Below, piece by piece: positions 1 to 64,000 of a stretch of 64,000 nucleotides of DNA (positions are counted from its first letter, which is position 1; each line of letters begins with the position of its first letter). The notes below the pieces were generated by a model, which saw nothing but the letters and a program-made list of their open reading frames with translations, made no database searches and had not been told where the DNA came from. The DNA comes from Sphagnum magellanicum (taxonomy: Eukaryota > Streptophyta > Sphagnopsida > Sphagnales > Sphagnaceae). Where the stretch lies: contig CM038911.1 in the NCBI GenBank assembly GCA_021904315.1, positions 20,929,390 to 20,993,389 of the forward strand, in the 5' to 3' direction. The translations under genes and the position numbers were made by a program.

Positions 1-1063
1 AATTGTTGAAAAGAACAAAAGTAGAAAAATAGTTTGAAAGAGCAAAAGAAAGTAGGTGTGTTGAATATTCAGCCATTGGCTATGAGGTCGTTGCCACATT
101 CATTATCATCTTCAAAATGTGCAAAAGGAAAAACGTATAATTAGAATATGCAATTTGGGCAAATGATAATTCATGATATATATAGAACTAGAACATTTGT
201 AGCTAAGTTTTTGTGTAGAAGAAGAAGAAATTAACATGCAAGAGAGCAAACAAGACCAAAAATTATCAATAGATCTTGTGTTCATTGAAGAATCATAGGA
301 AGAAGAAGCTATGGAGTAGCACTTTATGGAAGCAAAGACAACATAAACAAACGCATGGGAGGAAAATAATTTTGAGGTGGAAGTACAACCATCCACAAAG
401 GTGTAGGTGGAAGTACAACAATCCACAGAGGTGACGACGATGGTAGAAGCACAACGAAGGGCGATGGAGATGGAGAGCCATAAATCGGAAACTATAGAGA
501 AAAGAAGATGTGCAAACCTAAATAGACCTACACTTCTAGAGAAAGGTATTAAGATTCCGAATCCTAACTAATTCATGTGGACATAGACAAAACATAATTA
601 TGATAAGCATGTTAAATGGATGGAGAATTGGAAGGATATTGCTCAAGAAGAAGACTAGGCTTCTAAAGCAAGACTTGTTCTTTTATTTTTAATGGATTAG
701 CAAGCACCAATGCTTGATGTAATGTTAGAATTTTTAAACACATTCTTGATCAAAGGCATAGATATATACTTTGGCATAAGGATAAGATATATGTAATTAA
801 CAAATAACTAATTATAGATGTCTTCGGAGTGTGTGCGGATGGGTATGTAGAAGAACTGAAAGGGCAAGTCAGTAAATCATTAGTAGTTTAGGCATTACAG
901 AGTTGTAAACTTACACTTACAAATTCTTTTGTAGATCAATGGAATGTAAAGAATTTGGGTCTACCGTACTCTATCAAATGTCTTGCCATTATATCTGTCA
1001 TTTATCAGAGGGAGAAAGTGCAATATTTTAATAACAAGAGTGTTATTACATTAGTGAGAGTAA
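1..1063. other. Left flank of the gene-carrying CACTA element
   Basis: No intact gene is visible. The first ~430 bases are A-rich with GAAGAAG-type runs, and the minus-strand open stretches there follow base composition only. A plus-strand coding relic at about 440-790 is listed separately. Bases 800-1063 show nothing recognisable. The CACTA element begins at 1064. Confidence 0.5.
440..790 (+). pseudogene. Unidentified decayed coding relic
   Basis: One plus-strand frame reads about 110 codons interrupted by four stops (TAA or TAG). Each stop could come from a glutamine codon (CAA or CAG) by one C-to-T change. Between the stops the translation is rich in charged residues, for example HNYDKHVKWMENWKDIAQEE, which looks like former protein sequence and not random AT-rich DNA. 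I do not recognise the family. It lies just outside the CACTA element, so it is probably part of an older mobile element into which the CACTA copy jumped. A transposon-encoded origin is inference. Confidence 0.3.
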
Positions 1064-1320
1064 CACTAGAAGAAAAACCTTTATTTACAACTAGTGTTTA
1101 CAACTGTTTTTTAGTCAAAAGAGACATTTTATAACTAACTGTCTAATAGTCGCCTAAGACAAGTTACAGACGACAAATAGTCGTAAAACATTACATTAGG
1201 ATGATGTCATCAAATAGTAGATGAAGCCTACATTTAGTATAAATTGTTTCATCCGATGGGGCCAGTATATACATAATGTATACAAGGCATCATTTTGCGA
1301 CTATAAATTGCAACTATTTT
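1064..1320 (+). repeat. CACTA left TIR and subterminal repeat zone
   Basis: The terminal inverted repeat starts with CACTAG. It is followed by repeated short motifs on both strands: TAGTCGCC near 1148, TAGTCG near 1186, and GCGACTA and GCAACTA near 1297-1315. Short subterminal arrays of this kind bind transposase in known CACTA elements. That role is inferred here. Confidence 0.7.
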
Positions 1321-2159
1321 GGTGGATCCAAACTCCAACCATGTGGAAACACATGTTAACTCTTGAAATACTTTCGATTAACTAATGGGTTGTTGCCACA
1401 TGGCATGGTTTCTAATATTTGGGAAACCAGATTGTGATATTGGATGATCTAGAATTTTCTAAATCTTATGGTTAAGAAATGGCCACGTCTTTTGTGTTTG
1501 GCTAATCAAAATGTGCCACGTGTCTCATTATGAGCATCATGACATTTGAATATTTATTAAAAAACCCTAGATATATCCCATTCATCAAATGTCAAGAATG
1601 AGGATCTTGACACGTGTCACATTATTATTTGAATGGAAATTTCAAATTTGCCACATCTTTTAAAAATCGAATAATAGAAACTTGCCACATGACAATGTTA
1701 AATAATTTGGAAAATATTTTTATTGAAAAGGAATAATGGACCCTAGTTTAACATTATGAATTGAGGTTAGCATTTTAGGGTTTAATTAACAATGTTCTAG
1801 GGTTACGGTTACCATGGCTCACTAATCACACACAAAATGGACATGGAAAATGGTTTCCATTGAGTTAATAAAAACTCAATGAGCACATTCACATTAAGTT
1901 TTGCAAAGATGGAAAAATGTTTTGTATTGAACATGGGTTCCTACCTTAATGTAATCAACAATACTTAACTTGAATAACTAAATGATCCAAGTCCAAAAAG
2001 GAGCAAGTAGATGTTTGGATATCTAACACCAAGTGCGTCATTGCACTGTTCACATGTGCCATCAACCCTGGCATTAACGACCCCATCATGACCTACATTC
2101 ACAAAGAATTCACCAATGTTTATGTCGTTCAAGTAAAGTGATACACAGATTGTGAGGTG
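1321..2159. other. CACTA interior, no gene recognised
   Basis: AT-rich sequence between the left subterminal zone and the captured ATPase fragment. It contains G-box-like CACGTG near 1516 and 1612 and several CCACATG motifs. The minus-strand open stretch at 1965-2195 begins inside the ATPase relic (GDGIND) and then runs into sequence that does not match that family. Confidence 0.4.
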
Positions 2160-5100
2160 TTGGCAAGTCATTAATGCCATCCCCAACCATTGCAACTACT
2201 GTTCCATCTGCATGAAGTGACTATATTGCTTTTGTCTTCCCAGCATGTAATACTTCTGCCATTACATCCATGATGCCCACATGCCAAATCAAAGAAAAGT
2301 AGGGCAAGTTATTTGTCTGTAAGAAGAGTAGAGCCATAACAATCAAAAGGAAGCTACTACTGCAAGTAGCTCTTTCTGAGATATGATGCTGGAAGTTTCA
2401 GAAATAAATCCTACTTTAAGGGCCAGGACTATGGACATTAATTGACATCATTGGGTATTCTTGTTCTTTTAGTGATTGGGCAAGATCTGATTCACAAGCA
2501 AAGGAATGAGTAAGGGAAGAAAGCATATTCCAAGAAACACATGCCATTAGAGTACTATAAGAAGAAAAGAACAAACCTCATCTGCCATAGATCTAGCAGT
2601 TTGCTAATTGTTGCCAGTGACTAGAATGCACTTGATATCCATACTTTTCAGGCCCTCCACCACAACTGCTGCATCTTGTTTCAAGGGATCTGAATGTTAA
2701 TAACACTTGCTACAGCCCCATCAAAGGCTACTATAACAACTGTCTGAGCCCATTGTTTGTTTCTCTTGCAAATAATCTTCTGTGGCCTTTAAAAGATGGC
2801 CGCACCTGAGTTGCTCATCAGATTCTAATTGCCAACCTGGTTAAAAGTTTCAAAAAAATCTCAGCATACACCATGAAAACCTTCCCAAGCCCTAGATATA
2901 AAACAAGCTGAAAGATCAATGAGAAAATGCAGAAATCTTTAGCTGTAAGAATAATGGTAACTCACCAATATGCACTTAACAATGCACTCCCTTGCCAGGA
3001 ATATTTTCAAATGAGGAAGCTGATTTCATCCAACTTGTATCTCTACTTCTCAGTGTGTGTGCAGCTTTCAGGGTTGGGGGTCCTCTAAATTCCAGAAAGT
3101 AATGTGTGTAGTCCACAATTGCTTTTGCCAATGCGTGCTCACTGCCAGCTTGTTTCAAACTGAACATTTTAAAGTTCTAGCTAGCAGAAAACACAATGAG
3201 CCAAGAAGAACAGGGGAGGAGAGAGCCTGGACTGAAAGCTCCCAACAGTGGAGAAAAGGTTATGGTTCCCAAACGAATAACACATTCAAACAAAACACAA
3301 CAAGTGAAAACCATGAGCTAACCTCTGCTAATGCAACCAGCGTAAGAAAGTCAGCCAATGGAGTCTTGTTGTACATTCTCTGGTTCATAACTGCAGGTTT
3401 TCCTTTTGTCAAAGTGCCTGTCTTGTCAAACACCACACACCACACTTTGTGGGCATGTTCCAAATACCAGTTGCAACTATAACAGCTATTGGTGTTGCCA
3501 GTCCCAGGGCATATGGACAAGCAATAACAGTCACCGAATTGCAAACATAAAGTGATTAGTGCTGGTGGGGAGCCATGAGTCAGGGTATGACCCTAGTTTC
3601 CTAGTGATGTATCTCTCCAATGTTGCAACATAAATTAGTTTTTTTCAAAATAAACACATGTACTGCTTATGCAAATCTTCAATAGAAAACCAGATAGCTA
3701 CTTCTTGGAATTATTACTTGCCCAAAAGTCATTAGACCAATGCATTAAACTCAGGCATTCCTAGGCCACATCAGTTTATGCCCAAACTTGAATTAAGGTC
3801 TAGGTTGCAGAAAACACTCACCAGCCAAGAAAGTGGTGATAATCATTGAAACAACAATTGGAACAAAAATGCTGGCAACCTGTCCAGAAGACACAGCAAA
3901 CCAAAGCATGAAACCCAGCATCTATTCTGCACAAACAGAATTCAAGAGTATTATTTGCATACACTCACAGTATTTTGTCTACTACATAGTCTCATGCAGC
4001 AAGCAATCTAGTTCAGCAGCTTGTAAAATCAATCCTATCAATCAAATTCAAGTTACACTCAAACTCAGGGGTTGGATTCGAACAGAAACAAGGTGAGTGC
4101 TCACATACAGGACTAAGAAGAGAACCTAATGCAACAACTAAAATCACATACAATCAGACATGGATATTTATCTACAATAACCAACTCATTAACAATCTAT
4201 TTCAAGCAAGAAAGTTGTTGTAAGAACGTACACAATCAGCAAACTTCTGTATAGGTGTTTTTGTCATCTTGGCAGCTTCCACCATGTTGATAATCTGTGC
4301 AAGTGTAATGTCATGTCCAACCCTCATGGCCCTTATGTGCGTGACTCCATTCATACTGAGAGTGCCATCTATAACAGAATCACCCATCTTGTTTGCAGTT
4401 GGTGAAAACTCCCTAGTGATCATGCTCTTGTTAACAGGACTGGCCCCACACACAATTATCCCATCAGCTGGCACCTTTGCCACAAGTGGGACTTTCAGCA
4501 AATCACCCCTCTGAATTAACTGCACATTGCACAACAATTGCATTATAGTCAAGATCTCCACCATGTGCCATGATGGAAAAGAATCTTAAGTAGCAAAAAA
4601 ACTAATATTATGAGTTCTTCCCTTTGTTAGATGATAAAAGGTGAACATCTTCACAATCCCTCCCTTTGCTGGTAAAGTCAGATTTGACTAGAGCTCTCAC
4701 AAAAGTCCTACACTTTGGTGGAGCTAATCACATGCAATGGAAGTAATAGCATTGGTGCAAATGGATGTAAGGTTTAGGGTTTAGGGAAAATGGATTTTGT
4801 ATTGAATTATAAACAATGCAAGAAGAATTAATTGTTTTATTTACTGTAGAGTAAATGTGTAGCTTTCATTATCAGGAACAACATGTAGGTAATCAAGACA
4901 ATACTAAAGTCTACTGTGAACAGAATTGCTGTGGTAGGAGCAAGCTCTAGAAGCTTCCCAATGGCCTCTAAGGTCTTCCCTTTGGCAAGAGACTCCAAGT
5001 ACTTTCCAAGGAGTACAAATGAAAAAAACATGGCACTTGTCTCAAAGTATGTTGTTGCAGGAGAACCTGTAACTGCACCATACAGGAGTCCACAAACAAA

Positions 5101-5714
5101 GTATACATATGCTGTTGTGGTGCCTAATGTCACAAGCACATCCATGTTGGCGGAACCCTGCCACAATGAGTGGTAAGCCCCAACATAAAACTGCCAACCA
5201 ATAATGAACTGGACGGGTGTCACTAGTGTCCACTTGAGCCAGTCCAACAGCAAGAAGAGCCCACATTGTAGGACTAGAAAATATTGGAAAACCACAATAT
5301 GTGGACAGACAACTCCAATAAACACCACATGTATATGTTTACAATTGCAGTTCATACCACAACTGATCAGTTGACATAAAGATGCAACCTCAATAATTTA
5401 TACACCCTTGAGCACCAATCACATGAATGTTTATGAATCCTTCAACCCAACAATAATGAAAATGCACAATGATGTATAATGTCCTCATCAAGGAAAATAC
5501 ATCAAATGGTAATCGAACTCACATTGAAAGCACAACTCCACAGGAACAACTGATACATGTGCCCAACCTCTGTACCATAATCAGACAAAACTTGTGTGTA
5601 GGGGTTGGGCAAGACCACTTTGTAACAGCTAGCTCCAATGTTCTCCACTGCATTAGCAACAGCCCTCAGACCAGTCAAATCTGAATCTATGGATGTCTCC
5701 ACCTTTCCAACCAT
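2160..5714 (-). pseudogene. Captured fragment of a P1B-type copper-transporting ATPase (HMA5/HMA7-like), broken
   Basis: In plants this family pumps Cu(I) across the plasma or Golgi membranes. Minus-strand exons appear in family order. About 5714-5525 is the segment after the metal-binding domains. About 5340-4914 holds transmembrane helices (CPHIVVF, NMDVLVTLGT, FVLLGKYLESLAKGKT). About 4545-4232 is the actuator domain. About 3886-3822 reads VASIFVPIVV. About 3560-3340 holds the CPC helix and the phosphorylation site FDKTGTLTKGK. About 3167-2980 is HALAKAIVDY…PGKGV. About 2850-2580 is the nucleotide-binding domain. About 2290-2160 ends in MVGDGIND. The N-terminal CXXC domains and the last helices are missing. 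Broken points: CPC reads CPY, TGE reads TRE, TGDN reads TGNN, and there are in-frame stops and a frameshift after CPY. GT-AG introns remain. It is not functional as a pump. Confidence 0.85.
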
Positions 5715-5897
5715 GGCACTAACTATAAATTCTCATACACCCTTCAGGTCACAAAGTACCTCTTCAACACTCTTCATGTCCTCATAATTGTTCATACCCA
5801 CCTGCTTGCCTGCTTAGATCTTTTATCAGTGGTCTTGTGAGGATGAATCAGAGCTCAGGGGTAGGAATTGTGGGGTTTGTGTGTTTGTGATGTTCAG

Positions 5898-8000
5898 GAC
5901 AATGTCTTTGTGATTATGGTGGCATCAGTGCAATATCGAGCACACATTGAGACTGCTGAAGATGCCTTCTATAAGCTCATGAATTCACGGGAACAAATCA
6001 AATCATATGTATTTGATGCTAAGTATAACAGTCCTTGTTGTAAACAATTGATGTAATTGGTATCATATTTCAATGAGTAGGCCTTATGTTTAAGCAAAAT
6101 GGCAACTATATAGACATATATATATGTGTTCTTCATGTGATCAGGTTCCAATTCTGAGCAGAATGTTGTTATTTGTTTGTGAGTAGTTGTGTGAGCCAGT
6201 GTACGAAGGATGCTTCTTGATGATGTTTTTGAGTAGAAGAATGACATTGCAAAGAATGTAGAAGAAGAACTTGAGAAGGTCAATTTTCTTTATTCCTTTC
6301 TGATAGCAACCATTTTTGTTTCACCTGGTAGCAGTTTGAGAATGCTTTTAGTTCTCCAACCCTAGCTGGAGTAATGGAAGATGTGGGTATATGTAACAAT
6401 TAATAGATGATTCTAACAGTTTATCTTTTGTTGACAAAAATATTGCAGGCCATGCGGAATTATGGGTATGAGATTGTGCAGACTCTCATTGTTGACATTG
6501 AACCTGATGAGATTGTCAAGCGGGCCATGAACGAAATCAATGCAGGTGAGGAGACTCATGTCTCTCTCTTATGTTCTTTTGTCCCATGCTCCAGTTCAAT
6601 GTTAAACTGGCTGCTCTTCAAGATCTATTCTCTAATGCAAATTGATGTCAACTTAGTGGTTGATACAAATTAGGAGAGAGAGATGGTCTTCTTCAGCAAG
6701 TCAAGTTTTTCTTGACCAGAATTATCTTGAATGAACCTGCAATTTTATAGATTGTGAAGATCTGTGAACCAAATAAGTGCATTTTTTCTTGATTACAGTT
6801 GCAAAGTTGAGGGTGGCTACTCGGGAGAAGGCAGAGGCAGAGAAACTCTTCAGGTGAAGCGATGTCGCAACCCCACTTTGGGCAAAGTGGGAGAATGCAA
6901 CTCCCACTCCCAAAAGTGGAAACTTGGAGTCCTCCGGGACTCCCAAAAACTCAGAAGACAATTTGAGGGGTCAAATCTACTTGCCTTGATGCGTTCTTTA
7001 TATAAATGGAAAGCTCTTGAAGCGTAGATGTCCAAAATGGCCTCGCATTGCTCATTTGGACATCTGCAGCCCAAGTTAGGGGCAAAAGAAGGGCCGGGAG
7101 TCAAATTGCTAGTTTGACTCCCGACCACTAAAAGTCGGGAATCGACCTCTTCCCGACGTCGCCTCAAGGAATGCGACAGGCGTTGGAAAGCTCTCAACGA
7201 GAGCTACAACTTTGGTTTAGAGCTCGTCCCAAGCCAAGCTCGGGGCGAGGAGCTGTGGCCGTCCAAAGTCCCGGGACTCCAACCCTGGATAGTTTCGGGA
7301 CTCCAACTTGGGAGTCTTGGGAAAAATGGCCATTTGGATGTAGCCTCGGTGAAGAGCTGCAAAGAATACTATATGGGGGAAGGTGGTGGCTTCCCCTGAG
7401 TCCGGGCTGTGGTGAGTCAAGTAGTCCAAAGTGCCCGTGGCTTGTCCCAACACCCAAAGGTGTTCCCGAATGTGAACTAACCCTCTTGTGGTTGGTTTTG
7501 GATGCAGATTCATGCTTGATCTTCTAATCCATCTTCCTAGTCTAATCCCAAGACTTATAGCATGCCCCTCTACCCCTCTTTAGTGTTGGAAGTTGGGAGT
7601 GCCCCTCAAGTCCCATTTTTCCGCAACTACACATAGTTGGACCCTCGAGTGGGTTCAACCCGGGACTTGGGAGTGCGTCAAGTGAGCAGAGGGGGAGGCA
7701 GAGGCAAAGTATCTTTCAAGAGTGGGTGTTGCACGTCAGCGTCAGGCAATTGTTGATGGCTTGCGGGAAAGTGTTTTAGCCTTCTCAGACAATGTTCCAG
7801 GGACAACACCTAAGGAAGTTATGGACATGGTGTTGGTGACATAGTACTTTGACATAATGAAAAAAATTGGTGCAAGCTCCAGGAACTCCACGGTGTTCAT
7901 CCCACATGGTCCTGGTGCTGTGCGTGATGTTGCAAAGCAAATGTGTAATGGTTTATTGCAAGGGCAAGCTGGCCATATGAATAACATGGCAATTGTTTAA
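5898..8000 (+). pseudogene. Captured fragment of an HIR (hypersensitive-induced reaction, SPFH/prohibitin-like) gene, broken
   Basis: HIR proteins are membrane-raft SPFH-domain proteins linked to plant immune signalling. The exons seen are 5898-6020 ([15 protein letters not shown]…YVFD), ~6195-6278 (ASVRRMLLDDVFE-stop-KNDIAK), 6449-6545 ([21 protein letters not shown]), ~6797-6862 (KLRVATREKAEAEK) and 7681-8000 (EGEAEAKYL…[12 protein letters not shown]…[13 protein letters not shown]), ending in TAA at 7998-8000. The first ~70 residues of a normal ~285-residue HIR are absent. Lesions are TAG at 6234 and at 7842 (both CAG in the family), a one-base deletion near 6850, and an 818 bp solo LTR inserted in the exon at 6863. 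Intron borders are kept (donors at 6279 and 6546, acceptor before 6449). It lies head to head with the ATPase fragment inside one CACTA element. Confidence 0.9.
6863..7680 (+). mobile_element. Solo LTR, copy 1 (inserted in an HIR exon)
   Basis: It starts TGTCGCAACC and ends GGGAGTGCGTCA, giving the TG…CA ends of an LTR. It is flanked by agcga (6858-6862) and agtga (7681-7685), a 5 bp target duplication with one C-to-T change. Removing it restores the continuous HIR exon (…VKR then [10 protein letters not shown]). Three more copies occur in the window (12465, 19120, 57373). No internal domain or second LTR is present, so this is a solo LTR left by recombination. Open stretches inside it are not genes. 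Confidence 0.85.
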
Positions 8001-9159
8001 GCGACACTTTTCTTTGAATGGGTATTACAACAGACTATGTCTGCCCATTGTTGAAGGCTTGCACAAGAGAATATTCTAGAAATTTGTACAAATAAAAGTA
8101 GTCAAAATTGCAAAAACATTAGTTTCTTTTCATATAAAGCTAGTACTCTGAGAGCATTCTACACTGAAATCTCATTAGAATCTGTAATGCAACTAGATTT
8201 GTATGTGTGTTTACAGTTTATTGTCAGAATAGTATGTGTACTTGATTGAGCATTGTCTGACTTCCCAGTGATTTGCATCAATGGATTGGTTTTCCCTTGC
8301 AAAAGTGTTTATTTTCAGACAAGATTCATTTCCATTTTAGCTCACTTTCACATATGTTTGTTGTAGATTGAATAAGGAGACTAGGTATTCATTAGCTATG
8401 CCTTTTGGGTGCTTGCTGAAATTGTGGTCGAAGCTTGTTGCAGATTGAATCAGGAGACTAGGTATTCATTAACTATGCCTTTTGGGTGCTTGTTGAAATT
8501 GTGGTCAAAGTTTTCTTGTTGCTTTAAGAATGTGATACATATTTAATGTTGAAAATTATCTGCACCCTACCTTCCGCACGTATGCCTATCTCATCTCACA
8601 AGCTGCAACAACATAAACAATAACTCTCTTCAACTAGGGTACAGCAGACTTAAAACCACTCAAAATGCTTGACATGGGTTAACAGAATTCCTTAGTACCA
8701 AGTCCATAACTTCCTTAGGTGTTGTCCCCTATTAGACTGCAACACATAAATCTGGGCAAATATATTGGAACACTAATTTGGAAAACCACATAAGGCATGT
8801 AATATGACTTGGGTATAATCTGTATATTATTTTAAACAAATTTGACATAAATAAACTAGACAAAAACTAAGGTGATGTATGCAATACATATTCAAGTATG
8901 CTTTAAATACAATTTACATACAATTTAAATACAACCATTATACATAACCAGTAATATATGGGTACATCTTAGTATGTACCCATATAATAATGAGTAAAAT
9001 ACATTCAATACACAATTATGGACCCCTTGTGCCTAAAATATGTATAATACATTTGGAATACTCACAGGGCTATGACTCATTTGGTGACATTTGCAACTAA
9101 TGGTAGGTAGAGGGGTCTTCTTGGATGGAAATTATATTGAAAACTATCCAAATGAAAGG
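8001..9159. other. CACTA interior downstream of the HIR fragment
   Basis: Probably HIR 3' untranslated and flanking sequence carried along with the capture, then AT-rich filler. Apart from the ~78 bp direct duplication at 8356-8510, nothing recognisable was seen. Confidence 0.4.
8356..8510 (+). repeat. Direct tandem duplication, two units of ~78 bp
   Basis: The unit at 8356-8433 is repeated at 8434-8510. Both contain GGAGACTAGGTATTCATTA and TATGCCTTTTGGGTGCTTG, with only a few substitutions. It lies just after the captured HIR coding end, inside the CACTA element. Confidence 0.85.
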
Positions 9160-9318
9160 ATGAAAAAATCCATTAGTCGTAAGTTAGTCATAGAGTAGTT
9201 GCAAGCGGCTTCAAATGCAAAAAGTAGTTGTAGATATAACTAACAATAGTTGTAAATGTCAAATAGTCGCAACTAGTCGCAAATTTGTTGGTTACAAAAT
9301 CCTAGTTTTCTTCTAGTG
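9160..9318 (-). repeat. CACTA right subterminal zone and TIR
   Basis: It reads inward from the right end as CACTAGAAGAAAAC. It carries clustered TAGTCGC, TAGTTGC and TAGTTGT motifs (for example two TAGTCGC about 10 bp apart near 9279-9293). The motif family is the same as at the left end. Confidence 0.7.
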
Positions 9319-9324
9319 ATTGTA

Positions 9325-9686
9325 TCATATTATAAGACTTTCACTAGTACAACTTGCTTATTGTCATGACTTGCAATTTGTCTAAACTCTTTTGCCAACA
9401 AATTGATAATCTTAAGAGAAATCTTATTGACATCCCTAGGAGCCAACAATTCAAATGGGTTTGACTCAAGAGTATTACAAATAACATCTCAAGACCTTTC
9501 ATTAATTTCTCTTAGTCTTGCTCTCCATTCTTGTTAGCAAACCCTAGTGTCTTTTCTAGCATTGGTTGCATTTGTAGCTTTTGTTTTTGCTAGTTCAGTA
9601 GCTCTTGCAACTATTCTTTCTACTTGTTGGGCCTTGACAACTAGCCTCGGTCTATGGTTTCTTCGCTTGTTCTTAGAATTGCCCAT
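9325..9686 (-). pseudogene. Unidentified decayed coding relic with basic N-terminus
   Basis: A minus-strand frame starts with ATG at 9686-9684 and reads about 120 codons: a basic start (MGNSKNKRRNHRPRL), an Ala/Thr-rich helix-like part, then ESNPFELLAPRDVNKISLK. It is interrupted by a TAA (from CAA) and a TGA (from CGA). Both stops are single C-to-T changes. It abuts the right end of the CACTA element and may be the host element that was disrupted. The family is not recognised. Confidence 0.35.
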
Positions 9687-10159
9687 TTTCGCTAATAATT
9701 AGACCTACCAACATCATAACAAAGGTCAAAATGTGATGACCTTGAAACTTAACATGTTAATCATTAGCCTACACAAGCCCATCCAACAAGCCTTAATCTT
9801 TAACAACTTTTTTCCAATTCTAATGTCCCTAAAATCACAAATGCAAACCTAAATAGAAATTTGTTTTGTTACACTACATGAAAACTGAACATAAATTAAT
9901 TCTTATTTCTAAGTCTTAAATATATACAAAGAGTAAAATTACCAACATCTTAGCAAATTGCCAACAATTAACAAATGTTGTGATTAATCTTCATATAACA
10001 CTAGTCTTGAACAAATTGATATCTATGCCTCTTTCCTAATATTACACATATTCAAATAGTCAAAAATAAATATTGAGGTGCCATGGGTACATAATCTTAT
10101 AGAAAATTAGTATATACACATATTCTAAAAACAAAGAGAATATTGCATAGTACATAGGT
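9687..10159. other. Intergenic, no feature recognised
   Basis: AT-rich sequence between the coding relic and the satellite. No open frame, RNA gene or repeat boundary could be supported. Confidence 0.4.
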
Positions 10160-10700
10160 CCATGTATCTAAAGTACAAAGATTATATTAAGATGTACGTA
10201 AACATGAATAGAATGTATAAGGTCAGATGTCAAACGCATCTCAAGTGTACAAATGTATATAATGATACTCAACTACAAACATGTATACCCACAATACATG
10301 GACATACACACAGTGCCCATGGCCAAATACCTCTCAAGTGTACTAACCATATGTGATGGAGATGACTAACTATACTTTCAAGTGCATATGTGTATATTTG
10401 TAACATGTGTACATACATAGATAGTGCATGGTCATATATACCATGGGTTCAAATGTACTGGCTATATAACGAAGTTGACATATATTACATTATCAAGTAC
10501 ATACACATACATTTGTAATACATGGACATACACAAAATGTACAAGGTCACACACATCATGTACATCAAATGCAAATATTAAGTTATGGAGATGACAAAGT
10601 CATATTTTTCAAGTACCTACACACATACATTATGCACAAGGTCATACATGAGAGTGGATATAAATAATATGGAAAGTGAATGTATGCAGGACTATATTGA
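10160..10700 (+). repeat. Degenerate tandem satellite, period ~107-117 bp, about 4-5 units
   Basis: A CATGNACATACA-type phrase recurs at 10297, 10404 and 10521. Each is followed by AAGGTCA/TGGTCA-like and CAAGTGTAC/CAAGTACATAC phrases, giving a spacing of ~107 and 117 bp. The sequence is rich in ACATAC and GTACAT. The open stretch at 10162-10356 is a product of the repeat, not a gene. Confidence 0.6.
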
Positions 10701-12464
10701 AAGGACACAATATTTTGACAATACGTAATAGGGATGTACAGAAATCATAGTCACAACATGTGCAAGTTGTGGAGTGATTATCCCCATCATGGTAATAACA
10801 TGATACATGATGTCATAGAGAACATCACAATGACTATTCAAAAGTATATAATGTCATTTGATTTGAGTCTTCAAAATGATGATTTGTTTAATCACCATAT
10901 CAAGATATTCAAAATAATTATAACGAATCAAAAAATGACAAATCATATAAACATGGTATTGAGGTGAAATCGTTACCACATATTGCCTTTGACAATGTCA
11001 TGTTTGATCAATTCCCAACATATCACAATAGGTCACCTATGCACAAAAACCAAAACCTTTAAGTATCACAAAATTAGAACCTAAGTATCACAACATCACA
11101 TATGGTAATCACTAAAACTCTTCAATCTAGCAATGCAACTTTGTATCATTAATACCTTGAGTTTCCCACCACTATTGAATATTATTGTGGTAAATGAAAA
11201 TTCACATGAGGGGCACATACCACATACTTACTATTGAAACCTTTAAACTATGAACTATGAATTCTAAAATTTGAAGATCTTTCTATTCCATTTGATCTAG
11301 CCCCAGAAAAGGAATAAATTTTGCCATGTGTAAGTCAAATGGCAAGGGGGTTGGGAAATAAACAAGTACTAAACCTGTTGTCTTAAAGATGTAGGAACTT
11401 AATAATTCAATACCCTAGTAGACATGCATGACCTCTAGAGCACCATTGCAATCAAGGAGGTCATCCTTTAGCATAAACCATTAAAATTGATTAAGCCAGC
11501 TAAAGTTCCCCTTGAGGAAAAAAACATAAGAAGGTCTTCAAATCACACAAATTTTGACAAGAAATTAAGTTATCCTAAGATGCACTTCGACTTGGAAATA
11601 GACCTACCCATTTTAACCAATATTTAATAAATTTTTTTCTACTTCAGATGGGTTCCTTTCATTCTCCCCTACCATATATGGGTGGAAGGTGTGGTATTTC
11701 ATATGATGGCAAGACATGTAAAGATATCAACTTCTCCTACTGGTGTGGCAATCATGTCCAACATCTTACCTAAAGTTGTTTGGTAATCCACCTGCAATTT
11801 ATAAAGACATTTCGTGCATAACCTTGGCTTACGAAATACTTATAATCAATATTTTTATTAAACATAACCATTATAATTCAGGATAATTTCACCCAAAAAA
11901 TCACATTTCGTTTGCATTGACACCCAATAATGTCGATAGACCAAAAGCTAATGTATGGCTTATCAAGTAAACATATCTCTGTATGATTGAGAAATTCTCT
12001 ATGCATTACTAACTAATGCCATAACATCCCCATACTTGGCTTCTATAAAATGCAAGGGAATAAATGGAATTTTCAATTGCTATCCTACACTTTCTTAAAT
12101 TGTTCAACATATTGAAAGATGGTCCAGATAGATGAATCCAAAGTCATGCACTTTGTAATTCTTTTTTTAACAAATTGCTTCCTCACATTCTATAAATTTC
12201 AAAAAAACAATGCAAATCAGGAACACAAAAACAAAGTGCAAAACAAAGGTTTGGTAAGTAGGAACAAAAGAATGATAATCCTTACCTTGATGGATATGAA
12301 GTGGAATCACATCAGTGATTGAAAATTGTTCCCAAGCTCTCATGTCTATAATGGAAAAAACAATCAATGTGTTTGCATGCATAAAAGTCTAAAACATGTA
12401 TAAGTTACAACTAGATTCCCAAACTCTCAACTATCCCCCAATGAATAATGTTCAAACCTATATT
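10701..12464. other. Intergenic, no gene recognised
   Basis: AT-rich sequence with a few short open stretches (10734-10967, 12119-12322) that show no family resemblance, stop bias or splice context. I see no RNA gene or clear repeat. Confidence 0.4.
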
Positions 12465-13287
12465 TGACGCGCTCCCAAGTCCCAAGTTAGCCCCAAGTTG
12501 GGACTAAGTCATTCAAATTGCGGAATTTTTGGACTCAGGGCACGCTCCCAACTTCCAGCACTAAAGGGGGGGTGAGAGGGGCGTGTTGAAAGCTCCGAGA
12601 TAGATTAGGAAGAGAGACAAGTTTATTCAATTACACGGTCCTGCATCCAAATCCAACCAACAAGTTGGTTAGAACTCATTTTGCACCCTTTTGGTGTTGG
12701 GACAAGCCACGGGCTACCTTGGACTCACTTGACTCGCCACGGCCCGGACTCGGGGGAAGCCACCACCTTCCCCCATATAGTATTCTCTGCAGCTCTCCAC
12801 CGCACTTGCATCCAAATGGCTCTTTTTCCTGGGACTCCCAAAGTGGAGTCCCGAAATTGTCCCGGTTTGGATTCCCGGGACTTTGGACGCTCATAACTAT
12901 TCGCCCCAAACTCAGATCGGGACAAGGTCTCAACCAAAGTTGTAGCTCTCCTCGAGATCTTTCTAACAGTGTGTTGTACGTCACCTGCACGCACCGGAAT
13001 CGGGTCGATTCCCGACTTTTAGTGGTCGGGAGTCAAATTGCCAGTTTGACTCCCGGCCCTTCTTTCGACCATAACTTGTGTTGCAAATGTCCAAATGGCT
13101 CATGCAAGGCCATTTTGGACATCTACACTTCAAGACCTTTCCAATGGTATAAATAACGCCTCAATGCAAGGTGTTTTGACCCTTGCAATTGCGCTCTGAG
13201 TTTTTGAGAGTCCCGGAGGACTCCCAAGTCCCATTTTTGGAAGTGTGAGTGGCGACCTCACAACTCCCTCAAAGTGGGGTTGCGACA
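12465..13287 (-). mobile_element. Solo LTR, copy 2
   Basis: In plus orientation it begins TGACGCGCTCCCAAG and ends GGGGTTGCGACA, the reverse complement of copy 1. It is flanked by atatt (12460-12464) and gtatt (13288-13292), four of five bases matching as a target duplication. Internal similarity to copies 1 and 4 is high, including the shared block around CATTTTGGACATCTAC and the 'cccccatatagtat' stretch. It accounts for all open stretches between 12665 and 13156. Confidence 0.8.
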
Positions 13288-16075
13288 GTATTTATCAATG
13301 TCATTTCAAATAGAAGAAAATTTTGCAAAGATTTTGTAGGTGTTTATTTTATATTGAATTCAACCATACTACCACATTATATCAATCTACTTGATAAATC
13401 CATAATGGATGGGTTGTCCTAGACATACATGTGCCAAGACCCATTCCTCTCTAAGCAATAATTTTCATTCATGACCCTTTAATAACACTACCTCCAAAAG
13501 TTTTATGTTGCCTTACAAATTATAAATCCACAGTATCTTGTCATTGAAAAGAAAATTCATGTTTTTTGGAGCTAAATATGGACAAAAGAAAAAGATAATG
13601 TTGATGGGTGTATGCAAAACATAATGGCTCATACAAGTCTACTACAAGTCCAAAAAAAATGTTCAAATGGAGAAGCTCCAACATGGTGATCTATATAACA
13701 AAGATAACAAGTTCAAATTATGTCATAATGAAGTGTTCAAACAAAAAAAAAAAACTCCAAAAATTACTTGATGTGTTTGTTTAAAGATTGAAAAGGAATT
13801 TGAATGAGAATGTTACGATGATCATCTTAGATAACTAGTAGATTCATGAAGATCAAATTTGACAATACTTGAAGTTATAGTTTTACAAATCCCAACTTGT
13901 GCTATTGGTTCAGAGTTGTAGCATCATGCCATTCATCAACCCACTTGCATTAAAGGGTTTTGTTGGTATGTGGTGTACAAAATGTTGATTACTTTTATAC
14001 TGCCACTGCACCACACGACCAAAAACAAACAACTAGGGTTAATGTTCACATGACTTAAACCAATGTTCATGTTAAACTCAAATGTATCAAATATCAGTTA
14101 GGGATGTCAAGCCGTTGGATGAGTTGTAACATGATTTACAATGAACTCATGTCTTGTATTTGATGCAACTCATCAAGGGGCTTAGAAACAAAACTAGGTG
14201 CGATTGCAACCAGAAGACATGATTGCAATTATAAAACCTTAACTACCCTTGCAACCAGTTGATGGACTTATCAAAAGAAAGTCCAAATTGAATATTGTTT
14301 CCCAAGCTTAGTGGCCTATCTTACTACAACATTGTGAATTCCTAATTAATTCAACAACAATGCAGTGTCAATCAACATCTAAGAACATGTAGTAGCTCCC
14401 AAATATAATATGTTTTCATTTTCACTTCTATCCAACATGTTCCTTTTCCACTTGCTCCTTTGATTGTTTATCTTGTTGTTCAAAATGTGAAACAAGGCAA
14501 CACAATTTGCTATGGGTTCATTCCCCACTATTGTCTATTAATTTTTTCCAAGCAATGTTATAAAGATGCATGTTTTGCAATAATTCAAATCGATCCTTCC
14601 ATAGTGTAACTTTTAGTATATGGGGCCAAATGATTTTCAAAATCATGTCATTAGGCATAAGTCTTGAGTACTACCCCATTCCAAGTTATTGCACATTCCT
14701 TGGTTTCAGTTTTAAGCCATGGTTCCTTCCTACATTAGGCATGTTAGATAGTTTAATACCCACAAGCCATAGTCACTTTGGAGTGTTAATTACACAAATA
14801 GATGCACACCATAACAACACATTGATTCATGACTAGTTACCTAAATGTAGATCTTGCACAACACAATTTTTGTTTAATGGACTGCACTGCACATCACATT
14901 TCTAAATGTATGCATTAAAAATTAGACAAAACAAGAGGCAATTTTCTTCACATTTTGAACAAGATAAACAATTGAAACATAATCGCTTTCACAAAGTTCA
15001 ACAAACAAAAATGAATGGAAGACTAACATACAGTTTTTGCAAGTACTACATCGGTCTAAGATGACATATATGAACAAAGAGTTTGTTGCAACTTGTTGCC
15101 AATAGCACACTCTAAAGTAGATCAAGTTGTAGCGCACAAGTTGTAGCACACTTATTGCCAACCTCTTCAAACACTCTACCCTTGTTTAGTTATATGTTAA
15201 TCATGTAGTGCAAACAATTAATGCTGTAGCTAATTGCCAACTCTTTAAAAACTTTGAGAAGAACATTCCTTAGATACATGCCAATTAGGTAATGCAAATT
15301 CAACTAGCTCTAGATATAACATTGCCTTTCATTAGACATGATTGTTTAATTGATATGGTGTTTTAGGTTGAATTGTAGAAGTGCAATACATAACAAACTA
15401 GGGAACTTTGACGAAAAGAATTGAAACAAGTAAATCTAGATTGGAAACACAATGGAGAGGTTCAAACATTGCCTTAAAGGTTGATCTTTCATTGGATTTA
15501 TAGAGTATGCATTCATGTGTCACATTTACCAACGAACATCTACCATTATGCAATTTATTACAATGTTACAAAAACTAATGCCACCCTTTTTGTTTTGGAG
15601 GTTTTTTTTTATCAAATGGTCTAATTCAAAAGAATCTAACTATTGTTGTACACATGGTGTATATCAATACATTTCGAACCATTTACATAATTTTAGAAGC
15701 ATTTTTTTTCTTTTCAATTATAATTTTAAAGAAAACATAGTTTGAATTTTTGAAGCAAAACCTCCAACACAATTCTTCTTACCTTTCAAATGAAATAATA
15801 TTTCAATAATCTTTTTAATTTTCACACACTTATAATTGTTTGACATAAAAATTTCATTCAAGGGGCTTTTGTAAAATCATATGAATGGCACTTGTCATTT
15901 ATAATTGAAATGGTATAATCATCTCATATTCAATGTGTATGCAAAATTTCATAAAATTTTGCAATCATTTAATTTAGTTTTGGAGTATATTTTCAATTTG
16001 GAGTACATTGATACAAGTATAATTTTTTCACAAATTATTCTACTAAATCATTTAATATCAATTGATAAATATGAT
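13288..16075. other. Intergenic, no gene recognised
   Basis: AT-rich sequence. Scattered open stretches (14570-14836, 14922-15170, 15515-15745, 15905-16153) are poor in complexity and match nothing I know. No repeat boundary, RNA gene or promoter could be supported. Confidence 0.4.
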
Positions 16076-17840
16076 CTATTTTTCAATCTTATTATTTGGG
16101 TTTTGAATTACCTTATTCCTAGTACAATTTGTAAAAAGTCCTTTCAATATTAACTTGGTGGAAGTCCAAAAATACACTGTTTTGAAAAACAATATTTGTG
16201 ACAACCTTTGGACACCATCGTGTGCTTTCACTCTACAAACATCATCTAAGTTTGTCACACTTGAAATGCCCTTTGATTCATAATGCATGATAGGAATGCC
16301 AAGGTGGAGGACCTATGTCACTACCACCATTTGCTCACCTTCCTTACAAAATAGTGGCAACCTAGGAGTTCATTACTTTGTGAATCCTTAGAGACCTTTG
16401 TAATGCCCTCTACCACTAGTACATTAGGGAAAGTTGGATGTAACATTATGCATCTTGTCTTCACCTTCAAGGGAGTCTTTACAACAAATTCTAATTTGTT
16501 CACCCATCAAACCTTGATTTCTCCACAAAACCTTTCAATACAAGAACAATTACATGTTACTTAAATCAAATCAAAATTTAAGGATAAAAAAGAAAAGGAT
16601 TCATTACTTACGTTTTCAACTTGAGGTTATAGGAATCCGTGGTGCTTCGCCTTTTTTTTACTTGCACCTACCAAGAGTGCAAGAGGACTTTGAATCATTT
16701 TGCCTTTGGGTGGTTTGAAGGCGGCTTTGGGTAATTCTAGAATCTTTTGAACGTTAGGCTTGAATGTATTTTTGTTTGTTACATGCCTATGTGTATTACC
16801 CCTAGACCAAGGAGGAAAGGATTTTATTATAATCTTTTCCCCTTGTTTTGGGCCAATAGTGTACCTTTCGACTAGGAAGGAGTTCTTAAATTTTTTCACT
16901 TACCTCCAAGATATAAATCATCTTCCTCTTCCTTGCCCTTTATTTCCACTAATGCACCATTTCTTTTCGCCTTCTAATCCTCCTACATTCTCCCCCCCCC
17001 CACAATAAGACAATCAGATGATTTGCCAGAATCATGATCACTTCCATCCATGGGATCCAAGAATTGGGTGTCTCCAAGCATTTTCGGTCATATAGGATGT
17101 TATGTTGTAAGGTCATCCCCCTCCAACACCTAATCCATTATTTCTTTCATCCCTTTACTTCCAACCTCCTAACACAAAGGGGAAAATTCTAATTGATCAT
17201 AATCATAATTCACCAAGACAATGGCAGGAGTTGGAGGACTAGTTACATCAAGCGTTGGATTAGCCTCATGCACACCACCTAAACTAGGAGCCATTGCCTC
17301 CTCTTGTGGATTAACCTCGTGCACTCCACCTAAATTATGAGCCATTGCCTCCTCTTGTGGATTAACCTCATGCACACCACTTACACCAAGAGCCATTGCT
17401 TCATCCTACATAGGAGAGATCACAAGTTCCATACCTTTTACTTTTCCTTCTTTTATGCCATCACCTTCAATTTCTCCCCCTTCATTACTGCCCACACACA
17501 TGTCATGGTCTAGAAGTAATGTAGTGGGAATGGTCTTTAGTGCCAAAGGGGATGGAAGACAAGGTAACAAGTGTTGGCACAAGTATATTAATTAACTCTT
17601 GAGAGCAAATGTTTATTTAATGCCTACAAGAGTTGCTCATACAAGGTTCATGGAACACTCTCTAGGTGGTAATTCTTGGTGTTGCTTACTTTGCAACATG
17701 GCCTTGATCTCTCGCATAGACTCCATTAAGGATTCCACTTTTGCCATCCCAACCACCAAGGAATCGACCTTTGCTTCAATGGTTGCCTTCTACTTTGCAT
17801 TTAATGGAGGTTTTGGCTCCATCTTCACCTTTTTAATCAT
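16076..17840 (-). pseudogene. Unidentified decayed coding relic, possibly gag-like
   Basis: Read on the minus strand from ATG near 17837, a charged, helix-prone segment comes first (KATIEAKVDSLVVGMAKVES, then MESMREIKAMLQ). It is followed by a tandemly repeated segment (GVHEVNPQEEAMA, ~3 units), an acidic stretch (FLDPMDGSDHDSG), and a basic segment (about 16900-16630, with KKFKNSFLVERYTIGPKQG). The last parts lie at 16503-16321 (LHPTFPNVLVVEGITKVS) and 16288-16076. Several stops and frame changes interrupt it. The order (coiled coil, low complexity, basic) recalls retroelement gag proteins, but no zinc knuckle or protease motif is seen. It may belong with the relic at 18580-19080. Family unknown. 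Confidence 0.35.
17255..17400 (-). repeat. Tandem repeat of ~60 bp, about 2.5 units, in frame with the relic
   Basis: GCCATTGCCTCCTCTTGTGGATTAACCTC-type units follow each other at ~60 bp spacing. The minus strand encodes about three GVHEVNPQEEAMA-like repeats. A period divisible by three suggests it expanded while the sequence was still coding. Confidence 0.75.
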
Positions 17841-17924
17841 AGGGTGTTGCCATATGCTTTGTTGTTCACCACAATTAATCACACACCCATGTTAATGTGT
17901 TCCATAATATCCCGATTATACACT

Positions 17925-18290
17925 AGAATTACACCCGAGTCTACTTCATTCCACTCAATCCTTCCATTGGGTTTTTTTCCATTTGATTTACATTCATTAG
18001 TTCCACATCACTTCATTAGACTTACACCCACATTCACTTGATTCCACTCAACTCTTTTCACTTTCATTTCATTAGGGTTAAACCTCATTCCACTCAAGTT
18101 CATCCACTTTCAATGGACATTAGACTTACACTCACCCAGACCTCATTACATTCAAGTTTATCCATTCTCATTATACATTAAAGTTACATTCACATTCATT
18201 TGATTCCATTCAAGTCCTTTCACTCATATTTAACTACGCCTATTTCATATTCATTCCATTTTAATATAGGTGGGTTCCATTATATCCGTA
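17925..18290 (+). repeat. Degenerate tandem repeat rich in CATTCCACTCAA
   Basis: Phrases such as CATTAGACTTACAC, TTGATTCCACTCAA and CTTTCACTTTCATT recur several times with spacing of roughly 50-90 bp. The unit is poorly conserved. No coding potential is visible. Confidence 0.5.
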
Positions 18291-18579
18291 TTCCATTGGA
18301 TTTTTACATTGATTCCACCTAAGTTGGGACATTTGCCTGCTTTACGTGCTTTGTTGATGCCCCTACTTTGGCTATCTCTTGTGGATTTGTGTGGCTATCA
18401 AGTGTTCTTCACGTTGAAGCTTACATCACATTATACAATGCATATGTACAATTTCATTATTCGCACAATGGTGGAAACAAATGGGTACTGGGGCATATAT
18501 TATGTCTATGGGTTTACATGTAGCCTTATTTATGTCAAACATTGAATTCCATGAACAATTTCACAAATTCTATAATCTA

Positions 18580-19080
18580 ATTAAACCTCTCGCATCCGCC
18601 GTTCTCATATTTAACAAGTGGAGTTTTCTAATATTTCACCAATGAGTTCCATGCATGGATGTGGCAACCTTTTGGCCTAGCTACATCCCCTCTTACCTTC
18701 CAAAGTCGCCTCCATTTCTACATTGTAAAATTGAGGTGTTCTTGCATAATATTTTTCCATGGCGTCAGGTTTCAATGGTGGGTCAATGATAAAAAAAACT
18801 TGGCAAGGTTAACATGAATAGCCTCCCATTGTTGTGGTGTGTAATGTTAGATTACAAACATACACATCCAAATGTGAATATACCATTCCTCACACCTTTT
18901 GCTACCAATATGTCCTACCACTAACGATCTCCTTGGTTTCATTTGTGGGGATTTTCACATTACTAAGAAAATTGGCTTTTTTTACTAGCAAATTTAATAA
19001 AAAACTACCCAATGTGAACAGGGGTCAAAAAGACCACTCCATCATTTTGGACAAGTCGATTTCAACATGTCCACTATGAC
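18580..19080 (-). pseudogene. Unidentified decayed coding relic
   Basis: From 19080 downward the minus strand reads about 165 codons in one frame, with about five isolated stops in the main part. It includes LSKMMEWSF, LFTLGSFLLNLLVKKANFLS, IPTNETKEIVSG, then DPPLKPDAMEKYYARTPQFY. Most stops could come from Trp, Arg or Gln codons by one transition. The relic ends ~40 bp from the solo LTR at 19120. It may be the upstream part of the same lost element as 16076-17840. I do not recognise the family. Confidence 0.3.
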
Positions 19081-19119
19081 TAGGGTGGTTTTTTTTATTG
19101 GCAAAGTATGGACCATTTG

Positions 19120-20042
19120 TGTCGCAACCTAGCCTTGGAGTCGCAACCAAGGCCGACCCTAAAGCAAGGGCTTGCAAAGGTGTGGGCCAAGAGTGAACCT
19201 AGGAGTCACATTTCATGCTCCCGGGAGTGTAAGGTGTGAGGGAATGAACCCCCACATTCCCAAATGAGCTCCCACTTTGGGAGTTGGAGTCCTAATGGAT
19301 TCTCGAATCTTCAAAGGATGATTGCAGGGGTCAAAATTCATTGGATTGAAAGGCTGTTTATATCATTAGAAAAGCTCTCAGAATGTAGATGTCTAAAATG
19401 GGATTAAATGACCCATTTGGGTTCTTAAAACATAAGTTATGGCCAAAAGAAGGGTCAAGAGTCAAATTGGTAATTTGACTCCCAACCACTAAAAGTCAGG
19501 AATTGCCCTTATTTCCTTGTGTGCAAGTGGTGTGCTACATACCTCCGGAAAGATCTTGACAAAGGCTACAACTTTACTTTAGATCTCATCTTGATAGGAA
19601 GTTTACAAAAGAAGTTATGAGCCTCCAAAGTCACAAGAGTCCCAATTTCGAGAATTTTGGGACTCCAACTTGAGAGTCCTGAGACAAAATGACATTTGAA
19701 TACTAGCCTTGTGGCCAAGCACAAAGAATACTTTAAGGGGGAAGGTGGTGGCTTCCCTCAAGTTTGGGCTGTGGTGAATCTTATGAGTCCATGGTTGCTC
19801 GTGGTTCGTCCGTGCACCAAAAGTGCTATAATTATGCACTAACCAATTTATTGTTTAATTTATGCAAGTCCGTGTGAGTAATTGAATTGCTTGTCATTCT
19901 TCCTAGTCCCCATACCAAAGTTCCAACACGCCCCTCTACTCTCAAATGTTATGAGCCAGGGAGCATGCCCCAATTCTATCCTTCCGATGTTTTCCCATTT
20001 AGACTCGCAGTTAGGTATACCAAGGAGTTTAGGGGTGTGTCA
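19120..20042 (+). mobile_element. Solo LTR, copy 3 (diverged)
   Basis: It begins TGTCGCAACC and ends GGGGTGTGTCA. The flanking 5-mers are identical: atttg at 19115-19119 and 20043-20047. The copy is longer (923 bp) and clearly more diverged than copies 1, 2 and 4, but it shares colinear blocks such as GTCAAATTGGTAATTTGACTCC and GGGGGAAGGTGGTGGCTTCC. The perfect target duplication fixes both ends of the family. Confidence 0.85.
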
Positions 20043-20084
20043 ATTTGATTGGTCAATTTTTTTTGCTTGTATCAAAAAAAATTG

Positions 20085-20907
20085 TGGCAGGTAGGTAGGT
20101 AGGTCATAAAAAAGCAAGTAGGTGGTAGCTTAACCTAGTTTACCCTATCTTATTTGACCTACTTTAACTTAACTTAGCATATCCTACTTAGCCTACCTTA
20201 CTTACCTTAGCCCCTTAAGCATGTACATAGGTTATAATGTTAGGAATTGAACCCTTGACCTCCTCAATGATAAATCAAGTTCTTAACCAATAGACCACAC
20301 CATTAAAAGGTGTTTGATTTTTATCAATTTTTTTGTTTCACATGTTTATTTTGACACATCATTACAAATTAAAGCTATGAAATATGAAGGTAGGTAGGTT
20401 GTAAAAGATAGGTGGGTGGGTAAATAGGTAGGTAGGTAGGTGGTGAGTGAGTAGGTAAATAGGTGGGTGGGCATGTAGGCGGGTGGGTAAGTAAATAGGC
20501 AAGTGGGTGGATAGGTAGTATGTATGTAGGTAGGCGGGTGGGTATGTAAGTAGGCACGCGTGGGTAGGTAGGTAGGTTGTACATCCATGTAAGTGGGTGG
20601 GTGGGTAACTAGGTAGGTAGGTAGTTAATATGTAAATGGGTTATAGGTGGGTGGATAGGTAGGTAGGTTATAGGTGGGTGGAGAAGTAGGTAGCTTAGGT
20701 AGTTAATACATCTAGGTAGGTGGGTGGGTGGGTGGGTAGGTAAGTAAGTAATTAATAAGTAGGAAGGTTATAGGGGGGTGGATAGGCAGGTAAATAGGTA
20801 GTTAGTTAATACATTTAAGTAGGTACGTAGGTAGTATGTAGGTAGGTATTACATCTAGGTATGTGGGTGGGTTGGTAAGTAAGTATTACATTTAGGTAAG
20901 TGAATGG
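20085..20907 (+). repeat. GGTA/GGTG microsatellite array
   Basis: About 800 bp of mostly GTAGGTAGGTGGGTGGGTA-type tetranucleotide repeats, with some non-repeat sequence from ~20130 to 20385. The minus-strand open stretches full of Thr-Tyr-Leu-Pro (20346-20588) are translations of the repeat. The same motif is present in the CACTA copies at 30740-30965 and 57035-57255. Confidence 0.85.
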
Positions 20908-21235
20908 CATTACTAATAATTCTATCATTTGCAACTAGTCCTTATGTGACGAGGTGTAACCAAATGTCACATGCGATTACAAATGATTGCCTATGCAATT
21001 ACTTTTCAAATTTGGATGAGGTTTAGTCTTCTTTTCAATTAGGTTGTGACTAAGACCTATTTCATCCTTAAATTGTGTTATTTTTTATAATGTCTTTGTA
21101 TTTTTTACAACATTGTATATACATTTAGTTGCAAATGTAACCAAGATAGTCACATGCTAATTGTATAAAGTATTTAAGCTACCTAGTTAACAAGGACATA
21201 CCTATATATATATATATACCTATAAGCTTAAGCCA

Positions 21236-21860
21236 CATGGTACCTAACCTAGGTTTGGTGACATGTGCCATTGTTTACATCTACATATAGGCCTAAACAT
21301 GACATTTGGAACATAGGTTAGGCCTAGGCCATACCACATGGCATTTATGTTAGGCCTAAGCCATGCCACATGGCATTTAACCTAGCCTAGGTTAAAACAT
21401 GCCATATGGCACTTAAGCTAAGTTAAGACATGCCATGTGGCACTTAGGCTGGGCTACAACATGCTAAATGGCACCTAAGCTAGGATAGGACACGTTGTGT
21501 GGCATTTAGGCTAGTCTTATGCCATGCCACGCATCACTTAGGCTAAGCTACACTATGCCACATGGCACATATGTTAGGCCTAGCCATGCCATATGGCATC
21601 TAGGCTAAGCCTACCACATGGCACATATGCTAGGTCTAGGACATGCCATATGGCAACTAGGCAAGGCTTAGGCCATGGCACATATGCTAGGTCTAGGACA
21701 TGCCATATGGCAATTAAACAAGGCTTAGACCATGCCATGTGGTAATTACATATGACATGTCACATGGCACCTAGGCTATGTTAAGACATGCCACATAGGA
21801 CATAGGCTAGGTTTAAGCCATGCCATGTGGCACCTAATTAATTTTATTTTATATGCCACA
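21236..21860 (+). repeat. Tandem array of palindrome-bearing units (TGCCANNTGGCA), ~35-40 bp period
   Basis: About 15-17 units, each with a 10-12 bp perfect or near palindrome (TGCCATATGGCA, TGCCACATGGCA, TGCCATGTGGCA), joined by linkers rich in TAGGCCTA and CTAGGCTAAGC. Linker length varies, so unit length drifts. The DNA should form many short hairpins if single stranded. Confidence 0.8.
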
Positions 21861-22199
21861 TGGTAACATGATCAAACTAGGTGCCACATCATAAAATGTG
21901 TTAATTTATAAGCTAGGTGAAAAGTTGTAAGTTAGGTTAGAAGTAGTAGGTTAGGCTAGGTAGTCATTAGTAGCCCAAATAATTGCACGATTAGTTACAA
22001 CTAGGTTACAACTACAAAGTTAATCCCATATGTTTTGCTTCTCATTTTAGTTTTGTTAACTACATAAGGAGGTGCCTTAGGAGCACAATGTACAAATTAA
22101 AAATGCAATTGTATTTTTGGATGAACCAATAAAAAAAGCTCAACTTTAATTAAACCCAAAAAGAAATATGGTATTTTTAATAAATGTTGTGTGGTTTAA

Positions 22200-22460
22200 A
22201 TCTGGGCCTAGCTTAAATGGCATAGCTTTAGACCTAGCCTACATGCCATGTGGCCTTAGTCTAGGCCTCGCCTAGGTGTTCACCTAAGCAAGGCCTAAAA
22301 GTGGCACATGCCATATGTCTACACCTAGGTGCCACATGGCATGTGTGGACGTAAATAAAATAAGTGCCATGTGGCACCTAGGTTTAAACATATGCCACGT
22401 GGCTTATGTTTGAACCTATGTGCCACATGGCATATGTAAAATGGGTGCCATGTGGCAAAA
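22200..22460 (+). repeat. Second block of the palindrome-bearing units
   Basis: Six or more copies of CCACATGGCA/CCATGTGGCA type palindromes with linkers such as TTAGTCTAGGCCT. It includes a perfect G-box core within GCCACGTGGC near 22394. Separated from the first block by ~340 bp of AT-rich sequence with GCAACTA-like motifs. Confidence 0.7.
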
Positions 22461-22673
22461 TGTAATTGGTCACTAATATAGTTGCAATTTTAATTACAAA
22501 ATCATTCATGTATACATTATACAGTGGTCATATACATATTTGATGAAAAAATATTTCATTTGTCACATGTGACTTGTCGTGTGCTACTACAACCAATTTA
22601 ATTGCAAATGTTGTTTGCAACTAAAAAGTAGTTGCAAATGATAGTTGCATGTGACAATATTTCTATTAATGTG

Positions 22674-22775
22674 GGTTGGTAAATAGGTAATACATTTAAG
22701 TAGGTGGGTGGGTTGGTAGGTAGGTAGGTAGGTAGGTTGTAAGTTGTAAGTGAGAGGTAGGAAGTAGGTATGTAA
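22674..22775 (+). repeat. GGTA microsatellite, right part
   Basis: GTAGGTGGGTGGGTTGGTAGGTAGG-type repeats continue after the candidate CACTA-like insertion. Confidence 0.7.
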
Positions 22776-22779
22776 TAGG

Positions 22780-23050
22780 CATAATGTGTCCCATTTGACT
22801 AGAGGACATTGGTCATTTTGATTAATGATGTCAATTTCTTATGTTCAATTTGACTAGATGTGCCATTTGACAAAAACCCATTGACCATTTTGACTAAGGT
22901 TGTATAACTTGACTAGATGTATTGGTCAAATAAATCACTCTAATCAAGTTGATTGATCAAAAAATTCATGTTTTGGGGCTCTAGTCAAAATGGACATATC
23001 CATTAATAAAAATGGACTAGTTAGTCAAATTGGACCATTTGAAAAATCAT
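22780..23050 (+). repeat. Cluster of TTGACTAGA/TTTGACTA motifs
   Basis: TTTGACTA, TTGACTAGA and their reverse forms (TAGTCAAA) occur about ten times in 270 bp at irregular spacing, with ATTGGTCA and CATTTTGA phrases. Function unknown. Confidence 0.5.
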
Positions 23051-26000
23051 TTTTTTAATAGTGTCACAAGTGTAGGTTGCCTAAAGGCCACAACCTACTT
23101 CAACTCCTTTTGCAATTCTCCATGGAATTTCCTTAAAAAATTTCTCCGCATATGAGTGGACATTGAGCCTTCTTGTGGGAACCCTATGTGTGAACTAGGG
23201 TATTACGAGACATAAACCACATGTGGTTGGTCCAATGCAAGGTTGCCATCTAGGCCTAACATAACTGGACAAGTGCCACCTGACTAATTTCCTTGGACAT
23301 ACCATGTGCCCTTGGGTGGTGGCGCCTACAAACATGCCATGTAACACAAATCACACAAATTATTAAACAACATCATGGGTTCAACATGGTCTAAATCTAA
23401 AACAAAAAAACACAATGTCTCTTGTAACATTAATCAATTGCATATTATAAATTGTAATTTAACTTTAGTGATTTAAACTATCCAACAATGGTGGATCTCT
23501 AGCTTGTATATATTTCTATTGATGGCTTGGTGGGTAGAAGTATCAAGTGTAGGACATCCACATGCTTGGATCAATGATGAACTTAACAATGGAATGTAAT
23601 GGTTTAGGACACAAACCACGCCTTGGCTCACTGTTGGAGCTGCCAAATTTGATGTGGTCACAACTTGAAATGCCTGCATCCACAACACCTCACAAATTAA
23701 GACCCCATACAACATTCAACTTCACTCACAAACCATCCTGCCATCACCTTCCTCATGGATGGCAATGATTTATTGCATGGGGTACTAGCTTTGTAGGTTT
23801 TCACATGGCTCAAATAATAAATACAACATTATGTGATAGCAATGTAATAATCTCCTAAGTTCTTGCAGTAATTGGTATTAGTTAATATGAAGACCCATTC
23901 ATGATGCCATGCCCTTACTTATAATAAAAATAGATACATGTAACAATTAGACATAAAAGATAACAAAGGTAGTTAGTTCATCACCACATTTTCTAAATCT
24001 CATCATCAAATACATTGTAAGTTGATAGTAAATGTAACATTTGCCAAACTTCCACCTGCACAACATTATTAACTTATGCTATGAGAGTTAAAGTTGTGAT
24101 TCAAGAAAACTTCTTTCGTAATGACACACAATATTTACATTGATCCACAATTCAGAACATTATTGAATCCCATGGGAAAAAAAAACCACACAAATTTATG
24201 AACATAACTTCATGACATGAATTTTCTAAGATTTCAAAGGATTTTCAATGCAAGATTCAAATCTTATTAATGGATCATGACAACGCCATATTGATCACAT
24301 GAGCTACTATAATTTATAGTTAGTTTTGTGATAATATTTGCCTATAAAAAAACATTCAACATTAAGAGGGATAAACATCATGCCCTGCACATTAAAGTTC
24401 AAAAATGAAACTAGGTATGCAACAAAGTAGTGCTAATAAGATTTTCAAGAAAAAAATTCATGATTCAATAAACATGTCAAAACAATCCAAGTTGTTGGAA
24501 TTTGAGCTTCACAACTTGAAAGTTTGAATTCCCTACTTGGATTTCACATAGGTGGTGGTAAAAGTGATTTTGTTCTCATAATTACAATCTACAATGTGGG
24601 GTGCAATTTGGCCATTTGGTTGACTATCATCAAGGCTAGGACATCCCACACGATGGTGTTGCCTATCCGTTAGTTTGAACATTGATTTCCTTTTCTATTT
24701 TGGTTGAGATTGCTCAAGTGCACATGACTTTAGGGAATCAATCTCTAGTTCTATCAATTGGTTAACAATCTAAGAATGCACATAACCATGCACTTTTAAA
24801 TGAGTCTACCTAATTTGACATTATAACTAGCATCTTCTTTTATTAGGCTTTTAGTGGTGTGAAAAAAATGTCATCTTCGTTCTCCTTTCCATCCCATGCC
24901 AACCTTTCATTAGCAAACCTTGACTTGCTTAAGGTTCCCCAAACTGCATTGCTAATATGTTTCAATTTGAGTGACCTATGCACATTGAGATCCTTGAAGC
25001 ATTAGCTATACCCTTTTTAAGCCCCAAAACTAGCATAAACTTCATGTGCAAGTACAAATCTCCAAAAATAATAACAATGTAATCATCAATTTTACTAAAA
25101 AACATGATGATTTTCGATATTTACCTCATGAAATGTGAGTCTTTGAATCTCCAAAGTTATAGTCTTCTTTTGGATTTCAAATGTTTGATGCTTTAATCAA
25201 AATTACAATTCACCTTTTTAGTAGATTTTATTATGTACCATGCACCACAACGTGACTTCATCAACCCCTAGCGACACAAAATTTGCCAATTGGGAATTGC
25301 ATTTGTTAAAAGAGTTTGCATCATATGTTATGTCTTGTTGCACCCTAATTTACTACAACAATCTTATGAATATTAATCATAATTGCATAAACTTTTAGCA
25401 CACTCAATTCCATGCACCACAACATGATTTCATTAACACGTATTAACTCACATAGTTTGTGAATGGAATTGCATAATTTGTTTCAAAGACAATGTGAAGC
25501 AAATGTTAGATCTTGTTGCACCATAACTAATTACAATAATACTTGAAACTTAGTGTTCACTAAACTATAGAACATATCCTTTGGTTGAATCTTGGTTTCC
25601 AAATACCTACACATTGGTTACAAATATATCAAAATAGAATTCAAATAAATTAAGGTTGTCAAGTCTCCAAACATTGTTTGAACTAAAATGGTTGCAAATC
25701 TAACCATGGACGGTGTACCTTATTTTTGAGTGCACAAAACAACTTGATCATCCTTTAATGTCAAACATATATACAACTTTTGTGTTGCCTATACCTAAAT
25801 AAATAATTATTCAACACCACATTGCCAACAACACTAACATACCAATTTGATAGGTTATGTGCGTAAGGTCTACAATAGACTCTAATTTCAGGAGTTGGTC
25901 AGACTAGAAAAGACCGTTGAATCAAAATCTATTACAAACTTTAAATAGACGAGAAATTCCAAACCATTAAATTAGTCTAACAAATGACCTTTCTAGTATC

Positions 26001-29000
26001 ACCAATTCTTAAAATCAAAGGTTTGTTGCAAACCAAAGTACAACATAGGACCTCAAGCATCTGGCATTGGAAAATTTGATAAACAACATGGTAAACAAAG
26101 AGCACACAAAGTGCACACAACTACAACTTTTTTGCAGTTACTTGTACATCATTTGTTTAAATAGAGAAAATAAATCTTTAAGGAGCTTGACTTTGGAGTG
26201 AATGATTTTTTTGAGCTCCTAAGTAATGTTGTGCGACCCCATGGGGTCAAAAATAGAAGTCAAATTCTTCACTTGCATGTTTAAAAAATCAAGATATAAT
26301 GTGAGTTCAAGAGCTTGAACTTTGCTAAACCACAATAAAATTCTTGCCAAGAAAAAAAAATGTGCAAAAAACAAATAAAGACCAAGAGTTTAACCTAATG
26401 GTGTACATACTACAATGATGTTTGGTGACGAAGTTGTTAACACAGATGAAAATGACATTTCTTTAGCTTCCAACATTTCAACAAGGTCCAACTTGGGCTA
26501 CTTTGTGCTTCAATGCACACTACCAAATCAAAACATCAAATAGAATTCGATCACTTTAAGTGTTGAGGCTGGTTGCAAATTCTTGTGAAGCAAACCATGG
26601 TAGACGTCCAACCTCGCAATAACTTTCACATAAACATTTGTGCAACATTGTTCACATAAACATTTAAAAATCAAGCTCGGAAGGTTACATGACCAACAAT
26701 TGACAATGGAACAACTTGCAAATCAACTCAAGCTTGAACGAGATGAAGAAAAAAAACACAAAAAAGGTGTGTGAAGTGTTGAGCTCAAGCCCACGAAGCT
26801 TAGGATACAAGTCACAAAACCCTAAAAGTATTATAGTTCATAGACCAGGCATGTGAAAGGGACCTTTTTCAAATTGGCATTGTCATCCAAAATTGTTTTT
26901 TTTGTACACAAATTCCCCATCTTTTTGAGGGTTATTTAGATTTTTAAAACTGGTTTTTTTCTATTTGTAAAAATAACGCCAACCAATGATGGCAGAACAT
27001 GGGTTAAATGTAACTGGGCCAATTACTTAGAAAAGACTAGGGCCTTGGTGCCCATGGCTCCTTCTTTCTTGTTTTCATTCAAGTCTAGTAGTTGTTGCAC
27101 CTTCTTTTTGTTCTTTGTTGAGCTATGGTCGAAAATTTGTTAACGTTTTACATCTTTAACATGTTTTTTTCACATCGTCTTGTGAGCTTTTATACTTTCT
27201 TGTCTAGGATTTGTCCTCATTTGCCATGTGTACTTATGTCCCTAGTCTACCATTAACTATTCAAGGAACTATATATTGAACTATTACTAATTCAAAAAAA
27301 TCTTCACATTTTTTTATCATGACTTCCCATTTTTTAATGTTTGTTGGGGTTTTTGTAAATCTAGGTAAGAGTTATTGATGGTTTGATAACATTTGGTGTC
27401 GAGAGATCAGATGGAGATTAAAGGTTTTGCTAATTTTAAAAATTCTTGAATGACATGAAACATGTCTCCTCAAAAATATCAGACCCTTCTTTCTTCATTA
27501 TGAAATGTGTTTCCTTGTGATAATCAAACATATCAAAGAAATTTTGCCGCCATTGAAATAGGTGAATCAAGTGGTGGTAACAAAATCATGGGACAATAAA
27601 TACACATGACCTATAATGAACCCATTACTCCACCATTTAATTCCAAAAAGTAAATATGGACAGTGAATCAAGGTTCAAAATTCACTTGACCATGAGTTAT
27701 TAACTATTTAACTAACAAACCATTTTTGTACATATGTGAAAAAAATGATTTATTGTACCATGGTTAATTGTACCTTGAAGCTTGACTTCATTTCCATATT
27801 TTCTACTTGTACTTGTTGGAGTCAGACAACAATGTAGTGATTTCATGATAGGGACTGAATGGTGATTTTATTCTACTTGACCATCGTGCAAGCCCCATGT
27901 CACCAGACACTAATGACATAAGTGGAATGATGTTGTTGGATGGATTTGATATGACACTCTAAAAGGACCATTAATTAATTAGATTACTTTGATATTTGTT
28001 AATGACATAGTGGTTGCACCCCATCATATTTTCCATATTTGTCACTTTCTACTGAACTTTCTCATGATTGTTGGTTTATTTGATCTCCATATCTATGATA
28101 AAAGGTGTTCTTCTCTTGTTATTTTTGCACCTTTCTAACATTTTTCGTTATCTTCTTATTGCTCAAAAAACCTTGAATTTAGTGGCATCTCAGTTTATTC
28201 ATTCCTACTTATAATTGGTTTTTCCTGTCTTTGTTCTATTGTATTCTTAAAACTTGTGCTGATAGGCATCATTAATGTTATTTTTCCTTTGTTTCTTCAA
28301 CAATTTCCAATTTATGGTACACTAAGGCCACTTCTTGGATGCACTTTAGACTAAGGTATAAGGAAAAAAATACCAAGGACCATTTTGAAGTAATTTCAAA
28401 CTTGAATTGGGCATTTTTAGACATTTAAAAATAAATAAATTCCCAAGGCATATAGGGCTTGGGGTCAATTTGAGATTCCAATAAAAAAATGATTTATGTT
28501 AATGTTTAGTGTAACCTTTCAACTTTTTTCCCCACCCAACAATTCACCTTTATTTCGTTCACTTGCAAGGGATGATAGTGCAACCACCATTTGAAAATTC
28601 ACAAAATTAGCCATGTTAAGTCCAATATTGGTCAAGGTAGGGAGAGCTCATGTGCTCTCAACAATGTCCTGAATCCATAACATGTGTTCCATCCCAATCG
28701 AATTTGGGCAATAAGAGTTTAGGAAATGAAAGAGAAGGATAAACTATATAAATAAAAGAAAAAAAATTTAGACCTTAGCTTACATTTACATTTTCCAAGC
28801 CACTAACTCCCTTTAAAATTCATTTTTTGGTTTGGCCCATTTGGTTTCCTTCCAAACTCATGCTAATTAATCGTAATCACAATTTGATTCTTGTGGGTTT
28901 TGCACTAAATTTAAAGGCCTTGGGACCAATTGAATTTTATTCACCAATAGGATTACTCATTCCATTGGACCTTGCTCCTTGAACAATAGTTCAAACTTCC

Positions 29001-29570
29001 CTTTCTATGGCATTTATTAACATGTTTAGAAATTTGGAATGGGTTCAAAAACCTATAATCAACAATAATTAACCCAAACCTCCATCTTTTGGGCTCTTTA
29101 ATGGGGTTATGTGTATTAAATTTTTCTAAAGAGGAGCATCATAGTTATCATTTCTCTAACTCATTCTCATTAATAGACCTGTCCATAATATTTTTCAACG
29201 CATATCCATGATTGTGGTTAAAGCATTTGGATGATCAAAAACAGATATAATGGCAGTGGTGCATTGTTGGTGCATGGTCATAATAACAATTTAGATTTTG
29301 GTATGTCAACACAACTACTACAATGAATAGTGGATACACATTCCATAGATTTTCATTTATAATCTATTTTATAGATTCATATAAGTTACAATGATTCATA
29401 GTTTAGAGATTCATTGTGATTTTCACCTTGCATTGCATTTTCTCTCCCTTAATTTTGCATTGTCTTTGGGAATGGCAACTTTCCATGTGAAAGAAAAATC
29501 CAATCTAACTATATTGGTTAATGATTTTGGTGTAGTTCAAATCATCTAGAAGAATGTCTTTGTGTAATGT
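23051..29570. other. Long intergenic stretch, no gene recognised
   Basis: About 6.5 kb of AT-rich sequence with few open stretches longer than 60 codons (23473-23715 minus, 23562-23768 plus). None shows a family motif. I could not define repeat ends, RNA genes or promoters. Decayed mobile elements are likely but could not be assigned. Confidence 0.4.
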
Positions 29571-30321
29571 TTGGCTTTCAACCTAACTATGTGCATGTAT
29601 CTAAAGATGTTGTTTATGTGCAAAACAATGTTGTCATTAATTCAATTTACCAAGTTTTTTTTGTTGGTGCCCAAAGGCTACATTGCATGGTTAATGTTGG
29701 AAGGTATCGAACTATTGGTGAAAGCTTGTAGAAGAATTTGTAAGATGTTTTTTGATGCTTGACATAGTTGCGTCTATTACAAATGTTGCTATGATGAATA
29801 TTGAACTGAAGAATGAACCTAAAGATCAATTGATGCATTATCAATCTCCATAATCAACTTTTATTGATTTGAGCAATTCCTTTGACGAGGATGGGAAATG
29901 TTTTGTTAGAGATGGGTTGTTTGAAACATTAATTCCGTTCATTTCCGATGCACATTGTTCAGTTGATGGCCTTATGGAAACATTCATTTCAAAAGAATTC
30001 ATCATCCACAACATTATTGTTTGTGTGATAACGATGTTTCACACCCCACATGCCTTTAATGAATTGAGGTCTTTAGACTATAACACAATGAGAATTGAAA
30101 TGATGAATTTTCTCCTTGTTAGGTTTGATGTGGACATTCTATTTGAGTTTCCCTTTAATCCACAAACCAATGGGGCTTTCTAAGTAGATATAAGGCATGG
30201 ACAAAAGATACGATGGACATGCTTGGTGCAAAGTGAAAATGACCAACATTAAAAATTGTTTTTGTTTAGGATTTAGAATTATTAAATGCTTAAGCCATCT
30301 ATAGTGTTAAAAAAACTTTTG
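29571..30321 (+). pseudogene. Left part of an unidentified coding relic split by a CACTA element
   Basis: Two plus-strand open stretches follow each other: 29571-29762, and 29869-30183 with 104 codons (for example DGLFETLIPFISDAHCSVDG and FEFPFNPQTNGAF). The second is unusually long for such AT-rich DNA. The CACTA copy begins at 30322, and coding-like sequence of the same strand resumes beyond its right end at about 33740. I infer, without proof, that the two halves were one unit. No domain recognised. Confidence 0.3.
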
Positions 30322-30739
30322 CACTAGAAGAAAAATAAATATTTTTGACTAGTCTTTACAACTAAATTTTAGTTGCAAATGACATTCACGACTAAAATAT
30401 CATTAATCACTTTGGATAAATTGCATGTTATATTAGTTGCAAATGACAAGGGGTATTAGATGAATAAAAAAGTCAACAAATACAAGTTCATCTTTTGACT
30501 CCATTGTATATGTATTGTCACATGTGATTAAGATATAATTATTTTGGTCATAATTGAAAACAAATGATGTGATGCCACATGTCCCAATATTTAATTATTT
30601 AAAATATATACATTATTATTGTTTTGAAATAATTTAAGATGTTCAATTCAAATGTTTGGATGATTTCATATTATGATACATGGCCCAATGTAAATATGCC
30701 ATGTGGCATTTAAAAATGAATTTAATATAAAATATTAAT

Positions 30740-30965
30740 ATTAGGTCGATAAATACCTAGGTAGGTATATAAGTAGGTGCTTACAAACCTAGGCTACATA
30801 CCTACCTACCTACTTGGGTAAAAAGGTAAGTAGGTAGGTAAATCCTACTTTCTTAATATAAATATCTACTCGTATAAATAGGTACTTAGATAGGTAGGTA
30901 CATAAGTCAACCTAGGTGGGTAGGTCAAACTAAATATCTACCTAATTAGGTAAATAAGTAGTTTG
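30740..30965 (+). repeat. GGTA/TACC inverted microsatellite in CACTA copy A
   Basis: GGTAGGTA runs are followed by CCTACCTACC and again by GGTAGGTA, so the block can fold on itself. The same arrangement lies at 57035-57255 in copy B. Confidence 0.7.
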
Positions 30966-32074
30966 GGGAGTTACGTAATTTAAAATTGTGCATAATTTGT
31001 TTTTTTGTTTTAGGTTAAACCTTTTGATTGGCTCATCCCATGTGCAAATTTTTTATATGTGAAATTGGATGACCACACCCTTTGTTTATATAATGTTCAA
31101 AATAAGAATGGAGAATAAACAATATAGAATAAATTTTAAAGTTGTAACTTCATCACAAACTAAGTTGTAATTCCAAAACTTTCCTCATTATTTTTTTTTT
31201 TAGTTTTTTAGTTTATAAATAATTTAAGTACATGGTTCACTAAATAATTATATAATCATTTAACTAATAATTATGAATTAAAAATATATCAAAAATATAA
31301 ACTATACATGAAAAATATTAAATATTCATTATCAATTATTTAAATAAATAATAACTTCTTCATATTAATTAACTAGCTATTTAGTTATTCATAATTTGTC
31401 AATACATAACTCATAGATAAATAAATAATTAAAATATTTAAAAATATTTTATAACTTTTAAAAATCTGGTCGAATTATATATAATATAATTACTGTAATT
31501 AAAAAATAAATTCTTAATTTTTTATAAAAATTTAATGTTAAGTTAGTTACTTAAATTACTATATATATTTATTATTATAAAAAAATTATTGGTCAAGTAA
31601 TTATTTTTCTATTGGTAATAGTTATTACTATAAATACAATAATTTGCTAAATATATCATTAATTTTTATAATTACAAGAAAATTACCGTAAAAATATTTA
31701 TCATGGATAAGTAATTAAATAATTTAAAAAATTAAATTATTTTATAATAATTCCTGAACTTAAAATCCTTACAATAATTATTTTAACTACATTACAATAT
31801 TTCCAAAATTTTAATTTAGATTTTAGGTTATAAATTACAGATTGTGAATAATTATGTTCAATTAAAAAACAATTATGCATGCACTATGATTAATTGTTAC
31901 TTGAATTAATTACAAGGATTTTAAAGTAATGTAACATTAATTATAGTAATTCATTTCTTTTACTGTAAGAATATACATTATATAATATAAAAATCAATGT
32001 TGTAACAATAATTATTTAATATAATTTATAACTAATAATTATAAGTTTCTATAAAAGTGATTTATTCTGGATAA

Positions 32075-33220
32075 CACTAGTAAAAAAAAAACTTGAAAAC
32101 TCAATATATAGTTTTTTGAATTGAAATATTAATTTCAGATTCCAAAAGGAAAATTCAAAAATCAACTTTTGGATCAAATAAGTCTTTTGAATTTAAATAA
32201 AAAAAATTTAGAATTGAAATATAAATTTTCAGACTCAAATAAAGATATATTCAAAATTGAAATGTCCATTTTTAGAGTCAATTAATAATTTTCTGACTTG
32301 AAATATTAATTTTGAGAATCCAAAATAATAATTCAGAATTGCAATTTCAACTTTCAAATAAAATAAGTTTTAGAAATTTAAATTAAAAAATTCAGGATTG
32401 AAAGATTAATTCTTAGAATGAAAAATAATAATTTAGAATTCAAATATCAATATTTAGATAAAAAAGGCTTTTGATTTTAAATAAAAAAGTTCAACTTCAA
32501 ATAATGTTTTGAGGAATTGAAATAACAATTTTCAGATTCAAACATCAAGTTTAAAATTCAAATTATTTTCTTAAAGACTTGAAAGAATAGTTTTCAGAAT
32601 TGAAATATAATTTTTCAGATAATTTTTTTTAAATAAGTTTTTTATAAAGAATTCAGAATTGAATGATTAATTTTTAGATTCAAATAGATTTTTTCAAATT
32701 CAAATAAATAAAAAATAATTCCAATAAGAATTTTTAGAATAAAATGTCAATTTTCAAATTCATTTTTTAAATTTAGTAATTTAAAAATGAATTGCAACAA
32801 TAATTTTCAGAATTCAAACATTGGTTTTAATGTTTTAAATATATTTTTGAATACAACTAACATTTTATAGAATTCATATTTAAAACTTCAAATTCAAATA
32901 ACAATTTTTGGAATTCAAATAAAGTTTTTAGAATTGAAATGAAAATTTTCAGATTTGAATAACAATTTTCATATTCAAATATTGATTTTTACATTCAAAC
33001 AAAATGTTTCACAATTGGAATAACAATGTTTAGACTCAAATAATGATTTTAAATTAAATTAAAAGAATTCAGAATCCAAATAAAAAATTTCAAATTCATA
33101 TAACTTTTTTTAATATTTAAATATCAATATATTATATTCCAATATAATTTTCAGATCTCAAATATCAATTTTCATATTTGAATAATAAATTTCAGAGTTC
33201 AAATATTAATTTTTAAATTC
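32075..33220 (+). repeat. AT-rich minisatellite in CACTA copy A
   Basis: About 1.1 kb of degenerate units of ~18-20 bp, typified by TTTTCAGATTCAAATA and TTTTCAGAATTGAAAT. It starts at an internal CACTAGTAAAAAAAA motif (32075) that resembles a TIR. The matching block in copy B starts at 59243. Confidence 0.75.
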
Positions 33221-33611
33221 ATTATATGAATAATATACATACATATGCTTAATTAATAGACACACAAATATATATTTATGATACATGTAACATATCATAA
33301 ATATAATAAATTTTAATACATACATAAAAATACACCCCTATGTCTTCATTAAATACTTTTAGGATGCAATTAATTTTGTGACTATTGTGATTAATGGGAC
33401 ATATCAATCTATTAATGGATGAAAATAAACTTCAAAACCATCCAATCGATAGGATGAAGTTTCCAATAATTGCATCATAGTTGTAAAAATGATCAAAATA
33501 ATTGAAATTTGATCTTATCATTGTAAATATTCCCAAATTTAGTCGCAAATGACTATAAGTCACATGTAGTTGCCAAAAGAGTGGTTACATTTTGGCTGAT
33601 TTTTACTAGTG

Positions 33612-36200
33612 TTATTTTGTGTTTAATTGTACACATGTTCATAATGAAGTCAATTAGAGCGATGATTCATTTCAAATTCTTGTTGTCGGTCAGATTGTTA
33701 CATGCATCATTACACAAGGTCTATGGTTCTTCCCCCTTCTATGTGTAGATGAACATCTATTGCATGTGGTTCATTTTTTGTTCAATATTTCTAAAATAGC
33801 CATCCACCTTGGCACACATGTGCATTTTGTTTCTGATGGCAAGTGCATGGAGCCGCTCAAGGAAGTGAAAAATATGGTTGCAAAGGAGGTTTTGTGCATG
33901 CCCAATGCTACATCCTCCACAATGACCTTAGTTGTGAGCAAGACATTTTTGTTTTGTCACCTTTTCAATGAGAACGGGCAAAGGTATCATTGAGTTTCTA
34001 AAGGGTGATAAATTTAATGAAACCTTGTTAAAGTATGTTCCCTTGTGTCCCCCTAACATCCACAACTTCATTTCATTAGTCAAACATTGCTTTGTGAAAA
34101 TGGGTTCTATTGATTCCATCTTGATGTTCAAGGCCTTTAGTCCTTCTGACTACATTCATGATAATTGTTTTCTTGACAACAAATTGGGCGAAAGGTTTAT
34201 ATTTTCAAAATGTTGGTTAAAGGGGACAGTTGTGGAATTCATTTAGTGAAACAAATGTAGCCTAGGGGTGATTTGGAGAATTCTTGGTTTATGTTTGACC
34301 ATGTCAAATGTGTTCAAGGCTGATGATTATGGCTTGCCACATCTATGAACCAATCTATTATAAAATAATGTCTATTTTTATTTGCGATATGTAGTCTAAG
34401 GACATAGGAGCCCAATGTATATTTTGGCAAAAACTAAATGCAACTATCTTGAAGAAAGGTGTAACAAATCCCAATTTCAAGGGGTTCATGGTAGATAGTG
34501 CCCTTGAACAAATTGGAATGTTATTCATATTGATTATAAGAGTGGAAATCCCATTATGAAGGTGATTGACAAGGAGTGAACTTGTCTTTTCCATTGAACT
34601 CAATTGCTCGACATGCACATTAAACAACTCATTGTTTTCGAGTTCCAAGATCAACATAAAACTCTTTGTTACAAATTTAAGAATACAAAATCCTTAGAAG
34701 AAATTGATCTTCTTTATGTTGTAATTTGCTCTTAGTGGTACTCCTCTGGAGCTACTAGCGAAAGTGCAATTAAGGAGCTCTAATTGGTTGAGCTTTTGGC
34801 ATTTTCGTGTGAGGTACTAAGGAGGATTCATGCTAGTGGTAAATTTTTTTGCACCATGCTTTCCATTGATGAAAATGTTTTGCGTTGTTTTCTTATTCCC
34901 TTTGTTCAATTTCATTACAAAAGTTATGTTATGTTTTTATTCCATTTCGTCATTTGAATGTAAAAATTCTCCTTGGAGGATGAGGCCGACATGCCCACTT
35001 GTAATCTATTGGAAATAGTCCATAACATTTGGCTCCAACATCTGGGAAAAGAGGTGCCTGCTTGTATGTTGCCACTTCAAATGACTACGTGCAACCTTTC
35101 AAGCAATCTGCATTGTACTATGTTTTCTTGTTGGTGGTCCTTCTGAGATTGGATCAGATAGGGATGAGTTGTGATTACACAGGGTTAGCCAATTTAGTGA
35201 TCCTTCACAAATGGTGCCAATAGTTTCCAAATTTGCATTGCGTTTTTCAAATACATCGAGGATACCCCATTGGAAGTTGAAGAGGTATTTGGATCCACTA
35301 AACAAAGGCAAAATCTACCACTCATATAAAAAAACAATTTTCACAGGCCACGGGGCGTAGCCAACCAAAATAATGGAACCATTCATCAAAGGCCTTCCTA
35401 GTTCTCATTCACAATGGCAAGGAAATGTTGGAACACCTTTGTGTTAACAATGTTTGGTGCATTGAATGTTGTCTCCAAAAGTTGAATGCTTAATGTTTGG
35501 CATTGTAAAAGGTCACTAAACATTATTGTAAGGCAAAAATCATTTTGAAAAGAACAAATTATGGCATTGTTGTTATTTATTGTGTTGGTAATTGGAGTGT
35601 TATTAGAGGTGCGTCAATTTAGTTACACAAGTTATGGTTTTGCCATGACATGATCATAATCATTATGTTGGTGGCACAAGGAAGAAGTAGGTAATTGGTA
35701 GGTTGGTTGTGCTTTCCATACGGCTTATGCAAGAAAGGACAAATTTCATTCAAGATTAGGTGATGACATTGGAAGAAGTTAGTTTCTTCATCTTTGAAAA
35801 ATCAAATTTTCATTCGAGAAATCTTTTTAGTGAAGATGCATCTATTTTTGTTAATAGATCAACATATGAAAATTCTTGGCCAAAGACTTGAAATGGGAAG
35901 AATATTTGTCATCTTTCAATTTTCAAGATTTCAACTCAACAATAAAACAAGTGGGAGGCCAAACATGTTTGTTTTGCATAGATCTTGCCACCCACCAATG
36001 TCTTGCTCTAGGTTATGGACGAATATATTGTATCATTTCAAGTTTCAATTGAAAATCGTAAACAATATGAAGTTACAATTGGTAATTTCGTTGCATGCAC
36101 TTACATACATTTTGTGTCAATGTTACAAGCTCATTGGATGGTTGTGGAAAGTGAATGCATTGTAAACATTTATATTACATCTTACAAACTATGATGTTCT
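33612..36200 (+). pseudogene. Right part of an unidentified coding relic
   Basis: Plus-strand coding-like sequence runs in blocks: 33740-33990, 33968-34246 (KGIIEFLKGDKFNETLLKYV, PPNIHNFISLVKHC), then a single frame from 34383 to ~35040 with about nine stops (NVIHIDYKSGNPIMKVIDKE, LLDMHIKQLIVFEFQDQHKT, then MPTCNLLEIVHNIWLQHL). A one-base shift near 35040 continues it (TSGKRGACLYVATSNDYV). Further segments reach ~36165. The HNIWLQ…GKRG…YV part reminds me of proteins encoded by abundant plant repeats of unknown class. I cannot name a transposase or a catalytic motif. Confidence 0.4.
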
Positions 36201-39100
36201 ATGGTGTGATGGAAATGTCATTCATCATTTGACTTAGAGTTGGGACAAAGTTCATAAATTAATAAGTCGGACCAAGGCTACAAAGGTCAAGTAGGGAGAT
36301 GTTTTCTTAGATAATTTAGTTAGTTTTGATTTTTTATTTCTCGAGAAGTTGAAGTCACTTTGTTTTTGGCTCAATTAAAACAATTTGAGTTTTGGCCAAT
36401 AGTGTTTGAAATGATGTACATACCAATATATATATTCATTGGTCTTAAATATTTGTTAAATTTTTTTGTTGATTATTGTCTTCAATTACTTTTGATGAAT
36501 GTGGGCTAAAAGAAAGTTCATTGACAAGTGCACGTTAGTTGTTCCAATGGGGAACCTCAATTCCAAATTGCAACAAAAACTTTGTTCATCTATTTAAACT
36601 TGTCCAACAAATAACATCTTTCATGATGTTTTCATCCAAAAAATAAATCCATTTGTCATTCATCCATTTGTACATGGTAAAATATTTTGCCACATCATCA
36701 AAGATTTTGTTTGACGTGACAAAGTATAGTGTTACCATATTTCGTTCAAGTCATCAAAAGATGTTAAAAAAATTCCATCTTGCTCACAGGCTCATGCTCA
36801 CAATATAGTGTCGTTGGAGAATTTACATGATCTTTTCAAAAAACATGATGGTCAACTAGGCTCAATGTTATGATTTAATAGTGGTATAAATTTGACACAT
36901 GTTGAACACCAAAACCTTACTAATTGCCAAGTTTTTCATTTTATGTTCTTAAATGCATATTCAACAAAAATAATCTTGAAGGATTTAATTCCCCATCTTA
37001 ATCTAGAGATGAAATAATGAATCATTGATGATGTTTAGTTTGGAAGTGATACATTTGAAACAATTTGATATTTTTTGTGTTGTGGTTGTAAACTTTTGAA
37101 ACATTTGTTTTGATTCAATGATGTGAATTGTTCATGGCGAACTCAAAATCTAGCTTACCTTTTCATAGCAATGTATTTTTTTAGGATATCCTTTCATAAT
37201 TATGTCTTGTTGCACATTATGAAAAAAAGTCCGATCTCCAAAGATGTTATGTTTTTTCCTAGGATCTTACATGTAATTTAATTGTAATTTGGACATTGAT
37301 GAAAATTATGTCATATAATAGAGTTATCCATAAAGTAACCCTCTTTTCACCTTGTCTTTGGGCCTCCTTTCACCCCTATCCCCTCTTTCAGTGGTATCTG
37401 CAAAATAAATACATTTTAATAAATCGCAGTACAAAGTGCTGATACTCAACATTTAATGCACAAGGTTTGGGACTAATTATAATAGTTGTACAATTAGGAG
37501 GAATGAAATATATGTAGGTAACAACAATATAGGTGTTCAAGAAAAATGAAATATAGGATGAAACTTAGTTTACCACCAAAATTGATGGTTTTCTGAGTTT
37601 CATCCCTTTTTGAATGTTAATGTATTTTTTTGCAGGTTTTCTTTTGAATCTCACCCTATGTATGATTAAACTCAGGGTTTGGATGCAATGTTTTTCTTAC
37701 ATTACGGATAATTCTAATGATATGAAAATAATAAAGCCATTCAATTCAAAGATGTTTATGAAACTAATAAAAAAACATTTTAACAACTTTGATATTTATT
37801 TTTGTCCATTTTTATTCTACTCATTTGAGTTTATATGCATGATACATAATAAAGGCAGACTGCAAAATTTCAACTTGTAATTAAAAAACATGCATTGAAA
37901 GTTCTAGGTTTTTTTCGTTGGTCAAATTCTTGAAGTCCATGCATTGGCAAGGATCCCCAACATTAATTAACATTAAATGAAAATTGTCCTAGGTGAGCTC
38001 AAGTATTTTCACAAAAGTGTTGCTACAAGTAGTGACCTAGGAAGTGTCTAGGTCTAGATGTGACTAATTTAATGATTTATTTTTAAAAAATGAAAAAAGA
38101 TCCCTAAAAGTCATAATTTTTTTTTTCATGTTTTGAAAAAAATTGCCAAGTTGCAAAAATTTACCAAGTTAAAAAAAAACTGATTGAAATAAGTTGTTGG
38201 ATAGGAGTATAGTTTATTTCATAATACCTAATAACATGATATTGAAGTAAATTAACCCAATTTTATTGTAAAAAGCCCTTCACATGTGAACTCTTTGAAA
38301 CATGGTGAAGACAACTGGACAAATATTTGACAACAAGATTCTAAGATTTGGCACCATATTATCAATAATTCTTCTTCTTTTCAATCATTCCCACAAAACC
38401 CATATCATTTGGGAAAAAGAAGCCAAAACGCCATTCCCAGAGCATGAGCTGAGGTCTGATAAGCTCTATTAGGCACACCACTGGCAAGTGTGCACTGTGG
38501 ATGTGCGTCACTGGCGGAAAATGTATAAATTAGTGTGACACCTCCTCCTCAAATGTGTGGAGGTTTAATTTACTTTGAAGATAACTGTGTGTTAAGTGAA
38601 GAAAAGTTTCTTCATTGTATTCAATGTTATACTAATTCTGAAACCCTCATCTACTCCAGATGTGAAGGGTACATAAGTATCGTGTACATGAATGTCAAAG
38701 GGTATTTAAATATCAATGGCATGTTTCAAAGTCAGCTATCCCTGAAAGTTTTTTAGTTGCAATGAATACTTGCCATTCAAATTTCAATCCTTTTTCCCCC
38801 AAACTTCTATCCCAGGTGAAGATTCTAACTATTGGATCTCCCATATAGGTTACTACAAAGGTGCAGGCGTAGCTTGCAATAAATCCTAAGTAAGGCTAAA
38901 GCGTCCTTGGTTTCAAACTTCAAAGGCTATTTAAATCTGGATGCTCAAGATCCGAAGACCCTTAAGGTTTGAGTGCTGCTAGCCTCATAACTTTCAATTC
39001 AAATTCAAATCCGCTTTGCCCCAAACTGCCCTTCAACTTCAAGGTTCTGAACTGGGTGGGATATGAAGCTTGGCAGGGAACGAACTGCGCACATGCCAAC
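36201..39100. other. Intergenic, no gene recognised
   Basis: AT-rich to ~38350, with open stretches at 37614-37880 and 38535-38756 that show no family features. From ~38400 to 39100 base composition becomes more balanced, approaching the F-box gene. Nothing there could be assigned. Confidence 0.4.
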
Positions 39101-40589
39101 TATGGTGAAGGGTGACGCCCATGGCACTCTGTTTTTAAATTTTTTTTCCAGGGAGCCACTTTGATTGGCCCATCAAAAGCATTTATTGAACCTTGGATAT
39201 ATGCCCAAAATATAATCATGCCCAAAAACATTTTCCCTATTTTAACTGTTGTTGTTGGTTCCAACTTACCATAAGGGGGTCAGAGCCATTAATGAGCCTC
39301 TTGTTTGTTTATGGGTTTTACTTGTTTGTTTGTTTCTTGCGTGCTGCCTTGGACAAAGCACTGACATATGTCACTGTAGCTGTGGAGAAATAAAAAGCTG
39401 GAGAGTGATGCGGGGGTGGGGTCCATGGATGTACTTGGGGGGACATTTCCTTGCTTGAACCAAGGTCTTTCGTGTTTTCCTCTTGTTGTTGCTGTTTTTT
39501 TGTGTTCACATTCATTTTGGGTCTCTTTTTGTTTGTTTGTTTCCTTTGTTGTGGCAGTGTCTTCTTTCATGCTATTTCATGAGATTTTGGCTTGTGTTTT
39601 TTTCCCGTGGTTTTTCTTCTCCCCAGTCTGCTTCTCTGCCCTGACTGACCTCCGAGGAGGGGTTTTGAAGGGATTTTGTCATGTGGCTTTTGTGTTTAAT
39701 GTGGTTACAGAATTTTCTTCTTCTTCTTCTTTAGCTTTGTGTTTTGTTTCTCAGCTTTTTTTTTTGGGTTGTTTCTTGTTCAGGGATAGCTGGAGGGAAA
39801 TTCTTTGTGCTAGTAGTAGGAGTAGGAGATCTTGTGCCTTCGAGGAGTTGTTTCTCAAATGATTTGAATGCTGAGAGAGAATTTCATTTCCATTTTTTTA
39901 GGGTTTTGTTGCAAAGATGGTTTGATGATGAACAGGTTCTTTTAGGGTAAGTAGGTATTGTTTTGTTGTTTCTCTGTTCTCTGGATTAATTTTTCTTTTT
40001 TCTTTCTTTTGGGTTTTGCTGTTCACATAACTGAGTCCGAGGACTCTGATGCTTTTGTCGCCATTTCTTTCCTGTTTCTAGAAAACCTTGAGAGATTTCA
40101 GCGGCAGCTGAGAAAGCTTTTTCCAGCTGAATCCGTGTTCTGCTTTCATCGTTTCTGCTGAACTCTTTTTTGCATGTGGTGTGCTTTTCCCAGCAGCAAG
40201 CAGCAGCATGCAGAGTCATCTTTAGAAAGCTTCGTTGGGTAATCTCTGTAGTAGAAAAAAGCTTCAATCTACAGTCGACCAGTCAGTCATTCAGTCATGG
40301 AGGTCTTTGATTGAATACTTGCAAAGGTTGACTAGGGTTTTCACGCTCCTCTTCGTGTTCTTCTTCTTCGCGTTTTTAGGGTTTTCATGTCTCTACTGTG
40401 CGGACTGGTTTCGTGTTTTGTGGTTTAGGTCTGTGATTATTGCCAGCAGAAGCACACGTTGCTGTGTTTGTTATTGCGTGTTTTGCTCTTTTGGGTGTTC
40501 GCCGAATTCGAAATTTCCTTCCGTGACGAACTTCCACACTCCTCCTGCTCTCTCTCTCCTCCGAGTTTCTTCTTGTTGTGGGGGTGGAT
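39101..40589 (+). promoter_or_regulatory. Upstream and probable 5' leader region of the F-box/FIST gene
   Basis: A T/CT-rich region before the ATG at 40590. It has a TTC run near 39715 and several telo-box-like (T/C)TAGGGTTTT motifs (about 39898, 40333, 40374), which are common near transcription starts of plant housekeeping genes. Short upstream ATGs exist (40297, five codons; 40387, 13 codons), so translation could be tuned if they lie in the mRNA. The start site was not located and no convincing TATA box was chosen. The long open stretches here are composition effects of T-rich DNA. Confidence 0.4.
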
Positions 40590-43500
40590 ATGGAGTCGGC
40601 AACATCAGCGTTGAAATGCAGTGACATTCTGGGGGAAGACACACTTGTAAACATCCTGGGCTTGCTGCCAGCCAAGTCACTGGCGTCAGCTGCATGTGTG
40701 TGCCGTTCATGGAATTCAGCAGCCAGAGTTCTCAATGCCACACCACGCATGATGTCTGCCCTCTCCCTCCTTCCCGATCTCCAGGTACTTAGTTTTGAGT
40801 TCCTTTTCTTTTTTCTGAATCCCCCCTCGCCCACCCTCTGCAGTGGGCAACAGTTTCAGTTTCCTCTTCTGCAGGACTCAGAGCATCTCCAGTGGCGCTC
40901 AGTATGTGGCCCTGCACTGGAAATTTGGATGAGGTGCAGCAGTCAAATCCAGTGGATCCACTGGAAGGCTGGTGTGACCCTGGAAAAATGCACATCTTTC
41001 AGAGCCATGGAGTAGCCCTGGAACAGTCTAGTTAATATAGTCAAATCATATTTATTGACTGCTCCCTGTTTCTGAGCAGCTAGATAGTTTGATTGATCCA
41101 AGTGAGTTGCTACTGGTAGTCTCCCACCTATTTACAGGCCCAGTTTCAGTTTTATGGGTGGGGTTGGAAAAAATGTAAGTAATTAAAACTTGAATGTGAG
41201 AAATATTTTTGCAGGGCCACATACTGAGCACCACTGGAGATGCTGTCACTGATGACTCTGAATGCTCTCTTTGATGTCCAAAGTAGTTTTTCCCCTTTCA
41301 GTTTCTATTGTCTTCTGTGCTACTATGTCTGTCTGCCTCCAATTATTAAGTAGTTTGTTTTTTGTGCTTGTGTTACGGGCAGGGTCAGAGTTTGCCAGAG
41401 TTGGGAGTTCTCTTTTGTCTGTAAGGTTTTATGTCTGTCTAGGGTATGCTGCTGTCTCTAGAAAGGTCCATCACTTCTCTATTTGTTTTGGTCTTTTTTT
41501 CTGGCAGAGTGCAATTGATGCTGTGGTGGAGAGGGTGATGGGGGCCCCATTTCGTCCAGACTTTGCAATTGTTTTTGCAGGGCAGAAGTTCAGCCTTTCA
41601 CGCATCTCCACACTTGTAAGCACATCCCCTGTCTTTTCCTCTTTTCTCTGCAATTTCTCCACATCCACTACTCTTCCAATTGAAGATTGAGATTTCCACA
41701 TAAACAAAAGAGAAAGTGGGTGAGTTTTATTTCTGTTTCTGCTTGCTTCATCTTTGTAACAAGGACTGCATCTGACTCCACATTTGAATCTGGAGTACAA
41801 TCAGGGCTGATAACAGCCCTTTTTGTTTCAGGGTTTTTATTGGTATCTTTGCATTTGTGTCTGGTGATTCTCAGATGAAGGCTTAGTCATAGGAGAATTC
41901 AAAGACAAACTCCATCTGTCAATTTTTTGTTGCACTCCTGTAACCTTGTAGTATTGCCTCCACATTTTTTCATACTCCTGTTGATTGTTGTTTTATTGTT
42001 CTTTGTTCAAGTTCTTCAGTCCTTATCTGGAATACTTTCTTTGACTTCAAGAAGAAGTTTTGGACCTTGTTCTGGCTTTCCTAATCATGAGTGTGAAAGT
42101 TTTGCAATTCTCACAAGAGGTATTGTATTGATGAATGTTTTGGTTTCAATGCTGCAGCTGAAGGAGAAACTTGGGAAAAATCTGCCATTGATTGCTTGCC
42201 ATGCTGCAGGAATAATTGGACAGGATGTTGCCAGTGGTGAGCACATGGAGGTAATCAATGTCTAACCTACGTTTGTTGCTCCTCCTTGCTTTCGTTTTTC
42301 CTGAAGTGAACTCTAGTCTGTACAAGACTAGTTCTGGGCACTGTCAACTTGTAGAGCACTTACAAGACAATCTGGTTGGTCTGGTGGGTATATGGAATCA
42401 GGTAAGCTGGCCACAGCCAGGGGCAGGAATGAGCAAGACACTGAGTCGCCGAATTGTGTCACGCCAGAATGGGCTTGTATTAACTGTGGGACGTGTTCCA
42501 GGACTCCATGTGCAGGCACTCTCCCTCTGCAATTCTTGTGGGGTTAGTCTGTTTCACCTCCTTACCTTCATTTGTATCAAGCTTCATGTATTAACTACAT
42601 GTTATGTGTGACTAACATGTTTAATATGCAGGAGGTCTGTTGACAGTGGTAACCAGTGGACAAAGTAGAAAACTTTAATGGGAGTTCTTTGCTATACTGC
42701 ACTGGATTCTATGTCTAATGTTGTGGTGTCTTTCATTGGCCAAGAGTTTCTTCTACTTCATCTTGCTCCCCAATCTTTCACAGCTTCCTTTGAAGTAGAT
42801 TCATATGAGGAAGAGCTCTTCATTGGTTCTTCCTTGGCGCATCTTTTGCTGCTGAAGGTCTTACAAGTGGAAATGCTTCTGTCTGTAGTTCAATGGTCTC
42901 TGAGCAATAATGGTATTGAGTCATTTCTTTTTTCCCTGAAATACCAGAGTTACCCAAAATATGGTTCCATGTTGCCAAGCTGTGGTAAAAGGAGGCATGA
43001 TGAGAGGAAAAGCAGAACTGAGGGTGAAAAAAATGTAAAAAGGGAAGAAGATGAGGAGGTATCTGTTTGAGAATTTGGGGTTCTTGAAGACAGTTGTTTG
43101 AAATTTCAGAGTTTCAAGAAGTAATTTGTTGGATCTGGTACTTTCCCATCTGTGGTGTTCTAGACACACGGAAGTATGGTATTGAATGCTTGTACTGTTG
43201 TTACATTGCAACTATATGTGGTTATTGAGACAACATTTGTTTGGTTATTTTACATGTTTTTCTGGGATTTCGCTCTGCAGTCGGATTGATATTTGATCTC
43301 TATTGTGAAACAAGAAAGTGGAATTGTTGTTGCAGGTGCCCTGCATCGTTAGTCCTCTACCTAGATTTCATCTCAGCTAGGTTTCAGCTGTAAATGATGT
43401 CACACCTGACCTTGTTTCTGTGCTTTTCTTCACTTACTTGGAAGGGTCTTTCTGATTTTGGCAGGTGGATGAGGTGGAGTCATTTGTTTGGCAAGCTGGG

Positions 43501-46500
43501 AGGACAGCACAGGGTGAATATAAACCACAACTTGTGAAGCAGATCCTACTTCTGGGAGTAAATATCCTCATCATTGATCCCTGTTGTTCTCTTGGGTTTG
43601 AAATGAATTAGTTCATCATGGACCTTTTTGTGCACTTACTTTTCATGTCAAGCTTCTGACCTTTTCTAGACCTATATGTATGATTGCTGTTCTGAACAGA
43701 CAATCTTGACTTGCATTATTCAGTTTCCACTTGGAGCAGAAGAGTTAGAGACTTAAGGCTGTCTTCAGTGTTTTATAGGGTTTAGGGTTTAAGGTTTCTG
43801 TAGTGTTATTCCATTTTTTGTGCATGTAGAACTGGTGGATGTGCAGTTAGTTTTCAGGTTCTTAGTGTTCATTTGTTATCCCTTGTTCTTGTCACAATTC
43901 CTTAAGCAGTATGTCTACTTCAGAGCTAATAATCTGACTTGGGTGAAGTTTTGGATGGAGTACAGGACCCAAGTGCTGACATGATACGTGTCACCAAGAG
44001 GCTTGGTAAATATTCCTAACTAATCCTGGTTAGCCCATACTGTCTGAGTCACCAGCCTGTCAGATGCTTCAGCATTTTGTTCTTTGATGAAAGTCATGGG
44101 ATTTCTGGGATTCTGTCAGTGACATTGATCATAAGTTGTTCAAACTTGCCACTTTTCCTTTGGAAAATGGATGTGTATTTAGATGCCAAGTCAAATGATA
44201 GAAGATCTACCAGGGTTTGGAATCCTTTCCCAATAATGTGGAGCATTGGCTGGGCACAAATGTAACTTTATTTGCCCTAATAATGAAGTTTGGGTTCCTG
44301 TTTGTTTAGGCTCTTGTCACTCTGTTCCTAAACCCTAAACTCTAGACCCTGTTCCTAGGAGAGTTTTTTCTTTTTTCTCTCAACACCTGCCATGTAGGCT
44401 TCAGAGATCATCCCTAATCTGTAGGTCTGTGAACGATCTTTTTGTACTTGGTTTTTTTGGAATTTTGGAGTTTCAACTACCTGGACAAAGATTCTTTCAG
44501 TTGGAGCATATTCCAGCCAAATGATTTTTTATAGGGTCTTCAAAGAGGGGGAGCTTTTTATAGCCCACTTGGTCCCTTCTGTATCCGCTTTGTATGCTTA
44601 ATTGTGTTCGTTCTTTCTTCTTTTTGTTTTAGGTTTTAGGGTTTATGTGTTCCTAAATTCTCTGCAGAGATAGTTTTTCATCTGCAGATTGTTAACATCA
44701 TGATATGGAGCTTGCATCCTGGTGTGATAGCACTATTTTGGGTTTTGTTTGCAGATCGAGCATTTCGTGGAAGATCAGTGGTGGTGGGAGGGTTTTCTGC
44801 ACTGTCTCAGTCTGAGGGGGGCTCTCTTCTTGCACACTGTACTGCAGTCAGTTCCTCCCATCTTGAGCATCCACCACAACTTGAAGAGAAAGGTGCCCGG
44901 AAGAAACTTCCGGAGCGGACAAACAGCCAGCGGGCCTGCAAACGGAAGGCTCCAGAGGAGCCCCCAGTGCTTGTTGTCACCTCGGATTCATCAAATGCTT
45001 CAACTAGTAAGGTGACGGTGACATCGGCATCAACATCAGCAAGTAGCCGCACATCGAGTGGCAGGAGTCACAAAAGTGATGGAACTCTGCATCAGGACGT
45101 TGTTGCACTTGTGTTCTCTGATGCAGATGCTTCATGTAAAGGTAATCCCTTGGTCTTGTGCTGTTCTGTTTTTCTAGCATTGAACCTCCAATCTTGACTG
45201 GGAACCATAGAGTAAGTTCCCAAAACTTCGGAAATTACTGGTGGCTCTATGAGCCCTTTGGCCTTTCCCTACTTGTCTGTGTGCTTGATGTTAAAGATGG
45301 ACAGATGATAGTCATGATCTTATCACTCTTGTGGTGTAAATCTTAGTGTTGGTGCATGGATCTAGGACACATGAATGCAGTTGACATCTACAGCCTTGGC
45401 TGAGAGACTGATATGGTGCCATTTCAATGTCGTTCATCCAGAGGTTCCCAGAAAAAATGTTGATTGCATGGTGGGCACTGGGGGTGGACTGGCGGCAATT
45501 GGCCCTCTTTACACTGTCGTTTCTGTCCGCCAGACGAAGGATCCTTTACTGCAGGAAACCACAACCTGGCTCACTTGCATGAAGGAGGGCGATGACAAAG
45601 AGCTTGACGGCAATGCTATGTTTGAAGACCTCAATAACCAAGTGTGTTATCTTGGGTTCTGCATACATTTCATTTGAAATCTGTCTTTTCTGGGCACCCC
45701 TTGAACTTCTGCCTTATCTGCATTTTACGCTAGGACTTGCTACTAGAGAGCAAGGCTTTTATTTTGTAGGCAGCCACACTTGGCAGCTCTGATTTTTGCA
45801 CCTTCTTCTTTTGCCATTAGGAACCTTGCACCTGATTAATACAAGGAAGATTTCTGTGTAGAGGACACATGCACAAACATGTCAAGTATCTGATTGCACA
45901 AGATTTGACATAAGATTTGTGTTGGTATACTTGCAGATAAGTAGCAAAGGATTATTGGCAGCATATGTGGGGACCTGGAGACCTCCACGACGCCATAAAC
46001 GAAGAGTTCACTCTGAAGACACTATGGGCTCATTCTCCCTTTATGAAGTTCAAGGGTATGCCTTGCTCGTCTCCTGTTCTTCTCTTCCCATGTCCTCTAT
46101 CCATGTCTCAACTCTGAACATATCTGTTACTTTTGGACTTATGATCTTGTTCAATCAACCACCACTATAAAGAAAGTTACCTCTAACTAGAAAACAGTGT
46201 GCAATGCCTGGTTTAGTTAAATCACAAAGTGGTTGAGGTTGGACCTAACTATCTGAGTGACTACAGATGGCTTGTCTAACTGTATGACAAGATCTCCTGG
46301 ATGTGAGCTGTTGTAGACATGGAAGTCCAGGCATTTTGACTGTTGGCTCATTTTTGATTCTGGTTAAGTCATGAAACCATCCTGGATGGCTTAACAGCAT
46401 ACAAAATGGAGGAATGTGACAGTAAGGTGCATAGTGCATACATCTGAGGATTAGTGGTGGTGGACCCCTTGTGCTTTAATTCAATCCATAGACTGCTGGT

Positions 46501-47322
46501 GAATGTAGATAGTACAGAGAGAACCCATTAAAAAAAAAACATTTTTGCTGGGTTTTGTTCACATATTTTTATTTAACTAAATTCTTACTTCTGGCTGAAA
46601 GTTAGAACAAAGATTGCTGAGGGGGCAGAATGTTTTTCTGCAACTTAGGTCATACAAACATGAGGTGAAAAGCTTTCTAAGATGATTTCATATGATTTCA
46701 TCCTTGGAAGCTTATTAGTCATATCTTTGCAAGTATGAAAAAATAGTAAGGATGTTTCAACATCCACACAAGCATGACAATGAGATAAGTTAGTGGGAGT
46801 CTGTTTTACAGTGCGGATGAGGAGTATTTGCTGATTGGTGGAGAGGGTGTTCGAACTGGAGATACCCTCCGATTCTATGTCTCTGATCCAGATGCTGCCC
46901 GGATACAAAGCCAGTGCATGCTCAACGAGGTCAAGAGGTCACTGGAGGAGGGACATGCCCCTTCTGGTAAAATCAAATTGGAAGAACAGCAAAGACAAAG
47001 GCCCCAACCCAGCCACCCCATGGATGAGGCATCAGGACCTTCAAGGAGAAGGCGAGTGTTTGGAGGTTTATTGTTTGCTTGCGCGGGGCGGGGTGAGACT
47101 TACTTTAGTGAAGCAAATGTGGACAGCAATACCTTCTTTGGGAGGTTCCCTGACACACCCCTCACAGGAATGTTTTGCTTGGGTGAGATTGGGCCCCGTT
47201 CTGTCCTCCCTTGCGAGGATGGAAGCACTAATATTCATAGGCACATGTCCATGGAGCGGGGAAGAAAAACAGACCTCAATGTTTTCAGCTCCATGTTTGT
47301 GGTCTTCTCACATACTTCATAA
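40590..47322 (+). CDS. F-box protein with FIST_N and FIST_C domains (probable SCF ubiquitin-ligase substrate receptor)
   Basis: Coding exons: 40590-40784, 41508-41615, 42158-42250, 42402-42542, 43465-43557, 43966-44005, 44755-45141, 45442-45641, 45937-46055, 46812-47322. All junctions are GT-AG and phases agree, giving ~628 residues ending at TAA 47320. The F-box spans residues ~12-50 (LGEDTLVNILGLLPAKSLAS, VCRSWNSAARV) and should bind Skp1/ASK. FIST_N begins near 80 (RPDFAIVFAG, LPLIACHAAGIIG, NGLVLTVGRVPGL). FIST_C lies at ~370-590 (EEYLLIGGEGVRTGDTLRFY; VFGGLLFACAGRG at 541-553; GEIGP at 583-587). FIST is a ligand-sensing domain first known from bacterial signalling proteins; plants carry F-box/FIST fusions. 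Exon 7 adds a basic (KRKAPEE) and Ser/Thr-rich insert. The least certain borders are exons 4 and 5. No lesions seen, so it is likely functional; substrate unknown. Confidence 0.85.
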
Positions 47323-48329
47323 AGACAAAGAAATCAAAGAATCAGAAATAATTAAACACACATTGGGAAGCTGACAGCTTTTTGAATCATGGAAAGCTGT
47401 TTTCAGAGGCAGAATTCCCTTCTGCCATGGTAGCATTTGCAGAGTACTTGAAAGTACAGAGAAAGTTTGTTTCTCTGTTGTGCTTGGTTGATTCTCAGTG
47501 TTAATTTTCAGATGCCTAAAGATTTGCACTGAATGCAAATTCCTGGGTTTAGCATGCTATAGGAATAGGCTTTTTCAGAATGCTGTGGCTCCTTGTATTC
47601 CCCTTCTGAGTCAAAGACTTCAAAATTTCTTGATTGACTATGGGTGGGACTCTTCTGTGCCAGGTTCCAAACCTGAGAATTGTATGTACAGGAAATGGAT
47701 GGTCAGTTGATTGTTTGAAGTACATGCAGTGTTTTCATTGGCAGCTTGACCACTCTTTGGTTATAAGAAGGCTCAGTTGGATTGTAGGAGATTTACAATA
47801 GATAAATAAATGGACAGCCATTGTGATTTACAACAGTCAATAATGCTGGTTGTTAGTGTCTGTGGGCAAACCATTTATTTATCTAGTAGTCACATGTTTT
47901 CCAACCTATTGTCTCTATATAGGACTTACTTTCTATAAGGTTATTTTCACTCATTTTGATGTTATTTTGTTGTTTTCATATGCATGATACAAGATATAGA
48001 AGTGCATATTCTTACTTTTTTTATTTACTTCACTATCCTGCTTCTACCCTAACAGGTTGTTTGTTGATCAATTCCTTCAAGTGGTGAAGTTTGGTTTGCA
48101 CGAATGGTTTCATCATCCTATGCATGTTGCCCATGTTTTACATCCTTTTTGGTGACCTAATAATGGAACAGCCAGAACCAAGTCAGAACTTTGTTTTACA
48201 TCCTTTTTGGGGGAAATCCCCAAAAGTTAGGGGAATCCCAAAAATTTCTCTAGAACTCATAGTAAATCCTATTTAGAAATCCTTATTTAAGTTAATCTAA
48301 TCAACTAATTTTCTCGTCTAAAAACATGC
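47323..48329 (+). other. 3' flank of the F-box/FIST gene
   Basis: Probably includes the 3' untranslated region. An AATAAA-like signal lies in 'gataaataaatgg' near 47800, but the poly(A) site cannot be fixed. No further gene recognised to 48329. Confidence 0.4.
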
Positions 48330-48605
48330 ACTTCAAGAATCAGTAATAAGTTTTCGGTAATAGAAAACTGGTAGTAGTTTTCAATAATAATTTTCAGTAA
48401 TAGTTTCTGGTAATAGAAAACCAGTAGTAGTTTTTGGTAGTGGTTTTTGGTAATAGTTTTTGGTAATGATTTCTGATATTGATTTTTGGTAGTAGTTTTT
48501 AGTAATGATTTTTGGTAGCAATTTTCAGTAGGGATTTTCGATAATATTTTTTGGTAATGATTTCTGGTGGCAATTTTCAATAGTGATTTCCGGTAGCAAT
48601 TTTTT
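48330..48605 (+). repeat. Minisatellite of TTTTNGGTAATAG-type units
   Basis: About 270 bp of degenerate 12-20 bp units such as TAGTTTTTGGTAATGATTTCTGG. The minus-strand open stretch (KNHYQK repeats) is a translation of this array, not a gene. Confidence 0.75.
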
Positions 48606-50914
48606 ACCTTTAACAGTTGTATAAGAACAAAGCTTGTTTCAAATTAGTTTTTCAAATTTTAAAGCTGGTCATGTGTAATGGGATGGTTTGCTTGAGTATC
48701 TTTGGCGGAAGAGTTGTCAGATATGTTTGCCTTGTATGTGTAATCCTAATGCAGTGTAATGACTTTGTGTTTGGAAGTTTTCTAAACAAATTGCTTGTTT
48801 TTTAGGATAATTGTTGTGATGGATCCTTGTACTTTTCAAGAGAATAATTGTAAGGTGTTCAAAATCATTTTGCATGATCTAGAAGGAAATTGGTGTGAGA
48901 TGATGGCTTTTAGTGTGTCTCAACATGCTTATGGTGTTGTGACCACAAACGTAGCATCTGAATTGGCTAAAGCAGTTCTAATGATCATGGAGTAAATAAA
49001 AAGAAGTGAAATGTTTTATTTACTTAATATTTTTAAAATCATTATGCATGGATGGTTTAACTTGAATTATAATGCACATTGAACATTGGTTTAATTTTAA
49101 TATTTAATGTCTAGCTAAATTGACTCAAGTCCATTGTTATGCGTTGCACCATACAACTTGATTGCCCCCAAGGTTTGAAGGGTTTTGATTTGAAATTTGT
49201 GGATTTCACAAACATATTATTATTAAGTTGTCATAAATTGTTTTGTAATTTGTATGCATTTGGCCTGGTGGTCACCATGCACCAATCCCCTTGTTTTTCA
49301 ATGGCTTTCTTGAAGTATTGTTACCTTGCTTAGTGGTCACCTAGTGTTTGTTGGAAACAAATATGGATTTTTCTTTATCCTACAAACTAATTAGAAAACC
49401 GATTATTGAAAGCACATGGACATTTCACCAACAATTATTAGTTTTAGTTCTAGATAGCACATTATGTTGTGGTAGTTATGTATTTCATTTTGCTAACACA
49501 TTTTGTTGTTGTTTTATATCAATGTTTCCTTTGGGGTGAAAACACATTACAAGGGTGTAATCACAGTCCTATGAGCCAAAATGGGTGTCAAATTGCAAAA
49601 AAAAAAAGAAAAGTCAAAATTGGATAAATATTTATTTTTTGTCCTTTAAAGCTATGGTAATCATGGCAAGTTATTGTTTTTTCATTCATACGAATTTCAA
49701 AGAATTCAAACCAAAAATTCATTTGATGAAATTTTTAATTTAAATTTTGATTTAAGACTTTAAAAGTGAACAACAACGCATTGAACAAGAGTTAATTTTA
49801 CAAAGGATTATCAAAAGGACTCATATAATAAAATGCATTTGATAAAAAAAGAAAGAAAAATGATAAAGACTTATTAACCACATTAAAAAAACACCCATTA
49901 AAAAAAAATGTGGAATTCTAAAACTTTAAAAATTCAAAGAACTTTTCAAAATTGATCCAAAATTTTAAAATTTCAAAAGTCCTTTGCCACACATAAATGG
50001 GATAAAATGTACATGATGTGTTAAAAAAAAGTTAAATTTGTTATACAAGAAAACATAAAAATGTAAAAAAATAAAAATTGAATATGATTTGAAATTATTA
50101 TCATTTTCAAAGACAAAACATTGAATTTACAAAGAATTAGGACATTTTCAAAAATTCGTATTTATTTAAAAATGATGAAGAAAAAAACATGTCATGTATT
50201 TGGATAAATATAAGCATTTATTATAAATTTTTTCCAAAAACAATTGTTATTAAATTCATTCGTATGAAAAAAAAATAGAAAAAAAATATAATATTTGAAA
50301 AAAGTAATGATGTTGGTTCATTGTATTTCGTTTGCACCCATTGGGGGGGCCACTTTGGGCATTTTCATGACATGTATGTAATGTATATTTCTACAAAACA
50401 TGTTGCATTTAATTTTGGGTTTCACTTATGGTGTCTAGGATTGATATTTTGATTTTCACAAAGTTAATGATATTTAATATTATTTGAAAAAATAAATTTA
50501 AAATACTATATTAAAAAATAATGGATATATTTATAATATATGTAATATAATAAAGTTTGTTTCTATTTTTGGATTACACTAAGTTTGGGTTTGAATTAGT
50601 CAACCAAAAAATGTTTGAAATTAAAATTTTAAAAATAACCCACTTCACATATCTTATCATCTTCCATTTGAAAGTGACAATTTTTCACAATGTTAATTTA
50701 TCACATATGTATGGCCATCGACCCCAAAAACATCCATTTGTGATATGATAATTATCAAACTCTTCACATGGTTCACAAACTTATTCCAATCATATGGAAT
50801 CACAATGTTTAATAGATACTACAAATTTCATAAAGACTAAAAATCATTTCAATCATTTTTTGAATATATTTGCATTTTAAAATACATAGTGACATACATT
50901 TTTTTGCCACAGAT
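48606..50914. other. AT-rich intergenic stretch
   Basis: Short open stretches with no family resemblance, then very A/T-rich sequence with poly-A runs (49600-50560). No feature recognised. It ends at the Copia target site. Confidence 0.4.
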
Positions 50915-51217
50915 TGTTAACAAATAGGAGATCTACTCAAGTGCAAACATAAATCTTTATTGAAAGGAAACAAAAATAACACAAAATATAACATCAAAAA
51001 CTCTCCAAGGTTCTTGTCAAATGAAATACACAAACTTGTGCAATGAAGAAAAGAGAGCCAAACCATCAACACCAAGGTATTTAACGAAAAGACCAAACCA
51101 TAAATAACCAAACTAATATAAATAAAAATAATAATTCAACCTTGTGGAAGTAACCTAATTACTTTTTTTATTCCAGTAATTAATAAAACTTAACTAGTTG
51201 AGTTTGAATTCTCAACA
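50915..51217 (-). repeat. Copia 3' LTR
   Basis: 303 bp. In plus orientation TGTTAACAAATAGG … GAATTCTCAACA. It pairs with 60678-60990. Confidence 0.92.
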
Positions 51218-51230
51218 CTCCCCTTCAAGC
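51218..51230 (-). other. Copia polypurine tract
   Basis: Read on the minus strand, TTGAAGGGGAG lies directly before the 3' LTR, as required for plus-strand priming. Confidence 0.8.
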
Positions 51231-52030
51231 TCAAATCCACTTCTAATACACCAAACATTTTTCTAAACCTCTTTAGCTTGTCTGTACCTAAAGCCTTTGT
51301 GAAAATGTCAGTAACTTGATTTTTAATACTAACATGAATAAGCTTAATTTCTTTTGCTAGAACTTTTTTTTCTAATAAAGTGGTAGTGCATTTCAATGTG
51401 CTTTCCTCTTAGCATGATAGACCAGGTTGTTAGCAAGTAGTATGCTATTGATGTTATCACAATAAATGACAACAGGAACATCCATTAATTGTCCCAAATC
51501 TGAGAGTTGTTTTTGTAACCAAATTACTTCACATGCAGCAATTGTTGCATTTCTGTATTCTACCTTCGTGTTTGATACTGCAACTGTTGGTTGTTTTTTA
51601 CTATTCCAATTAACAACACCACTTCCAAAAGAAAACATGAAACCACTGGTCGATCTTCTATCTGAAACATTGTTAGCCCAATCAGCATCCGTGTATCCAT
51701 GTACTTATAACTATTTCTTGGCTTCATAAAAAATTCCACACTGCAAAGTACGTTTTATGTACTTTGGTATGCACCTCACTGCATCCAAATGTGGCTTTCG
51801 TGATGTTTGCATGAATTGACTTACCATTCCAACTGCATAATTCAAATCTAGCCTTGTGATGGTCATGTAAATCAAACTGCCCACTATGCGTTTGTACATA
51901 GTGGTATCTTCCACAAGGTCTCCTTCATTTGCACTTAATTTCACATTTTGCTCCAATAGAATTGAAATGGGTTTGCAACCCGTCATCCCATATTCGGATA
52001 ATTTGTTCAAGGCATATTGCCTTTGTAGTA
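51231..52030 (-). pseudogene. Copia RNase H and RT C-terminal region
   Basis: Minus-strand frames hold the thumb/connection region (NKLSEYGMTGCKPISI; YKRIVGSLIYMTITR; DRRSTSGF, the last crossing a break near 51650-51710). The RNase H domain follows (VEYRNATIAACEVIWLQKQL; YCDNINSILLANNLVYHAKR). The tail is DIFTKALGTDKLKRFRKM. The usual EAEY reads KVEY, a G-to-A change at an RNase H acidic position. A stop or frame break near 51393 separates the last segment. No longer functional. Confidence 0.85.
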
Positions 52031-52049
52031 ACCATATCCTTTTAGGGGA

Positions 52050-52800
52050 CTAGATGACCTCAATGCCAAGAAAGTAACGCAACTTTCCCAAATCCTTCAT
52101 TTCAAACTTTTGTTTCAAAAGCTTCTTCAAATCAGAGATGTTTGCATCACTATCTCTTGTGATAATCAAGTCATCAACATAGATGACTATGACTACAATC
52201 CCATGATTTGTCTTTTTCACATATAGTGAAAAATCTGCATTGGATGTTTGAAATCCACTTATGACAAGATACTGACCTATCTTGTCTAACCAAGCTCTAG
52301 GTGCTTGCTTCAAGCCATACAAAGTTTTTTTCAACCTACAAACCAAATTAGGATGTGTTTGGTCCACATAACTTGGTGGTTGTTCCATGTACACTTTTTC
52401 ATGTAAATCTCCATGAAGAAAAACATTCTTTACATCCATTTGATGTAAAGACCATCCTTTTGTTGTTGCCATAACAATGATTGCTCTTACAGTTGTCATT
52501 TTGGCAATTAAACTATAGGTCTCCTCATAGTCTATGCCATAAGTTTGGGCATAACCTTTGGCAACTAATCTTACTTTGTATCTGCTCATAGATCCATTTG
52601 CATTGTGTTTGACTTTGTACATCCATTTACACCCAATTGCTTTTTTGTCCTCTGGTAAAGCTACCAATTCCCAAGTAGCATTTGCATCCAAAGCCGCCAT
52701 CTCTTCATCCATGGCATTGTCCCATTTAAGGTTTCCAACCGCTTGTTCAAAACAAATGGGTTCAACCTTTTGTATAACTTTCACCATGTATGCGTAATGA
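52050..52800 (-). pseudogene. Copia reverse transcriptase
   Basis: 245 codons open on the minus strand. They cover the whole palm and fingers of a Copia RT: WELVALPEDKKAIGCKWMYK, LVAKGYAQTYGIDYEET, QMDVKNVFLHGDL, YGLKQAPRAWLDKIGQYL, and the catalytic YVDD (IYVDDLIITRDS). The YVDD box is intact, but the frame is closed on both sides and the rest of pol is broken. MDVKNVF in place of the usual MDVKNAF is another C-to-T change. Confidence 0.9.
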
Positions 52801-53302
52801 TGAGCTACAAAGCCATCATATGTGTGGGTCTTTATACATGGTACTTGATTCGTGTGGATCTTCGTACTCCACTGTTGTTGTCAGGTGTTTTCAAAACTTT
52901 TTTGGCCATTTGAGCTCTAGGAGTAGTAAGTGAAGGGATTTTTGATTCTTCACCCACACTCTTATCTAAATCACTTGACTCATCATCTACATGAGGATTT
53001 CTAGATGATGTTTGAGAACTATCATGTACAATGTTTAAAGATCTTAATTTTCATTTCCATGGAGTGCTACTGGACCCATTAATTGAAGACTCTTGTGGTC
53101 CACTTATTAATTGTGATTCTTGTTCCACATTTGATGAAACATCACCATTTCTTGTTTCTCCATCTTCTGCTATTTTTAGTGGTGAGTACCAATTAGTCAT
53201 CTCATCAAACACAACATTTCTACTCACTTGCAACTTTTGAATGGAAGGATTGAAGCATCTATATCCTTTTCATTTTGAAGAATATCCAATGAAAATACAT
53301 TT
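52801..53302 (-). pseudogene. Copia integrase-RT linker
   Basis: Minus-strand sequence between the integrase and RT domains contains a segment with VSRNVVFDEMTNWYSPLKIA (53233-53051), typical of the chromodomain-free Copia linker. It has frame breaks on both sides. No catalytic motif is expected here. Confidence 0.7.
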
Positions 53303-54470
53303 CTAAGCTTTTGGGTTTAATTTTGATCTCTTATTGTTAGGAACATGCACGTATGCAATGCAACCAAACATTCTGAGGTGTGAAACATTGGGTTTCTTGC
53401 TTGTGAATTTTTCTTCAGGTGTCATGGCATGAACTACCGTTGTGGGTGTTCGATTCATGATATAAACTGTAGTTGCTACCACTTCAACACAAAAGTAATT
53501 TGGCAAATTCTTTTCATTCAACATGGCATCTGTTATTTCTACAATGTGCCGATTTTTCTTTTTAACAATTCCATTCTGCTGTGAGGAATAACTACATGAA
53601 TACTTCTTTTGAATTCCATGCTCCTTCAAGTACTCACTGAATTCATTTGAAAAATACTCTTCCCCTCCATCGGACCTTAGGCATTTGATGTTCACACCCT
53701 TCTCCTTCTCCACCATTACTTTGAAATTCAAAAAATGTTGAAACACTTCATCTTTGTGTTTCATGAAGTAGACCCACACCTTCCTTGTGTGGTCATCAAT
53801 GAAACTCACGTAGTATTTGCATCCTCCAATGGATTCTATTTTCGTGGTCCACACATCTAAGTGGATCATTTCCAAAGGTTTGGAACTTACATGAGTTGTT
53901 TGAGCTGGGAATGGATGCTTAGCTTGTTTCCCCAATTGGCATGCTTCACAAACTTCTGACATCACCTCTTCTATTCCAAATTTGGGAAGACCTCCAACAA
54001 AATTTTGTTTCTCCATTAATTTAAGATGTTGGAGATTAACATGGCCAACCTGCTTGTGCCAAATTCCAATGTCTCCAGCTCCTTTTTTATGTGTGAATAA
54101 CATGGAATTCACCTCATGTATGTTCACATCCAAGGTGAACATTTGTCCATTCCTTTCCCCTTTTGCAATCAATTTGCCTTGGTTTTTCATGTCTTCCACA
54201 AAACATCCATTTGGGTTGAATGTCACATGTAAACCTTGTTCCACCATTTGGCCTATGGAGACCAAATTTTTGTTATGGTTGGAACATGAAGTACATCTTT
54301 CAGGTATTTTGTTTGTTCATCTTGCATGGACAATGGCACCTTGCTAATTTGTGTGATGGGATGTGTAGTGTTTTCATTAGTTTCCACAAACCCTGGTGTT
54401 TTCAAATCCTTTGTGTCTCTAAACCATTCTCCATGAATAGTCATGTGGTTTAAAGCTCCATAATCCACAT
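53303..54470 (-). pseudogene. Copia protease end and integrase
   Basis: The protease active site, normally DSGA, reads DYGA (within DYGALNHMT near 54460). Integrase follows. The zinc-binding HHCC part is HKQVGHVNLQHLK…CEACQLGKQAKHPFP. The core has D in LDVWTTK and D in RSDGGEE, but the third acidic residue, expected in the NGVAERKNR box, is lysine (NGIVKKKNRHIVE). The C-terminal part includes NRTPTTVVHAMTPEEKF and LRMFGCIAYVHVP. Loss of the catalytic glutamate and the protease serine means it cannot act. Confidence 0.9.
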
Positions 54471-54529
54471 ATTAGACATTATTATCTTATACACCTCCTA
54501 TCATTGAATTTGCCATGTGTTGCATCACA

Positions 54530-55490
54530 AACAATTATTCATCACCTTGATTATTAATTGATGCATAATTCCCTTGTTATTGTTTTCCATTTCATGCATC
54601 ATGCTCCCTTTGATAACAGTTCTTTGCCATGTGCCTAGGTTTCCTGCAATAGTAACAATTTGAGTCATTATTTGGTTGTTGACCTCGATGACTTCCACAA
54701 CAACCTTCATGACTTCCTCGACTTCCTCTTCCTCCAAAGTTTCATGGTCCACCTCCATGAGCTTGACCTTCATGTTGATGATGTCCACCATGCGAGATTC
54801 CGTGTCGACCTCGAAATGAGGTTTTACCACCTCTACCTCTACCTCTATTAGTATTTGAGTAGAAAGCATTTTCTTGTGATCCTCCATTGGATGAAGTACC
54901 AACAATTATCATCTCTTCACTTATAAGTAATGTTATTAAGTCTTGGAAATCGGGAAATGTTTCACGAACTACAATTGAAGTACGAAACTAGCTATAGTCT
55001 TTTCCAAGTCCATTCAAGGTGATGGCCATTAGATCTTCATCCTCTACAAGGGCTCCTATAAATGCAAGAACATCTGCAAGGTTTTTCACCTTTGTAAAAT
55101 AGTCATTGATGTTCATCTTGTTTTTCTGTAGATTATGCAACTCTTGTTTGAGTTGCATTTTGCGAGCTTGTGTATTGGTGCTATACATTTTCACCAATGT
55201 ATTCCAAGCTTGCTTGGGTGATTTTGCATCTTGAATATGCACAATCATGGAATCAGACACACTCATAGAAAGCCAATACAAAACTTTCCTTGCTTTTTCA
55301 TGCCAAGTTTTATTGGCTTGAATTTTGTTGTTGTGTGGGGTTTTTCTGGGAGAAGAGGTTCTTTCTCATCATTAGTTATGAATTTTTAATAGCCTTTCCC
55401 CATCAAGAAATTCATAATCCTAAATTTCCACACTTGGAAATTGTTCTTGTCTAGTTTTTCAATTGCAATTTGAGAAAGACCGTTCGCCAT
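54530..55490 (-). pseudogene. Copia gag
   Basis: It starts at ATG 55490 (MANGLSQIAIEKLDKNNFQV), with the usual gag opening (KLDKNNFQVWKFRIMNFL). A TAA soon follows (GY-stop-KFIT, from CAA). The UBN2-like capsid part lies at 55281-54988 (SPKQAWNTLVKMYSTNTQAR; LKQELHNLQKNKMNINDYF). A CCHC zinc knuckle, CYYCRKPRHMAKNC, lies near 54660-54610. Frameshifts separate the pieces. It would have formed the virus-like particle shell. Confidence 0.85.
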
Positions 55491-56651
55491 CTCTCAAGGC
55501 ACCACTTAATGTCTTCTTAGGGTTTCATAAATGATTTTAATTATTTCCTTGGGTTTCTAGGATTAGGATTAGGGTTTTCCTTCCTTAGGTTTCTAGGATT
55601 AGGGTTAAGGTTAGGGTTGAATAAGATGGACCTTGCATGTATGTATGTCTTGAGTATTATATGAAATTCTATACTATACATGGGTTTTATGTATATGTAT
55701 CTTGTATAATATTTCGTATGGTATTAAGTACATGATTACATACCACACTTTTGTATGAAGGTCTTGATAATGTATTTGCACTTCTCAATTTTCAAACTCC
55801 TTCCTTCAAGTTCTCCCAAGTTGTATTTGCTCCATTTCAAAAATTTGTTTTGATGTTTTCTAAAAACAAACTTCTGTCACAATAACTTTGTAAAGCTACA
55901 CCACTCACATATGACCTTGAATCAATCTAAAATTTTGGTGAAACATGAACAACTATATCTATTACTATCTTTCAAAATTTCACCTAATAAAATGAGAGAT
56001 CTTGTTACTTCTTTGAAGTCACCTCAAATTGGGACTTGAATACAAAATGACTTACAACTTGTTCTTAGAAACTCCAAACTCCTTGAGATTTTGGAAGATA
56101 CATTAGATATATGTCTTCTATATCTATTCAAAATTTTAACTCTATTGATGATGACCACAAAGAGTTATCATTTTAAAAAGAAACTGACTTCAAAACCGAG
56201 TTTAAGACTTATGTTTGGATCTCTCTCAATACATATCCAAATGACATGAAATTTTCTTTCACATATATATTCCTTTATGATCTATAAGATCCAAGTTGCA
56301 GATCCAAAAATGCTCAAACAAAGGAGATATGACCAAAAAACAAGATCTGGCATAAAGTTTTCAAAGGCTTATAACTCTCACAAACCATATCTTTTTCTTT
56401 TGAAAATTTCATTATAGAAGTGTTTTATAGTCTTTTATAATCTTTCCAAGTTTCACTCCAAGATCTTTTAGTAGATCTAGATCTAGATTTAAAGATTTGA
56501 CTTCCACAATTTTTGATATGTTGAAATCCTCTCACCTTTTATTTTTTATTTTTTTTCTCTTCACATTTTTTCCTTTCCACGTTTTTCTTTTGCACTTGAC
56601 AAACTCCTATGATATCATTAGAGACTCTCAAGCTTTAGTTCTACAGACTTT
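55491..56651 (-). other. Copia untranslated leader, with telomere-like runs
   Basis: About 1.16 kb between the gag ATG and the CACTA insertion. It is long for a Copia leader. Near 55540-55620 there are several TTAGGGTTT/TAGGATTAGGG-like runs. No coding sequence seen, and the open stretch at 56497-56682 is T-rich composition. Confidence 0.5.
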
Positions 56652-57034
56652 CACTAGAAGAAAAACATGTATTTTCAATTAGTTTTTGTGACTAAATTTT
56701 AGTCGCCTAAGACAAGTCGCATGTGATAAACTAGTCGCAAATCACAAAGGGTATGAAAGAAAAAGTCAACAAATACATTTCATCCTTTGACTCCATTGTA
56801 TACATATTGTCACATACGATTAAGATGCAACTATTTTGGTCACAATTGAGGGCAAATCATGTGCTGCCACATGTCTTAATATTTGATTATTTAAAATATA
56901 CATTATAAAATAATTATTATTTTGAAATAATTTAAGACGTTCAATTCAAATATTTGGATGATTTTACATTATGACACGTGGCTCAATGTAAATATGCCAT
57001 GTGACATTATAATTTTAATTTAATAAAAAATTAA

Positions 57035-57255
57035 TATTAGGTTGGTAGGTACCTAGGTAGGTACATAAATATGTGCCTACAATGTTAAGCTACCTATTTA
57101 CCTACCTATTTAGGTCAAAAAGTAAGTAGGTAGGTTCTACCTTCCTAGGTTAAATACCTACTCATATAGGTACATACTTAGGTAGGTAGGTACATAGGCC
57201 GACCTAGATGGCTAGGTCAAACTAAGTACCTACTTAGTTAAATAGATAATTAAGT
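57035..57255 (+). repeat. GGTA/TACC inverted microsatellite in CACTA copy B
   Basis: Same arrangement of GGTAGGTA and CCTACCTA runs as 30740-30965 in copy A. Confidence 0.7.
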
Positions 57256-57372
57256 TAAGGAGGTAAGTATTTTAGAATTGTGCATTATTTATTTATTTGT
57301 TTTGGGTTGAACCTTTTGATTAGTTCATCCCATGTGCACTAATTTCATAATGTGAAATTGGATGGGCACACC

Positions 57373-58181
57373 TCACGCGCTCCCAAGTCCCTTGTTAAAC
57401 TCACTTGAGGGTCCAACTATGTAGAGTTGTGAAAAGTGAGGACTTGGAGCTCGCTCCCGACTTCCAGCACTAAAAGGGGGGTAGAGGGGCGTGTTAGAAG
57501 TCTCGGGATTAAACTAGGAAGAGGGACTAGATTATCACGTTCGAATCTGCATCGAAAACCAACCACAAGAGGGTTAGTTAGCATTCGGGAACACCCTTGG
57601 GTGTTGGGACAAGCCACGGGCACTTTCACACACAAGACTCACCACGGCCCGGACTGGGGGGAAGCCACCACCTTCCCCGATATAGTATACTCTGTAGCTC
57701 TCTGCCAAGGCTACATCCAAGTGGCTCTTTTTCCCGGGACTCCCAAGTTGGAGTCTCGAAATTGTCCCGGGACTTTGGATGTTCGTAGCTCTTCACCCCG
57801 AACTCGGATCGGGATGAGGTTTGAACCAAAGTTGTATCTTTCGTCGAGAGCTTTTCAACGCCATGTTGCACTCCTTGAGGCGACGTCGGGAAGAGGTCGA
57901 TTCCCGACTTTTAGTGGTCGGGAGTCAAACTGCCAGTTTGACTCCCGGCCCTTCTTTTGCCCATAACTTGGGCTTCAGATGTCCAAATGGCCCATGCGAG
58001 GCCATTTTGGGCATCTACACTTCAAGAACTTTTCATTGATATAAAGAACGCAACAATGCAAGGAGATTTGACCCCTCAAATCGTCTTCTGAATTTTCAGG
58101 AGTCGTGGAGGACTCCAAGTCTCCCATTTTTGGGAGTGTGAGTTGCATTCTCACACTTAGCCCCAAAGTGGGGTTGCGACA
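57373..58181 (-). mobile_element. Solo LTR, copy 4, nested in CACTA copy B
   Basis: In plus orientation it starts TCACGCGCTCCCAAG (family TGACGC, one change) and ends GGGGTTGCGACA. It is flanked by identical acacc at 57368-57372 and 58182-58186. CACTA copy A holds a single acacc at the same point (31075-31079), which proves both ends and the duplication. Open stretches within (57417-58166) are not genes. Confidence 0.92.
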
Positions 58182-59242
58182 ACACCCCTTTGTTTATATA
58201 ATGTTCAAAGTAGGAATGAAGAATAAACAATATGGGATAAGTTTTAAAATTGCAACTTCCTTACAAACTAAATTGTAATTCCAAAACTTTCTTCATGCCT
58301 TACTTTCTTAGTTTTCAAATTTTTTAACAATTCAAATATTAATTAATTAATTAATAATGATTAAATTTACATATATTTAAATTATAAATTATATAGTACA
58401 AATATTCATTATTCATTATCAATTACTTAAATAAGCAATAACTTTTAAATATTTAACAAACTAGCTTTTTAGTTACTCACAAGTTATTAATGCATACCTC
58501 ACAAATAATTAAATAAATAAAATATTTAAAAATATTTTATTACTTTTTAGAATCTGATTGAATTATATATAATATAATTAATGTAAAATTAATTTAATGA
58601 CTATAATTTCAAAGTTAAAATTTTAAAATATTTATTTCAAAATTATAAGTAATGAATTAACAATTGTTATTGGAAAGTAAATTCTTACACAAATTGTTTA
58701 AAATTATTATTCAACTAAATACATTACTTACTGTATACTTACATTTATTGTTGTAAAAATTATTATAGGTCAAATAATTATTTTCTCTTGGTAATTATTA
58801 ACTATAAATACAATAATTTGTCAAACATAATATTAATTTTCATAATTACTGTAAATTTACTATAAAATATTTATCAAAAATGATTAAGCACATAATTTTT
58901 TTAGATAATATTATTATATAATAATTCGCGAAATTACAATTAGTAAAAGAATTATTTTAACTACATTGTAATTTTTCCAAATTTTTAATTCAGGTTTGAA
59001 GTTATAAATTAAAAAGTGCGAATAATTATTTTCAATTATAAAATAATTATGCACATACTAATTAATTTTTATCTGAAATAATTACAATGATTTGAAAGTA
59101 ATGTCACATTATTTACACTAATTAATTTCTTCTAGTATAAGAATATAAATTATATAATATAAAAATTTATGTTATAACAATAATTAGATTTAATAAACAT
59201 AATCATTTATAATTATTTATAAAAGTGATTTATTATGGATAA

Positions 59243-60270
59243 CACTAGTAGAAAAAACCTTTGAAACTCAATCAATAATGTTTTGAATTAGAATATAAAT
59301 TTAAGATTCCAAAATAATAATTCGGAATTCAAATATCAATTTTAGATCAAATAATTTTTTTGATGTTAAATAACAACTTTCAGAATTAAAATGTCAATTT
59401 TCAGATTCAAATAATAATATTCAAAATTAAAATGTCCATTTTAAGACTCAATTAATAATTTTTTGAATTGAAAGATTAATTTTGAGAATCCAAAATAATA
59501 ATCTGGAATTAAAATTTCAATTTTGAAGTAAATAATTTCTTAAAATTTAAATTAAAAACTTCAAAATTCAAATATCAAATTTCAAGTTCAAATAAAAAAA
59601 TTTAAAATCAAGTTGTCGATTTTTAGATTCAATAAATTTTTAAAAACTGAAATGATAATTTAGAATTCAAATATCAATTTCTAGATCAAATAATTTTTTT
59701 GAATTTAAATAACAATTTTCGGAATTGAAATGTCAATTTTTGGATTCAAATAACAATATTCAAAAATTGAAATTTCCATTTTTAGACTCAAGTACTAATT
59801 TTCAGACTTGAAGTTTCAATTTTGAAAATACAAAATAATAATTTGGAATTTAAATTTCAGGTTTGAATCAAATGATTATTGAAAATTTAAATGCAAAATT
59901 TTTAGAGCTGAAATATAAATTTTCATATTCATATAAAAATATTCAAAATCAAAATGTTTATTTTTTAATCAATTAATAATTTTCTGAATTGAAATACTAA
60001 TTTTTGGATTCAAAAATATTAATTTGAAATTCAAAATCAATGTTTAGATCAAATAAGTTTTTTTGAATTTAAATTGAAAATATTATATTCAGATCAAAAA
60101 TTTCAAATTCAAGTACTATTTTAAACAATTGAAATAATCATTTTCAGATTCAAATATCACATTTCAAATTTTAATATATATTTAAAAAAATTAACATAAC
60201 AGTTTTTAGAGTTGAAATATCAATTTTCAGATTTGAATAAAAAAATTCAAAGTTCAAATATTAATTTTGA
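59243..60270 (+). repeat. AT-rich minisatellite in CACTA copy B
   Basis: Degenerate ~18-20 bp units of TTTTCAGATTCAAATA type. It starts at an internal TIR-like CACTAGTAGAAAAAAC and is colinear with 32075-33220. Confidence 0.75.
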
Positions 60271-60665
60271 GATTCATTATATGAACAATATACATACGTA
60301 TGCATATTATATATATATAATTTTACTACATACATTAAAATACACCCTTATGGCATTGTAGAATACCTTTAGGATGCAATTAATTTGGTGACTATTGCAA
60401 CTAATGGGACATATCAACCTATTAATGGATGAAAATAAATGTAAAATTGATGTAACCAATAAGATGAAAATTTTAATAGTTGCATCATAGTTAAGAAAAT
60501 GACCAAAATAGTTGAAAGTTGGTCGTGTAGTTGCAAGTATTCCCAAATTTAGTCGCAAACGACTACAAGTTGCATGTATCGTAAATGAAGTGGTTACATT
60601 TTGGCTGATTTCTACTAGTGTTTTAAGCTTTAGATTTCTTTCAACTTTCTCATTCAACAACCTAA

Positions 60666-60677
60666 GCTTTGATACCA
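60666..60677 (-). other. Copia primer binding site (initiator-Met tRNA)
   Basis: Directly inside the 5' LTR on the minus strand: TGGTATCAAAGC. It matches the plant initiator-Met PBS TGGTATCAGAGC at 11 of 12 bases. Confidence 0.9.
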
Positions 60678-60990
60678 TGTTAACAAATAGGAGATCTATT
60701 CAAGTGCAAACATATATCTTTATTGAAAGGAAACTAAAACATGATGTTCAGAACACGAAACATAACATCAAGAACTTTCCAAGGTTCTTGTCACATGAAA
60801 TACACAAACTTATGCAATGAAGAAAAGAGAGCCAAACCATTAACACCAAGGTATTTAACTAAAAGACCAAACCATAAATAACCAAACTAATATAAGTAAA
60901 AAAAGTAATTCAACCTTGTGAAAGTAACTTAATTACTTTTTAATTCCAGTAACTAATGAAACCTAACTAGTTGAGCTTGAATTCTCAACA
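60678..60990 (-). repeat. Copia 5' LTR
   Basis: 313 bp, pairing with 50915-51217. It has an extra ~10 bp segment near 60740 and about 20 substitutions by eye. Confidence 0.92.
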
Positions 60991-61959
60991 TAGATATATT
61001 TTGGAATCACACAATATAAATTGGAAAAATGTATTTTCTTTTTGATTTAATTTTGTGTTATGGTTTATCATATTATGCAATTTTTTTGGAAAAATATGTT
61101 CCAAAATTACCATGGTTGAAATTCAAACATGGACACCCGTGGAAAACTATACAATGTGACAACATTTTTGGTCCCCCCTTTAGTGTGCTTTCACCTTTTA
61201 GGCTGATTACATTAATCAAATGCAATTCAATGCATTCACATCTACATTTGCCACCTCCTAGATAAGATTAAAAGGACAGACCTGTTGAAGGACTTTTGGA
61301 TTTCATTCATGATTATGTGTTTCACTCTTCAATTATGGAACATGGATCATTTTTCTTTCAACCTATTTCCTTCAAGCTTGAACAATTTGTGTACATGTTA
61401 GTTTAGGATTTATAGTAATTTAAGTTTTGTTTTGTGTATTGTATGTACATGTTGTTTTAGGAATTTGTTGTTAAAAAAATCCATAGGTAAAATAACCTTA
61501 ATGGGAATAAAAACCCCATTAACATTTGGCAACCACATAATGGATCATAATTCAAAACCAATCACGCTTAAAATTTCTGGTTAGATTTAGTAGTTTTAGT
61601 AGATTAGGTTTGAAGTGATCATGTTTCAAATTTTAATTTGTCACATGTTTGTTTGGTTTGTGTAAACTTTAGGATTCAAGTTTTTGGTTTTGATTTAATT
61701 TGAAATCCTTAGGAATAGGGTGAGGTTAGTGTAAAGTTTTTGAAGATAGATAGGCGCCCAATTTGTAAAAGAAGTTTTATACAAACTTCTGATTATTAGG
61801 AGGGGTCATTCTAGAAAAAATATATATTGTTCAAAAATAATGCAAGGGTTTTCCTAAAACCTGTTGATTTTAGAAAATGTCAATAGTAATTACTAGAAGT
61901 CTTAGAAAACAATTATAATAGGTCATACATCAACATGCACAATAACAAGATGAATAACA
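60991..61959. other. Sequence between the Copia element and the gag relic
   Basis: AT-rich sequence with no coding relic recognised. It could contain the LTR and leader of the downstream retroelement. A GGCGCCCA string near 61754 vaguely resembles a gypsy-type PBS core, but no LTR end is seen next to it, so I do not call it. Confidence 0.35.
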
Positions 61960-64000
61960 AGTGCAACCTATAGGAGATGAACCTGTGAATGCACCAAACA
62001 TGGATGTAGCACAGAGGGGAGAAGTCAATGAACAACATCAAAATGTAACAAAACCGGTTGTGCAGAGAGACCCAGTAGTGTTCTCAACCACTCACCAAGA
62101 AACACCACGAATAATAACCCAATTGAAGGTGGTGAATGTTCATAATGATGACAATCATGAACCTATTTAACTGTTTGATGAGGTTGTATCTGTTCGACAA
62201 CCATGGTGATTTACAACCCCAAGTTACAATCTACCTAGAATCGATGCATCTACATCAATTTCAACATTTGTTGGTTTTCAAAACCAACCATCACATACTA
62301 ACATTCATTTGGTACCCACTAATTTGGAGATGGAACGACTTCACCTACTCAACAGGTTGGGATAACTTTGTCATGTCAACCAAAGACCGTTTAATCAATC
62401 AATTTCTATACCACATGTTGAACATGTTGAACCCAAAGCAACACCCATAGTTGTTCGACAAGGAATCACTTATCCAGAAGGCACATGACCAACAAGATAT
62501 TACCTGGTCTAGGTGAAAGATCACAAGTTCCACATCACATACTAGTTTCAAGAGGAAACCAAGGTGATGGAATTATGACATGTTCATATTGTTATCAAAT
62601 GGGACACTTGTTCAATCGTTGCCCATTTGTTGATGATAAATTAAGGCGATTACTCAAGGAGGAGGTGATGAATACTCATCAACTTGTTCTTCCAACCATT
62701 ATAATAATAGTAGCCAATGTGTTTAAATTAGGAATTCAAGCCATGAATCTTAGTATAGGTCATACGGTAGTACCTATTAATTATCAGACAACTTGGTCAC
62801 AACCTGTTATACCTTGTACCAAGTAAAACCAATATGCTACCTACTTCAACATACTTGAATGTGGTATACCCCCTTTTGTGCCTTTAAATCCTAGTTTGTA
62901 TCTAGCATATCCAATTGGAATAAAAGGATTTGACTATTTGATCTTTAGGAATTATACAGGTTATGTACCTGGAAATGTGAACCCAGTATTTGAACAACTT
63001 GTTGCGCCACCAACATATATACCAAACTTTGTTGGAAATCAATTTCCTATAGTGGTTCAATTAGTCATTAGCAAGGACAGATAACTTGTTCAACAACCTG
63101 TAACTACATCAATGCCAACCATTGTACAAGTTATTACCAGTTTACCAACTTCTGTACCCAAAAGTTCTACTCACCAACCACTAGATGGAGGACAATTTGG
63201 AGACTCACCCAGAAGAAGTTCACCTGAAGGAGATCTATTTAAAAAGCCACCTTTTAATCCACATGTTGGATCTTTTGGTGGCCAACACCTGACCTGCACA
63301 TGTTCGTGCCACCATGGTATCAATCACTTGTTGTGCAATATGTTTGAGAATTAGCAACCAAGTTGCCATATAGGAAGCTACAACACCCAACCTATGTCAA
63401 AGACATTGATTTGGATGCTCACATCAAAGTATTCAAGAAGGCCATTAAAGCTAATGGTGAAAAAATGGAAATTGGCATCGTTAATTTGGTTTTACTTTCA
63501 AGGATAGTATCTCTGAATGGGAGAAAATTATGTTCAAGACCATTCGAAATACACTTTTGAAAAATTATAACAAACATTTTGCAAGCGATTTAAAACAATG
63601 AAGAATGATGACGAGGTCTATATGCAATTATGAAACATACAACAAAAACCACCGAAGGTGTTGAGGTTTATTATGAACGCTTGTTGAAATTAGCTAATTT
63701 TCTACAGGTTAAAGTAACAATTTTTTTTTTCACCATTGTTTTAAGGGCAAGTTTATTACCTTACCTAAGATTAACAACTGCAAGTATGAAAAGAAATACC
63801 TTAATTGAACACAAGGAAGTTGTTGTAGTATGTGAGGAAAGTGGACCTATTAGTATGAATTACAATGTTCTATTAACCACACTTGAAGTTAATGTAGGGG
63901 TTGAACCTGTAGTACTTGTTGTGATAATCAAATCAACATCAACTTGTACCAATTGTGGTAAAACTGGTCATTTAGTGGAAACCTGTCATAATAAGAAAAT
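61960..64000 (+). pseudogene. Retrotransposon gag relic, probably Ty3/gypsy, cut by the window edge
   Basis: Plus-strand coding blocks run in order with stops and shifts. 61961-62440 is a Gln/Asn-rich N-terminal part. 62485-62826 has a CCHC knuckle (CSYCYQMGHLFNRC) and then CPFVDDKLRRLLKEEVM. 62878-63354 is a Pro-rich linker. 63363-63720 is a retrotransposon gag domain (YVKDIDLDAHIKVFKKAIKA; then EVYYERLLKLANFLQ after a shift). 63720-64000 includes PYLRLTTASMKRNTLIEHKE and a second knuckle, CTNCGKTGHLVETC. Several TAA/TAG stops replace Gln codons. The gag domain type and two separate knuckles fit plant Ty3/gypsy-like elements. Pol, if present, lies beyond 64000. Confidence 0.7.

Follow-up and report, generated by a model that had tools for sequence, protein, structure and literature searches.

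A probable Pack-CACTA element of Sphagnum carrying fragments of a copper-ATPase gene and a HIR gene

Introduction

Within the window (a stretch of 64,000 nucleotides of Sphagnum DNA, analysed as a whole), positions 1064–9318 carry sequence of two unrelated host genes in divergent orientation, between inverted ends typical of CACTA transposons. Is this interval a single element, where did the two gene fragments come from and in what order, and does the element act on the parental genes? The first-pass annotation proposed one CACTA element with two captured genes and suggested a regulatory effect on their parents. The host genome is that of Sphagnum magellanicum/divinum.

Results

Structure and copies of the element

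The exact inverted ends CACTAGAAGAAAA are located at 1064–1076 (plus strand) and 9306–9318 (minus strand). Both terminal inverted repeats (TIRs) begin with CACTA, as in the CACTA (En/Spm) superfamily, and short repeats such as AATAGTCGC are found near each end. The left repeat recurs in other copies, sometimes with point mutations. The left arm (1095 bp, 1064–2158) is 93–97% identical in copies with and without the HMA fragment, and family copies of the right arm (594 bp, 8725–9318) are present in at least 40 places in the genome, the window's own included and one of the 40 partial. The end pattern CACTACAAGAAAA, which differs from the window element's own end, occurs genome-wide at 106 and 92 places, against 36 and 47 for the reversed control. 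No transposase was found in the ten element frames that were searched against Pfam.

The HMA and HIR fragments and their joints are common to three further copies, found on C11, on C13 and at C5:11.06 Mb. All three hold the left arm, HMA, HIR and the right arm between matching 3-bp target-site duplications, which shows that the two ends delimit a single element. Recurrence of this pair of ends with the same contents rules out a chance pairing of two TIRs and speaks against the two repeats being ends of different elements. As first proposed, the interval 1064–9318 is one CACTA-type element carrying a RAN1/HMA-like fragment on the minus strand and a HIR fragment on the plus strand; it is probably non-autonomous. 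The family also includes HIR-only elements (L034, L035 and L042) and others that lack both genes (L040 and L041). One two-gene copy (L033) is itself rearranged: it has lost inner sequence, and part of its HIR piece is inverted. In another, at C11:9.70 Mb, the HIR cargo is annotated as the protein CY35_11G059500 (287 aa).

The copper-ATPase fragment

The RAN1/HMA-like copper-ATPase fragment (2157–5799, minus strand) aligns with its introns included. Residues 221–890 of Physcomitrium RAN1 (1009 aa) are matched piecewise at 5801–2161 on the minus strand. As a correction to the earlier description, the fragment ends inside the GDGIND exon, at 2157–2158. It has an internal deletion as well as stops. 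In addition, CPY replaces CPC and TRE replaces TGE. Of the ten frames scanned, four matched Pfam families; an E1-E2_ATPase match at 4205–4585 on the minus strand (6.1e-20) is above the cut-off, and a second E1-E2_ATPase match, together with those to Hydrolase and Band_7, is below the curated cut-offs. The HMA joints have 2-bp overlaps, short enough to occur by chance.

The HIR fragment and changes private to the window copy

Plant HIR sequence is matched piecewise at 5880–7970 on the plus strand. The captured fragment begins with exon 2 and includes introns (5796–6862), and ends with the last coding exon and 3' flank (7681–8706). Within the span of 5898–8000 formerly assigned to HIR exons, 6863–7680 is not gene sequence. 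These 818 bp constitute a solo-LTR-like insert (TG...CA, with 5-bp flanks AGCGA/AGTGA) that splits a HIR exon and is absent at the same site in the other copies compared. They are not an intron, since neither the other copies nor the source has an insert there. A 77-bp tandem duplication (8358–8511, plus strand) is also absent from the other copies compared.

A 4-bp overlap at 5796–5799 marks the joint of a private deletion. The missing sequence, about 0.9 kb, is kept in the two-gene copy L030, where it lies between 5447 and 6345; its loss took away HIR exon 1 along with the second metal-binding region. The close spacing of HMA and HIR noted in the first-pass annotation is real in the window copy, but it is due to this deletion, which L030 lacks. 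The solo-LTR-like insert, the stops and the TGE-to-TRE change leave both genes broken, and the window copy encodes neither an HMA nor a HIR protein.

At the right-arm joint there is a 27-bp filler (8702–8728, minus strand), an exact inverted copy of the HIR exon at 7800–7826. Exact inverted filler of 25–27 bp was found at this joint in four of the six other copies tested; in the remaining two, no exact inverted match of at least 15 bp was present there.

Source loci and order of capture

The search for parental loci identified two unlinked sources: a HIR gene at C5:12.08 Mb (L045) and a RAN1-like gene at C6:4.78 Mb (L031). The HMA source aligns with L030 over 4,092 bases at 97.1% identity and runs past both breakpoints into the rest of the gene. 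It is not an element copy, since RAN1 homology passes both breakpoints and no arm matched in the surrounding 16.5 kb; a Sphagnum balticum protein spanning both HMA breakpoints also counts against that reading. Within these 16.5 kb (L031, L032) the window element matches the captured segment only, and the same was observed for other family loci among matches of at least 150 bp. The HIR source contains the longer flanks seen in bigger elements. It too is ruled out as an element copy by the lack of an arm in 9.9 kb and of internal stops in its exon matches, and the nuclease-like gene that follows it and the absence of a CHG footprint argue in the same direction. The sequence of the other gene was not found at either source (16.5 kb on C6, 9.9 kb on C5), so the two genes are not neighbours there outside the element.

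The existence of HIR-only elements indicates that HIR was captured first and HMA afterwards, 4.09 kb replacing about 2 kb. Arm trees are star-like and weakly supported; being uninformative, they were dropped for ordering the copies. A DUF639-like identity for part of the older cargo was not confirmed by Pfam. The cargo is host genic DNA traced to L031 (C6) for HMA and to L045 (C5) for HIR, and both fragments are present together in four copies. The Sphagnum element is best read as a Pack-CACTA, a kind already known from flowering plants (Pack-CACTA, Tgm-Express). We have high confidence in its nature, its source loci and the order of capture.

The divergent arrangement had been regarded as striking. 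With HIR captured first, the HMA replacement later and the private deletion last, it needs no special cause.

Mutation footprint

In the HMA part of the window copy, C-to-T changes affect 54 of 341 CHG sites and 32 of 1097 CHH sites (p=1.5e-15), and in the HIR part 7 of 65 CHG and 15 of 398 CHH sites (p=0.02), both p values being without multiple-test correction. The corresponding counts are 2/313 and 9/1198 at the HMA source, and 1/73 and 13/554 at the HIR source. The CHG excess is a property of the element copies and not of the two source loci; L043 has no marked excess. This footprint, which reflects methylation only indirectly, is compatible with a transposon that has been silenced and is decaying. 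Since the sources do not share it, it gives no support for lasting silencing of the parents, and the regulatory effect suggested for this locus is not supported.

Discussion

Proposed history

An older family member took in a block in which the HIR gene of C5:12.08 Mb stood beside pieces of other genes. A repair event then probably shortened the HIR-bearing element, and the 27 bp of inverted filler next to the right arm would be its trace. A HIR copy subsequently gained 4.09 kb of the RAN1-like gene of C6:4.78 Mb at the cost of about 2 kb from its interior; the most likely route is template switching while a break or an excision gap was being repaired. The two-gene element came to occupy four or more places, moved by a transposase presumably supplied in trans. 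The window copy was probably silenced; it then lost about 0.9 kb, gained the LTR-like insert and the 77-bp duplication, and decayed. We place moderate confidence in the repair pathway. Judged from its sequence, the filler points to template-switching repair in the Sphagnum family; the HMA joints, which are different joints, have overlaps that would fit template switching without proving it.

Alternative explanations

A history differing solely in the repair step is somewhat less probable, though a serious competitor: two family copies would have flanked 4.1 kb of the HMA gene, suffered complementary end deletions and been mobilized as a hybrid. Such a model is described for Pack-CACTA (PMC13317346) and Pack-TYPE elements (PMC8903248), and it agrees with the left and right parts of the two-gene element both being ordinary sequence of the family. 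Neighbouring insertions with complementary deletions, the model summarised in PMC13317346, would fit the 2-bp HMA overlaps too. However, the 16.5 kb around the HMA source match the element only in the captured segment, and to judge by the templated inverted filler, template switching does seem to operate in the family, albeit at another joint. We therefore retain capture during template-switching repair as the preferred explanation of the HMA gain.

The window copy raises a separate question, that of whether it is two elements joined by recombination, or one whose flank was altered later, so that clean insertions are to be seen in the other copies only. Its 3-bp flanks (TAA / ATT) match at none of the three positions tried, which counts against a proven insertion event of its own, whereas the flanks match in 6 of the 10 two-ended family copies examined. 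The latter include the three other two-gene copies: L029 (ATA, its mutated right end placed by extrapolation), L030 (CAT) and L033 (AAA). Yet imperfect flanks also occur in three other copies, the segments of the window copy follow the same order as in L029 and L030 once the private changes described above are set aside, and its two arms are typical of the family, as far as the weakly supported star-like trees go. We consider a recombined or altered window copy unlikely. It is far less plausible still that the captured pair was retained for regulating the parental HMA and HIR genes through antisense or hairpin RNA made from the element. The divergent orientation, the long similarity to the parents and the 27-bp inverted copy of a HIR exon could be taken as favouring such a role, but neither source locus has the CHG C-to-T excess and the window fragments are broken. 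A Pack-CACTA that gained its cargo in steps, and whose window copy is now probably silenced and decaying, is the reading that we prefer.

Significance and comparison with known systems

This family provides a bryophyte case of stepwise multi-gene capture that is legible in one genome. Since sources, intermediates and joints can all be read there, template switching and paired insertion can be tested against each other. Comparing the methylation-type mutation footprint between copies and parents, of which only the former have it here, offers a simple way to test for trans-silencing from sequence. The annotation of CY35_11G059500 calls for caution, as a public gene model may sit within such an element. 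One could speculate, at long odds, that the family is a platform for the assembly of new genes, in which old copies are silenced and young ones offer new HIR genes; CY35_11G059500 would then possibly be an expressed, slightly remodelled HIR, borne on a transposon beside a captured copper-ATPase fragment. A limited literature search, covering titles and abstract openings, found no earlier report of CACTA gene capture in Sphagnum or moss.

Among flowering plants, the soybean CACTA element Tgm-Express1 contains exonic and intronic regions of five unrelated host genes (PMC1947982), and the Sphagnum element resembles it in carrying exons and introns of several unrelated host genes. According to the same source, Tgm-Express1 lies inside a pigment gene and gives rise to chimeric transcripts; the Sphagnum element, in contrast, belongs to a multi-copy bryophyte family whose sources and order of capture have been traced. 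Host gene fragments are also captured inside CACTA elements of Chenopodium, where the pieces reported include an 80-bp AP2 fragment (PMC8978399), whereas those in Sphagnum are multi-kilobase and contain introns; for the capture mechanism, that paper credits Rubin and Levy. A further parallel is with Pack-CACTA and Pack-TYPE elements, non-autonomous CACTA elements bounded by TIRs; the coding DNA that they have captured often stems, in maize, from more than one locus (PMC8903248). Those elements are described in Arabidopsis, rice and maize, and tandem insertion followed by re-mobilization is proposed for them (PMC8903248), whereas in the Sphagnum family the intermediates reveal stepwise capture and a templated filler.

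The two-gene element and its copies

The element at window positions 1064–9318 is bounded by exact inverted ends, CACTAGAAGAAAA. Between these CACTA ends lie copper-ATPase exons (HMA) on the minus strand and HIR exons on the plus strand (matches at 5880–7970), both fragments still with their introns; the divergent arrangement described in the first-pass annotation is thus present. Physcomitrium RAN1 (1009 residues) aligns in separate pieces that together span residues 221–890. Ten frames of the element were scanned against Pfam and four gave matches: E1-E2_ATPase at 4205–4585 (6.1e-20), and three under the curated cut-offs (E1-E2_ATPase, Hydrolase and Band_7).

A whole-element search of the same genome (439-Mb assembly, 31 contigs) scored 40 of 6675 candidates, and its counts are lower bounds. 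In this assembly the window lies at C5:20929390-20993389. Both arms, that is, the element's own end regions, together with HMA and HIR were found at at least three further places. The window copy has collinear counterparts in L029 (C11:9703032-9711346) and L030 (C13:5856670-5864969); L033 (C5:11062295-11070116) has the same HMA joints as the other two-gene copies, with an inner piece missing and part of HIR inverted. The stretch at 1064–9318 is therefore a single element carrying both genes, as had been proposed. The right arm alone occurs at at least 40 genomic places, the window counted and one partial (40 of 286 candidates scored).

The 3-bp flanks are identical in six of the 10 copies with both ends recovered (L029, ATA; L030, CAT; L033, AAA; L034, TAT; L040, ATA; L041, ACA). 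They agree at two of three positions in L036 and L042, at one in L035 and at none in the window copy (TAA/ATT). Residues 166–287 of the public HIR-like gene model CY35_11G059500 (P0007, 287 aa) are 100% identical to the last HIR exon of L029, which places this model inside a transposon.

The window contains further elements. Two related short ones (32075–33611 and 59243–60620) have CACTAGTA-type ends, are internally repetitive and about 69% alike, and have non-matching flanks (TAA/TTA and TAA/TTT). More CACTAGAAGAAAA ends at 30322 and 56652, apparently of other subfamilies, resemble the element's left end at 75–79% over their first 53–65 bases. Open frames at 52050–54905 (minus strand), judged by eye, resemble a Copia-type retrotransposon polyprotein.

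Source genes

The HMA piece comes from locus L031 (C6:4.78 Mb), which is 97.1% identical to L030 over 4,092 bases and extends past both breakpoints into the remainder of a RAN1-like gene: a metal-binding exon lies past one of them and the C-terminal part past the other. A Sphagnum balticum protein of 555 residues likewise crosses the two breakpoints, which makes this an ordinary gene position. The CPC motif of Physcomitrium RAN1 is already CPY in L031, and it reads the same in L029, L030 and the window copy; in L033 the motif could not be located. Because of this substitution and a frame break ahead of DKTG, the source gene may itself be a decaying paralogue. Another paralogue (C12:9162856-9166742; 67–85% by exon) has no stops in seven matches.

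The HIR piece comes from L045 (C5:12080663-12082237), where the HIR exon matches are without internal stops; the one stop listed lies within a match overrunning an exon edge. The gene after it is nuclease-like, with one exon that matches Exo_endo_phos at 4.4e-4, under the curated cut-off. Bigger elements, such as L036 (C5:14727635-14739250, 11.6 kb), hold longer stretches of this neighbourhood, including one in inverted orientation. The sources of HMA and HIR sit on separate contigs, and the other gene's sequence had no match in the 16.5 kb fetched at the HMA source or the 9.9 kb at the HIR source, a result that leaves the earlier reading of one element with two captured genes unrefuted.

Order of capture and joints

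HIR is present and HMA absent in L034, L035 and L042, and both are absent in L040 and L041. The two-gene element corresponds to an L034-like element with L034 positions 1939–3984 swapped for 4.09 kb of HMA. The left HMA joint (element GAGGT, source GTGCTGG) and the right one (source TTGAAA, element AAGCC) each have a 2-bp overlap, which can be due to chance. At the HIR/right-arm joint, the window copy carries a 27-bp exact inverted copy of HIR exon positions 7800–7826. Such a filler, of 25–27 bp, is also found in four of the six other copies tested (L029, L030, L035 and L042); none of at least 15 exact bp was found in the remaining two, L034 and L043. The filler probably records template switching among these elements, at a joint other than the HMA joints.

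The two-gene state is one step of a longer history, since other members hold a CSN6-like piece and an ARMT1-like piece. For the former, a joined L040 and L034 query matches COP9 signalosome subunit 6b (3.6e-13), with PF13012 at 3.5e-4, under the cut-off; the latter, in L038, scores 5.3e-4, also under the cut-off. Three telomere-like TTTAGGG units lie at the joint ahead of the HIR piece (L034 4103–4142, L035 4175–4214, L030 5979–6018; coordinates flipped for copies on the minus strand).

Private damage in the window copy

A segment of about 0.9 kb that L030 retains is absent at window 5796–5799; consequently HIR exon 1 is gone and the two genes lie close together. The close spacing noted in the first-pass annotation is real in this copy, but it is private to it. 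An 818-bp TG...CA segment in a HIR exon, with flanks AGCGA/AGTGA, is best read as a solo LTR; it has relatives in the window at 57375–58181 (84.5%) and 12465–13287 (77%), and at least 18 further near-full places in the genome. A 77-bp tandem duplication (8358–8511) is likewise private. The ATPase fragment has TRE for TGE in the A domain, the GASNGVLIKGGDALE stretch is missing, and HIR contains in-frame stops.

A probable silencing footprint

C-to-T (or G-to-A) changes were scored in alignment columns in which all the other copies share one base; p-values are per test and uncorrected, and for L035, L039 and L044 the analysis covered rates alone. The window HMA part is changed at 54 of 341 CHG versus 32 of 1097 CHH sites (p=1.5e-15), and the excess recurs in L029, L030 and L033 (p 0.0003 to 0.005). 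The source L031 has 2/313 and 9/1198 (p=1). The corresponding values for HIR are 7/65 and 15/398 in the window (p=0.02), with p 0.015 to 7e-7 in the four copies tested (L029, L030, L034 and L042), and 1/73 and 13/554 in the source L045 (p=1). L043 has no marked CHG excess (1/50 CHG, 4/373 CHH). CG sites are scarce (window HMA 4/17, L031 4/22). The simplest reading of these patterns would be CHG methylation on the element copies, the parents being spared.

Mechanism and comparison with known elements

Sources, order, joints, copies and private damage are shown by the sequence comparisons. The capture step that we propose is template-switching repair, after which the element would have been mobilized in trans and its copies probably silenced. 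The rival explanation is two neighbouring insertions with complementary deletions, a model described in PMC13317346. Antisense-RNA regulation of the parental genes, suggested earlier, finds no support here.

No report of such capture in Sphagnum or another moss was found in the literature searched. The element belongs to a kind already known, and its intermediates are unusually clear.
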